This document shows positions 1-42,582 of a DNA stretch of 42,582 bases, piece after piece. This DNA comes from Acetobacteraceae bacterium. GTDB lineage: Bacteria; Pseudomonadota; Alphaproteobacteria; Acetobacterales; Acetobacteraceae. Position 1 is the first letter of the stretch; each line of letters opens with the position of its first letter. The notes under the pieces were generated by a model. The model saw only the letters and a list, made by a program, of their open reading frames with translations, ran no database searches and was not told the origin of the DNA. Position numbers and translations under genes: made by a program. The stretch spans positions 1 to 42,582 of the forward strand of contig SHWL01000018.1 in the NCBI GenBank assembly GCA_009693865.1, read 5' to 3'.

Positions 1-40
1 CTGCTTCCCAACGGGTCAGGGTATCGCGAAGTTTCAACAT
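1..40 (-). CDS. possible 5' end of cysS (cysteinyl-tRNA synthetase), cut by window edge
   Basis: An ATG at 40-38 on the minus strand opens a frame that runs off the window after 13 codons, reading MLKLRDTLTRWEA. The L-x-L-x-[DN]-T-L-T-R pattern is what the first residues of many cysteinyl-tRNA synthetases look like. The match is very short and the next residue (W where K or R is usual) does not help. No convincing ribosome binding site precedes the ATG. This is a weak guess; the rest of the gene lies outside the window. Confidence 0.3.
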   Translation of the reverse strand, partial: MLKLRDTLTRWEA

Positions 41-199
41 CCTCAGGCCTTGCAGTTGCTCCGACCGGCGCATCCGACCCTCCAAAGGGACGAATTCACC
101 GGACAGATCACTTGCTACCTACGCCGGACATTTCACGTGCTCTCTACACACCCGACGGAAGAACTTGCGAGAATGCGGGAAAAAGGCCACATTTCCCAA

Positions 200-787
200 A
201 TGACCACGAGCAAACCTTCAACCCCGGACGCAGGCGGTTTTCTGACCGGGCAATTGCTGATCGCGATGCCCGCGATGGGCGATCCGCGCTTTTCCCAAAG
301 CATCATATATATGTGTGCGCATACTGCGGAAGGCGCCATGGGGCTTGTCCTCAACCGTCCGGTGGTCAAGCCGACCTTTGCGGAGCTGTTGAAACAGCTG
401 AAGGTCGCGCCTGACCCGCCCGCCCGCCAGGTGCGCCTTTGCGCCGGGGGTCCGGTGGAGAACGCCCGGGGATTCGTTCTGCACACCAACGACTGGACCG
501 GCGAGGGCAGCCTGCGGGTCAATGACGAACTCGCGTTGACCGCCAGCCTGGACGTGCTTCAGGTGATCGCGGGCGGCGGCGGGCCGCGGGAATGTGTCCT
601 GGCGTTGGGTTACGCCGGCTGGGGGCCGGGTCAGCTCGATTGGGAGATCCATCAGAATGCCTGGCTGTCAGGGCCGGCGGATGAGCCGTTGCTGTTCGAT
701 GCCAACCACGACACCAAATGGCGGCGGGCGCTGGCCAAGCTGCACGTCGATCCGCTGCTGTTGTCGGACGTCGCCGGGCACGCCTGA
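200..787 (+). CDS. yqgE: YqgE/AlgH family protein (UPF0301)
   Basis: A 195-residue protein of the YqgE/AlgH family, whose biochemical role is unsettled (AlgH was linked to alginate regulation in Pseudomonas). The family signature is clear: an N-terminal GGFLTGQLLIAMPAMGDPRF stretch, then TAEGAMGLVLNRP, CAGGPVEN near the middle and LALGYAGWGPGQL in the second half. The length is close to the E. coli protein (about 187). The frame is open upstream to about 50, but family members begin just before the GxLLIAMP block, so the ATG at 200 (MTTSKPSTPD) is the best start. It lies upstream of hisB with a 105-base gap and may or may not be cotranscribed. Confidence 0.93.
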   Translation: MTTSKPSTPDAGGFLTGQLLIAMPAMGDPRFSQSIIYMCAHTAEGAMGLVLNRPVVKPTFAELLKQLKVAPDPPARQVRLCAGGPVENARGFVLHTNDWTGEGSLRVNDELALTASLDVLQVIAGGGGPRECVLALGYAGWGPGQLDWEIHQNAWLSGPADEPLLFDANHDTKWRRALAKLHVDPLLLSDVAGHA

Positions 788-892
788 TCGGGCGGACGTC
801 CTGGTCTCGCGAGGCGATCTTCACATCCTGATCGCGCTCACATCTATCCGATCCCGCTGGACCGCCAACACACGCCGGAGTAGTGGGATCGC

Positions 893-1483
893 ATGGACCG
901 CATCGCCACAATCACTCGTACCACAACGGAAACCGATATCAGCGTCACCCTGAACCTCGACGGGTCCGGGAAGGCCGATATTGCCACCGGCATTGGCTTT
1001 CTCGATCATATGCTGACGGCATTGGCTCGTCACGGGCTGTTCGACCTGAAGGTCCGGGCCAAGGGCGATCTGCATATCGACTTTCACCACACGACCGAGG
1101 ACGTCGGCATCGTCATTGGTCAGGCTTTCGCCCGGGCTATCGGCGACAAGCGCGGTATCCGGCGCTTCGGGCAGGCATTGATTCCGATGGACGAGACCCT
1201 CGCCGAGGCCGCCGTGGACATTTCCGGCCGCCCATTCCTGGTTTGGAACGCCGATTTCGGCCGCCCGAAGATCGGCGAAATGGACACCGAGCTGTTCGAG
1301 GAATTCTTCCGCGCGTTGGCATTCAACGCGCTGATCACGCTGCACATCAACCGGCGCGCGGGTCATAACGCGCATCATGTCGCGGAAGCGTGCTTCAAAG
1401 CCGCCGCTCGCGCTCTGCGCATGGCGTCTGAGTTCGACCCGCGGGCGGGAGATGCGGTTCCGTCGACCAAGGGGTCGCTGTAA
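893..1483 (+). CDS. hisB: imidazoleglycerol-phosphate dehydratase
   Basis: HisB, 196 residues, removes water from imidazole-glycerol phosphate to give imidazole-acetol phosphate, the sixth step of histidine synthesis, in the cytoplasm. Visible signatures are FLDHML near residue 36, HHTTEDVG near residue 65, and [13 protein letters not shown] near residue 157, which carry the histidines and acidic residues of the two manganese sites. The C-terminus PSTKGSL is the normal family ending (PSTKGxL), so the gene is complete. It is the monofunctional type without the phosphatase domain of enterobacteria. Its TAA at 1481-1483 sits inside the first unit of a 25-base tandem repeat. The rest of the cluster (DUF2628, hisH, hisA, hisF, hisE) follows on the same strand. 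Confidence 0.98.
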
Positions 1484-1614
1484 AATGACCTCCAAGGGGT
1501 CGCTGTAAAATGACCTCCAAGGGGTCGCTGTAAGATGACCCTAACGGGGTCGCGGTCAAATGCCTCAAAGGGTCGCGGTGAAATGACTGCCAACGGCGTT
1601 TCGTGAAAATCTGG
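1471..1614 (+). repeat. 25-base tandem repeat spanning the hisB stop codon and the hisB-DUF2628 gap
   Basis: Units run 1471-1495, 1496-1520, 1521-1545, 1546-1569 (24 bases), 1570-1594 and a degenerate sixth from 1595. Units 1 and 2 are identical, unit 3 has five changes, and units 4-6 are progressively more diverged. The unit core is GGGGTCGCTGTAAAATGACC. The first unit encodes the conserved HisB ending KGSL-stop, so the array most likely grew by duplication of the hisB 3' end rather than by insertion. Each early unit can also form a weak 6-base hairpin (GGGGTC with GACCTC, one G-U). There are no unique spacers, so it is not a CRISPR array. Confidence 0.9.
1485..1606 (+). other. relay of three mini reading frames linking hisB to the DUF2628 gene
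   Basis: After the hisB TAA (1481-1483) one base follows and then ATG at 1485, reading MTSKGSL-TAA (1485-1508). One base later an ATG at 1510 gives the identical MTSKGSL-TAA (1510-1533). One base later an ATG at 1535 opens a 23-residue frame ending in TGA at 1604-1606. That TGA overlaps the GTG start (1603-1605) of the DUF2628 gene as GTGA. An AAGGGG stretch about ten bases before the first two ATGs could act as a weak ribosome binding site. The arrangement is seen directly; that ribosomes use it for termination-reinitiation is inference. It may only be a by-product of the repeat. Confidence 0.4.
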
Positions 1615-1980
1615 ACGGCACACGAAAAGCCGCACGCTCCGCCCCTGTTGATACGGGAGGGTTTCTCGTGCGGGGCGCTGGTGTTCGGCCCGTTCTGGCT
1701 GGCCAGTCATCGGGCTTGGCTGTCTGCGGCCGTCGCGTTGTTGCTTGAGGTGCTGATCCCGGTCCTGACCCGCCCGCCCGCCTCCCTGGTGCTGACAGCG
1801 GGGTTTGCCGTTTGGCTTGGCTTTTCCGGACGTGACCTGGTGCGCTGGTGCATCGCTCGCCGCGGTTATCTGGAATCCAGCGTCATCGCCGGACGGAACG
1901 AGGACGAGGCCCAGGTCCGGCTGTTGACGGCCCGCCCGGATCTTGTGGTCCGGTCGATGGTGGCGGAGGCGGCGCCGTGA
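1603..1980 (+). CDS. DUF2628 domain small membrane protein in the his cluster
   Basis: A 125-residue protein of the DUF2628 family, function unknown. The N-terminus (MKIWTAHEKPHAPPLLIREG) followed by FSCGALVFGPFWLASHRAWL is the family pattern, and two hydrophobic segments (about residues 25-55 and 62-82) suggest an inner-membrane protein with a short cytoplasmic tail. The GTG at 1603 is chosen because family members begin with this motif; it has no clear ribosome binding site of its own and overlaps the stop of a preceding mini frame. Its TGA overlaps the GTG of hisH (GTGA), so translation is probably coupled. DUF2628 genes are, to my knowledge, found next to hisH in related bacteria, but a role in histidine synthesis is not established. 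Confidence 0.85.
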   Translation: MKIWTAHEKPHAPPLLIREGFSCGALVFGPFWLASHRAWLSAAVALLLEVLIPVLTRPPASLVLTAGFAVWLGFSGRDLVRWCIARRGYLESSVIAGRNEDEAQVRLLTARPDLVVRSMVAEAAP

Positions 1981-2612
1981 AAATCGCGGTCGTCGATTAT
2001 GGCAGCGGCAACCTTGCCTCGGCCTCGCGCGCACTGGCGCTCGCGGCGGACCGGGCCGGCATTACCGCCTCGGTCCTGGTGACCGCCGATCCTGACCTGG
2101 TCGCGGCATCCGACCGGATCGTGCTGCCAGGTCAAGGGGCCTTCGCCGATTGCGCGCGCGGGTTACACGCGGTGGTGGGGATGTGGGACGCGATCGATCA
2201 TACCACACGCCGGGGAACACCGTTCCTCGGTATCTGCGTGGGGATGCAACTCATGGCCCAACGCGGTTTGGAACATGCCATCACCCAAGGCTACGGCTGG
2301 ATCGCGGGCGACGTAGCGGAGATGGCCGCCCCTGGGCTGCGCCTGCCGCAGATGGGCTGGAACGGATTGGACTTCGAGCCCGGCGCGCATCCGCTACTGG
2401 AGGGTTTACATCCAGGCGATCATGCCTATTTCGTGCATAGCTATGCGCTGGAGGGGGGCGATCCGTCGCAGACGATCGCGACCACCGATTACGGCGGACC
2501 CGTTGTCGCCTTCGTCGCCGCCGGCAATAGCGCTGGCACGCAGTTTCACGTCGAGAAGAGCCAGGAGGTTGGCATACGTATCCTGACCAATTTCCTGCGC
2601 TGGACCCCCTGA
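1977..2612 (+). CDS. hisH: imidazole glycerol phosphate synthase, glutamine amidotransferase subunit
   Basis: HisH, 211 residues, hydrolyses glutamine and passes ammonia to HisF, which makes imidazole-glycerol phosphate and AICAR from PRFAR. The class I glutaminase triad is visible: Cys87 in GICVGMQL, His191 and Glu193 in FHVEKSQ. The N-terminus KIAVVDYGSGNL is the family start, which fixes the GTG at 1977, although the frame is open further upstream. The start overlaps the DUF2628 stop by four bases (GTGA). The hisF partner is at 4036 in the same cluster. Confidence 0.97.
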   Translation: MKIAVVDYGSGNLASASRALALAADRAGITASVLVTADPDLVAASDRIVLPGQGAFADCARGLHAVVGMWDAIDHTTRRGTPFLGICVGMQLMAQRGLEHAITQGYGWIAGDVAEMAAPGLRLPQMGWNGLDFEPGAHPLLEGLHPGDHAYFVHSYALEGGDPSQTIATTDYGGPVVAFVAAGNSAGTQFHVEKSQEVGIRILTNFLRWTP

Positions 2613-2616
2613 CATC

Positions 2617-3183
2617 ATGCCCGAGCGCGCGCCGCCCACACCGCATTTCCTCGTCGAACCGGTCGAGGAATTGGACGACGACGACCTCGCCGCGCTATGC
2701 GAGGCGACCGACGCCGCGATCATCGATGGCGGCGGGTTTGGCTGGGTCAATCCGCCCGGCCGCCGCGCGCTGGAAACCTATTATCGAGGTGTGCTGCTGG
2801 TTCCGGAGCGCGAGTTACTGGTTGCGCGGATGGATGGGACGATCGTCGGTTCGGCGCATCTGGTGAAGCCGCCGCGCAACAACGAGGCGCAGTCTTTCGC
2901 GGCGCAGTTGATGCACGCATTCGTCGCGCCTTATGCCCGCGGCCACGGGCTGGCGCGAATGCTGACTCAGGGTGTTGAAACCCGGGCGCGCGAACTTGGC
3001 TATCACGTCTTGAATCTGGATGTGCGCGAGACTCAAACAGCAGCGATCCATATGTATGAGACGCTTGGGTACGAACGGTGGGGCATGCATCCTAACTATG
3101 CGATGGTGCGCGGCAAGGTCGTTCAGGGCTTTTACTATTTTAAAAGATTGAAACAGCGGAAGACCGCCGCGCCCGACGCATGA
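2617..3183 (+). CDS. GNAT family N-acetyltransferase inserted between hisH and hisA
   Basis: A 188-residue acetyltransferase of the GNAT fold. The acetyl-CoA binding motif is visible as [20 protein letters not shown] (about residues 108-127), followed by [25 protein letters not shown], the usual beta-strand, helix and YExxGF-like end. The substrate cannot be read from sequence. The ATG at 2617 lies four bases after the hisH stop and the TGA overlaps the hisA ATG (ATGA), so the gene is embedded in the histidine transcription unit and likely translated with it. Its base composition matches its neighbours. A role in histidine metabolism is only suggested by position. Confidence 0.85.
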
Positions 3184-3914
3184 CGTTGACCCTGTATCCC
3201 GCGATCGATCTGAAGGACGGCAGCTGCGTGCGGTTGCGGCGTGGTGAGATGGATCAGGCAACGGTTTATTCCGATGATCCCGCTGCACAAGCGGCGGCAT
3301 GGCGGGACGCCGGATGCGAATGGCTGCATGTCGTCGACCTCAACGGCGCGTTCGCCGGACGTCCGGTCAATACGGACGCGGTCGTTTCCATCCTGAGCGC
3401 GGTCGATCTGCCGGTACAACTCGGCGGTGGCATCCGCGACATGGCCGGGATTGAATCCTGGCTCAGTGCCGGGGTGCGTCGCGTGATTCTTGGCTCAGCG
3501 GCGGCGAAAAATCCGTCGCTGGTCATCGAAGCCTGTAAAACGTTCCCGGGCCGTATCGCCGTCGGCATCGATGCCCGCGACGGTTATGTGGCAACCGAAG
3601 GCTGGGCTGAAACCTCGACCATGGCGGCGTCCGAGTTGGGGTTGCGTTTTGAAGATGCCGGCGTGACCGCGATCATTTATACCGATATTGGCCGTGACGG
3701 AATGCTGTCGGGACTAAATCTCGATCAGACGCTCGATCTGGCGGCGAAATTGACGACACCGGTCATCGCGTCGGGGGGTGTCGGATCCCTGGACGACCTG
3801 GTGGCGCTCCGGCGCGTTGCCGCGGGAACCCGGATCGAGGGCGTGATCGTCGGCCGCGCGCTGTATGACGGGCGCGTACAACCGGGCGAGGCGCTCGCGT
3901 TGCTGCGGGCCTGA
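3180..3914 (+). CDS. hisA: ProFAR isomerase (HisA)
   Basis: HisA, 244 residues, is the (beta/alpha)8 isomerase that converts ProFAR to PRFAR, the step before HisH/HisF. The first catalytic Asp is in YPAIDLKDG (residue 10) and the second in [14 protein letters not shown] (about residue 128). Phosphate-binding loops LGGGIR and [11 protein letters not shown] are both present, the latter shared with HisF. The ATG overlaps the preceding GNAT stop (ATGA). Length is normal for the family. Confidence 0.97.
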
Positions 3915-4035
3915 TCTCCCTTTCATTGGTCACGACAAATATGGGGGTTGTGGGGCTGTCCAGACGATCGCGGTTCCGCTTTTTACCATATTGCGCTTGC
4001 AACCTGCGCGGGCAGTGGGGTCTAAAGGGTGCATC

Positions 4036-4806
4036 ATGTTGAAACTAAGGGTGATTCCCTGTCTTGATGTAAAGGACGGCCGGGTCGTCAAGGGCGTGAA
4101 TTTCGTCTCCTTGCGCGACGCGGGCGATCCGGTGGAGCAAGCCGCCATCTATGACGCGGCGGGAGCGGACGAACTGACCTTCCTGGACATCACCGCCAGC
4201 CATGAAAATCGCGACACCATACTGGACGTCGTGTCCCGCACGGCGGCGCGGGTGTTCCTGCCGCTGACCGTGGGTGGGGGCATACGCTCGACCGACGACA
4301 TGCGGCGGTTGCTGCTGGCGGGCACGGATAAATGCAGCATCAACTCCGCCGCCGTGGAGCGGCCTGAACTGGTGCGCGAAGCGGCGGTGAAATTCGGTAG
4401 CCAATGCGTGGTGGTGGCGGTGGACGCGAAACAGAGCGCCGCCGGAACGTGGGAGGTGTTCACCCATGGCGGCCGCCGCCCCACGGGGATCGATACGATC
4501 GCCTGGTGCCGGCAGGTTGTTTCGCTCGGCGCGGGGGAAATCCTGCTGACCAGTATGGACCGCGACGGAACAGGCAAAGGTTTCGATCTCGATTTGTTGC
4601 GGGCGGTTTGCGCCGCGGTGCGGGTGCCCGTCATCGCTTCGGGCGGGGTCGGTACGTTCCAGCATTTCGTCGAAGGCGCGGAGGCCGGCGCGACGGGATT
4701 GCTCGCCGCGAGCGTGTTCCATTTCGGCACTTTCACGATCGCCCAGGTCAAACAGGCGTTGGCGGCGGCGGGACAGCCGGTGCGGCCGATGCGCGAGGCG
4801 GCTTGA
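4036..4806 (+). CDS. hisF: imidazole glycerol phosphate synthase, cyclase subunit
   Basis: HisF, 256 residues, is the cyclase half of IGP synthase and partners HisH (1977-2612). The N-terminus [22 protein letters not shown] carries the catalytic Asp11 and the second one is in VVVAVDAK (about residue 130). The loops VGGGIRS and [11 protein letters not shown] bind phosphate, and the family feature [13 protein letters not shown] is present. The frame is open upstream to 3865, but the family start motif places the true start at the ATG at 4036. The 121-base gap after hisA is the only sizeable one in this part of the cluster, so an internal promoter is possible. Confidence 0.97.
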
Positions 4807-4809
4807 CGG

Positions 4810-5280
4810 ATGCCGAAGGCGACCAAGCGCAAGGCTCCCCGTAAGTCCAGGGGCGCGGTCAAAAGCAAGACCATGGGCAAGCTGAAGCGCGCCCTGAAGG
4901 TTCGTGTGCCCGTGGAGACCGGCGCGGTGGTGCTCGACCGGTTGTGGTCGGTGGTCATGAGCCGCCGCGATGCCGATCCGGCGGTCAGCCACTCGGCCCG
5001 GCTGCTGTCGCGCGGGGCGGCCAAGGTCGCGCAAAAATTCGGCGAGGAAGCGGTTGAGTGCATCATCGAAGCGGCGCGCGGCGACAAAGATGCCGTGATC
5101 GCGGAAAGCGCCGACGTGTTGTACCATCTGCTGGTCGTCTGGGTTTCCACGGGAGTGGCGCCTGAGGAAGTCTGGGCTGAGCTGATGCGCCGCGAGGGGG
5201 TCAGCGGCATCGCTGAGAAAGCCTCCCGGGCTCAAACCAGCCTCGTTGCGCGCGCGCTGAAAACGACGAAAATCCCCTGA
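4810..5280 (+). CDS. hisE: phosphoribosyl-ATP pyrophosphatase with basic N-terminal extension
   Basis: HisE hydrolyses phosphoribosyl-ATP to phosphoribosyl-AMP, the second step of histidine synthesis. The core runs from about residue 38 ([17 protein letters not shown]) through [20 protein letters not shown] to [13 protein letters not shown] and GVSGIAEKA, with the conserved acidic metal ligands (GEEAVE, ESADxLYH). At 156 residues it is about 50 longer than typical HisE. The first 35 residues are rich in Lys and Arg ([20 protein letters not shown]), and there is a short C-terminal tail. An internal ATG at 4873 would shorten the extension by 21 residues. The ATG at 4810 lies three bases after the hisF stop. 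Confidence 0.93.
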
Positions 5281-5301
5281 CCTCGAACAGGGAGCATTCC
5301 G

Positions 5302-5682
5302 ATGCCCGTCAGCGGCCTGCCGCCATACGATGACGCCAATATCTTCGCCCGGATTCTGCGCGGGGAGATCCCGGCGAAGACGGTTTTCGAGGACGAGTGG
5401 GCGCTCGCGTTCCACGACATCGCACCGCAGGCCCCGGTGCACGTGTTGATCATTCCGAGGGGCAAATATTGTTCCTTCGCCGATTTCACCGCCCAGGGCA
5501 GCGAGGCGGAGATCGGCGGGTTTTTCCGGGCTGTTGGGGCGGTCGCGCGGCAAATGGGACTGGAGGCGCCGGGATATCGGATTCTCGCGAACATGGGGGA
5601 ACATGGCGGGCAGGAAGTGCCGCATTTCCATGTGCATTTGTTTGGCGGGCGGTCGTTGGGGCGGATGGTGCCGGCGGGCTGA
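5302..5682 (+). CDS. HIT family nucleotide-binding protein (HinT-like)
   Basis: A 126-residue histidine triad protein. The triad is His108, His110 and His112 in PHFHVHLFGG, with His110 expected to be the nucleophile; N-terminal NIFARILRGEIPAKTVFED is the HinT-like start. Family members hydrolyse purine nucleoside phosphoramidates such as AMP-lysine in the cytoplasm. The ATG at 5302 follows a GGGAG ribosome binding site and lies 21 bases after hisE, the usual place for this gene at the end of alphaproteobacterial his clusters. It probably ends the transcription unit. Confidence 0.95.
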   Translation: MPVSGLPPYDDANIFARILRGEIPAKTVFEDEWALAFHDIAPQAPVHVLIIPRGKYCSFADFTAQGSEAEIGGFFRAVGAVARQMGLEAPGYRILANMGEHGGQEVPHFHVHLFGGRSLGRMVPAG

Positions 5683-5736
5683 CGATTTCAGCCTGGCTCT
5701 CGCTTCGCCAAAGCCGCGAAGGCTGGTAATTCATCG

Positions 5737-5756
5737 TTGTCCTGACAATGTACGTA
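5737..5756 (+). promoter_or_regulatory. candidate operator of the tacA-tacT pair
   Basis: A perfect 5-base inverted repeat with 2-base spacer, TTGTCCTGACAA (5737-5748), is followed by the 6-base palindrome TACGTA (5751-5756). Both lie 30-50 bases upstream of the antitoxin start. Ribbon-helix-helix antitoxins of this class bind such short palindromes and repress their own operon. The assignment is by position and symmetry only. Confidence 0.35.
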
Positions 5757-5785
5757 TGGTAGCCTGTGTCATCCTGGAGGCACAG

Positions 5786-6067
5786 ATGGATAGCACGACC
5801 GAAAGCCGTTCCGAGCGGGTCGATTTGCGGATGACCCCGACCGCCAAATACGTGCTGCGACAGGCGGCCGCGGTCGCCAACAAAACCCTGACCGAGTTCC
5901 TGCTCGACAGCAGCCTGCACGCCGCGCACGATACCTTGGCGGATCGCCGCCTTTTTGTGCTCGACGAACGGCAATGGGATGAGTTCACGGCGGCATTGGA
6001 TGCGCCGCCGGCCGACAATCCACTGTTGCGCGCATTGCTCGCGCGCAAACCCGCCTGGGAAGAGTGA
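5786..6067 (+). CDS. TacA-type (DUF1778) ribbon-helix-helix antitoxin
   Basis: A 93-residue protein of the DUF1778/TacA family. The N-terminal RVDLRMTPTAKYVLRQAAAV is the DNA-binding ribbon-helix-helix part, and the tail FVLDERQWDEFTAALDAPP is the conserved toxin-binding segment. It should neutralise the acetyltransferase toxin encoded next and repress the operon together with it. The ATG at 5786 has a good ribosome binding site (TGGAGG, five bases upstream); the open frame extends further upstream but without family similarity. Its TGA overlaps the toxin GTG by four bases. Confidence 0.93.
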   Translation: MDSTTESRSERVDLRMTPTAKYVLRQAAAVANKTLTEFLLDSSLHAAHDTLADRRLFVLDERQWDEFTAALDAPPADNPLLRALLARKPAWEE

Positions 6068-6582
6068 CGGCACGCATTCCGGAGCTTTCAGCGCCGCGAC
6101 CGATCGCGCCGGAGCATGAGGTTGACGCATTTCAATCCGGGGTCGGGTCGCTCGACGATTGGCTCAAACGCCATGCGCGCCGCAATGAAGCCGAGGGTGG
6201 TTCGCGCACCTTCGTTGTATGCACTGGTTGGCGTGTTGCCGGTTACTACAGCCTCGCCGCATGTTCCTTGTTGCCAGGGACCGCCACAGGGCGCGTGCGG
6301 CGGAACATGCCCAATCCGGTGCCGGTCGTGTTGCTTGGACGACTGGCGATTGATCGTGACTGGCAGGGCAAAGGGCTCGGAGGCGATCTTCTTCGTGACG
6401 CGACACTGCGCGTGCTGGCGGCGGGAGACTCCATCGGCGTCCGGGCCATCCTTGTACACGCCATCTCACCGAAGGCCGGCGCTTTTTATGAGCGGCATGG
6501 ATTCAAGGCATCGCCGATTGAACCGTTGACTCTTATGATGACCCTGGCCGAGGCGAAACGCGCTTTTGTTGACGCGCGCTGA
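6064..6582 (+). CDS. TacT-type GNAT acetyltransferase toxin
   Basis: A 172-residue GNAT toxin of the type that acetylates the amino group of charged tRNAs and so stops translation. Family signs are the early FQSGVGSLDDWLKRHA block, GYYSLAA, the acetyl-CoA loop LAIDRDWQGKGLGGDLLRDA (about residues 97-116) and the C-terminal FYERHGFKASP with the Tyr found in active TacT toxins. The GTG at 6064 overlaps the antitoxin stop (GTGA). No disruption is seen, so the pair is probably intact. The GTG start and the overlap suggest the toxin is made in smaller amount than the antitoxin. Confidence 0.93.
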   Translation: MTARIPELSAPRPIAPEHEVDAFQSGVGSLDDWLKRHARRNEAEGGSRTFVVCTGWRVAGYYSLAACSLLPGTATGRVRRNMPNPVPVVLLGRLAIDRDWQGKGLGGDLLRDATLRVLAAGDSIGVRAILVHAISPKAGAFYERHGFKASPIEPLTLMMTLAEAKRAFVDAR

Positions 6583-6619
6583 ACAGTCGCTAAGACCGGC
6601 TTGGTCAACCTGGATTTGA

Positions 6620-7675
6620 TCACCCCCAGCGGCCCGGCGGGTTCCGTCGCGCGATCCAGACCACAAACGCGAGCCAGGCCAGTTGTGGGGGAAGAGTCAC
6701 GAACGGAACGGCCGCCTTCCAACCCGGCGATACCCGAAGGAAAACCAGACAGGCCAGGCCGCCAAAAATCGCGAATCCCCAATGGATCAGCGTCACCGTC
6801 ACCGCCGGCACGCCCGACCGGTGCGCCACCTGATACAGATGCCCTCGATGCGATTGAGTGAGTCGCTCTCCGGCCAGTGCGCGGCGGAGCAATGTGAAAC
6901 CCGCGTCGAACAGCACGCCGGATAACAGCATCGGAACCAGCATGAATGACAGCGCGACGCCTTCGAACCGGCTCGCTACAACGCCCAGGACTGCGATCAT
7001 GAAGCCGCAGAACTGACTGCCGACATCGCCCATGAAGATCCGCGCGCGCGGAAAGTTGAATGGCAGGAACCCCAGCAGCCCAGCTCCGAGCAAGCCGCAG
7101 GCCGCGTAACAGAATGCGCCACCGACTCCCGCCGCGATGAACGCGAGGAATGCGCAGGCGATCAGCGTCACACCGCTGGCGAGGCCGTTCAATCCATCGA
7201 TGAAATTGACCGCGTTGGTAGTGAACAACAGCCAGACCAGCGTGACCGGTATGCCGATCCAACCGATATAAACCGGCCCAATGAACGGAATGCTGTAATT
7301 GTGGACATAGATTCCCGTGCCCACGGCGACCAGCGCCGCGAGCCCCTGAATCCCCAGCTTCACGCCGAACGGCCAGTCGTAAAGATCGTCCAGGAACGCC
7401 ACCAGCGCGATGGCCGCGGAGGCCGCGATGACCCCAAGGAAATATTCGTCCGCGAGCCGCGCGAATTCCGCGTAACGATACAACAGGAGGCTGCCTACGA
7501 GGAACGCGGCGACGACGCCAACGCCACCACCTTTGGGGGTAGGCCGGTCGTGGGCCTTGCGCGCATCGGGCGTGTCCATCACTCGCAGGGAAATCATGAT
7601 CCGGACCACGATCGCGGACAGGAGCGCGAGTCCCAGGCCCAGAGCCATATGGCGGAGAAGCGCGGCGGAGGTCAT
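6620..7675 (-). CDS. WecA/WbpL family undecaprenyl-phosphate sugar-1-phosphate transferase
   Basis: A polytopic membrane enzyme of about 351 residues (glycosyltransferase family 4 in the MraY/WecA superfamily) that moves a HexNAc-1-phosphate from its UDP form onto undecaprenyl phosphate, starting a surface polysaccharide. Motifs in order are KAHDRPTPKGGG, FLDDLYDW (Asp-Asp), NAVNFIDGLNGLASG, FMGDVGSQFCGF and the HRGHLYQ loop; about ten hydrophobic helices are visible. The ATG at 7675 (MTSAALLRHMALG) is chosen; a TTG at 7708 would add 11 residues. The divergent WbpM-like gene at 8137 fits the WbpL/WbpM pairing known in Pseudomonas. The sugar used cannot be read from sequence. Confidence 0.9.
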   Translation of the reverse strand: MTSAALLRHMALGLGLALLSAIVVRIMISLRVMDTPDARKAHDRPTPKGGGVGVVAAFLVGSLLLYRYAEFARLADEYFLGVIAASAAIALVAFLDDLYDWPFGVKLGIQGLAALVAVGTGIYVHNYSIPFIGPVYIGWIGIPVTLVWLLFTTNAVNFIDGLNGLASGVTLIACAFLAFIAAGVGGAFCYAACGLLGAGLLGFLPFNFPRARIFMGDVGSQFCGFMIAVLGVVASRFEGVALSFMLVPMLLSGVLFDAGFTLLRRALAGERLTQSHRGHLYQVAHRSGVPAVTVTLIHWGFAIFGGLACLVFLRVSPGWKAAVPFVTLPPQLAWLAFVVWIARRNPPGRWG

Positions 7676-7906
7676 TGGCCGCGAACCATGCCCGGCGCCG
7701 GGCGGCAAGATGCATCGCTCATCGTATCAGCCGGTTGGCGGCGCTGGGCGGCCTCACTCGATGCATCGTCAATCAATATGAACCGGCGGCCGCGCGGCTG
7801 CGCATTACCGTTTTCATCATGCTTATGGACTCCGTTTGCGTCCCGGTCCCTCACGCGCCGCCAGTATCGGGCAGGTCTGTAAGCGTCAAGGCATCTGCTC
7901 CTGCCT

Positions 7907-8010
7907 CAGCAATTCTCATTTTGGCCGCAGACCTCTCCCCAATCGTCATCCTCCGGCGTGACCGGAGGATGACGAAAAAGCAAGCGTCAGCGCCAAAATG
8001 AGAATTGCTG
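7907..8010. mobile_element. MITE-like element with 19-base terminal inverted repeats and 9-base flanking direct repeats
   Basis: The 104-base segment begins with CAGCAATTCTCATTTTGGC (7907-7925) and ends with its exact reverse complement (7992-8010). It is flanked by the direct repeat CTCCTGCCT at 7898-7906 and 8011-8019, as expected for a target-site duplication. Because the left flank also carries CTG (7895-7897) that matches the end of the element, the direct repeat can be drawn as 12 bases. No protein is encoded, so movement would need a transposase from elsewhere. A second strong hairpin sits in its centre. The family is not recognised. Confidence 0.75.
7943..7975. repeat. REP-like palindrome nested in the MITE-like element
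   Basis: TCGTCATCCTCCGG (7943-7956) and its exact reverse complement (7962-7975) form a 14-base perfect stem with a 5-base loop, followed by AAAAAG. The CGTCAT...ATGACG ends resemble the palindrome at 42473-42567. It could also act as a bidirectional terminator, but no T-run follows on the plus strand. Confidence 0.75.
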
Positions 8011-8136
8011 CTCCTGCCTGCACTTGTTTCCTCGCCGGCTGGCCGCGGCTGACGCGGGATCGGCCTGGGCGTGGCATGGAGGCGGACCCATGCGCCGGGG
8101 TATGACGAGGGTCAGCCGTCGCGCTATAGAACCGCC

Positions 8137-10071
8137 ATGCCCGTGGCACGCTCTCTGATTCGCATCGCCGTCAACGTCGTCATCGACGGGATATTGGCGG
8201 CGTTGGCGGTCCCGGTGGCCTCATGGATCACCGCGCCCGCTGGGGTGGGCCCTTCGGTGGGGTTCCTGATGCCTTTGGGTGCCGCGACCTTGCTCCTCGC
8301 GGGGGCGCCCTTCCAGCTGTCGCGGCAGTACTGGCGGTTCGCCGGGATGGGCGATCTTCTGACCGTCACCGTGAGTGCCGCCCTGGGTGCCACTCTGTTC
8401 GCCCTGACTCTGTCAGGGTTGGGCATCGGACCGGTCAGTCATGGGTTTCCACTGGCGCACGGACTGACATTGCTCGCACTGCTTGGCGCGCCCCGGGTCG
8501 CGTATCGCTGGTTCCGGTCGCGCGGCCTTAATGCGGCCGCGGAGGCCGGCGCGACTTCGGTTCTGGTGGTGGGTCAGACCGAGGACTGCGATTTGTTCCT
8601 GCGTGCCCTCGCCCGCGACAGGCGCCAGCTTTTCCGGGTCGAGGGGCTGATCGCCCTTGGCGACCGCCAGACCGGACGGCGCATTCAGGGATATCCGATC
8701 CTTGGCGCCATGAAGGACGCGAGCACGCTACTGGAACGGTTGCGCGAGGACGGCCGGCTGCCCAGTACCCTGGTCATCGCGACTCCCGACCTCGATGGCG
8801 TGGCGCTGGCGAGCGTCGTGGCGCAGGCGGATCGGTTTGGACTGCGGGTCCGCCGCGCGCCGCGGCCGACGGAGCTGGACCAGGGCATGACCGCGGACGA
8901 AACGCGATCGGTCGAGTTGCGGCCAATCGTGATCGAAGATCTGCTTAATCGCCCACAGGTACCGTTGGACCGCGACGGCATGGCGCGGTTGATCCAGGGG
9001 CGGCGAGTGATCGTGACCGGCGCGGGTGGCACGATCGGCAGCGAACTGGCCCGCCAGGTGGCGGCATTCGGGCCGGGCAATCTCGTGCTGATCGACAATG
9101 GCGAATTCGCCCTCTGGCAGATCGACATGGAACTGGCGGAGAGACACCCCAACGTCCGCCGTCAGGCGCTGATCGCCGATATTCGGGACGAGGCGCGTAT
9201 CAGGTCAGTCTTCGAAGTCATCCGCCCGGAACTGGTGTTCCACGCCGCCGCGCTGAAACATGTGCCTATCGTGGAAGACAATCCGCTGGAAGGTTTGATG
9301 ACCAACGCCGCCGGGACGAGGCACGTGGCGGATGCCGCGCGCGCGGCGGGAGCGCTGGCGATGGTGCTGATCTCCACTGACAAGGCGGTCAACCCGACCA
9401 GTGTCATGGGCGCGTCAAAGCGGCTGGCGGAGATGTATTGCCAGGCGCTGGATATCGTTGCCCGCGCCACGGGTCAGGGGATGCGCTGCATTACCGTTCG
9501 GTTCGGTAACGTGCTTGGCAGCACTGGCTCAGTCGTCCCGTTGTTTCAGCGGCAACTCGCGCGCGGCGGGCCGCTGACCGTCACGCATCCGGATATGCAA
9601 CGTTATTTCATGACGGTGCGGGAGGCGGTTGGGCTTGTTCTGCAGGCCAGCGTGCTCGGGGTCGGCGATGCGCGGTTGCCTGCGTCGGAAGATGGCGGGA
9701 TTTTCGTGCTGGACATGGGTGATCCGGTGAAGATCGTCGACCTCGCGCGGCAGATGATCCGGCTCGCGGGCCTGAAGCCGGACGAAGATATCGAGATTCG
9801 TTTCACCGGCCTGAGGCCCGGCGAAAAACTGTATGAGGAACTGTTCCACGGCAAGGAACCGCCCGCGCCAACCGGTCATCCGGGATTGTTGATGGCGCAT
9901 CCGCGCACTGCCGATCCCGCGATCGTCGGCCGCGCGATCGACGAAATCGCCACCGCGTGCCGCGGCAATCAGTCGCGGCTCGCGTTGACCTTACTGGGCC
10001 GGCTGATCCCGGAGTTCGAGCGCGTTGGCGATGGGTCTCAGGTGGATGTCCGTGCCGGTACTGGAACGTAA
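8137..10071 (+). CDS. WbpM/FlaA1/CapD family nucleotide-sugar 4,6-dehydratase
   Basis: A 644-residue inner-membrane protein of the large (WbpM-type) UDP-GlcNAc 4,6-dehydratases that supply deoxy-amino sugars for surface polysaccharides. About four transmembrane helices occupy the first 120 residues, a first Rossmann-like domain (SVLVVGQTEDCDLFL) follows, and the catalytic domain begins with VIVTGAGGTIGSELARQV near residue 290. The catalytic set Ser413 (STDKAV), Met424 and Lys428 (MGASKR) shows the Tyr-to-Met replacement typical of this family. The C-terminal FTGLRPGEKLYEELF is also conserved. The ATG at 8137 is chosen because hydrophobic sequence starts there; the frame is open to 8071. Confidence 0.92.
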   Translation: MPVARSLIRIAVNVVIDGILAALAVPVASWITAPAGVGPSVGFLMPLGAATLLLAGAPFQLSRQYWRFAGMGDLLTVTVSAALGATLFALTLSGLGIGPVSHGFPLAHGLTLLALLGAPRVAYRWFRSRGLNAAAEAGATSVLVVGQTEDCDLFLRALARDRRQLFRVEGLIALGDRQTGRRIQGYPILGAMKDASTLLERLREDGRLPSTLVIATPDLDGVALASVVAQADRFGLRVRRAPRPTELDQGMTADETRSVELRPIVIEDLLNRPQVPLDRDGMARLIQGRRVIVTGAGGTIGSELARQVAAFGPGNLVLIDNGEFALWQIDMELAERHPNVRRQALIADIRDEARIRSVFEVIRPELVFHAAALKHVPIVEDNPLEGLMTNAAGTRHVADAARAAGALAMVLISTDKAVNPTSVMGASKRLAEMYCQALDIVARATGQGMRCITVRFGNVLGSTGSVVPLFQRQLARGGPLTVTHPDMQRYFMTVREAVGLVLQASVLGVGDARLPASEDGGIFVLDMGDPVKIVDLARQMIRLAGLKPDEDIEIRFTGLRPGEKLYEELFHGKEPPAPTGHPGLLMAHPRTADPAIVGRAIDEIATACRGNQSRLALTLLGRLIPEFERVGDGSQVDVRAGTGT

Positions 10072-10141
10072 CGTCAACGGTCTGTGTTAACCGTGCCTCA
10101 GGCGGCGCGCGCCGGCGATCGCGTCGCCATGTTCTTCGGGC

Positions 10142-11713
10142 ATGCCCGTCATCTCCCCTGATCCGGCGATGACCGTGACGCGTGGCGCCGCGCGTGGCGA
10201 TGCCGCGTGGTGGTCTGTCCTGTCCGGGCTTTGCCTCCTGCTCCTGGCGCCATTGACGCTCGCGGACCTGCCGCCGCTATTGGATTATCCCAATCATCTC
10301 GCGCGTCTGTTCGTTCTCGCCTTTGTCGATGCGGATCCTGTTCTCGCGCGGTTTTACCAACCGCATTGGGCGATCATCCCCAATCTCGCGCTGGACCTGA
10401 CCGTGCCTCCGTTGCTGCGGGCTCTGCCAGTGCATGTGGCCGGCCGCATCGTGATCGGGGTGATCCTGCTGCTGCCGGTTCTGGGCGCGGTCGCCTGGCA
10501 TAGGGCGCTGACCGGGCGAATGTCGTACTGGCCGCTTGCCTCCGTCCTGTTCGTTTACAACGCGGCGCTGTTGCGGGGGTTTCTGAACTTCATCGCCTCC
10601 GTCGGCCTCGCGCTGTTGTTCGCCGCGGTATGGGTTGCGTGGCGGGATCGACGGCCCGGCCTGACGATTCTGGCGGTGTCGCTGGGGGCGGTAGCGCTGT
10701 TTTTGTGTCACCTGACGGGCTTGCTGTTCTTCGCGATCCTGATTGGGGCGCATGAAATGGCCTGGGTCAGGGGCCGACCCGTCAGAGCCGGAAAAATTCT
10801 GTGGCGGGTCGCGGTAGGAGCCGTCGTGTTCGCAGTTCCGGCGATCCTGTACGCGGTCTCCGATCTTGGGCAGATGCCTGGGGCGCCGAAGTTCCGCGAC
10901 GCGGCGGATAAGGCGCAGGCGGCGTTGTTTCCCGTGATCAACTATTTCATGCCGCTCGATCTCATGACCGCCGCGCTGTGTGTAGCGGTCGCGGTTCTCT
11001 GCCTCGCGCGGCGCTGGTGCGTGGTTCCATTGCAGGGGGTGCTGGCGCTTTGCGTGCTGATCGTCTTGTTCCTCGCACTGCCCCACGGATTCAAAGCCAC
11101 GTCCGATCTCGACACGCGGTTTATCGTCATGGCGGCCGCCCTGGCCCCCGCGACAGTCATCCCCACGGCTCTGCCCCGTCGCGCGGGTCTCACCCTTGGG
11201 CTCGGATTTCTGCTTCTGTTCGGTGTCCGCATGGGCGTCGTGATGACGGTCTGGGAAGCATGGGCGCCCGAACTCGCGGCCTTCCGCGCCGTAATCGCGC
11301 CGGTTCAACCCGGTGACGTCGTGCTGACCGTCCGCCTACCGCGCGGGAATGAGCCGTCCATCTGGACCTCCGTCGCGAGCGTGCGCCGCCTTTCGGACGG
11401 GACCGTGGTGGACGGCCATCTGCCAGCTCTGCTGCTGATAGAGCATCGCGCGTGGTGGCCGTTTCTGTTCGACATTCCCTCCCAACAGCCGATCGAGACC
11501 AATGAACCATACAGGACCATGACCGAGCGGATCGACAGCTCCCCGGACCCGATCGCCCTCCTGGCGCGCGGGGCACCGGAGATGGCGCTTGTCACTCATG
11601 TCCTGGTCATGGGTCCGGCACCGGGCCCAGGATTGATTGGGACGGAGGGATTGAAGCCGATGACGGCGGCCGGCACCGCCAGCCTGTTCGAGGTGGTACG
11701 GCGACCCCGGTGA
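10142..11713 (+). CDS. large polytopic membrane protein of unknown function
   Basis: A 523-residue protein with roughly ten to twelve hydrophobic helices spread over residues 20-380 and a soluble C-terminal portion of about 140 residues. Near the N-terminus the loop LLDYPNHLARL after the first helix resembles the first periplasmic loop of GT-C-type glycosyltransferases, where acidic residues are catalytic, but I cannot name a family. Position directly after the WbpM-like gene (70-base gap, same strand) suggests a part in polysaccharide synthesis or export. The ATG at 10142 could be replaced by an ATG at 10169; neither has a strong ribosome binding site. Confidence 0.75.
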   Translation: MPVISPDPAMTVTRGAARGDAAWWSVLSGLCLLLLAPLTLADLPPLLDYPNHLARLFVLAFVDADPVLARFYQPHWAIIPNLALDLTVPPLLRALPVHVAGRIVIGVILLLPVLGAVAWHRALTGRMSYWPLASVLFVYNAALLRGFLNFIASVGLALLFAAVWVAWRDRRPGLTILAVSLGAVALFLCHLTGLLFFAILIGAHEMAWVRGRPVRAGKILWRVAVGAVVFAVPAILYAVSDLGQMPGAPKFRDAADKAQAALFPVINYFMPLDLMTAALCVAVAVLCLARRWCVVPLQGVLALCVLIVLFLALPHGFKATSDLDTRFIVMAAALAPATVIPTALPRRAGLTLGLGFLLLFGVRMGVVMTVWEAWAPELAAFRAVIAPVQPGDVVLTVRLPRGNEPSIWTSVASVRRLSDGTVVDGHLPALLLIEHRAWWPFLFDIPSQQPIETNEPYRTMTERIDSSPDPIALLARGAPEMALVTHVLVMGPAPGPGLIGTEGLKPMTAAGTASLFEVVRRPR

Positions 11714-11714
11714 C

Positions 11715-12995
11715 TTATCCGCCCGACACCGCCGCCGCTGCCGCCTGTCCGCTGATCCACGCCCCGGCCAAAGTGCCCGCGTAGGGCACGTTGCAGGCTT
11801 CCCCCGCGAACATCAGGTGTCCATCGGCCAGCGGTATCCCAAGGCGGTCCCTTGCATGGGACTGGCCGGGGATCGCGTAACAATAGGCGCCGCGGACCCA
11901 GGGATCGGCGTCCCAGCTTGTCACCAGCGAGCCGCCTCCGGCGAACAGCCGGTCGACCCGGCCGCCGAAGATGGCGCGCAGTTCACTGAGCGCGTGATCG
12001 ACCGCGGCGGCCTCGCCCGCCTTGGCCAGATCCCAGGCGGTTCCGCCGCCAATCCAGCCCTGCACATAGTCTCGCCCGAACGGCCAGCACTGGAAGGGCA
12101 TGAGCGCCAGTCCGCTTCGCGCGATCTGGCGATCGACCGAGCAATGCAACGGCAGATCCAGCCGGTCCGGGCCGTTGGCTCGCAAGGCCACTTTGAGCGC
12201 GAGGCCCATGGGCAACGCATGAATGCTCTCCTGAATATCCGGCGGCAGCGCGGGCTCGAACGCCAATGTTCCCGCCGCCAGGACCCCGGTGGAAACGGTC
12301 ACGATGCACGCTCCCGCGGTGAGCGTCCCGGTCGCGGTCTCAACGCTGACGCGCCCGTGTTTGCCGCCCCAACGGATGCGGAGCGCCGGCGTGTTCAGGC
12401 GGATATCCAAACCCGTCGTCAGGCGGCGGGCCACGAAAGCACCGATGCCACCCTCCGCCACCAGATTGCTGCCGCCAAGCGCGTTCCTCCGCCAATCGCG
12501 CGCGCTGAACCGGTTGGCGTCCACGGCGCAAATGACTGGCCCCTCCCAGGCCTCCACCGTCGCTGCCCAGGGATCGCCGGGGAGAGAGCGGGTGACATCG
12601 GCGAGCGAGACATCGCCGCCATCGCTCAGCAGCGCGTCGGCTGCTTCCTCAAACCTGGGCCAGGCGTCGGCGTAAGACCGGGCTTCGGCGTCGGTGGCCT
12701 CGCGGCTTCCGATGTAAGTGCGCTCGGTTCGGATTTCGTTGGAACGCAGCAGCCGGTCGCCGGCCGCCTCGGCGATTGGGACCAGCGGGTTGTTTTCCGC
12801 GTCGTGGAACCAGACCGCGCCCATATCGAACCAGACGCCGCCAAGGGACGCCGGGTTTGTCGTCCAGGCGCGTCCGCCGATCCGGCCGGAGGCTTCCAAA
12901 ATGAGGCAACTCCGGCCTTGCGCCTTGAGCGCCGCCGCCGCGCCCAGGCCCGCGAGCCCGGCGCCGATCACCACCACGTCGATGTCCACGTTCAT
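11715..12995 (-). CDS. flavin-containing amine oxidase family protein
   Basis: A 426-residue FAD-dependent oxidoreductase of the amine oxidase (NAD(P)-binding Rossmann) family. The dinucleotide-binding motif VVVIGAGLAGLGAAAALKAQ opens the protein, followed by EASGRIGGRAWT; the C-terminal FAD contact is GEACNVPYAGTLAGAWISGQ. The substrate may be a polyamine or another amine, which sequence alone does not settle. The frame stays open to 14156 across the frmA gene, but that extension is antisense to frmA; the ATG at 12995 has a good ribosome binding site (GGAGG, five bases upstream) and sits exactly at the FAD motif. Transcribed convergently with the membrane protein gene, one base apart. Confidence 0.9.
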   Translation of the reverse strand: MNVDIDVVVIGAGLAGLGAAAALKAQGRSCLILEASGRIGGRAWTTNPASLGGVWFDMGAVWFHDAENNPLVPIAEAAGDRLLRSNEIRTERTYIGSREATDAEARSYADAWPRFEEAADALLSDGGDVSLADVTRSLPGDPWAATVEAWEGPVICAVDANRFSARDWRRNALGGSNLVAEGGIGAFVARRLTTGLDIRLNTPALRIRWGGKHGRVSVETATGTLTAGACIVTVSTGVLAAGTLAFEPALPPDIQESIHALPMGLALKVALRANGPDRLDLPLHCSVDRQIARSGLALMPFQCWPFGRDYVQGWIGGGTAWDLAKAGEAAAVDHALSELRAIFGGRVDRLFAGGGSLVTSWDADPWVRGAYCYAIPGQSHARDRLGIPLADGHLMFAGEACNVPYAGTLAGAWISGQAAAAAVSGG

Positions 12996-13127
12996 CCCGA
13001 CCTCCGGGGGCTGGGTTGCCCGGTCCGCCAGAATAGCCTTTTCGGGCGGCGCGAACATCAGGCGGGTTGATCCCGGCCCGTCCTTCTTCCACCATCGCGG
13101 CCTGTCACGTGTATCGGGAGAGCTTCG

Positions 13128-14237
13128 ATGAAAACGCGCGCCGCAGTGGCTCGGAAGGCCGGCGAACCTTTGAGCCTGGAGACCGTCGAACTCGATGGCC
13201 CGCGTGAGGGAGAGGTGCTGGTCGAGATCAAGGCCACGGGCATCTGCCATACCGACGAATATACGCTGTCCGGGGCTGACTCCGAGGGGTTGTTTCCCTC
13301 CATTCTGGGTCACGAGGGCGCGGGCATCGTGGTGGATGTCGGGAAGAATGTTTCGACCTTGAAGAAGGGCGATCACGTCATTCCGCTGTACACCCCGGAA
13401 TGCCGGCAGTGCGAATATTGTCTGTCTCGCAAAACCAATCTGTGCGTGGCGATCCGCGCGACGCAGGGTCGAGGCGTGATGCCGGACGGCACCAGCCGGT
13501 TCAGTAGCGGGGCGGAAACGCTGTTTCATTACATGGGCACTTCGACCTTCGCGAATTTCACCGTGCTGCCGGAAATCGCGCTGGCGAAAATTCGGGAGGA
13601 CGCGCCATTCGACAAGGTTTGCTATATAGGTTGCGGTGTGACAACGGGCATAGGCGCCGTGATGAATACCGCGAAAGTCGAGGCTGGCGCGCGTTGTGTC
13701 GTCTTCGGACTTGGCGGTATCGGTTTGAACGTCATCCAGGGATTGCGCATGGTGGGCGCTGGGCAAATCGTCGGCGTGGACCTCAATCCGCGGCGCAAGG
13801 AGATGGCGGAGAAGTTCGGCATGACACATTTCGTCAATCCGGCCGAGGTCGAGGGCGATCTTGTGCCGTATATCGTGGATTTGACCAAGGGAGGCGCGGA
13901 TTATAGTTTCGAATGTATCGGGAACGTGCAGGTGATGCGCCAGGCGCTGGAATGCGCGCATCGCGGCTGGGGGAAATCGGTCATCATCGGGGTCGCGGGC
14001 GCCGGACAGGAAATCTCGACGCGGCCGTTCCAGTTGGTCACGGGCCGCACCTGGATGGGCACTGCGTTCGGTGGCGCGCGGGGGCGTACCGATGTGCCCC
14101 GGATTGTCGATTGGTACATGGACGGCAAGATTAACATCGACGATCTGATCACGCATGTGCTGCCGTTTGAGAAGATCAACGATGGGTTTGAGTTGATGCG
14201 GAAGGGTGAGTCGATTCGTTCTGTTGTTGTTTATTGA
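13128..14237 (+). CDS. frmA: S-(hydroxymethyl)glutathione dehydrogenase / class III alcohol dehydrogenase
   Basis: A 369-residue zinc alcohol dehydrogenase of class III, which oxidises S-hydroxymethylglutathione in formaldehyde detoxification and can also reduce S-nitrosoglutathione. The catalytic zinc ligands are the Cys in GICHTDEY, the His in LGHEGAGIV and the Cys in CYIGCGVTTG; the structural zinc uses the four Cys of CRQCEYCLSRKTNLC. The NAD motif is VFGLGGIGLNVIQG. FECIGN and GRTWMGTAFGG are typical of class III. No frmR- or S-formylglutathione hydrolase-type gene is adjacent. The gene is divergent from the amine oxidase, 132 bases away. Confidence 0.95.
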   Translation: MKTRAAVARKAGEPLSLETVELDGPREGEVLVEIKATGICHTDEYTLSGADSEGLFPSILGHEGAGIVVDVGKNVSTLKKGDHVIPLYTPECRQCEYCLSRKTNLCVAIRATQGRGVMPDGTSRFSSGAETLFHYMGTSTFANFTVLPEIALAKIREDAPFDKVCYIGCGVTTGIGAVMNTAKVEAGARCVVFGLGGIGLNVIQGLRMVGAGQIVGVDLNPRRKEMAEKFGMTHFVNPAEVEGDLVPYIVDLTKGGADYSFECIGNVQVMRQALECAHRGWGKSVIIGVAGAGQEISTRPFQLVTGRTWMGTAFGGARGRTDVPRIVDWYMDGKINIDDLITHVLPFEKINDGFELMRKGESIRSVVVY

Positions 14238-14433
14238 GAACGAGGCATCGACATCGGATTTCCGTCGGGGAACGCGCTCGACATTACCTTCAATTTGACA
14301 GTCAGGTAATGCGCCGGCACGGACTTCGGTTGGGCCGGGCTTTCGCTTGTCAAATCATATCGTGACTCGGGCAGGTGATCGATCATCGCACTTTGCTGGA
14401 AAGCGAAGAACACAATAGTCGCCATGCGCGATG
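14238..14433. other. convergent gap with inverted repeat and an unproven 64-codon frame
   Basis: Between the convergent frmA and SDR genes lies an 8-base inverted repeat CATTACCT/AGGTAATG (14282-14289 and 14304-14311, 14-base spacer). On the minus strand, an open frame across this gap ends at 14231 with VKLKVMSSAFPDGNPMSMP, faintly like the start of YbhB/PEBP proteins but then stopping. I cannot support it as a gene. No classical terminator with a T-run is visible. Confidence 0.35.
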
Positions 14434-15189
14434 TCACAGCGCAGCCGTGGTGCCCCCGTCCACCACCAGTACATGGCCGGTCATATACGACGATGCATCC
14501 GAGGCCAGAAATACAGCCGGGCCCTCCAACTCTGGCGGGTTGCCCCACCGTCCCATTGGCGCACGCCTCACAACCATTGCATTGAAGTCTGGATTTTTGT
14601 GCAGCACGTCGGTTGCGTCCGTCGGGAAGAACCCCGGTGAGAGGGCATTTACCGTAATGCCGTGCGGCGCTAATTCGACGGCCAGGGCACGGGTCATTCC
14701 GTGCAACCCGGCTTTCGCGGTCACATAGCCCGGAACACCCGGCCGTGCGATCAAGCCCAGGATTGAAGAGACCATGATGATGCGCCCGCGTTTGGCGGGC
14801 ACCATCAGCCGCGCTGCTTCGCGGGACATCCGGAAATACGCGGACAGGTTGGAATCGATGACCGAAGCCCAATCGTCATCGGTCGTCTCCAGTAACGGCT
14901 TGCGAGGGATCACACCGGCATTGTTGACCAGAATGTCGAGCCTTCCGTGCTCGGCCTCGATCCGCGCGAAGGCATCCCGGGTCGCTCCGGTATCCGTCAC
15001 GTCGAAAGCCAGACTTCCGGCGGCGCCGGGTAGTTCCTTGACGCGTTCAGCCAACAGGACCGTATCGCGCCCATGCAACAACACGCTCGCTCCCGCGCCG
15101 GCCAGCCCGCGCGCGATGGCCCAGCCGAGGCCGCGGGAACTGCCGGTGACAAGCGCGAGGCGGCCGGTCAGGTCGAAATTCGCTGTCAT
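14434..15189 (-). CDS. SDR family oxidoreductase, gluconate 5-dehydrogenase-like
   Basis: A 251-residue classical short-chain dehydrogenase. The cofactor motif is LVTGSSRGLG (TGxxxGxG), the NNAG block is at about residue 89, and the catalytic Ser-Tyr-Lys set is in VSSILG and PGYVTAKAG. The C-terminus MTGHVLVVDGGTTAAL is standard. The overall pattern (NFDLTGRLALVTGSSRGLGW) resembles gluconate 5-dehydrogenases, and kdgK and eda lie 2.7 kb away, but the substrate is not proven. It is convergent with frmA and is followed upstream, on the same strand, by the ATP synthase cluster with a 99-base gap. Confidence 0.85.
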   Translation of the reverse strand: MTANFDLTGRLALVTGSSRGLGWAIARGLAGAGASVLLHGRDTVLLAERVKELPGAAGSLAFDVTDTGATRDAFARIEAEHGRLDILVNNAGVIPRKPLLETTDDDWASVIDSNLSAYFRMSREAARLMVPAKRGRIIMVSSILGLIARPGVPGYVTAKAGLHGMTRALAVELAPHGITVNALSPGFFPTDATDVLHKNPDFNAMVVRRAPMGRWGNPPELEGPAVFLASDASSYMTGHVLVVDGGTTAAL

Positions 15190-15288
15190 GATTCTTGAAG
15201 CGTGCGGGACGTTCCAGGCCGTGTCAACGCGCTCAGGTGGCTCACATTTCCGTGCCGCCAGCCTGCGCGTTTGCCGCTGATCGCCGCC

Positions 15289-15804
15289 CTATGCCGCGCG
15301 GCGAGCCGCCAGCGCGGCCGGAAGCCGGGCGATCGCCTGATCGATCAGCGCGTTGCTCGCCTCCAGGCTCAGGCCTTCGGCGATCACCTGGCGGGCTGCG
15401 ATGGTTGCCAGTTCGGCGGCGGCGATGCGGATCTCGTCGACAGCTTGTTTCTGTGCCGCGGCGATACGGTCCAGCGCCATCTGCTCCCGCCGGCGAGCCG
15501 ATGCCTCGGACTCGGCGCGGGCTGCCTCGGCCACGCGAGCGGCTTCAGCCCCGGCGCCCTCGATCAGCGCTTTGGCATCCGCCTGCGCCTTGGATCGTGT
15601 GGCTTCGGCTTCCTTCAGCATCGCCTCGGCTTCGCTTTTCAGGCGGGCGGCCTCGTCGATTTCCGCCCGGACCGAAGCGGCGCGCGCATCCAGCATTCCG
15701 GCCAGCGCCCCCCAGATCTTCTTTCCGAAGACAATGAAGAACAGAAAGAACGAGATAACGACCCAGTTGGCGGGGTCGGCGAAAAAGCTGGACTCGTGGT
15801 GCAT
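15289..15804 (-). CDS. atpF: ATP synthase F0 subunit b
   Basis: A 171-residue F0 subunit b. One N-terminal membrane helix (WVVISFFLFFIVFGKKIW) is followed by a long, charged, alanine-rich coiled coil that forms the peripheral stalk and ends with the delta-binding region. It is the last of five F0 genes on this strand; the b' gene ends 13 bases upstream. In alphaproteobacteria the F1 genes are normally elsewhere, which agrees with their absence here. Confidence 0.93.
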   Translation of the reverse strand: MHHESSFFADPANWVVISFFLFFIVFGKKIWGALAGMLDARAASVRAEIDEAARLKSEAEAMLKEAEATRSKAQADAKALIEGAGAEAARVAEAARAESEASARRREQMALDRIAAAQKQAVDEIRIAAAELATIAARQVIAEGLSLEASNALIDQAIARLPAALAARRAA

Positions 15805-15817
15805 CGCCGTTTTCCCT

Positions 15818-16396
15818 TTACCGGCCGGCGCCGCGCGCGGCCATGGCCGCGTCGATCGCGCCGCTCAATCTTGCCGGGTCTGGCGCCGTGCCGGTCAGGC
15901 GCGTGATCAAGGCGATGGCTGTGTCCGTCGCGACCCCCGGCAGTGCCGCCAAAGCCGCCCCGCGCGCCGCGGCAATCTGGCCCTCGGCTTCCTTGAGCTG
16001 CTTGTCCAGCCGTTCGTTCAGGGCAGCGGATTGCACCGCGGCGGCCTGTTTCGACGTTTCAACGGCGGCGTTGATCGCGGCCTGCGCCTCCGAGCGCGCC
16101 TTGGCAGTCGCATCGGCCGCCGCGCGGATGCCGGAATCGGCGCGCGTCTTGGCATCCCTGGCGCCTTCAAGATCACCGGCGATCCGCTTCGCCCGCTCCT
16201 CCAACACGGCCTCCACCATCGGCAGAGCGGTCCGCGAGGCCAGGATATAGAGGACCACAAAAATCGCGACGCCCCAGACCACCTGGTAGACGGTGAGCTT
16301 GTTCTTGAAATCCAGCTGCGGCAGGCCCTCGGCCATCGCCATCATGGGGATGGCGACAAGACTCATGGCCAGTGGCGCGATCCATGACCTGGACAT
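15818..16396 (-). CDS. atpG: ATP synthase F0 subunit b' (AtpG/AtpF')
   Basis: A 192-residue b-type stalk subunit. Here an apparent leader (MSRSWIAPLAMSLVAIPMMA) precedes GLPQLDFKNKLTVYQVVWGV, the typical b' start, then a membrane helix and an alanine-rich coiled coil. Bacteria with paired b and b' subunits assemble a heterodimeric stalk. The ATG at 16396 follows GAGGAAAG at a suitable distance; a frame extension to 16426 is unlikely. The name atpG follows alphaproteobacterial usage for b', not the F1 gamma subunit. Confidence 0.92.
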   Translation of the reverse strand: MSRSWIAPLAMSLVAIPMMAMAEGLPQLDFKNKLTVYQVVWGVAIFVVLYILASRTALPMVEAVLEERAKRIAGDLEGARDAKTRADSGIRAAADATAKARSEAQAAINAAVETSKQAAAVQSAALNERLDKQLKEAEGQIAAARGAALAALPGVATDTAIALITRLTGTAPDPARLSGAIDAAMAARGAGR

Positions 16397-16437
16397 GCTG
16401 CTTTCCTCGCGGTTGAGGCCGCCCAACGGATCGGAGC

Positions 16438-16662
16438 TCAGACGAACAGAATGATGAAGGCGATCACCAGCGCGTAAAGCGCGACCGCTTCCGTCAGCGC
16501 GAACCCGAGAATGGCGAGGCCGAAGACGCGGTCACGCGCGGCCGGGTTACGGGCAACGCCGGAGATCAGCGCGGCGAAGATATTGCCGATACCCACGCCC
16601 ACGCCAGCCAGCGCGATGATCGCGATACCCGCGCCGATGGCTTTCGCGGAAGCAAGATCCAT
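16438..16662 (-). CDS. atpE: ATP synthase F0 subunit c
   Basis: A 74-residue proteolipid of two membrane helices joined by the polar loop [10 protein letters not shown], which touches the F1 central stalk. The first helix carries the glycine-rich VGVGIGN packing motif; the proton-carrying carboxylate is Glu58 in FALTEAVAL. No Na+-binding Gln or Ser pattern is seen, so protons are the likely ion. The c-ring transmits proton movement into rotation. Confidence 0.97.
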
Positions 16663-16740
16663 GGTGTCAGTTCCTTTCGTTACGTCCAGTTTGGCCGGGA
16701 GGGCTCGCGCCTCCGGGTCAGTTCAGGAATGGTGAAAAAA

Positions 16741-17499
16741 TCAGTGCAGATGCACCGCGTCGTGAAGGTAGATGCAGGTCAGGATGGCGAACACGTAGGC
16801 CTGCAACGAAGCGACCAGAATCTCGAAGCCGATCAGGATGACGTTAACGCCAAGCGACAATCCCGCCGGCAACAGAAAAATCCCTCCGGCCGTGCCAAGC
16901 ATCACCACGAAGGCGCCAAACACTTCCAGCATCACGTGGCCCGCCATCATGTTGGCGAACAGACGTACCGCCAACGAGATGATGCGCGACAGATATGAAA
17001 TCACCTCGATCAGCACCATCAGCGGCGTCAGTACCACCGGAATGCCCTTCGGCACGAAATAGCTGAAGAAGTGCAACCCGTGCTCCCTCAGCGCGACAAA
17101 GGTGACCAGGCAAAAGACGAAAAGCGACAGAGCCAGCGTGACGGCGATATGGCTGGTGAACGTGAAGAACAGCGGGAACACGCCCATCAGGTTCCCGAAC
17201 AGAATGAAAAAGAACAGCGTGAAGACGAAGGGAAAGAATTTTTTGCCCTCATGCCCGATCTGCTCGACGCAAAGGGTCATCACGGTCTCGTAAGCCATTT
17301 CAGCGGCCGATTGCAGGCGGCCCGGGATCATCGCGCGCGGGCTCATGCCAACCCACATCAGCAGCAGCGTCAACGCACTGGCCACGACCATCATCACGTT
17401 GGCCTGGCTGATATGGAGCGTCTCGCCGAAATGGCCGAACACCGGTTCCAGTTTGAACTGGCTCAGCGCGTCAATGCCGCTGTGTCCTTCCGCCGCCAC
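16741..17499 (-). CDS. atpB: ATP synthase F0 subunit a
   Basis: Subunit a, about 252 residues, the stator that holds the two proton half-channels against the c-ring. The essential Arg is in ISLAVRLFANMMAGH and further conserved positions in GFEILVASLQAYVFAILTCIYL are present; five to six membrane helices are visible. A frame to 17550 overlaps atpI, so the GTG at 17499 (VAAEGHSGIDALSQFKLEP), six bases past the atpI stop, is the likely start. Translation is probably coupled to atpI. Confidence 0.94.
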   Translation of the reverse strand: MAAEGHSGIDALSQFKLEPVFGHFGETLHISQANVMMVVASALTLLLMWVGMSPRAMIPGRLQSAAEMAYETVMTLCVEQIGHEGKKFFPFVFTLFFFILFGNLMGVFPLFFTFTSHIAVTLALSLFVFCLVTFVALREHGLHFFSYFVPKGIPVVLTPLMVLIEVISYLSRIISLAVRLFANMMAGHVMLEVFGAFVVMLGTAGGIFLLPAGLSLGVNVILIGFEILVASLQAYVFAILTCIYLHDAVHLH

Positions 17500-17504
17500 T
17501 CCGC

Positions 17505-17822
17505 TTACCCCTGTCCTGACTTCGGCGCGAACACGCGCCACACATTCCAAACGCCCGCCGCGCCACCGACAGGGACGAAAACCGCGGTCAGAATGGGTTT
17601 GGTGCCAAACAGCCAGTCGAGCCCGTAGCCTATGGCGACCGCCACGACCAGAGCCGCCACCAGTTCGATCCCCACCCGCAGGCCGATCCCCGTGAGGGAC
17701 GTTTCGACGCCGTTGGGGTCGAACCCCTTTGGCTTCGATGGGGCGTCAAGCCCTCGTCTGCTTCGGGCGGCTTTCAGTCGCTCCTCAAAGGAGCCATCCG
17801 GGCCGCCCGGTTTCTGTCGCAT
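17505..17822 (-). CDS. atpI: AtpI/AtpZ family F0 assembly or accessory protein
   Basis: A 105-residue small membrane protein of the AtpZ/AtpI family, first gene of the F0 cluster. A charged N-terminal part with FEERLKAARSRRGLD is followed by two membrane helices (GIELVAALVVAVAIGYGLDW and ILTAVFVPVGGAAGVWNVWR). Members help c-ring assembly or Mg2+/Ca2+ handling for ATP synthase. The ATG at 17822 has a GGGAG site upstream; an in-frame extension to 17990 runs into the kdgK gene and lacks family similarity. Confidence 0.9.
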   Translation of the reverse strand: MRQKPGGPDGSFEERLKAARSRRGLDAPSKPKGFDPNGVETSLTGIGLRVGIELVAALVVAVAIGYGLDWLFGTKPILTAVFVPVGGAAGVWNVWRVFAPKSGQG

Positions 17823-17859
17823 TTTCGCTCCCGGCCCTGTCTTGCCCGTAAGCGGGGGC

Positions 17860-17888
17860 TTGCTACAGGCCGTCATATAGGGAGTCAA
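17860..17888 (-). promoter_or_regulatory. candidate promoter of the F0 cluster
   Basis: On the minus strand, TTGACT (17888-17883) is a good -35 match; 17 bases later TAGCAA (17865-17860) is a poor -10 match, and TATATG lies closer. It is the only promoter-like sequence in the 100 bases between kdgK and atpI. Confidence 0.2.
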
Positions 17889-17922
17889 GAACGCCCCGGA
17901 CGATCTTTGCAGGCTGAAAGCC

Positions 17923-18870
17923 CTATGGCGGGAAGCCTTCCATCGCTGCTCTGACCTGGTCTGGCGAGGGGATCGGGGCCACTGCGCCATAGCCCGCGCA
18001 TTTCAGCGCGGCGGCCACGGCGGCGTACCTCGCCGCGGTCCCCGGGTCGTCACCGGCGAGGATCCGCGCCAGGAACGATCCGCGGAACGTATCGCCCGCG
18101 CCGGTCGGGTCGACGGCCTGAACGGGGTAGGGCGGGATTTTCACCCGGGCGCCCGCGGTGGCGAGATACGCGCCCGCCTCGCCCATTTTCAGAACGACGA
18201 CGGCCGGGCCCAGTTTCAGGTAGTAATCCAGCATCGCGTCGGGATCGGTCATGCCGGTCAACGTTTGGACATCCTCGATCCCCGGGAGCGCATAATCGAC
18301 CGCTTCCATCGCCGCGCGCATCACGGCCGCCGCGCGGGCGGGCGGCCACAGGCGCGGGCGGTAATTGGTGTCGTACGCCACCTTCACGCCCTGGCGGCGC
18401 GCCGCGTCGATCGCGGCCAGGGTCGCGTCGCAGGCGATCGTCGAAATTCCCTGGCTGATGCCGGAAAGATACAGCATTCGGGCATGGCCGATCGCCTCGA
18501 CCGGCACGTCCTCGGGTCCGAACATGGCGGCGGCTGAGTTGGCGCGGTGATGCAGAAAGTGATGGCCTTCCCGATCGTGGGTCACGAAATACACCTCGGT
18601 CAGGTAACGGTCCGCGCGGATCACCGTGCTCGTATCGATCCCCTCGCGCGTCCATAACGCCATGAAACTGTCGCCCGGCATGTCGCGGCCCAGACCGGCG
18701 ATCATGCCCACTTTGATCCCGTCGGGCGCGCCATGCCGCGCCGCCGCAACCGCGGCGTTGGAGGTGTCGCCGCCGTGACCTTCCAGATAATGCCGGGAAC
18801 CATTGGGCTGGAGAGGCAACTGGTTGAACTCCAGCATCGGCTCGCCCATGCACAATAGATCGACGGTCAT
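17923..18870 (-). CDS. kdgK: 2-dehydro-3-deoxygluconokinase (PfkB family)
   Basis: A 315-residue ribokinase/PfkB sugar kinase. The N-terminus LLCMGEPMLEFNQ and GGDTSNAAVAAAR are PfkB signature 1 region elements, AYDTNYRPRLW is typical of KDG kinases, and the C-terminal DPTGAGDTFRGSF holds the anion hole and catalytic Asp. It should phosphorylate 2-keto-3-deoxygluconate to KDPG, the substrate of the aldolase encoded just upstream. The ATG overlaps the eda stop by four bases (ATGA), so the two are cotranscribed. Confidence 0.92.
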   Translation of the reverse strand: MTVDLLCMGEPMLEFNQLPLQPNGSRHYLEGHGGDTSNAAVAAARHGAPDGIKVGMIAGLGRDMPGDSFMALWTREGIDTSTVIRADRYLTEVYFVTHDREGHHFLHHRANSAAAMFGPEDVPVEAIGHARMLYLSGISQGISTIACDATLAAIDAARRQGVKVAYDTNYRPRLWPPARAAAVMRAAMEAVDYALPGIEDVQTLTGMTDPDAMLDYYLKLGPAVVVLKMGEAGAYLATAGARVKIPPYPVQAVDPTGAGDTFRGSFLARILAGDDPGTAARYAAVAAALKCAGYGAVAPIPSPDQVRAAMEGFPP

Positions 18871-19496
18871 GCGCCTGATTGCCCGAGCACCGCGCGCGCG
18901 GCGGCCTGGATCGCGTCGCGGTCGCCGGCCGCGATCCGGCGTTCGTCCACCAGCGCGCCGCCCATCCCGACGAACGCCGCGCCGGCGTCCAGGTAGGCGG
19001 CGAAATTCGCCAGCTCCACGCCGCCGGTCGGACAGAAGGCGACACCCGGAAACACGCTGGCCAAGGCTTTGATGTGTCCCGGCCCGCCGACGGAAGACGC
19101 GGGAAAGATCTTGACCACATCGGCGCCCGCGGCGAGGGCGGCGCGGACCTCAGTCGGGGTCACCGCGCCCAGCATGAGGACGGCGCCGGCGTCCTGGCAG
19201 GGCGCGGCGAGTGAGGGGTCGATCCAGGGCGCGACGATGAACTTTGCTCCCACGTCCAGGCACGCTGTGGCTGTCGCGGCGTCCGGGACAGTTCCCGCGC
19301 CGACGATCAAAGCCGGATCGCGGGCGAGCGCGCGGATCAATCCAGTTGCCTCCGGAACGGTCATGGTGATTTCGAAGATGCGAAGCCCGGCGTCGCGTAA
19401 CCACGCCACAGCGGTCGCGGCCGCCTGGATCGACCGCGTCCGGACAACCGGGATCACCCGGGCGTTCCGGAATATCTCCAACAACTCGTGCGGCAT
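18867..19496 (-). CDS. eda: 2-dehydro-3-deoxyphosphogluconate aldolase (KDPG aldolase)
   Basis: A class I aldolase of about 209 residues that splits KDPG into pyruvate and glyceraldehyde 3-phosphate. The Schiff-base lysine is in DVVKIFPAS, the catalytic Glu in FEITMTVPEA, and the phosphate site in CPTGGV. ARVIPVVR is the usual first strand. The ATG at 19496 (MPHELLEIF) is preferred; a TTG at 19523 would add nine residues. Together with kdgK it forms a two-gene Entner-Doudoroff branch for 2-keto-3-deoxygluconate. KDPGal activity (dgoA-like) cannot be excluded. Confidence 0.92.
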   Translation of the reverse strand: MPHELLEIFRNARVIPVVRTRSIQAAATAVAWLRDAGLRIFEITMTVPEATGLIRALARDPALIVGAGTVPDAATATACLDVGAKFIVAPWIDPSLAAPCQDAGAVLMLGAVTPTEVRAALAAGADVVKIFPASSVGGPGHIKALASVFPGVAFCPTGGVELANFAAYLDAGAAFVGMGGALVDERRIAAGDRDAIQAAARAVLGQSGA

Positions 19497-19556
19497 GAGG
19501 CGGTTCCCCCGCCCGGCAGCCAACAGAAACGGCGTGGATCGCGCAAGAGGCGCAGC

Positions 19557-19901
19557 TCAGAGTTTCTTGGTCAGAGTGTCACCGGCCCATGCTTCCAGCT
19601 TCAAGGCTTCTCTCCGCAAAGCATGGACGCTTGTATCGAGGTGCCCCAGGCTGTCGTTGTAGCCGTGGAGGCTGGCGCCAAGCCGCCGCGTCCCGGTCAG
19701 GAGATCGCTCAGGGCGGATTTCCAGGCCGCGAGTACGGCCTGTTGCGCAATGAGCGCGTCGTTGAGGTCGGCCAACGCGCGATCGAGCCTGATGTCCGAC
19801 TGGTCCGGTTCGCCCATTGCTTCGCCGGGGTGGGCCGGTGGCCCGGGCGTGGCCACGCGGGCGGGGAACTGGATAATTTCGGCCGTCGCGAATTCGGGCA
19901 T
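19557..19901 (-). CDS. hypothetical protein, helical, 114 residues
   Basis: Not recognised. After a proline-rich N-terminus with the EIIQFPAR motif, residues 36-114 look fully helical with heptad-like leucine and alanine spacing (LDRALADLNDALIAQQAVLA), suggesting a coiled coil; no membrane segment or signal peptide. The ATG at 19901 has a good ribosome binding site (AGGAG, six bases upstream), which supports it as a real gene. It lies 60 bases upstream of eda on the same strand, and may be transcribed with it. A possible promoter (TTCACA/TATTAA, spacing 15) lies at 19933-19959 on the minus strand. Confidence 0.65.
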   Translation of the reverse strand: MPEFATAEIIQFPARVATPGPPAHPGEAMGEPDQSDIRLDRALADLNDALIAQQAVLAAWKSALSDLLTGTRRLGASLHGYNDSLGHLDTSVHALRREALKLEAWAGDTLTKKL

Positions 19902-20137
19902 TCCGATCTCCTGGGCGGGACTTCAATGAAGGTTAATAAAGCATGAAGAGACATGTGAAATCCATAACATTCTGGGAATGCAATGGTATGCCGAAAGGGC
20001 GGAGCGCGGTTTTCATCCGATATCCGGCCGGAAAAAGCGCGCGGCATGGCGGTGACCACGGGCCAGGCTGTCTGCTCGCGGACGCTATGATAAGACACTC
20101 TCATGCCCCAACCTGACGGCGCCCAGGCCGACCCCAG

Positions 20138-21436
20138 ATGAACATCGGCCTCGAAATCGTCATCATCCTGCTGCTGATCGTCGTGAACGGGTTGTTCGCG
20201 ATGAGCGAACTCGCGTTGGTGTCGGTCCGCCGTGCCCGCCTGGCCGTGCTGGAAAAGAAATCGCACCCCGGCGCCACCGCGGCGCGAGCGCTGTCGGACG
20301 ATCCGCACCGGTTCCTGCCGACGGTTCAGGTGGGCATCACTCTCGTCAGTGTGCTGACGGGTGTGTTCGGCGGCGCCAGTGTCGCGGGTCACCTGAAGGA
20401 TTGGCTCGAAACCATCCCCTGGGCGGCGCGGTTCGCCGACTCGCTGTCGCTCGGTCTTGTCGTCATCGTTACGACCTATCTGACCCTGGTCCTTGGCGAA
20501 CTGGTGCCGAAACAGCTGGCGTTGCGCCAGCCCGAGGTCATCTCCGCCTGGGTTGCCCGCCCGTTGACCTGGTTCATCCGGATCGTGGGCCCGGCGACAT
20601 GGCTGTTGAGCCTGTCGTCCGGTGTCATCCTGCGTTTGTTCGGCCTGCATCGCGCGCCAGACAGGACCGTGACGGAGGAGGAACTCAAAGCCCTGCTGGT
20701 TGAGGGCGCCCAGGTAGGGGCGGTGGAACCGGAAGAGCGGGACATGATCGAGCGGGTGTTGCGCCTGGCCGACAAGCCGGTGCGCGCGATCATGACGCCG
20801 CGGACGGAGCTGGCCTGGATCGACCGGACCGATCCGCCGAAGGACATCGCGCTGGCGTTGAAGGCGGCGCCGCACTCGCGGATCGTTGTGTGCGAGGGCT
20901 CGATCGATAACGTCGTCGGCATCGTGCAGGCGAAGGATTTGCTGGACCGGATTCTCGGCGGTGGCGACTTGTCGATCGGGGCGGCGTTGCGTCAGCCGAT
21001 CGTGGTGCCGGATACCGTCACTGCGCTCGACGCGTTGGAACGCCTCAAGGCGGACCCTCTGGGACTGGCTTTGGTGCTGGATGAGTATGGTAGTTTCGAG
21101 GGTGTCGTCACGATCGCGGATATGTTGGAGGCGATCGTGGGCGATCCCGCGGACACGAAACCCCAGCCGGCCGCTCCGGGCGAAGAGGGCGAAACCAGCC
21201 TGGTCATGGATGGCCTGATGCCCGTCGATGAGGCGAAAGCTCGCCTGGCTTTGCCCGATTTGCCGGGAGAGGGCACCTACCACACGCTTGGCGGACTGTT
21301 GTTGGCCCTGCTGCGGCGGGTGCCTCGGCAGGGTGACCGGATCGTGTTCGCGGGGTGGCGGTTCGAGGTGTTGGCGATGGACGACCGGCGCGTGGACAAG
21401 GTGCTGGCGCGGCCGGAGCCGGTGGCGGAGGGGTGA
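20138..21436 (+). CDS. CorC/HlyC (CNNM-type) family membrane protein with CBS domains
   Basis: A 432-residue protein with the DUF21/CNNM transmembrane domain (residues 1 to about 175, including NGLFAMSELALVSVRRARLA and LGELVPKQLAL), a CBS domain pair (about 195-325; RAIMTPRTELAWID, VVGIVQAKDLLDR, FEGVVTIADMLEAIVGD) and a C-terminal CorC_HlyC domain (about 340-425). Such proteins are linked to Mg2+ or Co2+ export and sometimes labelled hemolysin-like, a name that is misleading here. The ATG at 20138 starts right at the first helix. Confidence 0.93.
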   Translation: MNIGLEIVIILLLIVVNGLFAMSELALVSVRRARLAVLEKKSHPGATAARALSDDPHRFLPTVQVGITLVSVLTGVFGGASVAGHLKDWLETIPWAARFADSLSLGLVVIVTTYLTLVLGELVPKQLALRQPEVISAWVARPLTWFIRIVGPATWLLSLSSGVILRLFGLHRAPDRTVTEEELKALLVEGAQVGAVEPEERDMIERVLRLADKPVRAIMTPRTELAWIDRTDPPKDIALALKAAPHSRIVVCEGSIDNVVGIVQAKDLLDRILGGGDLSIGAALRQPIVVPDTVTALDALERLKADPLGLALVLDEYGSFEGVVTIADMLEAIVGDPADTKPQPAAPGEEGETSLVMDGLMPVDEAKARLALPDLPGEGTYHTLGGLLLALLRRVPRQGDRIVFAGWRFEVLAMDDRRVDKVLARPEPVAEG

Positions 21437-21509
21437 GCGTTTGGGTTGGCCGCGCGCACGCCGGTCAGGTTCCTCTGCCGGTCAACGCGTCGTTGCCTCT
21501 CTTGCTGAG

Positions 21510-21544
21510 GATCGAATGAGCCACATATTGTGGTTCATTCGATC
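21510..21544. promoter_or_regulatory. 35-base near-perfect palindrome before the orphan antitoxin gene
   Basis: Left arm 21510-21525 and right arm 21529-21544 are 16-base inverted repeats with one mismatch (G against A in register) and a TAT spacer, centred on CCACATATTGTGG. It ends 11 bases before the ATG at 21556 and overlaps the expected promoter or leader. With no T-run, an operator for the encoded antitoxin-type DNA-binding protein is more likely than a terminator. Confidence 0.6.
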
Positions 21545-21555
21545 GGAGTCCTTCG

Positions 21556-21996
21556 ATGTACCCGCTTGAGGTCCGCAAGGTCATGGCCGTGTTGGGCGGG
21601 GTGAGGACGGTCGGTAGCTCGCCGAACACCCCGGTCGAACGCGCCGCCGCGATCGCCCAGGGATTGCCAGGTGCCGTCGTGCCATCGCTGGCGATCAATG
21701 CGCCGCCGAATCGACCCGACGCGCGTCGGCGTGTCGCGGCTCTTGTTACTTCGACAGCTAGCTTGAAGCGGTGGGCCCGTCTGTCGCCCGCCGCGAGCGA
21801 ACGGGCCGAACATCTGGCTCGGATTGTCGCACTGGCTGTTCAGGCACTGGGTGACGCGGATGATGCGCGAGAGTGGCTCAACGCGCCCCATCCCCTGCTT
21901 GGGTCCGCCCGTCCAACCGATGTTTCCGCGACGGATCTGGGTGCCCGTCAGGTTGAGCGGATTCCGCACAACATCGAGTACGGCCTGCCGGTCTGA
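21556..21996 (+). CDS. orphan MbcA/ParS/Xre-type antitoxin (DUF2384-like)
   Basis: A 146-residue protein whose C-terminal half matches the antitoxin toxin-binding (DUF2384) pattern: RAEHLARIVALAVQALGDAD, then AREWLNAPHPLLGSARPTDV and DLGARQVERIPHNIEYG. The N-terminal half is probably the Xre-like DNA-binding part. The usual partner is a RES-domain NAD-degrading toxin encoded next to it, but only 144 bases separate it from the glycosyltransferase gene and no RES gene is present on either side. The ATG at 21556 follows CGGAG. It may be an orphan regulator or the survivor of a toxin loss. Confidence 0.8.
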   Translation: MYPLEVRKVMAVLGGVRTVGSSPNTPVERAAAIAQGLPGAVVPSLAINAPPNRPDARRRVAALVTSTASLKRWARLSPAASERAEHLARIVALAVQALGDADDAREWLNAPHPLLGSARPTDVSATDLGARQVERIPHNIEYGLPV

Positions 21997-22021
21997 CCGC
22001 GATTGCCCGTGCGCTCGGATT

Positions 22022-22048
22022 TGTCCCTCCGGCAAGCCGGGAGTGACA
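22022..22048. repeat. imperfect REP-like hairpin
   Basis: TGTCCCTCCGGC (22022-22033) pairs with GCCGGGAGTGACA (22036-22048) around an AA loop, with one mismatch and one bulge. It starts 25 bases after the antitoxin stop and could serve as a terminator, although no T-run follows. Its CTCCGGC core resembles the palindrome at 7943-7975. Confidence 0.5.
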
Positions 22049-22140
22049 TCGCAAATTCAATTCCCATCCAATATTAACACCTTGTTCATTCTCCCCCGGT
22101 AACCTCGGACGCGTTCTCAGCCCGTGTCCTCGAGGAAGCC

Positions 22141-23061
22141 ATGCGCATCGGCATCGTCACCCCCGCGTTCAATGTCGCGCCCTACATCGGTGACGCGATC
22201 CGCTCGGTTCTGGCGCAAACGCATCACGATTGGACGATGACGATCGTCGATGACGGGTCCACCGATCCCACCGCCGCCGTAGCCGCGCGTTTCGCCGATC
22301 CCCGCCTTCACCTCATTCGCCAACGGAACGCGGGCGTATCCGTCGCGCGCAATCGAGGATTGGCGGCGAACAGGGCGGATGCGGTGCTGTTCCTCGATGG
22401 TGACGACTGGCTGAGCCCGAACGCGTTGGCCACGTTGGCGGCGGCGCTGCGCGCCAGCCCGAATGCGATCGCCGCTGTTGGTCCTTATGCCCGAGTGCCG
22501 GGGCCATCGCGGGTGCGCCGTCCAGCCTCCGGCGATCTGCTGGAAAGCCTGCTGGTCCGCAATCTGTTCGCCAATGGCGGCCACGTACTGATCCATCGGA
22601 ATGCCGTGGATGCCACCGGCACCTTTCATCCAGGTCTGCGGTATGGCGAGGATTGGGAATACTGGACCCGCCTCGCGCGGCTGGGCGGATTTACCGCCGC
22701 CGCCTCGCCCACACCGCTGTTGTTCGTTCGCGAACGTCCTGACGGCGCTTACCGGAGCATGGCGGCTCGGCCGGCCTCATTCGCACCCTGCATGGAGGCG
22801 ATATTCAACTTACCCTCTCTGAAAGCACGTTTGAGCCCGGCGGTCCTCGCTCGCCTGCGCAGGCGTGCTGAGGCCGAAAACGATTGGATTGTTGGGCGCG
22901 AGCTGATCCGTCAGGGGAAGCAAGAGGAGGGCATGGCGTTCCTGCGCCGCTCTGTCAGAGCTGCCCCGAGTTTCAGGCGTTTGGCCTTTCTCGCCGCCGG
23001 GTCGCTGCTCGTCGCGAGAATTGGACCATTCCGTCGTTACCCTGTGCCCCGAACAGTCTGA
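22141..23061 (+). CDS. family 2 glycosyltransferase
   Basis: A 306-residue GT-A fold glycosyltransferase. The N-terminus IGIVTPAFNVAPYIGDAIRS, the nucleotide-binding VDDGSTD, the NAGVSVARNRGL segment and the metal-binding FLDGDDWLS (DxD-type) are all in their normal order, with GEDWEYWTRLA as the likely catalytic-base region. There is no membrane segment, so it acts at the cytoplasmic face. The acceptor is unknown; a part in the same surface polysaccharide as the genes at 6620-11713 is possible but they are 10 kb away. GAGGAAG precedes the ATG at a good distance. Confidence 0.93.
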   Translation: MRIGIVTPAFNVAPYIGDAIRSVLAQTHHDWTMTIVDDGSTDPTAAVAARFADPRLHLIRQRNAGVSVARNRGLAANRADAVLFLDGDDWLSPNALATLAAALRASPNAIAAVGPYARVPGPSRVRRPASGDLLESLLVRNLFANGGHVLIHRNAVDATGTFHPGLRYGEDWEYWTRLARLGGFTAAASPTPLLFVRERPDGAYRSMAARPASFAPCMEAIFNLPSLKARLSPAVLARLRRRAEAENDWIVGRELIRQGKQEEGMAFLRRSVRAAPSFRRLAFLAAGSLLVARIGPFRRYPVPRTV

Positions 23062-23276
23062 ATTCCGTCAGCCGAAGATCCGTCCCACTTCGGATCACCA
23101 TTGTGGACCGGCGGCCATTTTCGCGTCCGACTCTAAAATGGGAATCGTTGGCGCGATCCAAAAATCATTTGCCAGGATTGTATATTTGTCCCATTTTGTG
23201 AGGCGACCGACCGGTCCCTGAAAACAATCACGCCAAGGCTGTCCCCAGAGGCCAGGCGAAACATCGGAGAGGGAAG

Positions 23277-24137
23277 ATGAGCATCCTCACCCAGGCCCGT
23301 CCCGCGCGGGCCGCAGCCGCATCGCTGTTGGCCGTTACCTTGTGTTTGAGCTTGCCAGGCTGCCAGTCGCCGATGGGTCCCGGCGCGTCTTTGGCGGTGG
23401 ATACCAGCGACCCTTGCACCAACGAACGCTCGGCCTTCGCCGGTTCCAAGACCTATTTCCAGGATAAGCTCGCAACCGGCGCGCTCACCGGTGCCGCGAT
23501 TGGGGCCGCCAGCGGCATTGCGTTTGGGCTGATCCATGGCCGGGTGGACGCCGGAACCGTGGTGGCGGCAACCGTGATCGGCGGCGTCGCGGGTGCGGGA
23601 ACCGCGTATTACAACACGTTGGCCGAACGCGCGCGCGACCAGGAGGAACTCGCGAGCGCCATGAACCAGGATCTGGCTCGTGAAACGCAGGAAATCGACC
23701 GCACCACGGCGACCTTCGCGCGGCTGCGGGCCTGCCGGTTCGGTCAGGCGCAGTTCGTGAAGAACCAGGTGCGAAGCCGAGCGCTCGACCGTCCCACCGG
23801 ACTGGCGCGGATCGCTTTCCATCGTGATCGTTTCGACCAGGAAATCCGCATCGCGCGCGAGTTCGGTCTGTCGATGGCCCGCCGCGGGGAGCAATTCCAG
23901 CAAGCCGCCAACGACCTGCGGACCCGGCCACCGGCCGCGAGACCGGGTGTGGTGGCGACGCGCGCCTCGCCGGCCCGCGTTGCTTCGGTCAATCGCGCCG
24001 CGTCGGTGTCGGTGCCAGAAAAACGCGCCAGCTTCGACCGGACCGTCGCCTCGGCGGAAAGCAGCGGCAAGACGGCGTTTAATCTCGACAGCAACACCAG
24101 TCTCTCCTGGCTGAGCGTCGCCGGGTTCGATGCGTAA
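23277..24137 (+). CDS. glycine-zipper lipoprotein paired with the caspase-like gene
   Basis: A 286-residue secreted lipoprotein: a signal peptide ends in the lipobox LSLPGC (Cys near residue 29). Two glycine-rich hydrophobic stretches follow (TGALTGAAIGAASGIAFGLI and VIGGVAGAGTAYY, about residues 67-107), a glycine zipper of the kind that inserts in or packs against membranes. The rest is helical and charged, with an unstructured Ala/Arg/Pro-rich part near 220-250. The family is not named further. A strong ribosome binding site (GAGAGGGA) precedes the ATG. Its last eight bases overlap the next gene, whose start lies inside it, so the two products are almost certainly made together. Confidence 0.8.
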   Translation: MSILTQARPARAAAASLLAVTLCLSLPGCQSPMGPGASLAVDTSDPCTNERSAFAGSKTYFQDKLATGALTGAAIGAASGIAFGLIHGRVDAGTVVAATVIGGVAGAGTAYYNTLAERARDQEELASAMNQDLARETQEIDRTTATFARLRACRFGQAQFVKNQVRSRALDRPTGLARIAFHRDRFDQEIRIAREFGLSMARRGEQFQQAANDLRTRPPAARPGVVATRASPARVASVNRAASVSVPEKRASFDRTVASAESSGKTAFNLDSNTSLSWLSVAGFDA

Positions 24138-27100
24138 ATTTCTCGCGGCGCTGCTGGCCGTGGCGCTTCTGGCGTCGCGGCCGGCGGCGGCGGCGGACCA
24201 GGGGCCCTTCCTGGTGCTGGACACCGGGGTGCATGAGGCGGCGATCAACGCGATGGCGCCGCTGGCCGATGGCGCCGGGTTTGTCACCGTCTCCGACGAC
24301 AAAACAGCCCGTGTCTGGCGTCCCGATGGCGCCGATACCCTGAGCGTGCTGCGCCCGGCGATCGGACCGGGCGACGATGGAGCGCTTTACGCGGTCGCGG
24401 CCTCGGCCAAGGTGATCGCGGTCGCGGGGCGGATCCACGCGCCTCAAGGCGGGTATGGGGTCGCGTTCTATTCGATGCAGGATTACCGGTCGCTGGCCTT
24501 GGTTTCCGGTCTGCCCAGCGCGGTGCTGACGATGAAGATGTCACCGGCCGGCGATCGCCTGGCGGTGGGCCTGGAAGCTGGCGGTCTGCGCGTTTTCGAT
24601 CTGAAGACGCAGACGGTCTCGCTGGAAGACCGGGACTATTCCGGCAAGATCACGTCCCTGGACTTCGATCCTGCCGGGCGGCTGGCGGTCGCTGCCGATG
24701 ACAACACGATCCGCGTATATGATGGCGCCCAGAAGCGGTTGCCTCCGATGACGATGCGCGCGGGCGCGCGGGCCTATGGCATCGCGTTCTCGCCAGATGG
24801 GGCGCGGCTGGCCGCCGGGGATCGGACCCGGCCGGTGGTTCATTTGTTCGACATGCGCGCGATGCGGTTCGAACGCGACCTTGAGGGCGCCGCGGGCAAG
24901 ACCGGCAGCTTCAATGTTGTCGTGTTTTCGGCGGATGGCGGTGCGGTTTATGGCGGCGGCTCTTATCTCGATCGCACCGGGATCGTGCAAATTCGGCGTT
25001 GGCCGGTGACCGGCGGCGTCGCGATTGATATTCCCGTCGCGAACGATCTGGTAACCAGCCTACTGGCGCACGACCGGGGTATCTTGTTCGCGACGGCGGA
25101 GCCGGTGATCGGCGTGGTGGATGAAACCAACAGTGCCCGAGTGATCCAGGCGCCCCGCCATATCGACTTCCATGACCGGGCCCGGACCACTGTCAGATTG
25201 TCGCGCACGGGAGCGGGCATCGAAATTGTCATGCCCAAGGGCCGTGCCCTGGCTGTCGATGTCAGCACGCGTGAGGTCTTACGCGTTGACGGCTCCACGC
25301 GGGACTTCACCTCACCGGCCGCGAGCGGGTTCGGCATGACCGTCACGGACTGGCGTGACAGCCGGGCGCCCGCGGTGAATGGACGCAAGGTGGCGTTGGA
25401 ACCGGCGGAAACCGCCCGGTCGGCCGCCGTATCGCCTGCGGGAGCCGTGCTGGGGACGGATTTTTTCGTCCGCTTTATCGGAAAGAATGGAACCGGGTGG
25501 AAGGTTTCGGCTGGCTCGCCGGTCTGGGCTGTGCATGCCAGCGCCGATGGACGGCTGGTGGTCGCGTGTTTCGGGGATGGTACGATCCATTGGTACAACG
25601 CCGGCGACGGCAGGGAACTGATCGCCCTGTTCATCGATCCGGCGACGGAACGCATGGTGCAGTGGACCCCGTCCGGTTATTTCGATCACGATCATCGGGA
25701 CGATGGGCAGCCCGACGGGCGGTCCCTGATCGGCTACCGGATCAATCAACCCTCCGGCCGGACCAGCGATTTCATTTCCATTGGCCAGCTTTATCCAACC
25801 TGGTTCCGGCCCGACCTCGTTGGGCTGTCGTTCCGCGACGACGGCAATGCGAGACGCCGTGTGGGTGAACAGGAAGCGCGGTCGGGAAATATTGGCGATA
25901 CCATCCGGCAGGGATTGCCTCCGAAGGTGACGCTACTGGATGCGTGCGGGGTGGAGTCGATGACCGTGACCGCTTGTAACGGCATGCGGTCGATTGAATT
26001 ACCGCGTGGCCGCGCCGGCGATCCGCCCGCGGTCACCGCGCCCATGCTGCTCGTGCGCTACAAGGTGGAAGATCAGGGGAGCGAGTCCGGGCGGGTCGTG
26101 CCCCGCCTGAATGACGCGGTGTTCGGCAGCGATATCAAGGTCGAATCGACTCAGGGACGCACCCGGATCGAACGAGCGGTGATACCTCTCGCGCGGGGCC
26201 TGAACGTCGTCCGGTTATCTCCGGTCAGTGCCACTGGCGCGATCGAGGCGGGAAGCGGCGCGAGCCCGGAAATCCGGCTTGTCCGCTCCTTCGCGTCGCG
26301 GGAGAAGACACCTGACCAGCCGGCGCCGGAGGCGAAGGGAAAGCTGTTCGTACTGACGGTTGGCGTGGGGGTTTATCCAGCCCCGATTCCCCGGCTGGCC
26401 AATCCGGCGAACGATGCGAGGGCGCTGGCCGACGTGCTGCGGCAAGATAAGGGGCGGCTGTTCGCGGCACTCGACGTCGTGTCGTTGATCGAGGGACAGG
26501 CCACGGCGGCGAACATTCTCTCGACATTGCGGGATATCGCCGGGAAAGCCACGCCCGACGACGTCGTGGTCATCTTCCTCGCGGGCCACGGCCAGACAGT
26601 CGATGGTAAATATTATTTCGCCCCGAGCGATATGGGGCGTGGCGACGCGGGTCTGCTGGCCCGGATCAACGAGGCGAAAACCGAGGAGGCGGCCGGTGCG
26701 GCCGTCGATGCCGTTTTCCGGGCGGAAGGTCTGGGTCAGGACCAATTGCTGCCGGCGATCCAGAACATCCAGGCCACGCGCATCGCGTTCATGCTGGACA
26801 CTTGCTATTCCGCGACGGTGGCCGACGCTGATTCGGTGCTGCGGCACGACGTCAACGCGACGATCACCAACCGGATCGGTCATGCGTCCGGCCGTTTCGT
26901 GCTGTCGGGATCGTTCACCGAGGCCTTCGATTCCGCGGCTGGGGCTGATGCGGCTGTCGGGGAAGAAGGGCACGGGTTGTTCACTGCTTATCTGTTGCGA
27001 GCTCTGAACGGCGACGCGGGGACGGACGAGTCGGGGCAGATCGACATCTACAAATTGGCGACCTTCACCCGGGATCGCGTCGCGAGCGCCAGCCGGCGCA

Positions 27101-27225
27101 TCCTGGAACGGGCCGGCGCAAAAACCGGCGTGAAACTGCCGGAGGTTCAGCGGCCCGCCTATTATTTCGCGGGTAATGAATTTTTCGCGATCCGCAAATT
27201 GCCGTCAGCGACTCTGGCCAAGTAA
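24130..27225 (+). CDS. exported WD40-type beta-propeller with caspase-like (C14) protease domain
   Basis: A 1031-residue protein with a signal peptide (MRKFLAALLAVALLASRPAAAA). Residues about 30-560 are beta-propeller repeats, several recognisable as WD40-like (FVTVSDDKTARVWRPDG, AVAADDNTIRVYDG, VVACFGDGTIHWYNAGDG), followed by MVQWTPSGYFDHD, a segment often seen before this protease. A region of beta-strand character spans about 600-735. The caspase-like domain starts near 738 (KLFVLTVGVGVYP) with the dyad His820 (FLAGHGQ) and Cys892 (MLDTCYSATV), and both residues are present. Export points to a periplasmic or surface role. Substrate unknown. The start codon overlaps the lipoprotein gene by eight bases. 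Confidence 0.9.
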   Translation: MRKFLAALLAVALLASRPAAAADQGPFLVLDTGVHEAAINAMAPLADGAGFVTVSDDKTARVWRPDGADTLSVLRPAIGPGDDGALYAVAASAKVIAVAGRIHAPQGGYGVAFYSMQDYRSLALVSGLPSAVLTMKMSPAGDRLAVGLEAGGLRVFDLKTQTVSLEDRDYSGKITSLDFDPAGRLAVAADDNTIRVYDGAQKRLPPMTMRAGARAYGIAFSPDGARLAAGDRTRPVVHLFDMRAMRFERDLEGAAGKTGSFNVVVFSADGGAVYGGGSYLDRTGIVQIRRWPVTGGVAIDIPVANDLVTSLLAHDRGILFATAEPVIGVVDETNSARVIQAPRHIDFHDRARTTVRLSRTGAGIEIVMPKGRALAVDVSTREVLRVDGSTRDFTSPAASGFGMTVTDWRDSRAPAVNGRKVALEPAETARSAAVSPAGAVLGTDFFVRFIGKNGTGWKVSAGSPVWAVHASADGRLVVACFGDGTIHWYNAGDGRELIALFIDPATERMVQWTPSGYFDHDHRDDGQPDGRSLIGYRINQPSGRTSDFISIGQLYPTWFRPDLVGLSFRDDGNARRRVGEQEARSGNIGDTIRQGLPPKVTLLDACGVESMTVTACNGMRSIELPRGRAGDPPAVTAPMLLVRYKVEDQGSESGRVVPRLNDAVFGSDIKVESTQGRTRIERAVIPLARGLNVVRLSPVSATGAIEAGSGASPEIRLVRSFASREKTPDQPAPEAKGKLFVLTVGVGVYPAPIPRLANPANDARALADVLRQDKGRLFAALDVVSLIEGQATAANILSTLRDIAGKATPDDVVVIFLAGHGQTVDGKYYFAPSDMGRGDAGLLARINEAKTEEAAGAAVDAVFRAEGLGQDQLLPAIQNIQATRIAFMLDTCYSATVADADSVLRHDVNATITNRIGHASGRFVLSGSFTEAFDSAAGADAAVGEEGHGLFTAYLLRALNGDAGTDESGQIDIYKLATFTRDRVASASRRILERAGAKTGVKLPEVQRPAYYFAGNEFFAIRKLPSATLAK

Positions 27226-27900
27226 CGCCGGTAACTCCCACGGTTCGGCGAGCCCGAGCCCGCGCACGGCGATGCCGTTGGGCAAGGCCGCCGAATAGGA
27301 TTCATGGTGATGTCCATGCACGATCAGCCTCGCCCCGCCGGCCTTGGCCAGTCGATCGATGACGCTGAAACCGTGACGATGACAGGATGGGGCTTCGTGA
27401 GTCACCAGAACATCGAAACTCTGACCCTCCAGGGCCTTCAGATCCGCTGGAAAAATTGAATCCCGATGCCACAACGGCAGACCGCCGCGCCAATGCCTGG
27501 CGGGGCTTTGGTGCGCCAAAAAGGTTGCGCGGTCATGAAATCGCGCGGGTTCGATGCGGCCCGACCCTTCATCCTCACGGGGGTACCAGATCGAGGGTTT
27601 GAAGACGCCTGGCAAACCAGCCGCGCGAACGCCGTTCAGGTCGATGGCACGAAAGCCGATATCGCCCGTGGGGTGGTCTGTCACCAAATTGTCGTACGTG
27701 GATTCCGTTTCGCAGTCGTGATTGCCCAGGATCCAGTGGACGCGCCAGCCCGCCGTCAGGACGGGGGCGAGTGTCTCGGTCAGCGGCCGCCGGCAATCCT
27801 GGTCGCCCAAAAGAATGAGGATGCCCGGGGAACGGGTGAGGCAGGCCCGCAGAATGGGGGAGAAATTCCCGTGCGGGTCGCCCGCGAACAAGAGCGGCAT
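27205..27900 (-). CDS. calcineurin-like metallophosphoesterase
   Basis: A 231-residue metallophosphoesterase. Metal-binding motifs are FAGDPHGNF (D-x-H), LLGDQD (GD-x-x-D-like), WILGNHDCE (GNHD), VTHEAPSC and HGHHH near the C-terminus. It may act on nucleotides or protein phosphate; the sequence does not decide. The ATG at 27900 (MPLLFAGDPHG) follows AGGAAGG and sits at the motif, so the frame extension to 27957 is not used. The 3' end overlaps the caspase gene convergently by 21 bases (27205-27225). Confidence 0.88.
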   Translation of the reverse strand: MPLLFAGDPHGNFSPILRACLTRSPGILILLGDQDCRRPLTETLAPVLTAGWRVHWILGNHDCETESTYDNLVTDHPTGDIGFRAIDLNGVRAAGLPGVFKPSIWYPREDEGSGRIEPARFHDRATFLAHQSPARHWRGGLPLWHRDSIFPADLKALEGQSFDVLVTHEAPSCHRHGFSVIDRLAKAGGARLIVHGHHHESYSAALPNGIAVRGLGLAEPWELPALLGQSR

Positions 27901-27960
27901 GGTCCTTCCTGGTGGCATCGTCGTTCGCCACCGTGGCGAGGGGGGAAGATCGCCCACGGG

Positions 27961-29697
27961 TTACCTCGCGGCCGGGCAACCGGAAGCCAGCGGGCGAGGT
28001 TTCCCTGACTTCGGCGGGAGATTGGCGGTGCGTTCGATGAAATCCGCGACATTGTCGTGCAATTGCGCCAGCGCGTCTCGGGTCACGTACACAAGGTGTC
28101 CCGACTGATAGCAGCGGTATTCGATATTGCCATGTAGCTCGGCGGGGATCGGCAGATGCCGCATCTCGTACTGGCCCTGGAACCAAGGCGTGATCAAATC
28201 GTAATATCCCGCGTTGAGTTGCACCTTCAGCAGCGGGTTGTATTTCATTGCGTGCGCCAGGTCAGGCATCACGTTCGCGGGCCCATCGGACGGAGATTCA
28301 GTTTCCGGGCTACCGGGCAGCTTATGTCGAAAGCTCCAACGTTCGCTGATGTCGTCCACGGCGGGACGGTAGGTCTTGCCGTCGCCGTAGCCGAGTATCC
28401 GGCGGACATAATCGTTGAAACTCGACACATAGGCGGAGGTGATCGCCGCATCGGTCGGGTCGTATTTCGCCTTGCGGCTCATGCGATCCAGGGCGGGGCC
28501 GGAAAATCGGGAGTCGGTCGCGCCGATGATCAGGCCGCGGTCGCGCAGCAACTCCTGGCGGAATTCGTCGGCTCCGACCCGCAAATCGGAGCGGCGGAGG
28601 TAGTCGGCCGATAATCCGGTGTACTCGCGCAGCTTCCCCGCGATCTTCTCGCGTTGGGCCGGGTCCAGCGCGGCCCCGGCGGCCAGCGCGGCGGCGTAAT
28701 CGCCGATCGCGAACCGTCCCACCTCGTTCAGCAAAGCCACCGGCGGTCCGCCGGAGCGATTCTCGGGCGCTTGACTGTAATACCAAGCTGTTGCCGCGTA
28801 GGTCGGTAAACCCAACTGGTATGGCAGATCGTTGCCTGGCGAGGTTTCCGGCCGGTCAGGATAAAACGCACTGGAGAGTACCTGCGACAGCATGATGACG
28901 CCGTTGAAATCCACGCCGGGATCGGTTGCCAGGCGATCCACGAGTACCGCTGCGCGGGTCGTGCCGTAGCTTTCGCCGAATAAATATTTGGGTACGTTCC
29001 AGCGCTTGTATTTCGACAGGAAGCTGGTGATGAACGCGGCGAAGGCGTGCGCGTCTTCGTCGACGCCGTAGAACGATTTTTCCTTGTCCTCGCCCATGAT
29101 CCGGCTGAACCCGGTGCCCGGAGCGTCGATGAACACCAGATCGCTTGCGTCCAGAAGGCTGTGTTCGTTGTTGACGAGGCGGTAGGGGGCGGGCGGGGCG
29201 TGCCGCGCATCGGGGGTATCGACTCGCTTTGGCCCAAAGGCGCCCATGTGCAGCCACACCGTCGCCGATCCTGGGCCGCCGTTGAACAAAAATGTGATCG
29301 GGCGGGGGACCGGGCCTGGGTCGCGGTGGAAATAGGCGACGTAGAAAATGGAAGCCTGAGCGGGCACGGTTTTGGATCTCTTGTCCGGATCGGATTTATC
29401 TTCGGCCTCGTTCGCGCGGGGGACATCGTCCCAGTCTTTCGGATGAACGACCAGCGTGCCAGCTACCGCGCAGTAGGCGATGTTGGTGCCGCCAACGGTG
29501 ACTGACCCGTCGCTCCAGGTTTCTTCCGGAGTGAAGCCAGGGGGGCGGTTGTCCGTGTCCGCGGCCGGGGCCTTTGCCGGTGGTGGGCCGCAGCGTGCCG
29601 CGGGGACAGGATCGGGCGCGCGTTTGGCGGCGATGGCCTGGATGGCGACCGCCAGGCATGACATCAGAATGACCAGGCCCTCGATGTGCCGCCTCAT
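27961..29697 (-). CDS. S10-type serine carboxypeptidase, exported
   Basis: A 578-residue serine carboxypeptidase of the alpha/beta hydrolase fold (family S10). The signal peptide is LVILMSCLAVAIQAIAAKRA after MRRHIEG. Other conserved blocks are TFLFNGGPGSATVWLHMGAFGP (oxyanion region) and DLVFIDAPGTGFSR. The catalytic set is Ser243 (GESYGT), Asp500 (GYYDLITP) and His534 (QSGHLVYV). It should remove C-terminal residues from peptides in the periplasm or outside. The frame is open to 29961, but the ATG at 29697 begins the signal peptide; an ATG at 29772 is an alternative. Same strand as the metallophosphoesterase, 60 bases upstream. Confidence 0.92.
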   Translation of the reverse strand: MRRHIEGLVILMSCLAVAIQAIAAKRAPDPVPAARCGPPPAKAPAADTDNRPPGFTPEETWSDGSVTVGGTNIAYCAVAGTLVVHPKDWDDVPRANEAEDKSDPDKRSKTVPAQASIFYVAYFHRDPGPVPRPITFLFNGGPGSATVWLHMGAFGPKRVDTPDARHAPPAPYRLVNNEHSLLDASDLVFIDAPGTGFSRIMGEDKEKSFYGVDEDAHAFAAFITSFLSKYKRWNVPKYLFGESYGTTRAAVLVDRLATDPGVDFNGVIMLSQVLSSAFYPDRPETSPGNDLPYQLGLPTYAATAWYYSQAPENRSGGPPVALLNEVGRFAIGDYAAALAAGAALDPAQREKIAGKLREYTGLSADYLRRSDLRVGADEFRQELLRDRGLIIGATDSRFSGPALDRMSRKAKYDPTDAAITSAYVSSFNDYVRRILGYGDGKTYRPAVDDISERWSFRHKLPGSPETESPSDGPANVMPDLAHAMKYNPLLKVQLNAGYYDLITPWFQGQYEMRHLPIPAELHGNIEYRCYQSGHLVYVTRDALAQLHDNVADFIERTANLPPKSGKPRPLASGCPAAR

Positions 29698-29804
29698 GCT
29701 TTCAGTCCGCGCCGGTGCGCCTGTGGGTTTGGAATAGGTGTGGTCCTTTCTGGCTTGAGCATCGTCGGCCATTATGGCCGCGGTAAGGCTGACGGGGGAA
29801 GACG

Positions 29805-30489
29805 ATGCCAGCTCGCACCGGTGCCGAATTGCTGCGCGGATTGAAGGACCATCGGGAGATCTGGGTCGGGAACGACAGGGTGACGGATGTCGTGTCGGAT
29901 CCCGCGTTTTCCGGCGCAACGATATCTGTCTGACGCACACGCTGATCCATCCGACGATCAATAAGGCAACGGATGAGACTCCCGGTCAGGAAAACGATGT
30001 CATTCTGCGCAAGGTCGCCGATACCGAGCATGGCATAATCGTGCGTGGGGCCCGCATTCTTTCGACCTTGGCGCCCTTCGCGGACGAGTTGGCGGTTTAC
30101 CCGGGCCGTCCACTGCCTGACGGTGGCGATAAATTCGCGGTGTCGTTTTGCATTCCGATGGCCACGCCGGGGCTGAAATTCATCTGCCGTGACTCCGTGG
30201 CGGGAACGGACAACAAATTCGACCGTGGCATATGATGAATAACGCGAACCTGCGGCCTTACATAGACAAGTATCTGCGTGGTGCGAATGATACCAGCGCG
30301 GAACGGCGCATTCGTCTGTTCCGTTTGGCGTGGGATTGCGCGGGGACCGCGCTGGCGTCGCGGGTTGAACTGTATGAGCGCTTCTACCTCACGTCTGGCG
30401 CTCGTAACCAGCAGCGCGCGCAGGCTTTGGCGAAGCGGGATCAGGCTATGGCGCTGGTCGAGCGGTTTTTGAAGGAGCCGGTCGATTAG
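29805..30489 (+). pseudogene. HpaB-type 4-hydroxyphenylacetate 3-monooxygenase, decayed
   Basis: Three blocks remain in the normal order. Block 1 (29805-29933) is the N-terminus MPARTGAELLRGLKDHREIW ending in a TGA. Block 2 (about 29915-30235, another frame) starts in NDICLTHTLIHPTINK and includes GIIVRGARILSTLAPFADEL and ATPGLKFICRD. Block 3 (30232-30489, third frame) is the C-terminus with PYIDKYLRGANDT, RLFRLAWDCAG and ELYERFY. Against a normal HpaB of about 480-500 residues, roughly 70 codons are missing between blocks 1 and 2 and over 200 between 2 and 3, including much of the FAD and substrate pocket. No active enzyme is possible. The 3' fragments could still be translated. Confidence 0.88.
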
Positions 30490-30561
30490 CAAGGCTCGCT
30501 GCTTGCCTGACCCGACTCAAAATGGAATCCTCCGCCGCCGGAACGCCCGGAAGGAAAAGCC

Positions 30562-31299
30562 ATGATCGAACAAACATTGGATATCGTCACCAAAGACGGG
30601 GCGATGGAAACGTTCATCGTCCACCCGGACCGTGGCGCTCATCCACCCGTGCTCTTGCTGATGGATGCCCCGGGGGTCCGTGACGAGTTGCGCGACATGG
30701 CCCGCCGCCTGGCCACCGTCGGCTATTATGCGATGCTGCCGAACCTGTATTACCGCGCCGGCCGCGATACGATGTATGGGCCGGACGTGACGACCAAGGG
30801 CAGTGCCGAACAAGCGCGAATGCGAGCTGTGCGCACGAAGATGACCATCCCGCCGGTCATGGCCGACGTCGCCGCGATGATCGCCCATGCGGACGGGCAG
30901 GCCGCCGCGAAACCCGGTCCGGTTGGAACCCATGGGTATTGCATGAGCGGTCCCTATTCGCTGGCCGCCGCCGCGCGTTACCCGGATCGCATCGCCGCCG
31001 CCGCATCGTTTTACGGCACCTGGCTGGTGTCGGAAAATGAGGAAAGCCCGCATCTCAATCTCGGCAAGGCCAAGGGCGAGCTTTACATCGGCTGTGCCGA
31101 GCACGATGAACTCGCGCCTTTGCCGATGGTCGCGGAACTCAAAGCCTTGTTCGACAAATCCGGCAATCCGGGCGAGTTGGAGATGTACCCGACCGTGCAT
31201 CACGGTTTCGCGTTTCCGCAGCGCTGGTGTTACGACAAACCGGCGGCCGAGCGGCATTGGGAACGGTTGATCGCGCTCTATCGCCGCCGTCTGGGCTGA
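30562..31299 (+). CDS. dienelactone hydrolase family protein
   Basis: A 245-residue alpha/beta hydrolase of the dienelactone hydrolase family. The triad is Cys127 (HGYCMSG), Asp182 (AEHDELAP) and His214 (VHHGFAFP), so the Cys nucleophile characteristic of dienelactone hydrolase is present. Members open dienelactones in chlorocatechol breakdown, but many act on other esters. The ATG at 30562 has AAGGAAAAG upstream. It follows the HpaB remnant by 72 bases and precedes the luciferase-like gene by 34, consistent with an aromatic or lactone catabolic operon. Confidence 0.92.
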   Translation: MIEQTLDIVTKDGAMETFIVHPDRGAHPPVLLLMDAPGVRDELRDMARRLATVGYYAMLPNLYYRAGRDTMYGPDVTTKGSAEQARMRAVRTKMTIPPVMADVAAMIAHADGQAAAKPGPVGTHGYCMSGPYSLAAAARYPDRIAAAASFYGTWLVSENEESPHLNLGKAKGELYIGCAEHDELAPLPMVAELKALFDKSGNPGELEMYPTVHHGFAFPQRWCYDKPAAERHWERLIALYRRRLG

Positions 31300-31333
31300 C
31301 GGCGGCGTCCTCGCATACCACGGAGCCGCGCCG

Positions 31334-32509
31334 ATGGAACTTTGGAACCACTGCGAGAATCCTTATCCTTTCGTGGCGGCCGAGGTTCTCGATGCCGCTC
31401 CCTCCGTGCGCGCCAGCCTCCCCAACAAATATTGCGAGCCCGAAATCGCGGCCGGACTCTATGATGAGATATGGGAGGAATACCGGCATTGCGACGAACT
31501 TGGATTGCACATCGTCACGAATGAACACCATTCCGGTATCAACAATCTTTGGGCCGCGAGCCCGGTTATCACCGGTATCGTCGCCAATCTGACTAAGAAG
31601 GTCCGCATTCTTTCCCTGGGCACGTTGGTCACGGTACGGCCCGATCCGGTACGAGTGGCCACCGAGTACGCGACGATCGACGTTATCTCCCGTGGCCGGC
31701 TGGATATCGGCTTCGTTAAGTCGGGTGCGACCGAAATGGTGTCCGGCGATGCCAACCCGATGCGCATCCGCGAACGGGAATGGGAAGCGATCGATCTGAT
31801 TGAAAAAGCCCTGACCACGCATGACGGGCCGTTCAGTTGGGAGGGCAAATTCTTCACTCACGCCCATGTCAACATTTGGCCGCGCCCCTGGCAAAAGCCT
31901 CGCCCGGAGTTCTGGGCCGCCACGTCCGATTTGCCGACCTGCGCCGAACTGGGCCGCCGCGGATTTATCAATACGTTGCTGTTCGGCGGCTACGACCGCA
32001 CGCGTACGGCATTCAATGCCTACAAGACCGCCCGAGCTGACGCCGGATTGCCCGCGCCAGGCGAGGACCGCTTTTCCTACATGGCTTTCTGCTATGTCGG
32101 CGACACCGATGAAGAAGCCTTTCGAATTGGCCAGAAGATTGCCTGGTTCCTGACGGTCAGCATCAAAAGCTCGCCGCAAATGTCGAAGTTTCAGCCCGGC
32201 CAGATCGCGCCGGAAATGACGCCCGCCGCATGGCGTGCCGGTGCATCGAAACGGCCGACCGATCTCTCGGTCGAGGCACTTATCCGCCAGGGTCAGATGT
32301 TCTGCGGCAACCCGGACACAGTGGTCCGCCAGATCAAGGAGTTCCGCCAGCGGGTTGGCGGCGTCGGCCGGATCATCATGATGACCCGCCAAGGGCTCGT
32401 GACGCACGCGGAAGCCATGAAAAGCTTCTCCCTCGTGGCGAAAGAGGTGTTGCCTCAGCTTCAAGGCCTCGGCCCGGTGGACGCCGATATGCCGGCGGCG
32501 GCGCAATGA
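31334..32509 (+). CDS. LLM class flavin-dependent monooxygenase (luciferase-like)
   Basis: A 391-residue luciferase-like flavin monooxygenase that uses reduced FMN from a partner reductase. Family features are the N-terminal EYRHCDELGLHIVTNEHH, the ILSLGTLVTVRPDPVRVATE strand with EYATIDVISRGRLDIGFVKS, and the C-terminal FCGNPDTVVRQIKEF. The substrate is unknown. Its TGA overlaps the ATG of the following alpha/beta hydrolase (ATGA). The two probably act in sequence, for example oxygenation of a ketone or aldehyde and hydrolysis of the product; this is inferred from position only. No reductase gene is present nearby. Confidence 0.9.
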   Translation: MELWNHCENPYPFVAAEVLDAAPSVRASLPNKYCEPEIAAGLYDEIWEEYRHCDELGLHIVTNEHHSGINNLWAASPVITGIVANLTKKVRILSLGTLVTVRPDPVRVATEYATIDVISRGRLDIGFVKSGATEMVSGDANPMRIREREWEAIDLIEKALTTHDGPFSWEGKFFTHAHVNIWPRPWQKPRPEFWAATSDLPTCAELGRRGFINTLLFGGYDRTRTAFNAYKTARADAGLPAPGEDRFSYMAFCYVGDTDEEAFRIGQKIAWFLTVSIKSSPQMSKFQPGQIAPEMTPAAWRAGASKRPTDLSVEALIRQGQMFCGNPDTVVRQIKEFRQRVGGVGRIIMMTRQGLVTHAEAMKSFSLVAKEVLPQLQGLGPVDADMPAAAQ

Positions 32510-33321
32510 CCACGACGCGTGCCGGTCCGTTTGAGTTGGAGACGTTGCGCCGCGGTTCCGGCCGACCAATCCTGATAATTCACGGCAACAATCCGGTTCA
32601 CCCGAATGCGCCCTTTTTGGACAGGCTCGCGAAGCATGGGGAGGTCATCGCGCCGTCACATCCAGGCTTTGGCGCGTCACCGCCGCCTGACGATTTCGAT
32701 ACGATGTACGATCTGGTAAATCTGTATCTGTCCGTACTTGAAACGCTGGGGTCTGATGACATCACGGTCATTGGGTTCTCCTTTGGCGGTTGGATCGCAG
32801 CCGAACTGGCGGTGGCGAACCCAACAAATCTCGCTCGCCTTGTGTTGGTAGATCCTGTCGGCATTAAACTCGGCGGCCGCGAAGAGCGGGATATCGTGCA
32901 TTTCTTTAACACCGATCCCGCTGAGCTCAATCAGAGAAGCTGGCACGACCCCGCGCGCCGGCCCGCCGGGATTTATGCCCTGGGTTGGCAGGCGACAATC
33001 AGCGACGCGATGACCGATCAAGAGATGATCGCGCTCGCCCGCAACTGGGATTCGCTGTGCCTCTACGCCTGGCGGCCGCACATGTTTAATCCGGGTCTGA
33101 AACAGTGGTTGCACCGGATCGCCATGCCGGCGCAGGTGATCTGGGGCGAGTCCGATCGCATTGTCACGCCTGATTATGGCCGGGCCTACGCCGGTCTCAT
33201 TCCCGGGGCGGCATTCACGACCATCCCGAACGCAGGTCACCACCCGGAGCTGGAACAACCCGATGCTTTCGTTGAAGCAGTCGCGCGCTTCATGGATGTC
33301 ACCAAGGGTCCTCGCCGATGA
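32506..33321 (+). CDS. alpha/beta fold hydrolase
   Basis: A 271-residue alpha/beta hydrolase. The nucleophile elbow is GFSFGG (Ser92), the acid is probably in GESDRIVTP, and the catalytic His is His245 or 246 in NAGHHPELEQP. ILIIHGNNPVHPNAPF holds the oxyanion loop. The pattern is that of meta-cleavage product or ester hydrolases. The ATG at 32506 overlaps the luciferase-like stop, and its own TGA overlaps the next ATG, so three genes are tightly coupled. A longer frame from 32230 is antisense-free but runs inside the preceding gene and is not used. Confidence 0.92.
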   Translation: MTTTRAGPFELETLRRGSGRPILIIHGNNPVHPNAPFLDRLAKHGEVIAPSHPGFGASPPPDDFDTMYDLVNLYLSVLETLGSDDITVIGFSFGGWIAAELAVANPTNLARLVLVDPVGIKLGGREERDIVHFFNTDPAELNQRSWHDPARRPAGIYALGWQATISDAMTDQEMIALARNWDSLCLYAWRPHMFNPGLKQWLHRIAMPAQVIWGESDRIVTPDYGRAYAGLIPGAAFTTIPNAGHHPELEQPDAFVEAVARFMDVTKGPRR

Positions 33322-33665
33322 TGTTCATCGTTCGCACGATGGGTGAAATTCCGGTGGAAGTTGGGTTCCTTATCCGCCAAACCCGGAAAACGCCGGCTTT
33401 GGCGACCGGCGGCACACACGATTTCTTCTGCGATGGCGAAATCGGCGTCGCGCGTGACCAGGGGTTGAATGTCGTTCCGGTTCATGACGGGTGGTATGCC
33501 GATGACACCGGCGGCGGGGTCGCGATCTGGGGGCAGGGACGGTTCTGGGAAATCCGCGATACTCCCTTCACAGTGCGTGAAACCTCGACCGAGGCGCCGT
33601 CACCGGCGGCGGAGGGTCGGGCCGGAGAGATTGTCAATGTTCGGAATGCGATCTTTGGGGTCTGA
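33318..33665 (+). CDS. small unknown protein, last gene of the hydrolase operon
   Basis: A 115-residue protein not recognised. It has no signal peptide or membrane helix; the middle (VVPVHDGWYADDTGGGVAIW) looks like a beta-rich small domain and the C-terminal part is acidic. The ATG at 33318 overlaps the stop of the alpha/beta hydrolase (ATGA), the best evidence that it is expressed. Convergent with the YbaK-type gene, which abuts it at 33666. A role with the luciferase-like enzyme is suggested by position only. Confidence 0.65.
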   Translation: MMFIVRTMGEIPVEVGFLIRQTRKTPALATGGTHDFFCDGEIGVARDQGLNVVPVHDGWYADDTGGGVAIWGQGRFWEIRDTPFTVRETSTEAPSPAAEGRAGEIVNVRNAIFGV

Positions 33666-34160
33666 TCACGGGCCACAATCGACGATCAATGGGTCGTAAC
33701 CCAGGGCGCGAAAGAATTTCAACAGGTCCGCGGAGCGCAAGGTGGTTGACGCGGCGTTATGCAGCGGGTGGAAATTCACCCATTCGCTTTTGGGCAGATC
33801 CTCGTCGACCACGACAGTCACTCGCCGCGCGAGATCGTTGATCAGGCCAAACGGTGTCACGGACCCGGGGGTCAAGCCCAGAACCTCCTGGAGCAGGTCT
33901 GGCCGCCCAAACGACAGACGAGCGGCCTGAATGCGTTTTTCCAGCCGGTTCAGGTCCGCGCGTTTATCGCCGGGCATCACCGCCAGCCAAATTTTGTCTT
34001 TCCGATCCTTCAGAAACAGGTTCTTGCAATGCAGACCGGGAATTTTGCCGTGCCATGCGCGCCCCTCCTCGACCGTGAAGATCGGCGGGTGCGCCATCGT
34101 GGAATGCTCGATACCTAATCGATCCAGGAAAGTGAAAAGATCGTCTTGCGTCGCGGTCAT
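33666..34160 (-). CDS. YbaK/ProX-type aminoacyl-tRNA deacylase
   Basis: A protein of about 164 residues of the YbaK/EbsC family, free-standing editing domains that hydrolyse mischarged tRNAs such as Ala-tRNAPro. Conserved blocks are HPPIFTVEEG, HCKNLFLKDRKDKIWLAVMP, ARLSFGRPDLLQEVLGLTPGSVTPFGLIND, and FHPLHNAASTTL. This is the ProXp-ala/PrdX pattern; the Lys in KNLFLKD is the key residue. The ATG at 34160 (MTATQDDLFTFLDRLGI) is chosen; an ATG at 34178 would add six residues. Stand-alone, ending at the operon above. Confidence 0.9.
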   Translation of the reverse strand: MTATQDDLFTFLDRLGIEHSTMAHPPIFTVEEGRAWHGKIPGLHCKNLFLKDRKDKIWLAVMPGDKRADLNRLEKRIQAARLSFGRPDLLQEVLGLTPGSVTPFGLINDLARRVTVVVDEDLPKSEWVNFHPLHNAASTTLRSADLLKFFRALGYDPLIVDCGP

Positions 34161-34241
34161 CGTTTCAGCGGTATCCATTTGAGCGGGATTGAGGTTCCGG
34201 CGGTCCCTGTACGCCACGGCAAAGGCGTTCCGGGAAGGCGC

Positions 34242-35126
34242 TTACCCCGGCGCCATGGCGCGCGCGAACAAACTCGTATTGTGCCGCAGCATCGCGAGAT
34301 AATCGGGCGCTGGTCCGCCAGGCTTCGACAACGAATCCGAATACAACGGACCGGACAGGGTCGCGCCGGTCTCTCGCGCCAGCATTTTGGCCAGCCGGGG
34401 GTCGGTCATGTTCTCCAGGAACACCGTCCGCACCTTCTCCCGCCGGATTTGCGCGACCAGCGCGGCGATCGCTTTGGCCGACGGTTCGGCGTCGGTCGCG
34501 ATGCCCTCGGCGGCGAGGAAATCGATCCCGTAACGATCGCCGTAATAGCCGAAGGCGTCATGCGTGGTCACGATGCGCCGCGCGGCTTGCGGGATTGGCG
34601 CGAATTGCGCCGAGATCCAGGCGTCCAGCTTCTCGATCTCCGCGACGAAGCGCACAGCGTTGGCGCGGTAGGCTTCGGCATGATCGGGATCGGCCGTCGC
34701 GAGGCCTTCGGCGATGTTCCGTGCGTAAAGGATGCCATGGCGCGGGTTTTGCCAGGCGTGGGGATCGGTCGAGGTGGCCGCGCCCTCTCGCATCAGGCGT
34801 GGCGTCACGCCGGTGGTGGCAATGACCTTGATCCCGCGGAAACCGGATGCCGTGCCAAGCCGCGCGATCCAGCCTTCCAATCCGAGCCCGTTCTCAACCA
34901 GCAGCACGGCGGACGCCAATGTCCGGGAGTCCGCCGCCGTGGGTTGATAAACATGGGAATCCGCATCCGGCGGAACGAGGCTGACAACCGTTATCAGGCC
35001 ACCGCTCACGCGCCGGGTGATATCGGCCAACACCGAAAAACTCGCCACGGCCCCGCCCGGGCTGGCCGCCCATCCCTGGGCCGACGGAGCCAGTGCCAGT
35101 CCAGTCAACAAGGCACGCCGGTGCAT
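34242..35126 (-). CDS. zinc-type ABC transporter substrate-binding protein (ZnuA/TroA family)
   Basis: A 294-residue periplasmic metal-binding protein (cluster A-I). After a leader (MHRRALLTGLALAPSAQGWA) the ligand positions are His58 (DSHVYQP), His123 (DPHAWQN), His189 (THDAFGYY) and Asp264 (YSDSLSKPGG). A His at the third position is the ZnuA pattern, while manganese-type proteins usually have Glu there. No His-rich loop is present. The permease and ATPase genes are not in this window, so the gene may be an orphan. Divergent from the epimerase-like gene at 35211. Confidence 0.92.
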   Translation of the reverse strand: MHRRALLTGLALAPSAQGWAASPGGAVASFSVLADITRRVSGGLITVVSLVPPDADSHVYQPTAADSRTLASAVLLVENGLGLEGWIARLGTASGFRGIKVIATTGVTPRLMREGAATSTDPHAWQNPRHGILYARNIAEGLATADPDHAEAYRANAVRFVAEIEKLDAWISAQFAPIPQAARRIVTTHDAFGYYGDRYGIDFLAAEGIATDAEPSAKAIAALVAQIRREKVRTVFLENMTDPRLAKMLARETGATLSGPLYSDSLSKPGGPAPDYLAMLRHNTSLFARAMAPG

Positions 35127-35210
35127 CAATCAGTGTCCATCCAAACAGAGGTGTGTCGCGTATCGGCTACCCGCCCTGTCCGCCGGACGCAATCTCTGGC
35201 TGGATAAGGC

Positions 35211-36092
35211 ATGGCGAACTCCCACTCAGTTCACGTCATCGGTGCGTCAGGCCGGTCCGGGATCGCGTTGGCACGAGGATTGGGCGCGCGGTTGATCCCG
35301 GTCGTGCGCGACACCGGAAAATGGGCCGCGTTTGGTTTGGGACGGGAGGCGCGCATCGCCGATCTCGCCAATCCCGGCGATCTGGCGCGGGTCTTGCGCG
35401 ACGCGACACATATCGTGAGTTGCGCGCATGCGCGTCATGCTGCGGAGGTGATCGCCGCGGCGCCGCCGGACGCGCGGCTGGTGTTTCTGGGCAGCACCCG
35501 CAAGTTCACTCGCTGGCCCGATGACCATGGCAATGGCGTGCTGGCGGGGGAGGCGGCGTTCCTGACCTCCGGCCGAGCCGGCGCGATGTTGCATCCGACG
35601 ATGATTTATGGCGCCGAGGGCGAGGACAACGTGCGACGTCTGGCGGCTCTGACGCGACGTTTGCCATTGCTGCCGTTGCCGGACGGCGGCCGGTCGCTGG
35701 TGCAGCCGATCCACCAGAGCGACGTCACGCGGGCAATTCTGGCGGCGCTTGGCCATGACTGGACCGAGCCGCGCGCCTTGATCATCGCGGGTCCGGAGCC
35801 AATGACCTATGTCGCGTTCCTGCGCGCGGTGGCCACGGCCTCGGGAGCGCGGCGGCCGCGAGTTGTCAGTGTGCCCGCCGCCGCATTGATCGTGGCGGCG
35901 TCGCTGAGCCGGTTTATCCCCGGCGTGCCAACCGTGGCGAGGGCGGAAATCCGCCGGTTGCTGGAGGACAAAGCGTTCGACATCGCCCCCATGCGGGAGT
36001 TGCTGGGCTTTTGCCCGATCTCGCTGGCGGAAGGACTTGCGCTGACCTTCCCGCCCGATCATGTTTCGCCCCTTACGTTCGCGCCTGACTGA
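35211..36092 (+). CDS. NAD(P)-binding epimerase/NmrA-like protein
   Basis: A 293-residue Rossmann protein (extended or atypical SDR). HVIGASGRSGIALARGLGA is the nucleotide loop, LVFLGSTRKF and LHPTMIYGAEGEDN are the second conserved segments, with QPIHQSDVTRAILAAL later, as in NAD-dependent epimerases. The normal catalytic YxxxK is not seen, which suggests an atypical family member, perhaps a regulator or an NADH-quinone-oxidoreductase accessory type. The substrate cannot be stated. The ATG at 35211 is close to the ZnuA-like start on the other strand, so both share an 84-base control region. Confidence 0.8.
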   Translation: MANSHSVHVIGASGRSGIALARGLGARLIPVVRDTGKWAAFGLGREARIADLANPGDLARVLRDATHIVSCAHARHAAEVIAAAPPDARLVFLGSTRKFTRWPDDHGNGVLAGEAAFLTSGRAGAMLHPTMIYGAEGEDNVRRLAALTRRLPLLPLPDGGRSLVQPIHQSDVTRAILAALGHDWTEPRALIIAGPEPMTYVAFLRAVATASGARRPRVVSVPAAALIVAASLSRFIPGVPTVARAEIRRLLEDKAFDIAPMRELLGFCPISLAEGLALTFPPDHVSPLTFAPD

Positions 36093-36106
36093 CCGGAGAG
36101 CCCAGG

Positions 36107-37282
36107 ATGCCCATCATCAACCGGATCGCGGAATTTCACACCGAAATGACCGAATGGCGGCGCGATCTGCACGCCCATCCGGAATTGTCGATGCAGGAAT
36201 TTCGAACCTCGGCGACCGTGCAGGATAAGCTCCGCTCCTTCGGGGTGGATGAGATCATCACGGGAATGGCAACGACCGGCGTCGTGGGGGTGATTCGCGC
36301 CGGTTCGTCGGGCCGTGCCATCGGGTTGCGCGCGGACATGGACGCACTGCCGATCCAGGAAGAAACCGGAGCGCCGCATGCCAGCCAGACTCCGAACGTG
36401 ATGCATGCGTGCGGTCATGACGGTCACACGACGATGCTGTTGGGGGCGGCGAAATACCTCGCGGAGACGCGCAACTTCGACGGCACTGTCTATCTTATTT
36501 TCCAGCCCGCCGAGGAGTTCGAGGCCGGCGCCGACAAGATGGTGAAGGACGGGCTGTTTGAAAAATGCCCGATGGAGATGGTGTTCGGCTTGCATAACTG
36601 GCCACAATCGCCGGAGGGCACGTTCCTGTGGCGCTCGGGCGATGTCATGGCGGCGGTGGCCTGGATCGACATCACGATCACCGGCAAGGGCAGCCACGGC
36701 GCTTTCCCGCATCAGGGGATCGATCCGGTGGTCGTGGCGGCGAACATCGTCACCGCGCTGCAAACCATCGTGTCGCGCAACATGGAGCCGATCCAGGGCG
36801 GAGTTGTCTCCATCGGCCATATCTCCGGCGGCGACGCTTACAACATTCTGCCTGAGCGCGTCGTCATGAAGGGCACCGCGCGCTGGTTCCGGCCCGAGGT
36901 TGGCGAGATCATCGAAAAAGGCGTGCATCGTTTGGTCAACGGCATCGCCGAAAGTTACGGCGCGAAGGCCGAGGTGCGGTTCAGCCGCCATGCGCCCGCG
37001 ACGATCAATGACGAGGACGCGACAACGTTCGCGGTATCTGTCGCCAACACGATCGCGGGCGAGGCGCGGGTGAAGCACATGCCCTCGCCGACCATGGGGG
37101 GCGAGGATTTCGCCTACATGCTCAACGAAAAACAAGGTGCGTATCTCATGCTGGGCGGTGGCCGCGGCCCGGACGAGCCGCTGCTGCATCACCCGCGTTA
37201 CGATTTCAACGACGCGATCCTGCCGGTTGGGTCCTCGTGGTATTCGACGCTGGCGGAACGGTATTTGTCGAGAACGACCTGA
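36107..37282 (+). CDS. M20 family metal-dependent amidohydrolase (hippurate hydrolase-like)
   Basis: A 391-residue M20D peptidase-like amidohydrolase that splits N-acyl amino acids such as hippurate or N-acetyl derivatives. Metal and catalytic positions appear in order: RRDLHAHPELS, MHACGHDGHTTMLLG (Cys and His ligands), FQPAEEFEAGADKM (Glu), GLHNWP (His) and the C-terminal PTMGGEDFAYML with LLHHPRYDFNDAIL. A dimerisation domain lies between about 185 and 300. The ATG at 36107 follows the preceding stop by 14 bases, with AGAGCCCAGG before it. Convergent with the CitE-like gene. Confidence 0.93.
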   Translation: MPIINRIAEFHTEMTEWRRDLHAHPELSMQEFRTSATVQDKLRSFGVDEIITGMATTGVVGVIRAGSSGRAIGLRADMDALPIQEETGAPHASQTPNVMHACGHDGHTTMLLGAAKYLAETRNFDGTVYLIFQPAEEFEAGADKMVKDGLFEKCPMEMVFGLHNWPQSPEGTFLWRSGDVMAAVAWIDITITGKGSHGAFPHQGIDPVVVAANIVTALQTIVSRNMEPIQGGVVSIGHISGGDAYNILPERVVMKGTARWFRPEVGEIIEKGVHRLVNGIAESYGAKAEVRFSRHAPATINDEDATTFAVSVANTIAGEARVKHMPSPTMGGEDFAYMLNEKQGAYLMLGGGRGPDEPLLHHPRYDFNDAILPVGSSWYSTLAERYLSRTT

Positions 37283-38173
37283 TCAGCGCGCCAATCTTTT
37301 CCGGATCGCCGCCGCGCGATTCAGCACCGTGCGCGCGCGGTTGACCACGGGTACGTCGATCATCGCACCCTCGAACTGCACTGCCCCAAGCCCCTTGGCG
37401 TACGCGTCGTCGTACGCGGCGATCATCCGTTCGGCACGCTCGACCTCCGCGGGATCGGGCGAATACTCCTCGTTCAGTACTTGGATCTGCAATGGGTGGA
37501 TCGCGCTGGCGCCAACGAAGCCCAGGCGACGGGAGCGGCGTACAATGGCGCGGAACGCGTCCTGGTCGCGAAAATCGGCGATCGATCCCACGAACCCCAT
37601 CGGCATGATCCCCGCCGCCCGCGCCGCGAACAGCATCTGTTGTTTTGGGTAGAACAAACCCTCTGGCTCCGACTGCATCCCCGCGTCGGCGGCGAAATCT
37701 TCCGAACCCAGGCTCATGCCGACGATGCGGGGGTGGCATCGAGCGATCTCCGGCATACGGAAGAAGCCCTGAGTCGTTTCGACCAGCACGTATAGTTTCA
37801 CCGTGCCGGGCGCGATGTTCCGTTCCACTTCCAGTTCGTCGACCATTTCGGCGACTGCCAGCACGTGTTCGGGACTGTCGACTTTCGTCAGCACCAGCGC
37901 CGAGATGCCAGGGATCGTCGCGGCCTCGACATCGCGCACCATCATCCGCCAGGGGCGATTGACCCGCACCAGCACGTCGGCGCCCTTGCGGGAGACATGC
38001 GGGATGGCGTCGGCGATCATCGTGCGGGCGACGTCCTTCTGGGATGGCGCGACCGCGTCCTCCAGGTCGAGTATGATGCCGTCGGCACCCCGGTCAGCAC
38101 CGGTCTTCACGAATTTTTCGACGTTCACCGGAACGAACATCAATGAACGCCAAACCGGGAGATCTTCACGCAT
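37283..38173 (-). CDS. CitE/HpcH-HpaI family acyl-CoA lyase
   Basis: A 296-residue protein of the citrate lyase beta/malyl-CoA lyase family. The start RSLMFVPVNVEKFVKTGADR, the metal-binding ILDLEDAV, LVRVNRP and ETTQGFFRMPEIA, and SLGSEDFAADAG are the expected blocks. It cleaves or forms a beta-hydroxyacyl-CoA with acetyl-CoA or glyoxylate. The gene starts three bases after the CoA transferase stop on the same strand, so a two-gene pathway (transfer of CoA onto an organic acid, then C-C cleavage) is likely. The acid is not known; mesaconate, citramalate or itaconate types are possible. Confidence 0.9.
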   Translation of the reverse strand: MREDLPVWRSLMFVPVNVEKFVKTGADRGADGIILDLEDAVAPSQKDVARTMIADAIPHVSRKGADVLVRVNRPWRMMVRDVEAATIPGISALVLTKVDSPEHVLAVAEMVDELEVERNIAPGTVKLYVLVETTQGFFRMPEIARCHPRIVGMSLGSEDFAADAGMQSEPEGLFYPKQQMLFAARAAGIMPMGFVGSIADFRDQDAFRAIVRRSRRLGFVGASAIHPLQIQVLNEEYSPDPAEVERAERMIAAYDDAYAKGLGAVQFEGAMIDVPVVNRARTVLNRAAAIRKRLAR

Positions 38174-38176
38174 GAT

Positions 38177-39397
38177 TCAGGACTCCTTGAGCGTGCCATC
38201 GGCCGTCAACGCGTCGATCCGCGCCGCGTCAATGCCGATGGATTCGAGAATGGAACGGGAATGCTGGCCCAGATTGGGCGCCGCGGAGCGGAACCGCCCG
38301 GGTGTTTCGGACAGGCGGGGAATGATGTTATGCATCAGCACCGATCCGGCTTCTTCGTCCGGCGCCTCGACCAGCACGCCGCGGCCTTGCACGTGCGGGT
38401 CTGCCAATAATTGGTCGATTTCAAAGACGGGGTTGGCGGTAACCTCGGCGGCTTCGAAGATAGCCATGTTTTCCGCCAGCGTGCGGGCGGCGATGAAGTC
38501 AGCCACCGCCGCGTCGCAAGCGTCGATGTTACGGACGCGGTCCGTGTTGGTACGGAACCGCGGGTCCGTGATCATTTCGGGTTTGCCGATGGCGTGGAAC
38601 ACCCGCTCGGCCATCGCCTGGATCGAGGCGGACATCGCGATGAACCGGTGATCGCTGGTTTCGTAGACGTTCCGAGGCGACGTCGTCAGCGACCGGCTAC
38701 CGGTCCGCCGCGGCTTCTCGCCGCTGACGGTATAAATCGCCGCGTCGGGGCCGAGGACGGAAATCATTGGCTCCAGCAATGGCAAATCGATCACCTGCCC
38801 TTTGCCGCCGCGCTCCACGACCCGCAACGCGACCATGATCGCATAGGCGCCATACAGACCGGAGATCATGTCGGCCATCGCCAGCGGCGGCAGCACGGGC
38901 GGGCGGTCCTCGAACCCGTTTTTGGAGGCGAAACCAGACATCGCCTCGACCAACGTTCCGAATCCCGGACGATCGCGGTAGGGGCCGTCCTGACCGAAAC
39001 CGGTAATGCGCACGATGATCAGGCCGGGATTGCGCTCATGCAAGACCGCGGGCGAGAAACCCATTTCCTCCAACGTGCCGGGCCGGAAATTTTCGATCAG
39101 GACATGCGATGTCGCCAACAGGTCGTGCAGCACGTCCTTACCCGCCTGAGGGCGCAGGTTCAGGGCGAGGCTTTTCTTGTTCCGTGAATAAACCTTCCAA
39201 TGCAGCGACAGGCCTTTGACGCGCCACGCGCGCAGCGGATCGCCGACTTTCGGATCCTCGATCTTGATCACCTCGGCGCCCTGATCGGCGAGTTGCAGAC
39301 TGACCATGTTGCCGGCGACCAGGCGCGACAGGTCGACGACCCGGATACCGGACAGCGGGACCGATGCATTGGGGTCGAATTCAATCTTTGGGATCAT
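38177..39397 (-). CDS. CaiB/BaiF family (class III) CoA transferase
   Basis: A 406-residue formyl-CoA-transferase-type protein. Family blocks are GIRVVDLSRLVAGN near the start, GAEVIKIEDPKVGDPLR, NKKSLALNLR, LIENFRPG and the active-site region LAMADMISGLYGAYAIM, where the Asp would form the acyl anhydride. It moves CoA between carboxylates. The ATG at 39397 (MIPKIEFDPNAS) is chosen over an open frame to 39520, which runs into the cobalamin riboswitch. It is divergent from btuB, so its promoter must lie in or beside the riboswitch DNA. Confidence 0.9.
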   Translation of the reverse strand: MIPKIEFDPNASVPLSGIRVVDLSRLVAGNMVSLQLADQGAEVIKIEDPKVGDPLRAWRVKGLSLHWKVYSRNKKSLALNLRPQAGKDVLHDLLATSHVLIENFRPGTLEEMGFSPAVLHERNPGLIIVRITGFGQDGPYRDRPGFGTLVEAMSGFASKNGFEDRPPVLPPLAMADMISGLYGAYAIMVALRVVERGGKGQVIDLPLLEPMISVLGPDAAIYTVSGEKPRRTGSRSLTTSPRNVYETSDHRFIAMSASIQAMAERVFHAIGKPEMITDPRFRTNTDRVRNIDACDAAVADFIAARTLAENMAIFEAAEVTANPVFEIDQLLADPHVQGRGVLVEAPDEEAGSVLMHNIIPRLSETPGRFRSAAPNLGQHSRSILESIGIDAARIDALTADGTLKES

Positions 39398-39429
39398 CTT
39401 GCGCGCTCTCTCAGACCCGGTATGAGTGC

Positions 39430-39610
39430 GACAGACACAGGTGGCCCGCAAGGGCTGAAACGGGAATCGCCGAAAGGCGGCCGCCCCCGCGACTGTAGCG
39501 ACGAGTCCGGACTCAACCATGCCATTGCCCAGGGGAATAAAACCCGGGCGAGAAGGCGGGTCCGGATGATGACTCGTGAGCCAGGAGACCGGCCGGTGTC
39601 GAGACCGCGC
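39430..39610 (+). promoter_or_regulatory. cobalamin (AdoCbl) riboswitch upstream of btuB
   Basis: The leader contains the conserved parts of the B12 riboswitch in order: AGGTGGCCCGCAAGGGCTG, AACGGGAA at about 39459-39466, GCCCCCGCGACTGTAGCGAC (39483-39502), a variable arm, and the B12 box GAGCCAGGAGACCGGCC (39578-39594). Flanking GACAC and GGTGTC can close the first stem. A short CCGGG/CCCGG hairpin at 39643-39658 and the GGAGAA site just before the btuB ATG may be the switching part. It should shut btuB when cobalamin is plentiful. Exact ends are approximate. Confidence 0.92.
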
Positions 39611-39695
39611 GCGTGCCGTTGGGGCGGGGTGTACTCATGGCGCCGGGGAGAAACCCGGATGCGGGAGGTCGGCATATGACCGATGGAGAACCCGC

Positions 39696-41675
39696 ATGCG
39701 CTCAAAACTCGCGCTGCTGGCAATGATTTTGCTTGCACAAAATGCCACTGCTCAGCCCGTGGTGATACTTCCCGACACTGTCGTGACCGCGACGCGAAAC
39801 CCCTTGCCCGTGACGAACATTCCCGCCGGCGTGACCGCGATCGATCGGCAGGCGATCCAATCCAGCGGCGCCACGACGCTGGCTGACGTGCTGGCCACCG
39901 TGCCGGGTCTGCATGTCAGTCCATCGGGTGGGCCCGGCGGTCAGGCCAGCGTCTTCATGCGCGGCACCAATTCAGGGCATGTGCTGGTGCTGCGGGATGG
40001 GATGCCGATCAATGACGCCTCCGAGGTCTCCGGCGCATTTAATTTCGGTGTCGACACGCTATCGGATATTGAGCGTATCGAGGTGGTTCGCGGCCCAATG
40101 GCGGCTCTGTATGGATCTGGCGCGGTTGGCGGTGTGGTCAATCTGATTTCCAGGCGCGGCACAGAAGGGGCGCCGCGCCTGGAAATGGACCTGTCTGGCG
40201 GCTACCCCGAGACGATCGTGGGGTCCGCGTTCGCGGGTGGCACGATCGGTCCGTTCGATTACGCCGTGACCGCCGAGAGCCAATCCAAGCGAGGTTTCGA
40301 CAGTACGCCTCAACGGATGCGGGTCTATACAGGAACTCCGCAAGGGTTTCGCGACCGGATCGCGACGGTGAACCTCGGGTATACGCCTGTCGACGGGACA
40401 CGGCTGTCGTTGTTTCTTCGCGCCCGGCAAACGCTGTTCGGATTTAACTCGCTGGGGTCGCCAACGTTCGACACGGCAAATTCATCCGGTCAGACCGCAT
40501 CGCTGATGGGACGGATTGGCGGGACATCGCGGCTGTTCGGTGGCGCCTATGAAACCGGGCTCTTTCTTGGCCGGACACAGGATAATCGGCGCTATTTACA
40601 GGTGCTCAACCTGGCGGATCCCAATCTGACCGCGCAGGACAACCGGTACCACGCCTACCGGACCGATCTGCAATGGAACAACACGGTCCATCTGAACGAT
40701 CTGTTCCCGTCGGATCACCTGACCGCGACCGATCTGACCTTCGGATATCAACACACAATCGATACCATCAATGTCAAGGTCAACGACTCATTCTCGGGAT
40801 TTCCGTTCCGGCAGGCGGCGCGGGCGAGCATGACGACGGACGCCGGCCACGCAGGTCTCACCACGACGTTCCGGAAGCATCTTATCATGACGGCACAGGT
40901 GCGTCAGGACTGGGTGGGCGGCAACACGCCCACGACATGGCGCGTCGGTTCGGTCCTGGATGTGCCGCTGCTGCGCACGTCGTTTAAAGCGGCTTACGGC
41001 ACATCGTTTCGCGCGCCATCTTTGTTTCAACGATTCGGGATCGATTCATTTAGCACGATTGGCAATCCCGCGTTGAAACCTGAAAGCGCGGAAGGTTGGG
41101 AACTCGGCTTCACCACGAAACTTCCCGTCCTGGGGCGCGAAGATGCCGTTACGTTTGGCGCGACCTTCTTCAGTCAACAAGTGCGCGATCTGATCGTCGG
41201 CGTCTTTGTGCCGGTCGCCACTTCGGTCAATCTCGGATCGGCGCGAATCCAAGGGGTTGAGGCAGAGATCACGTTGCGTCCCGCCGCATGGCTGACACTG
41301 CATGGGAGCTATACATTCACCGATGCGACAGCCGTTGGCCAATCCGCGGCAACCGGGTCGGCATTATTGCGGCGGCCTCGCCACGCCGCCGAGGCGGATT
41401 TGACCGTGATGCCAATGCCGGGTCTGCGTATCGTGTCGCAATTGATTTACACAGGCCCGGCGCACGATTTTCTGTACGGCAACTCAGGCTCGGGGATTGG
41501 CTTCGGGGTGGGGCAACAGGGCCTGGTCGCCAACATGACCGCGGCCTACGACGTGACGCCGAAAGTGCAATTGCACCTCGACGGCACGAACATTTTTAAC
41601 TCTCGTTTCGAGCCGGTCAATGGTTTCCAGATGCCGGGCACAACCGTCCTTGCGGGGGTGCGCATGCGCTGGTGA
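39696..41675 (+). CDS. btuB: TonB-dependent outer-membrane receptor, BtuB-like
   Basis: A 659-residue TonB-dependent receptor. The signal peptide is MRSKLALLAMILLAQNATAQ, the TonB box is in LPDTVVTATR, and the plug domain runs to about residue 150 (LRDGMPINDA, IERIEVVRGPMAALYGSGAVGGVVNLI). A long beta barrel follows, ending in GVRMRW with the C-terminal aromatic. The cobalamin riboswitch in front supports cobalamin as the substrate. The frame is open from 39576, but only the ATG at 39696 begins with a signal peptide and has GGAGAA upstream. No BtuCDF genes follow here. Confidence 0.92.
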   Translation: MRSKLALLAMILLAQNATAQPVVILPDTVVTATRNPLPVTNIPAGVTAIDRQAIQSSGATTLADVLATVPGLHVSPSGGPGGQASVFMRGTNSGHVLVLRDGMPINDASEVSGAFNFGVDTLSDIERIEVVRGPMAALYGSGAVGGVVNLISRRGTEGAPRLEMDLSGGYPETIVGSAFAGGTIGPFDYAVTAESQSKRGFDSTPQRMRVYTGTPQGFRDRIATVNLGYTPVDGTRLSLFLRARQTLFGFNSLGSPTFDTANSSGQTASLMGRIGGTSRLFGGAYETGLFLGRTQDNRRYLQVLNLADPNLTAQDNRYHAYRTDLQWNNTVHLNDLFPSDHLTATDLTFGYQHTIDTINVKVNDSFSGFPFRQAARASMTTDAGHAGLTTTFRKHLIMTAQVRQDWVGGNTPTTWRVGSVLDVPLLRTSFKAAYGTSFRAPSLFQRFGIDSFSTIGNPALKPESAEGWELGFTTKLPVLGREDAVTFGATFFSQQVRDLIVGVFVPVATSVNLGSARIQGVEAEITLRPAAWLTLHGSYTFTDATAVGQSAATGSALLRRPRHAAEADLTVMPMPGLRIVSQLIYTGPAHDFLYGNSGSGIGFGVGQQGLVANMTAAYDVTPKVQLHLDGTNIFNSRFEPVNGFQMPGTTVLAGVRMRW

Positions 41676-41728
41676 CGTCACGCCGGGGGCTCCTCGGAAC
41701 TCCCGCTGTTGCCTTCACTGAGCAACCA

Positions 41729-41751
41729 TGCAATTGCAAGTCATTCTCATC
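41729..41751. promoter_or_regulatory. Fur-box-like site before the cupredoxin gene
   Basis: On the minus strand, TGAGAAT-G-ACTTGCA (41749-41735) fits the Fur 7-1-7 pattern TGATAAT-N-ATTATCA in 10 of 14 positions, and an adjacent TTGCAATTGCA extends the A/T-rich symmetry. It is 19 bases upstream of the cupredoxin start. Iron-dependent repression of the cupredoxin-FTR1 operon is plausible. Confidence 0.45.
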
Positions 41752-41767
41752 TGACCGGTCAGCCCTC

Positions 41768-42109
41768 ATGCGCCTTGGTCTCACCCTGCTGCTGCTTCTC
41801 CTCACCGTTCCCCCAGCCTGGGCGGACAATCCGCCAGAGGTCACCATTGCGTTCGTTGGCGATCGCGTCGACCCAGCCGAGGTGCCGGTGCCTGCCAACG
41901 TGAAGGTCGCCCTGAAGATCGAAAACCGGTCCAACGTGGCCATGGAGTGGGAAGGCAAGCCATTGCATCGGGAAAAAGTCGTGGCCGCCGGAGGCAAGGC
42001 CACAGTGTCGATCGGACCCCTGAAGCCCGGCAGTTACGAATTCCATGACGATTTCCACCCGAAAGTCCGGGGCAATCTGGTCGTGCGCCGATGTTCGCAG
42101 TCGCCCTGA
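41768..42109 (+). CDS. periplasmic cupredoxin-domain protein of the FTR1 iron system
   Basis: A 113-residue exported protein with signal peptide MRLGLTLLLLLLTVPPAWAD and a small beta-sandwich with His and acidic residues (PGSYEFHDDFHPKVRG). Similar proteins are encoded next to FTR1-type iron permeases in alphaproteobacteria and are thought to bind or oxidise metal for uptake. An open frame to 41672 lacks the signal peptide, so the ATG at 41768 is chosen. The last 19 bases overlap the FTR1 start. Because the permease is broken, this gene may be in the process of being lost. Confidence 0.82.
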   Translation: MRLGLTLLLLLLTVPPAWADNPPEVTIAFVGDRVDPAEVPVPANVKVALKIENRSNVAMEWEGKPLHREKVVAAGGKATVSIGPLKPGSYEFHDDFHPKVRGNLVVRRCSQSP

Positions 42110-42340
42110 TCGTCCTACGCGAAACGCTGGAGGCGGCGCTGATCGTCAGCATTGTCCTGGCCGCGTCGTTGGGCATCCCGGGTCGCTGGGGGTGGCAACA
42201 TTCGCCGCCGCCATCGGGGCAGCCTTTGCCGGCAATGGGCAGGAGTTACTGAATGTCGCGATCCTCGGCATGGCCGTGTTGTATGCTCGCCTGGCACAAT
42301 ATCTGGTTTCCAGCAAAAATGAAGAATTCTGGCGCGGACC
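42091..42340 (+). pseudogene. FTR1-type iron permease, frameshifted and truncated remnant
   Basis: Frame 1 from the ATG at 42091 gives MFAVALIVLRETLEAALIVS, with the REXXE-type RETLE motif of the first helix, and ends at 42252 without further similarity. From about 42189, another frame continues with VATFAAAIGAAFAGNGQELL and NVAILGMAVL, the second FTR1 helix. A single extra T at about 42279 shifts again to MLAWHNIWF (42281-42307). After 42340 no FTR1 sequence remains. A normal FTR1 has about 280 residues, so two frameshifts, a short deletion and a large 3' loss have occurred. Confidence 0.85.
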
Positions 42341-42472
42341 TGCCATTGTTCGAAATCCGCGGCACGGACGCTCAACGACAGAGCGCGCCGCTTGTGACCT
42401 GTTCTGAGGACTCAATCCGCTTTCGTAAGGACACTTAGGCGACGCCCAAAGACTACCGAGTCGCGCCGCCTT
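42341..42472. other. no gene seen, end of the decayed FTR1 segment
   Basis: No coding sequence or known element is visible between the FTR1 remnant and the palindrome at 42473. The frames here are short and unlike any protein I recognise. Confidence 0.4.
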
Positions 42473-42567
42473 CCTCCCCTCGTCATGGTTCGGCTCGACC
42501 GGACCATCCGAAGCGGCACTGTACCGCGACCGATGGTCCGGTCGAGCCGAACCATGACGAGGGGAGG
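42473..42567. repeat. perfect 36-base inverted repeat (palindromic element)
   Basis: Left arm 42473-42508 and right arm 42532-42567 are exact reverse complements, with a 23-base loop that itself has a GCGG/CCGC stem. Arms begin CCTCCCCTCGTCATGGTTCG. The CGTCAT/ATGACG portion matches the ends of the hairpin at 7943-7975, so both may be members of one dispersed palindrome class. It could be a MITE, a REP-type element or part of a larger element crossing the window edge. Confidence 0.85.
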
Positions 42568-42582
42568 CTGGAGCCCGATCGA

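Follow-up and report, generated by a model that had tools for sequence, protein, structure and literature searches.

Mini-cistrons that may relay ribosomes from hisB to DUF2628 in an Acetobacteraceae his operon

Results

The stretch of DNA analysed here (the window; 42,582 nucleotides, contig SHWL01000018.1 of assembly GCA_009693865.1) belongs to a draft genome of 4.48 Mb in 209 contigs with 81% completeness. At the start of the window stands the his operon; the genome is of the Acetobacteraceae type, and Rhodopila relatives are among the nearest named records. On the forward strand, hisB, which encodes imidazoleglycerol-phosphate dehydratase, occupies 893–1483 (Pfam IGPD, E 1e-68; stop TAA at 1481–1483) and is 80–93% identical to its in-genus relatives. 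The DUF2628 gene follows at 1603–1980 (Pfam PF10947, E 6.9e-10); its GTG start has no SD-like sequence of its own, and the start position is conserved among relatives. Downstream, hisH (1977–2612, forward strand, Pfam GATase) begins with a GTG at 1977 that overlaps the DUF2628 TGA (1978–1980) by 4 nt.

A 25-nt tandem array of 4.9 copies (1467–1587, forward strand; Tandem Repeats Finder) spans the end of hisB and most of the gap before DUF2628, and 63 of 71 bases are identical when it is shifted against itself by one period. Each of units 1–3 contains the last 15 nt of hisB, AAGGGGTCGCTGTAA (AAG GGG TCG CTG TAA), followed by ATG, and the SD-like AAGGGG of the hisB tail (1469–1474, forward strand) accordingly recurs at 1494–1499 and 1519–1524. 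The result is a series of mini-ORFs on the same strand: the first (1485–1508) encodes MTSKGSL from an ATG one base past the hisB stop to a TAA at 1506–1508; the second (1510–1533) encodes the same peptide between ATG 1510 and TAA 1531–1533; and the third (1535–1606) has 23 codons and a TGA (1604–1606) that overlaps the DUF2628 GTG by 4 nt. In unit 4, TCA (1556–1558) replaces TAA, so that mini-ORF 3 reads through, and unit 5 is placed 23 nt after unit 4; together, these two changes let mini-ORF 3 continue as far as the TGA that overlaps the DUF2628 GTG. Measured from each stop codon, the successive starts lie at +4, +4, +4 and -1, so stop and start overlap or stand a few nucleotides apart at every link, and the mini-ORFs span the 119 nt from hisB to DUF2628. 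Direct reading of the sequence agreed to the base with the original prediction of a stop-start chain running from hisB through DUF2628 to hisH. Mini-ORF 3 also contains an in-frame internal ATG...TGA (1583–1606, forward strand, MTANGVS), which a comparison of the window with locus L090 shows as the counterpart of the single mini-ORF MYPKGVL in the relative G028.

Several other identities for the gap were rejected. It is not a dispersed repeat or a transposon end, because the array occupies a single place in its own genome, where further matches to it amount to 9 places of 14–24 bases or with 3 mismatches, against 8 for a reversed-pattern control. A known RNA element was discarded because no Rfam family matched in the gap; the sole Rfam match in the window, at 39,422–39,611 of the forward strand, is to the cobalamin riboswitch family (RF00174, 83.9 bits). 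A stable hairpin was likewise set aside, the fold z-score of the gap being -1.38.

The chain is easily produced by its own repeat. It arose in 2.7% of 2000 dinucleotide shuffles of the gap, and it stayed intact in silico at every unit copy number tried, from 0 to 6, which bears out an earlier warning that a 25-nt period repeats any stop-N-ATG automatically. When single bases were changed in silico, the chain was likewise intact after 328 of the 357 substitutions, 89 of the 119 deletions and 332 of the 476 insertions, and restoring the unit-4 codon to TAA again left it unbroken. Because TAAAATGA carries a stop in the first frame, an ATG in the second and a TGA in the third, ribosomes arriving in any of the three frames would end at the DUF2628 start.

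The final GTGA, which the original prediction took to be the one feature that the period leaves unexplained, has an explanation in ancestry. Twenty-seven of the 31 other same-genus loci have a plain 4-nt hisB/DUF2628 overlap with no insert, and among 192 distinct loci the DUF2628 start lies at -1 in 104 and at +2 in 43. The overlap is therefore ancestral, and it is this junction that survives as the GTGA at the end of the window's chain. Since the GTGA is inherited and the chain follows from the unit, the evidence beyond chance is comparative and does not come from the window alone. In the remaining four same-genus loci, DUF2628 starts 16 or 22 nt past the first base of the hisB stop, and in all four a mini-ORF (MYPKGVL, MAGVPVA, MGGVPGR or MTTGAP) starts on the hisB stop and ends in a TGA that overlaps the DUF2628 start. 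An overlap or a bridge is kept in 31 of 31 same-genus relatives; across the family, 9 of 35 gaps are unbridged.

On the tree, the window forms one clade with G031, which has no inserted unit, and with G028, whose insert copies the hisB tail once, over 23 nt (TGATG TAT CCC AAA GGG GTG CTT TGA AAA). Related strains had been proposed as a check on whether copy number varies as the link to DUF2628 is kept, and these three bear on it: with zero units, one unit and the array, respectively, all retain the stop-start overlap at DUF2628. The last unit of the window, ATG ACT GCC AAC GGC GTT TCG TGA, aligns with the G028 mini-ORF, and we infer that the two have a shared origin, in one event or two. The array is an outgrowth of the hisB 3′ end and the ancestral overlap, by which a plain junction was expanded.

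We then surveyed Acetobacteraceae-like loci, a proxy defined by a hisB identity of at least 66% to the window. Genes were counted as gapped when the downstream start lay at least 10 nt beyond the stop, and a gap was called bridged under a strict rule of restarts (ATG, GTG or TTG) at -1 to +4 of each stop; expected numbers came from random composition-matched gaps with length jittered by 1 nt. Loci with no DUF2628 match near hisB were excluded (35 in the first gap summary). That summary picked starts by a motif rule under which some rows (e.g., L031 and L229) differ from a later rule, and both rules yielded the same 11 bridged hisB-DUF2628 rows. Bridges were found in 11 of 15 hisB-DUF2628 gaps (2.93 expected) and in 15 of 20 DUF2628-hisH gaps (4.56 expected). 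The row-wise probabilities of 3e-8 and 1e-8, respectively, assume independent rows and are too strong because some rows have a common origin. When the gaps were mapped by Fitch parsimony onto a tree built from hisB, hisA, DUF2628 and hisH (178 rows), 9 gap origins fell at the first junction and 17 at the second, about 26 in total, of which 21 were bridged only, 4 unbridged only and 1 mixed. The binomial tail for 21 of 26 is 1.3e-7 at a bridging probability of 0.3, 2.6e-5 at 0.4 and 1.3e-3 at 0.5. The phase of the next gene is 1 after single relays, 0 after the double relay of L173 and 2 after the triple chain of the window, which matches what a working relay requires.

Neighbouring junctions were scored at relative positions 13–160. 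There, 6 of 18 hisH-GNAT gaps (1.4 expected) and 6 of 31 GNAT-hisA gaps (1.7 expected) were bridged, and no bridge was found in the 44 hisA-hisF gaps (0.4 expected). The hisA-hisF junction is mostly not of the overlap type (15 of 93 rows overlap), and hisF starts mostly stand in ATGC/ATGT-type contexts. Outside the Acetobacteraceae-like loci, hisB-DUF2628 was bridged in 1 of 9 gaps with L057 left out, or in L048 and L057 of 12 in another listing.

Some individual junctions were unusual in structure. The DUF2628-hisH gap of G028 (L266, about 370 nt) holds a four-step chain of overlapping ORFs and a 26-nt duplication beside the hisH start; the shuffle chance of this chain is 0.23, so it is not significant alone. 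In another genus, the corresponding gap of G046 (L137, about 100 nt) is a tandem array of period 24 with an ATGA in each unit. The hisB-DUF2628 gaps of L198 (76 nt) and L187 (64 nt) have in common a palindromic GGGTCCAGGGCAGAGCCCTGGCC-type repeat, across which an open bridge runs. In L194, hisB ends in TAA where its relatives have XTGA, and the expected DUF2628 start is occupied by ATA, with no usual start codon seen there.

Some of the gaps can be traced to tandem duplication across the junction. At hisB-DUF2628, the periods are 25 (window), 23 (G028) and 14 (L228); at DUF2628-hisH, they are 26 (L097, L163), 14 (L138, L173, L261) and 11 (L044), besides the 24-nt array of L137. The other bridged gaps are inserts with no visible duplication. 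A period of 2 mod 3 turns a 4-nt overlap into a relay, 0 mod 3 extends the downstream gene and 1 mod 3 severs the link. Among 23 duplications over the stop codon at four overlap-type junctions, 13 had a period of 2 mod 3, 8 of 0 mod 3 and 2 of 1 mod 3, the last being those of the window and L236; at control sites in coding sequence 300 nt upstream, the corresponding numbers were 0, 34 and 6 (n = 40). The window's period of 25, which is 1 mod 3, is compensated by its stop-N-ATG spacing.

Duplication has also moved the SD signal. The anti-SD duplex energy is -7.1 kcal/mol ahead of each of the starts at 1485, 1510 and 1535, and -1.7 at the DUF2628 GTG of the window, which is weaker than both the background median (-3.0) and the median for 139 overlapping relatives (-7.1). 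Because the mini-starts have the strong signal and DUF2628 the weak one, the SD has been displaced from DUF2628 by the duplication. Of the bridged DUF2628 starts at this junction, that of the window has the weakest SD. The hisH start of the window has a strong SD-like sequence (-9.5). Strong SD-like sequences occur at unbridged starts (L219, -12.6; L235, -9.8; L238, -9.8; L215, -9.3; L033, -7.9) and at bridged ones (L192, -11.3; L266, -9.5 at hisH), and the unbridged L039 and L229 (both -2.6) and L232 (-3.0) have none.

Other results weigh against relays. Under the strict rule, four hisB-DUF2628 gaps (L215, L229, L232 and L235) and five DUF2628-hisH gaps (L033, L039, L193, L219 and L238) are unbridged, with a looser bridge in L232, whose ATG lies 4 nt past the hisB stop. 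Seven of these nine (L033, L193, L215, L219, L229, L235 and L238) are nevertheless in phase 1, so the phase bias cannot come from relays alone and a further bias must exist, for example an excess of one-base deletions over insertions, or decayed relays. Additionally, with length and flanks fixed, 7 of 10 bridged gaps (relative positions 10–76) still had a bridge in more than 69% of shuffles; a single relay is chance-prone once its start sits on the first stop and its TGA on the second start.

As a genome-wide control, we called genes with a simple gene caller in 842 kb of G000, G031 and G006 (473 same-strand pairs); the first seven genes that it called, within the his genes and past them, agree with the ORF list of the window. 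Strict bridges were found in 16 of 275 control gaps of 10–500 nt, a mild excess over a rough expectation of 6.8. The control is imperfect, as its gaps mix operon and non-operon pairs and are not restricted to former overlaps. In gaps of 10–60 nt from the three genomes, phase bias was absent (34/30/26). Relays as a general feature of gapped pairs in these genomes were therefore dropped; the few bridges and the lack of phase bias indicate that the pattern of the his operon is not a general property of gaps.

Discussion

Overall, after comparing the window with its relatives, we consider it probable that the array acts as a series of relay mini-cistrons, keeping hisB and DUF2628, and through DUF2628 perhaps also hisH, translationally coupled. 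In the ancestral state, the hisB stop and the DUF2628 start overlapped as GTGA, and the SD-like AAGGG in the conserved hisB tail (STKG) would have served DUF2628. Tandem duplication of the junction then separated the two genes. Every copied unit carries an SD-like sequence of its own together with a stop and an ATG, by which a ribosome could restart at each step: on ending hisB, it would restart, read seven codons, stop, restart and finally arrive at the stop that overlaps the DUF2628 start. The original proposal of a ribosome relay thus gains comparative support from the kept overlap and the excess of bridging in the gaps of the operon, and it loses the final GTGA as independent support, the overlap being inherited. 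From this pattern, we infer that the chain is used by ribosomes and maintained by selection.

A simpler account, which we regard as somewhat unlikely, is that slippage multiplied the hisB tail neutrally, the chain being a by-product of repeating stop-N-ATG and DUF2628 being translated otherwise or hardly needed. The automatic appearance of the chain at 0 to 6 copies, the many single relays with a high shuffle probability and the existence of unbridged gaps all fit this account, as does a search of 397 family genomes that, at E 0.001, did not find DUF2628 in 134 of them, by which the gene is dispensable in places. However, it predicts neither the excess of bridges at hisB-DUF2628 and the neighbouring junctions, nor the scarcity of 1-mod-3 duplications, nor the fact that the genome-wide control shows nothing of the kind. 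It is the comparison between loci that leads us to favour coupling through relay mini-cistrons.

Two further explanations give the mini-ORFs another use. They might provide ribosome cover, their translation protecting the transcript in the gap from being cleaved or, through Rho polarity, terminated before hisH, hisA and hisF. Long bridged gaps of 64 to 370 nt would suit such a role; however, many bridged gaps measure just 10–25 nt, which is too short for polarity effects, and cover would not need a precise stop/start overlap at the downstream gene, so we consider this improbable. Slippage of the array might instead tune the output of DUF2628 relative to hisB. The placement of a tandem array in a start region and the copy numbers of 0, 1 and about 5 in three relatives are in line with tuning, but the chain is insensitive to copy number in silico, and of all the explanations this one appears to us the most improbable.

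Returning to coupling by relay, the recurrence of bridging in related operons suggests that relays allow ribosomes to continue from one gene to the next where an insertion has come between them. We speculate, tentatively and with more doubt than for the window itself, that operons may repeatedly have withstood insertions at stop-start overlaps by means of relay cistrons, frame-compatible duplications or inserts becoming bridging mini-ORFs. The window would then hold an advanced, self-mending element made from the end of the upstream gene, one that is robust to copy-number change and to most single-base changes and that leads all three reading frames to the start of the next gene. If this is true, there is a simple rule for separating coupled genes with their coupling kept, namely stop-free inserts of 2 mod 3 or stop-N-ATG units; tiny unannotated ORFs in operons would be explained as relays and not as peptides; and such arrays would offer a natural way to learn how often in succession a bacterial ribosome can terminate and restart.

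The closest known system is coupling at overlapping genes. Huber et al. 2023 (PMC10666635) report that E. coli gene pairs are coupled by termination-reinitiation at ATGA/TGATG overlaps, that moving the genes apart by 14 nt costs 40–80% of the coupling and by 38 nt nearly abolishes it, and that in reporters the final 15 nt of the upstream gene are enough for it. The his operon shares the stop-start overlaps with these pairs, the ancestral hisB/DUF2628 junction being of their commonest, -4 nt type, and the array unit repeats precisely the last 15 nt of hisB. It differs from the pairs described there in that several mini-ORFs stand between the genes, over 119 nt, and the internal links of the window are stop-N-ATG with no overlap. 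In the axe-txe operon, a two-codon minigene is reported to raise downstream translation in cis, depending on distance and frame, with mRNA stability as the suggested mechanism (PMC8708949); it is likewise a mini-ORF within an operon, but a single one of two codons.

A review (PMC12548453) names short ORFs as a means of delivering ribosomes and describes how mycobacterial interspersed repetitive units (MIRUs; original paper, Supply et al. 1997) enter start codons, their ORF being coupled at -4 nt. Our array resembles the MIRUs of that review in being a small-ORF repeat at a start codon with -4 nt spacing, such that its insertion would do little harm, and differs in that MIRUs are dispersed and mobile-like, whereas it arose by duplicating the end of hisB locally. 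The window chain does have a small ORF whose ends meet the flanking genes, but the array lacks many interspersed genome copies. MIRU units are about 46–101 bp long, and the window unit is shorter, at 25 nt. Because overlap coupling, delivery by short ORFs and MIRUs are already described, the relay's mode of action is known in kind. We found no paper on tandem mini-ORF relays in an open-access library, which is no proof of absence. Compared with these systems, what seems new is a relay array that is built from the upstream gene's own end and is indifferent to copy number and frame, together with the recurrence of relays at the former overlaps of one operon.
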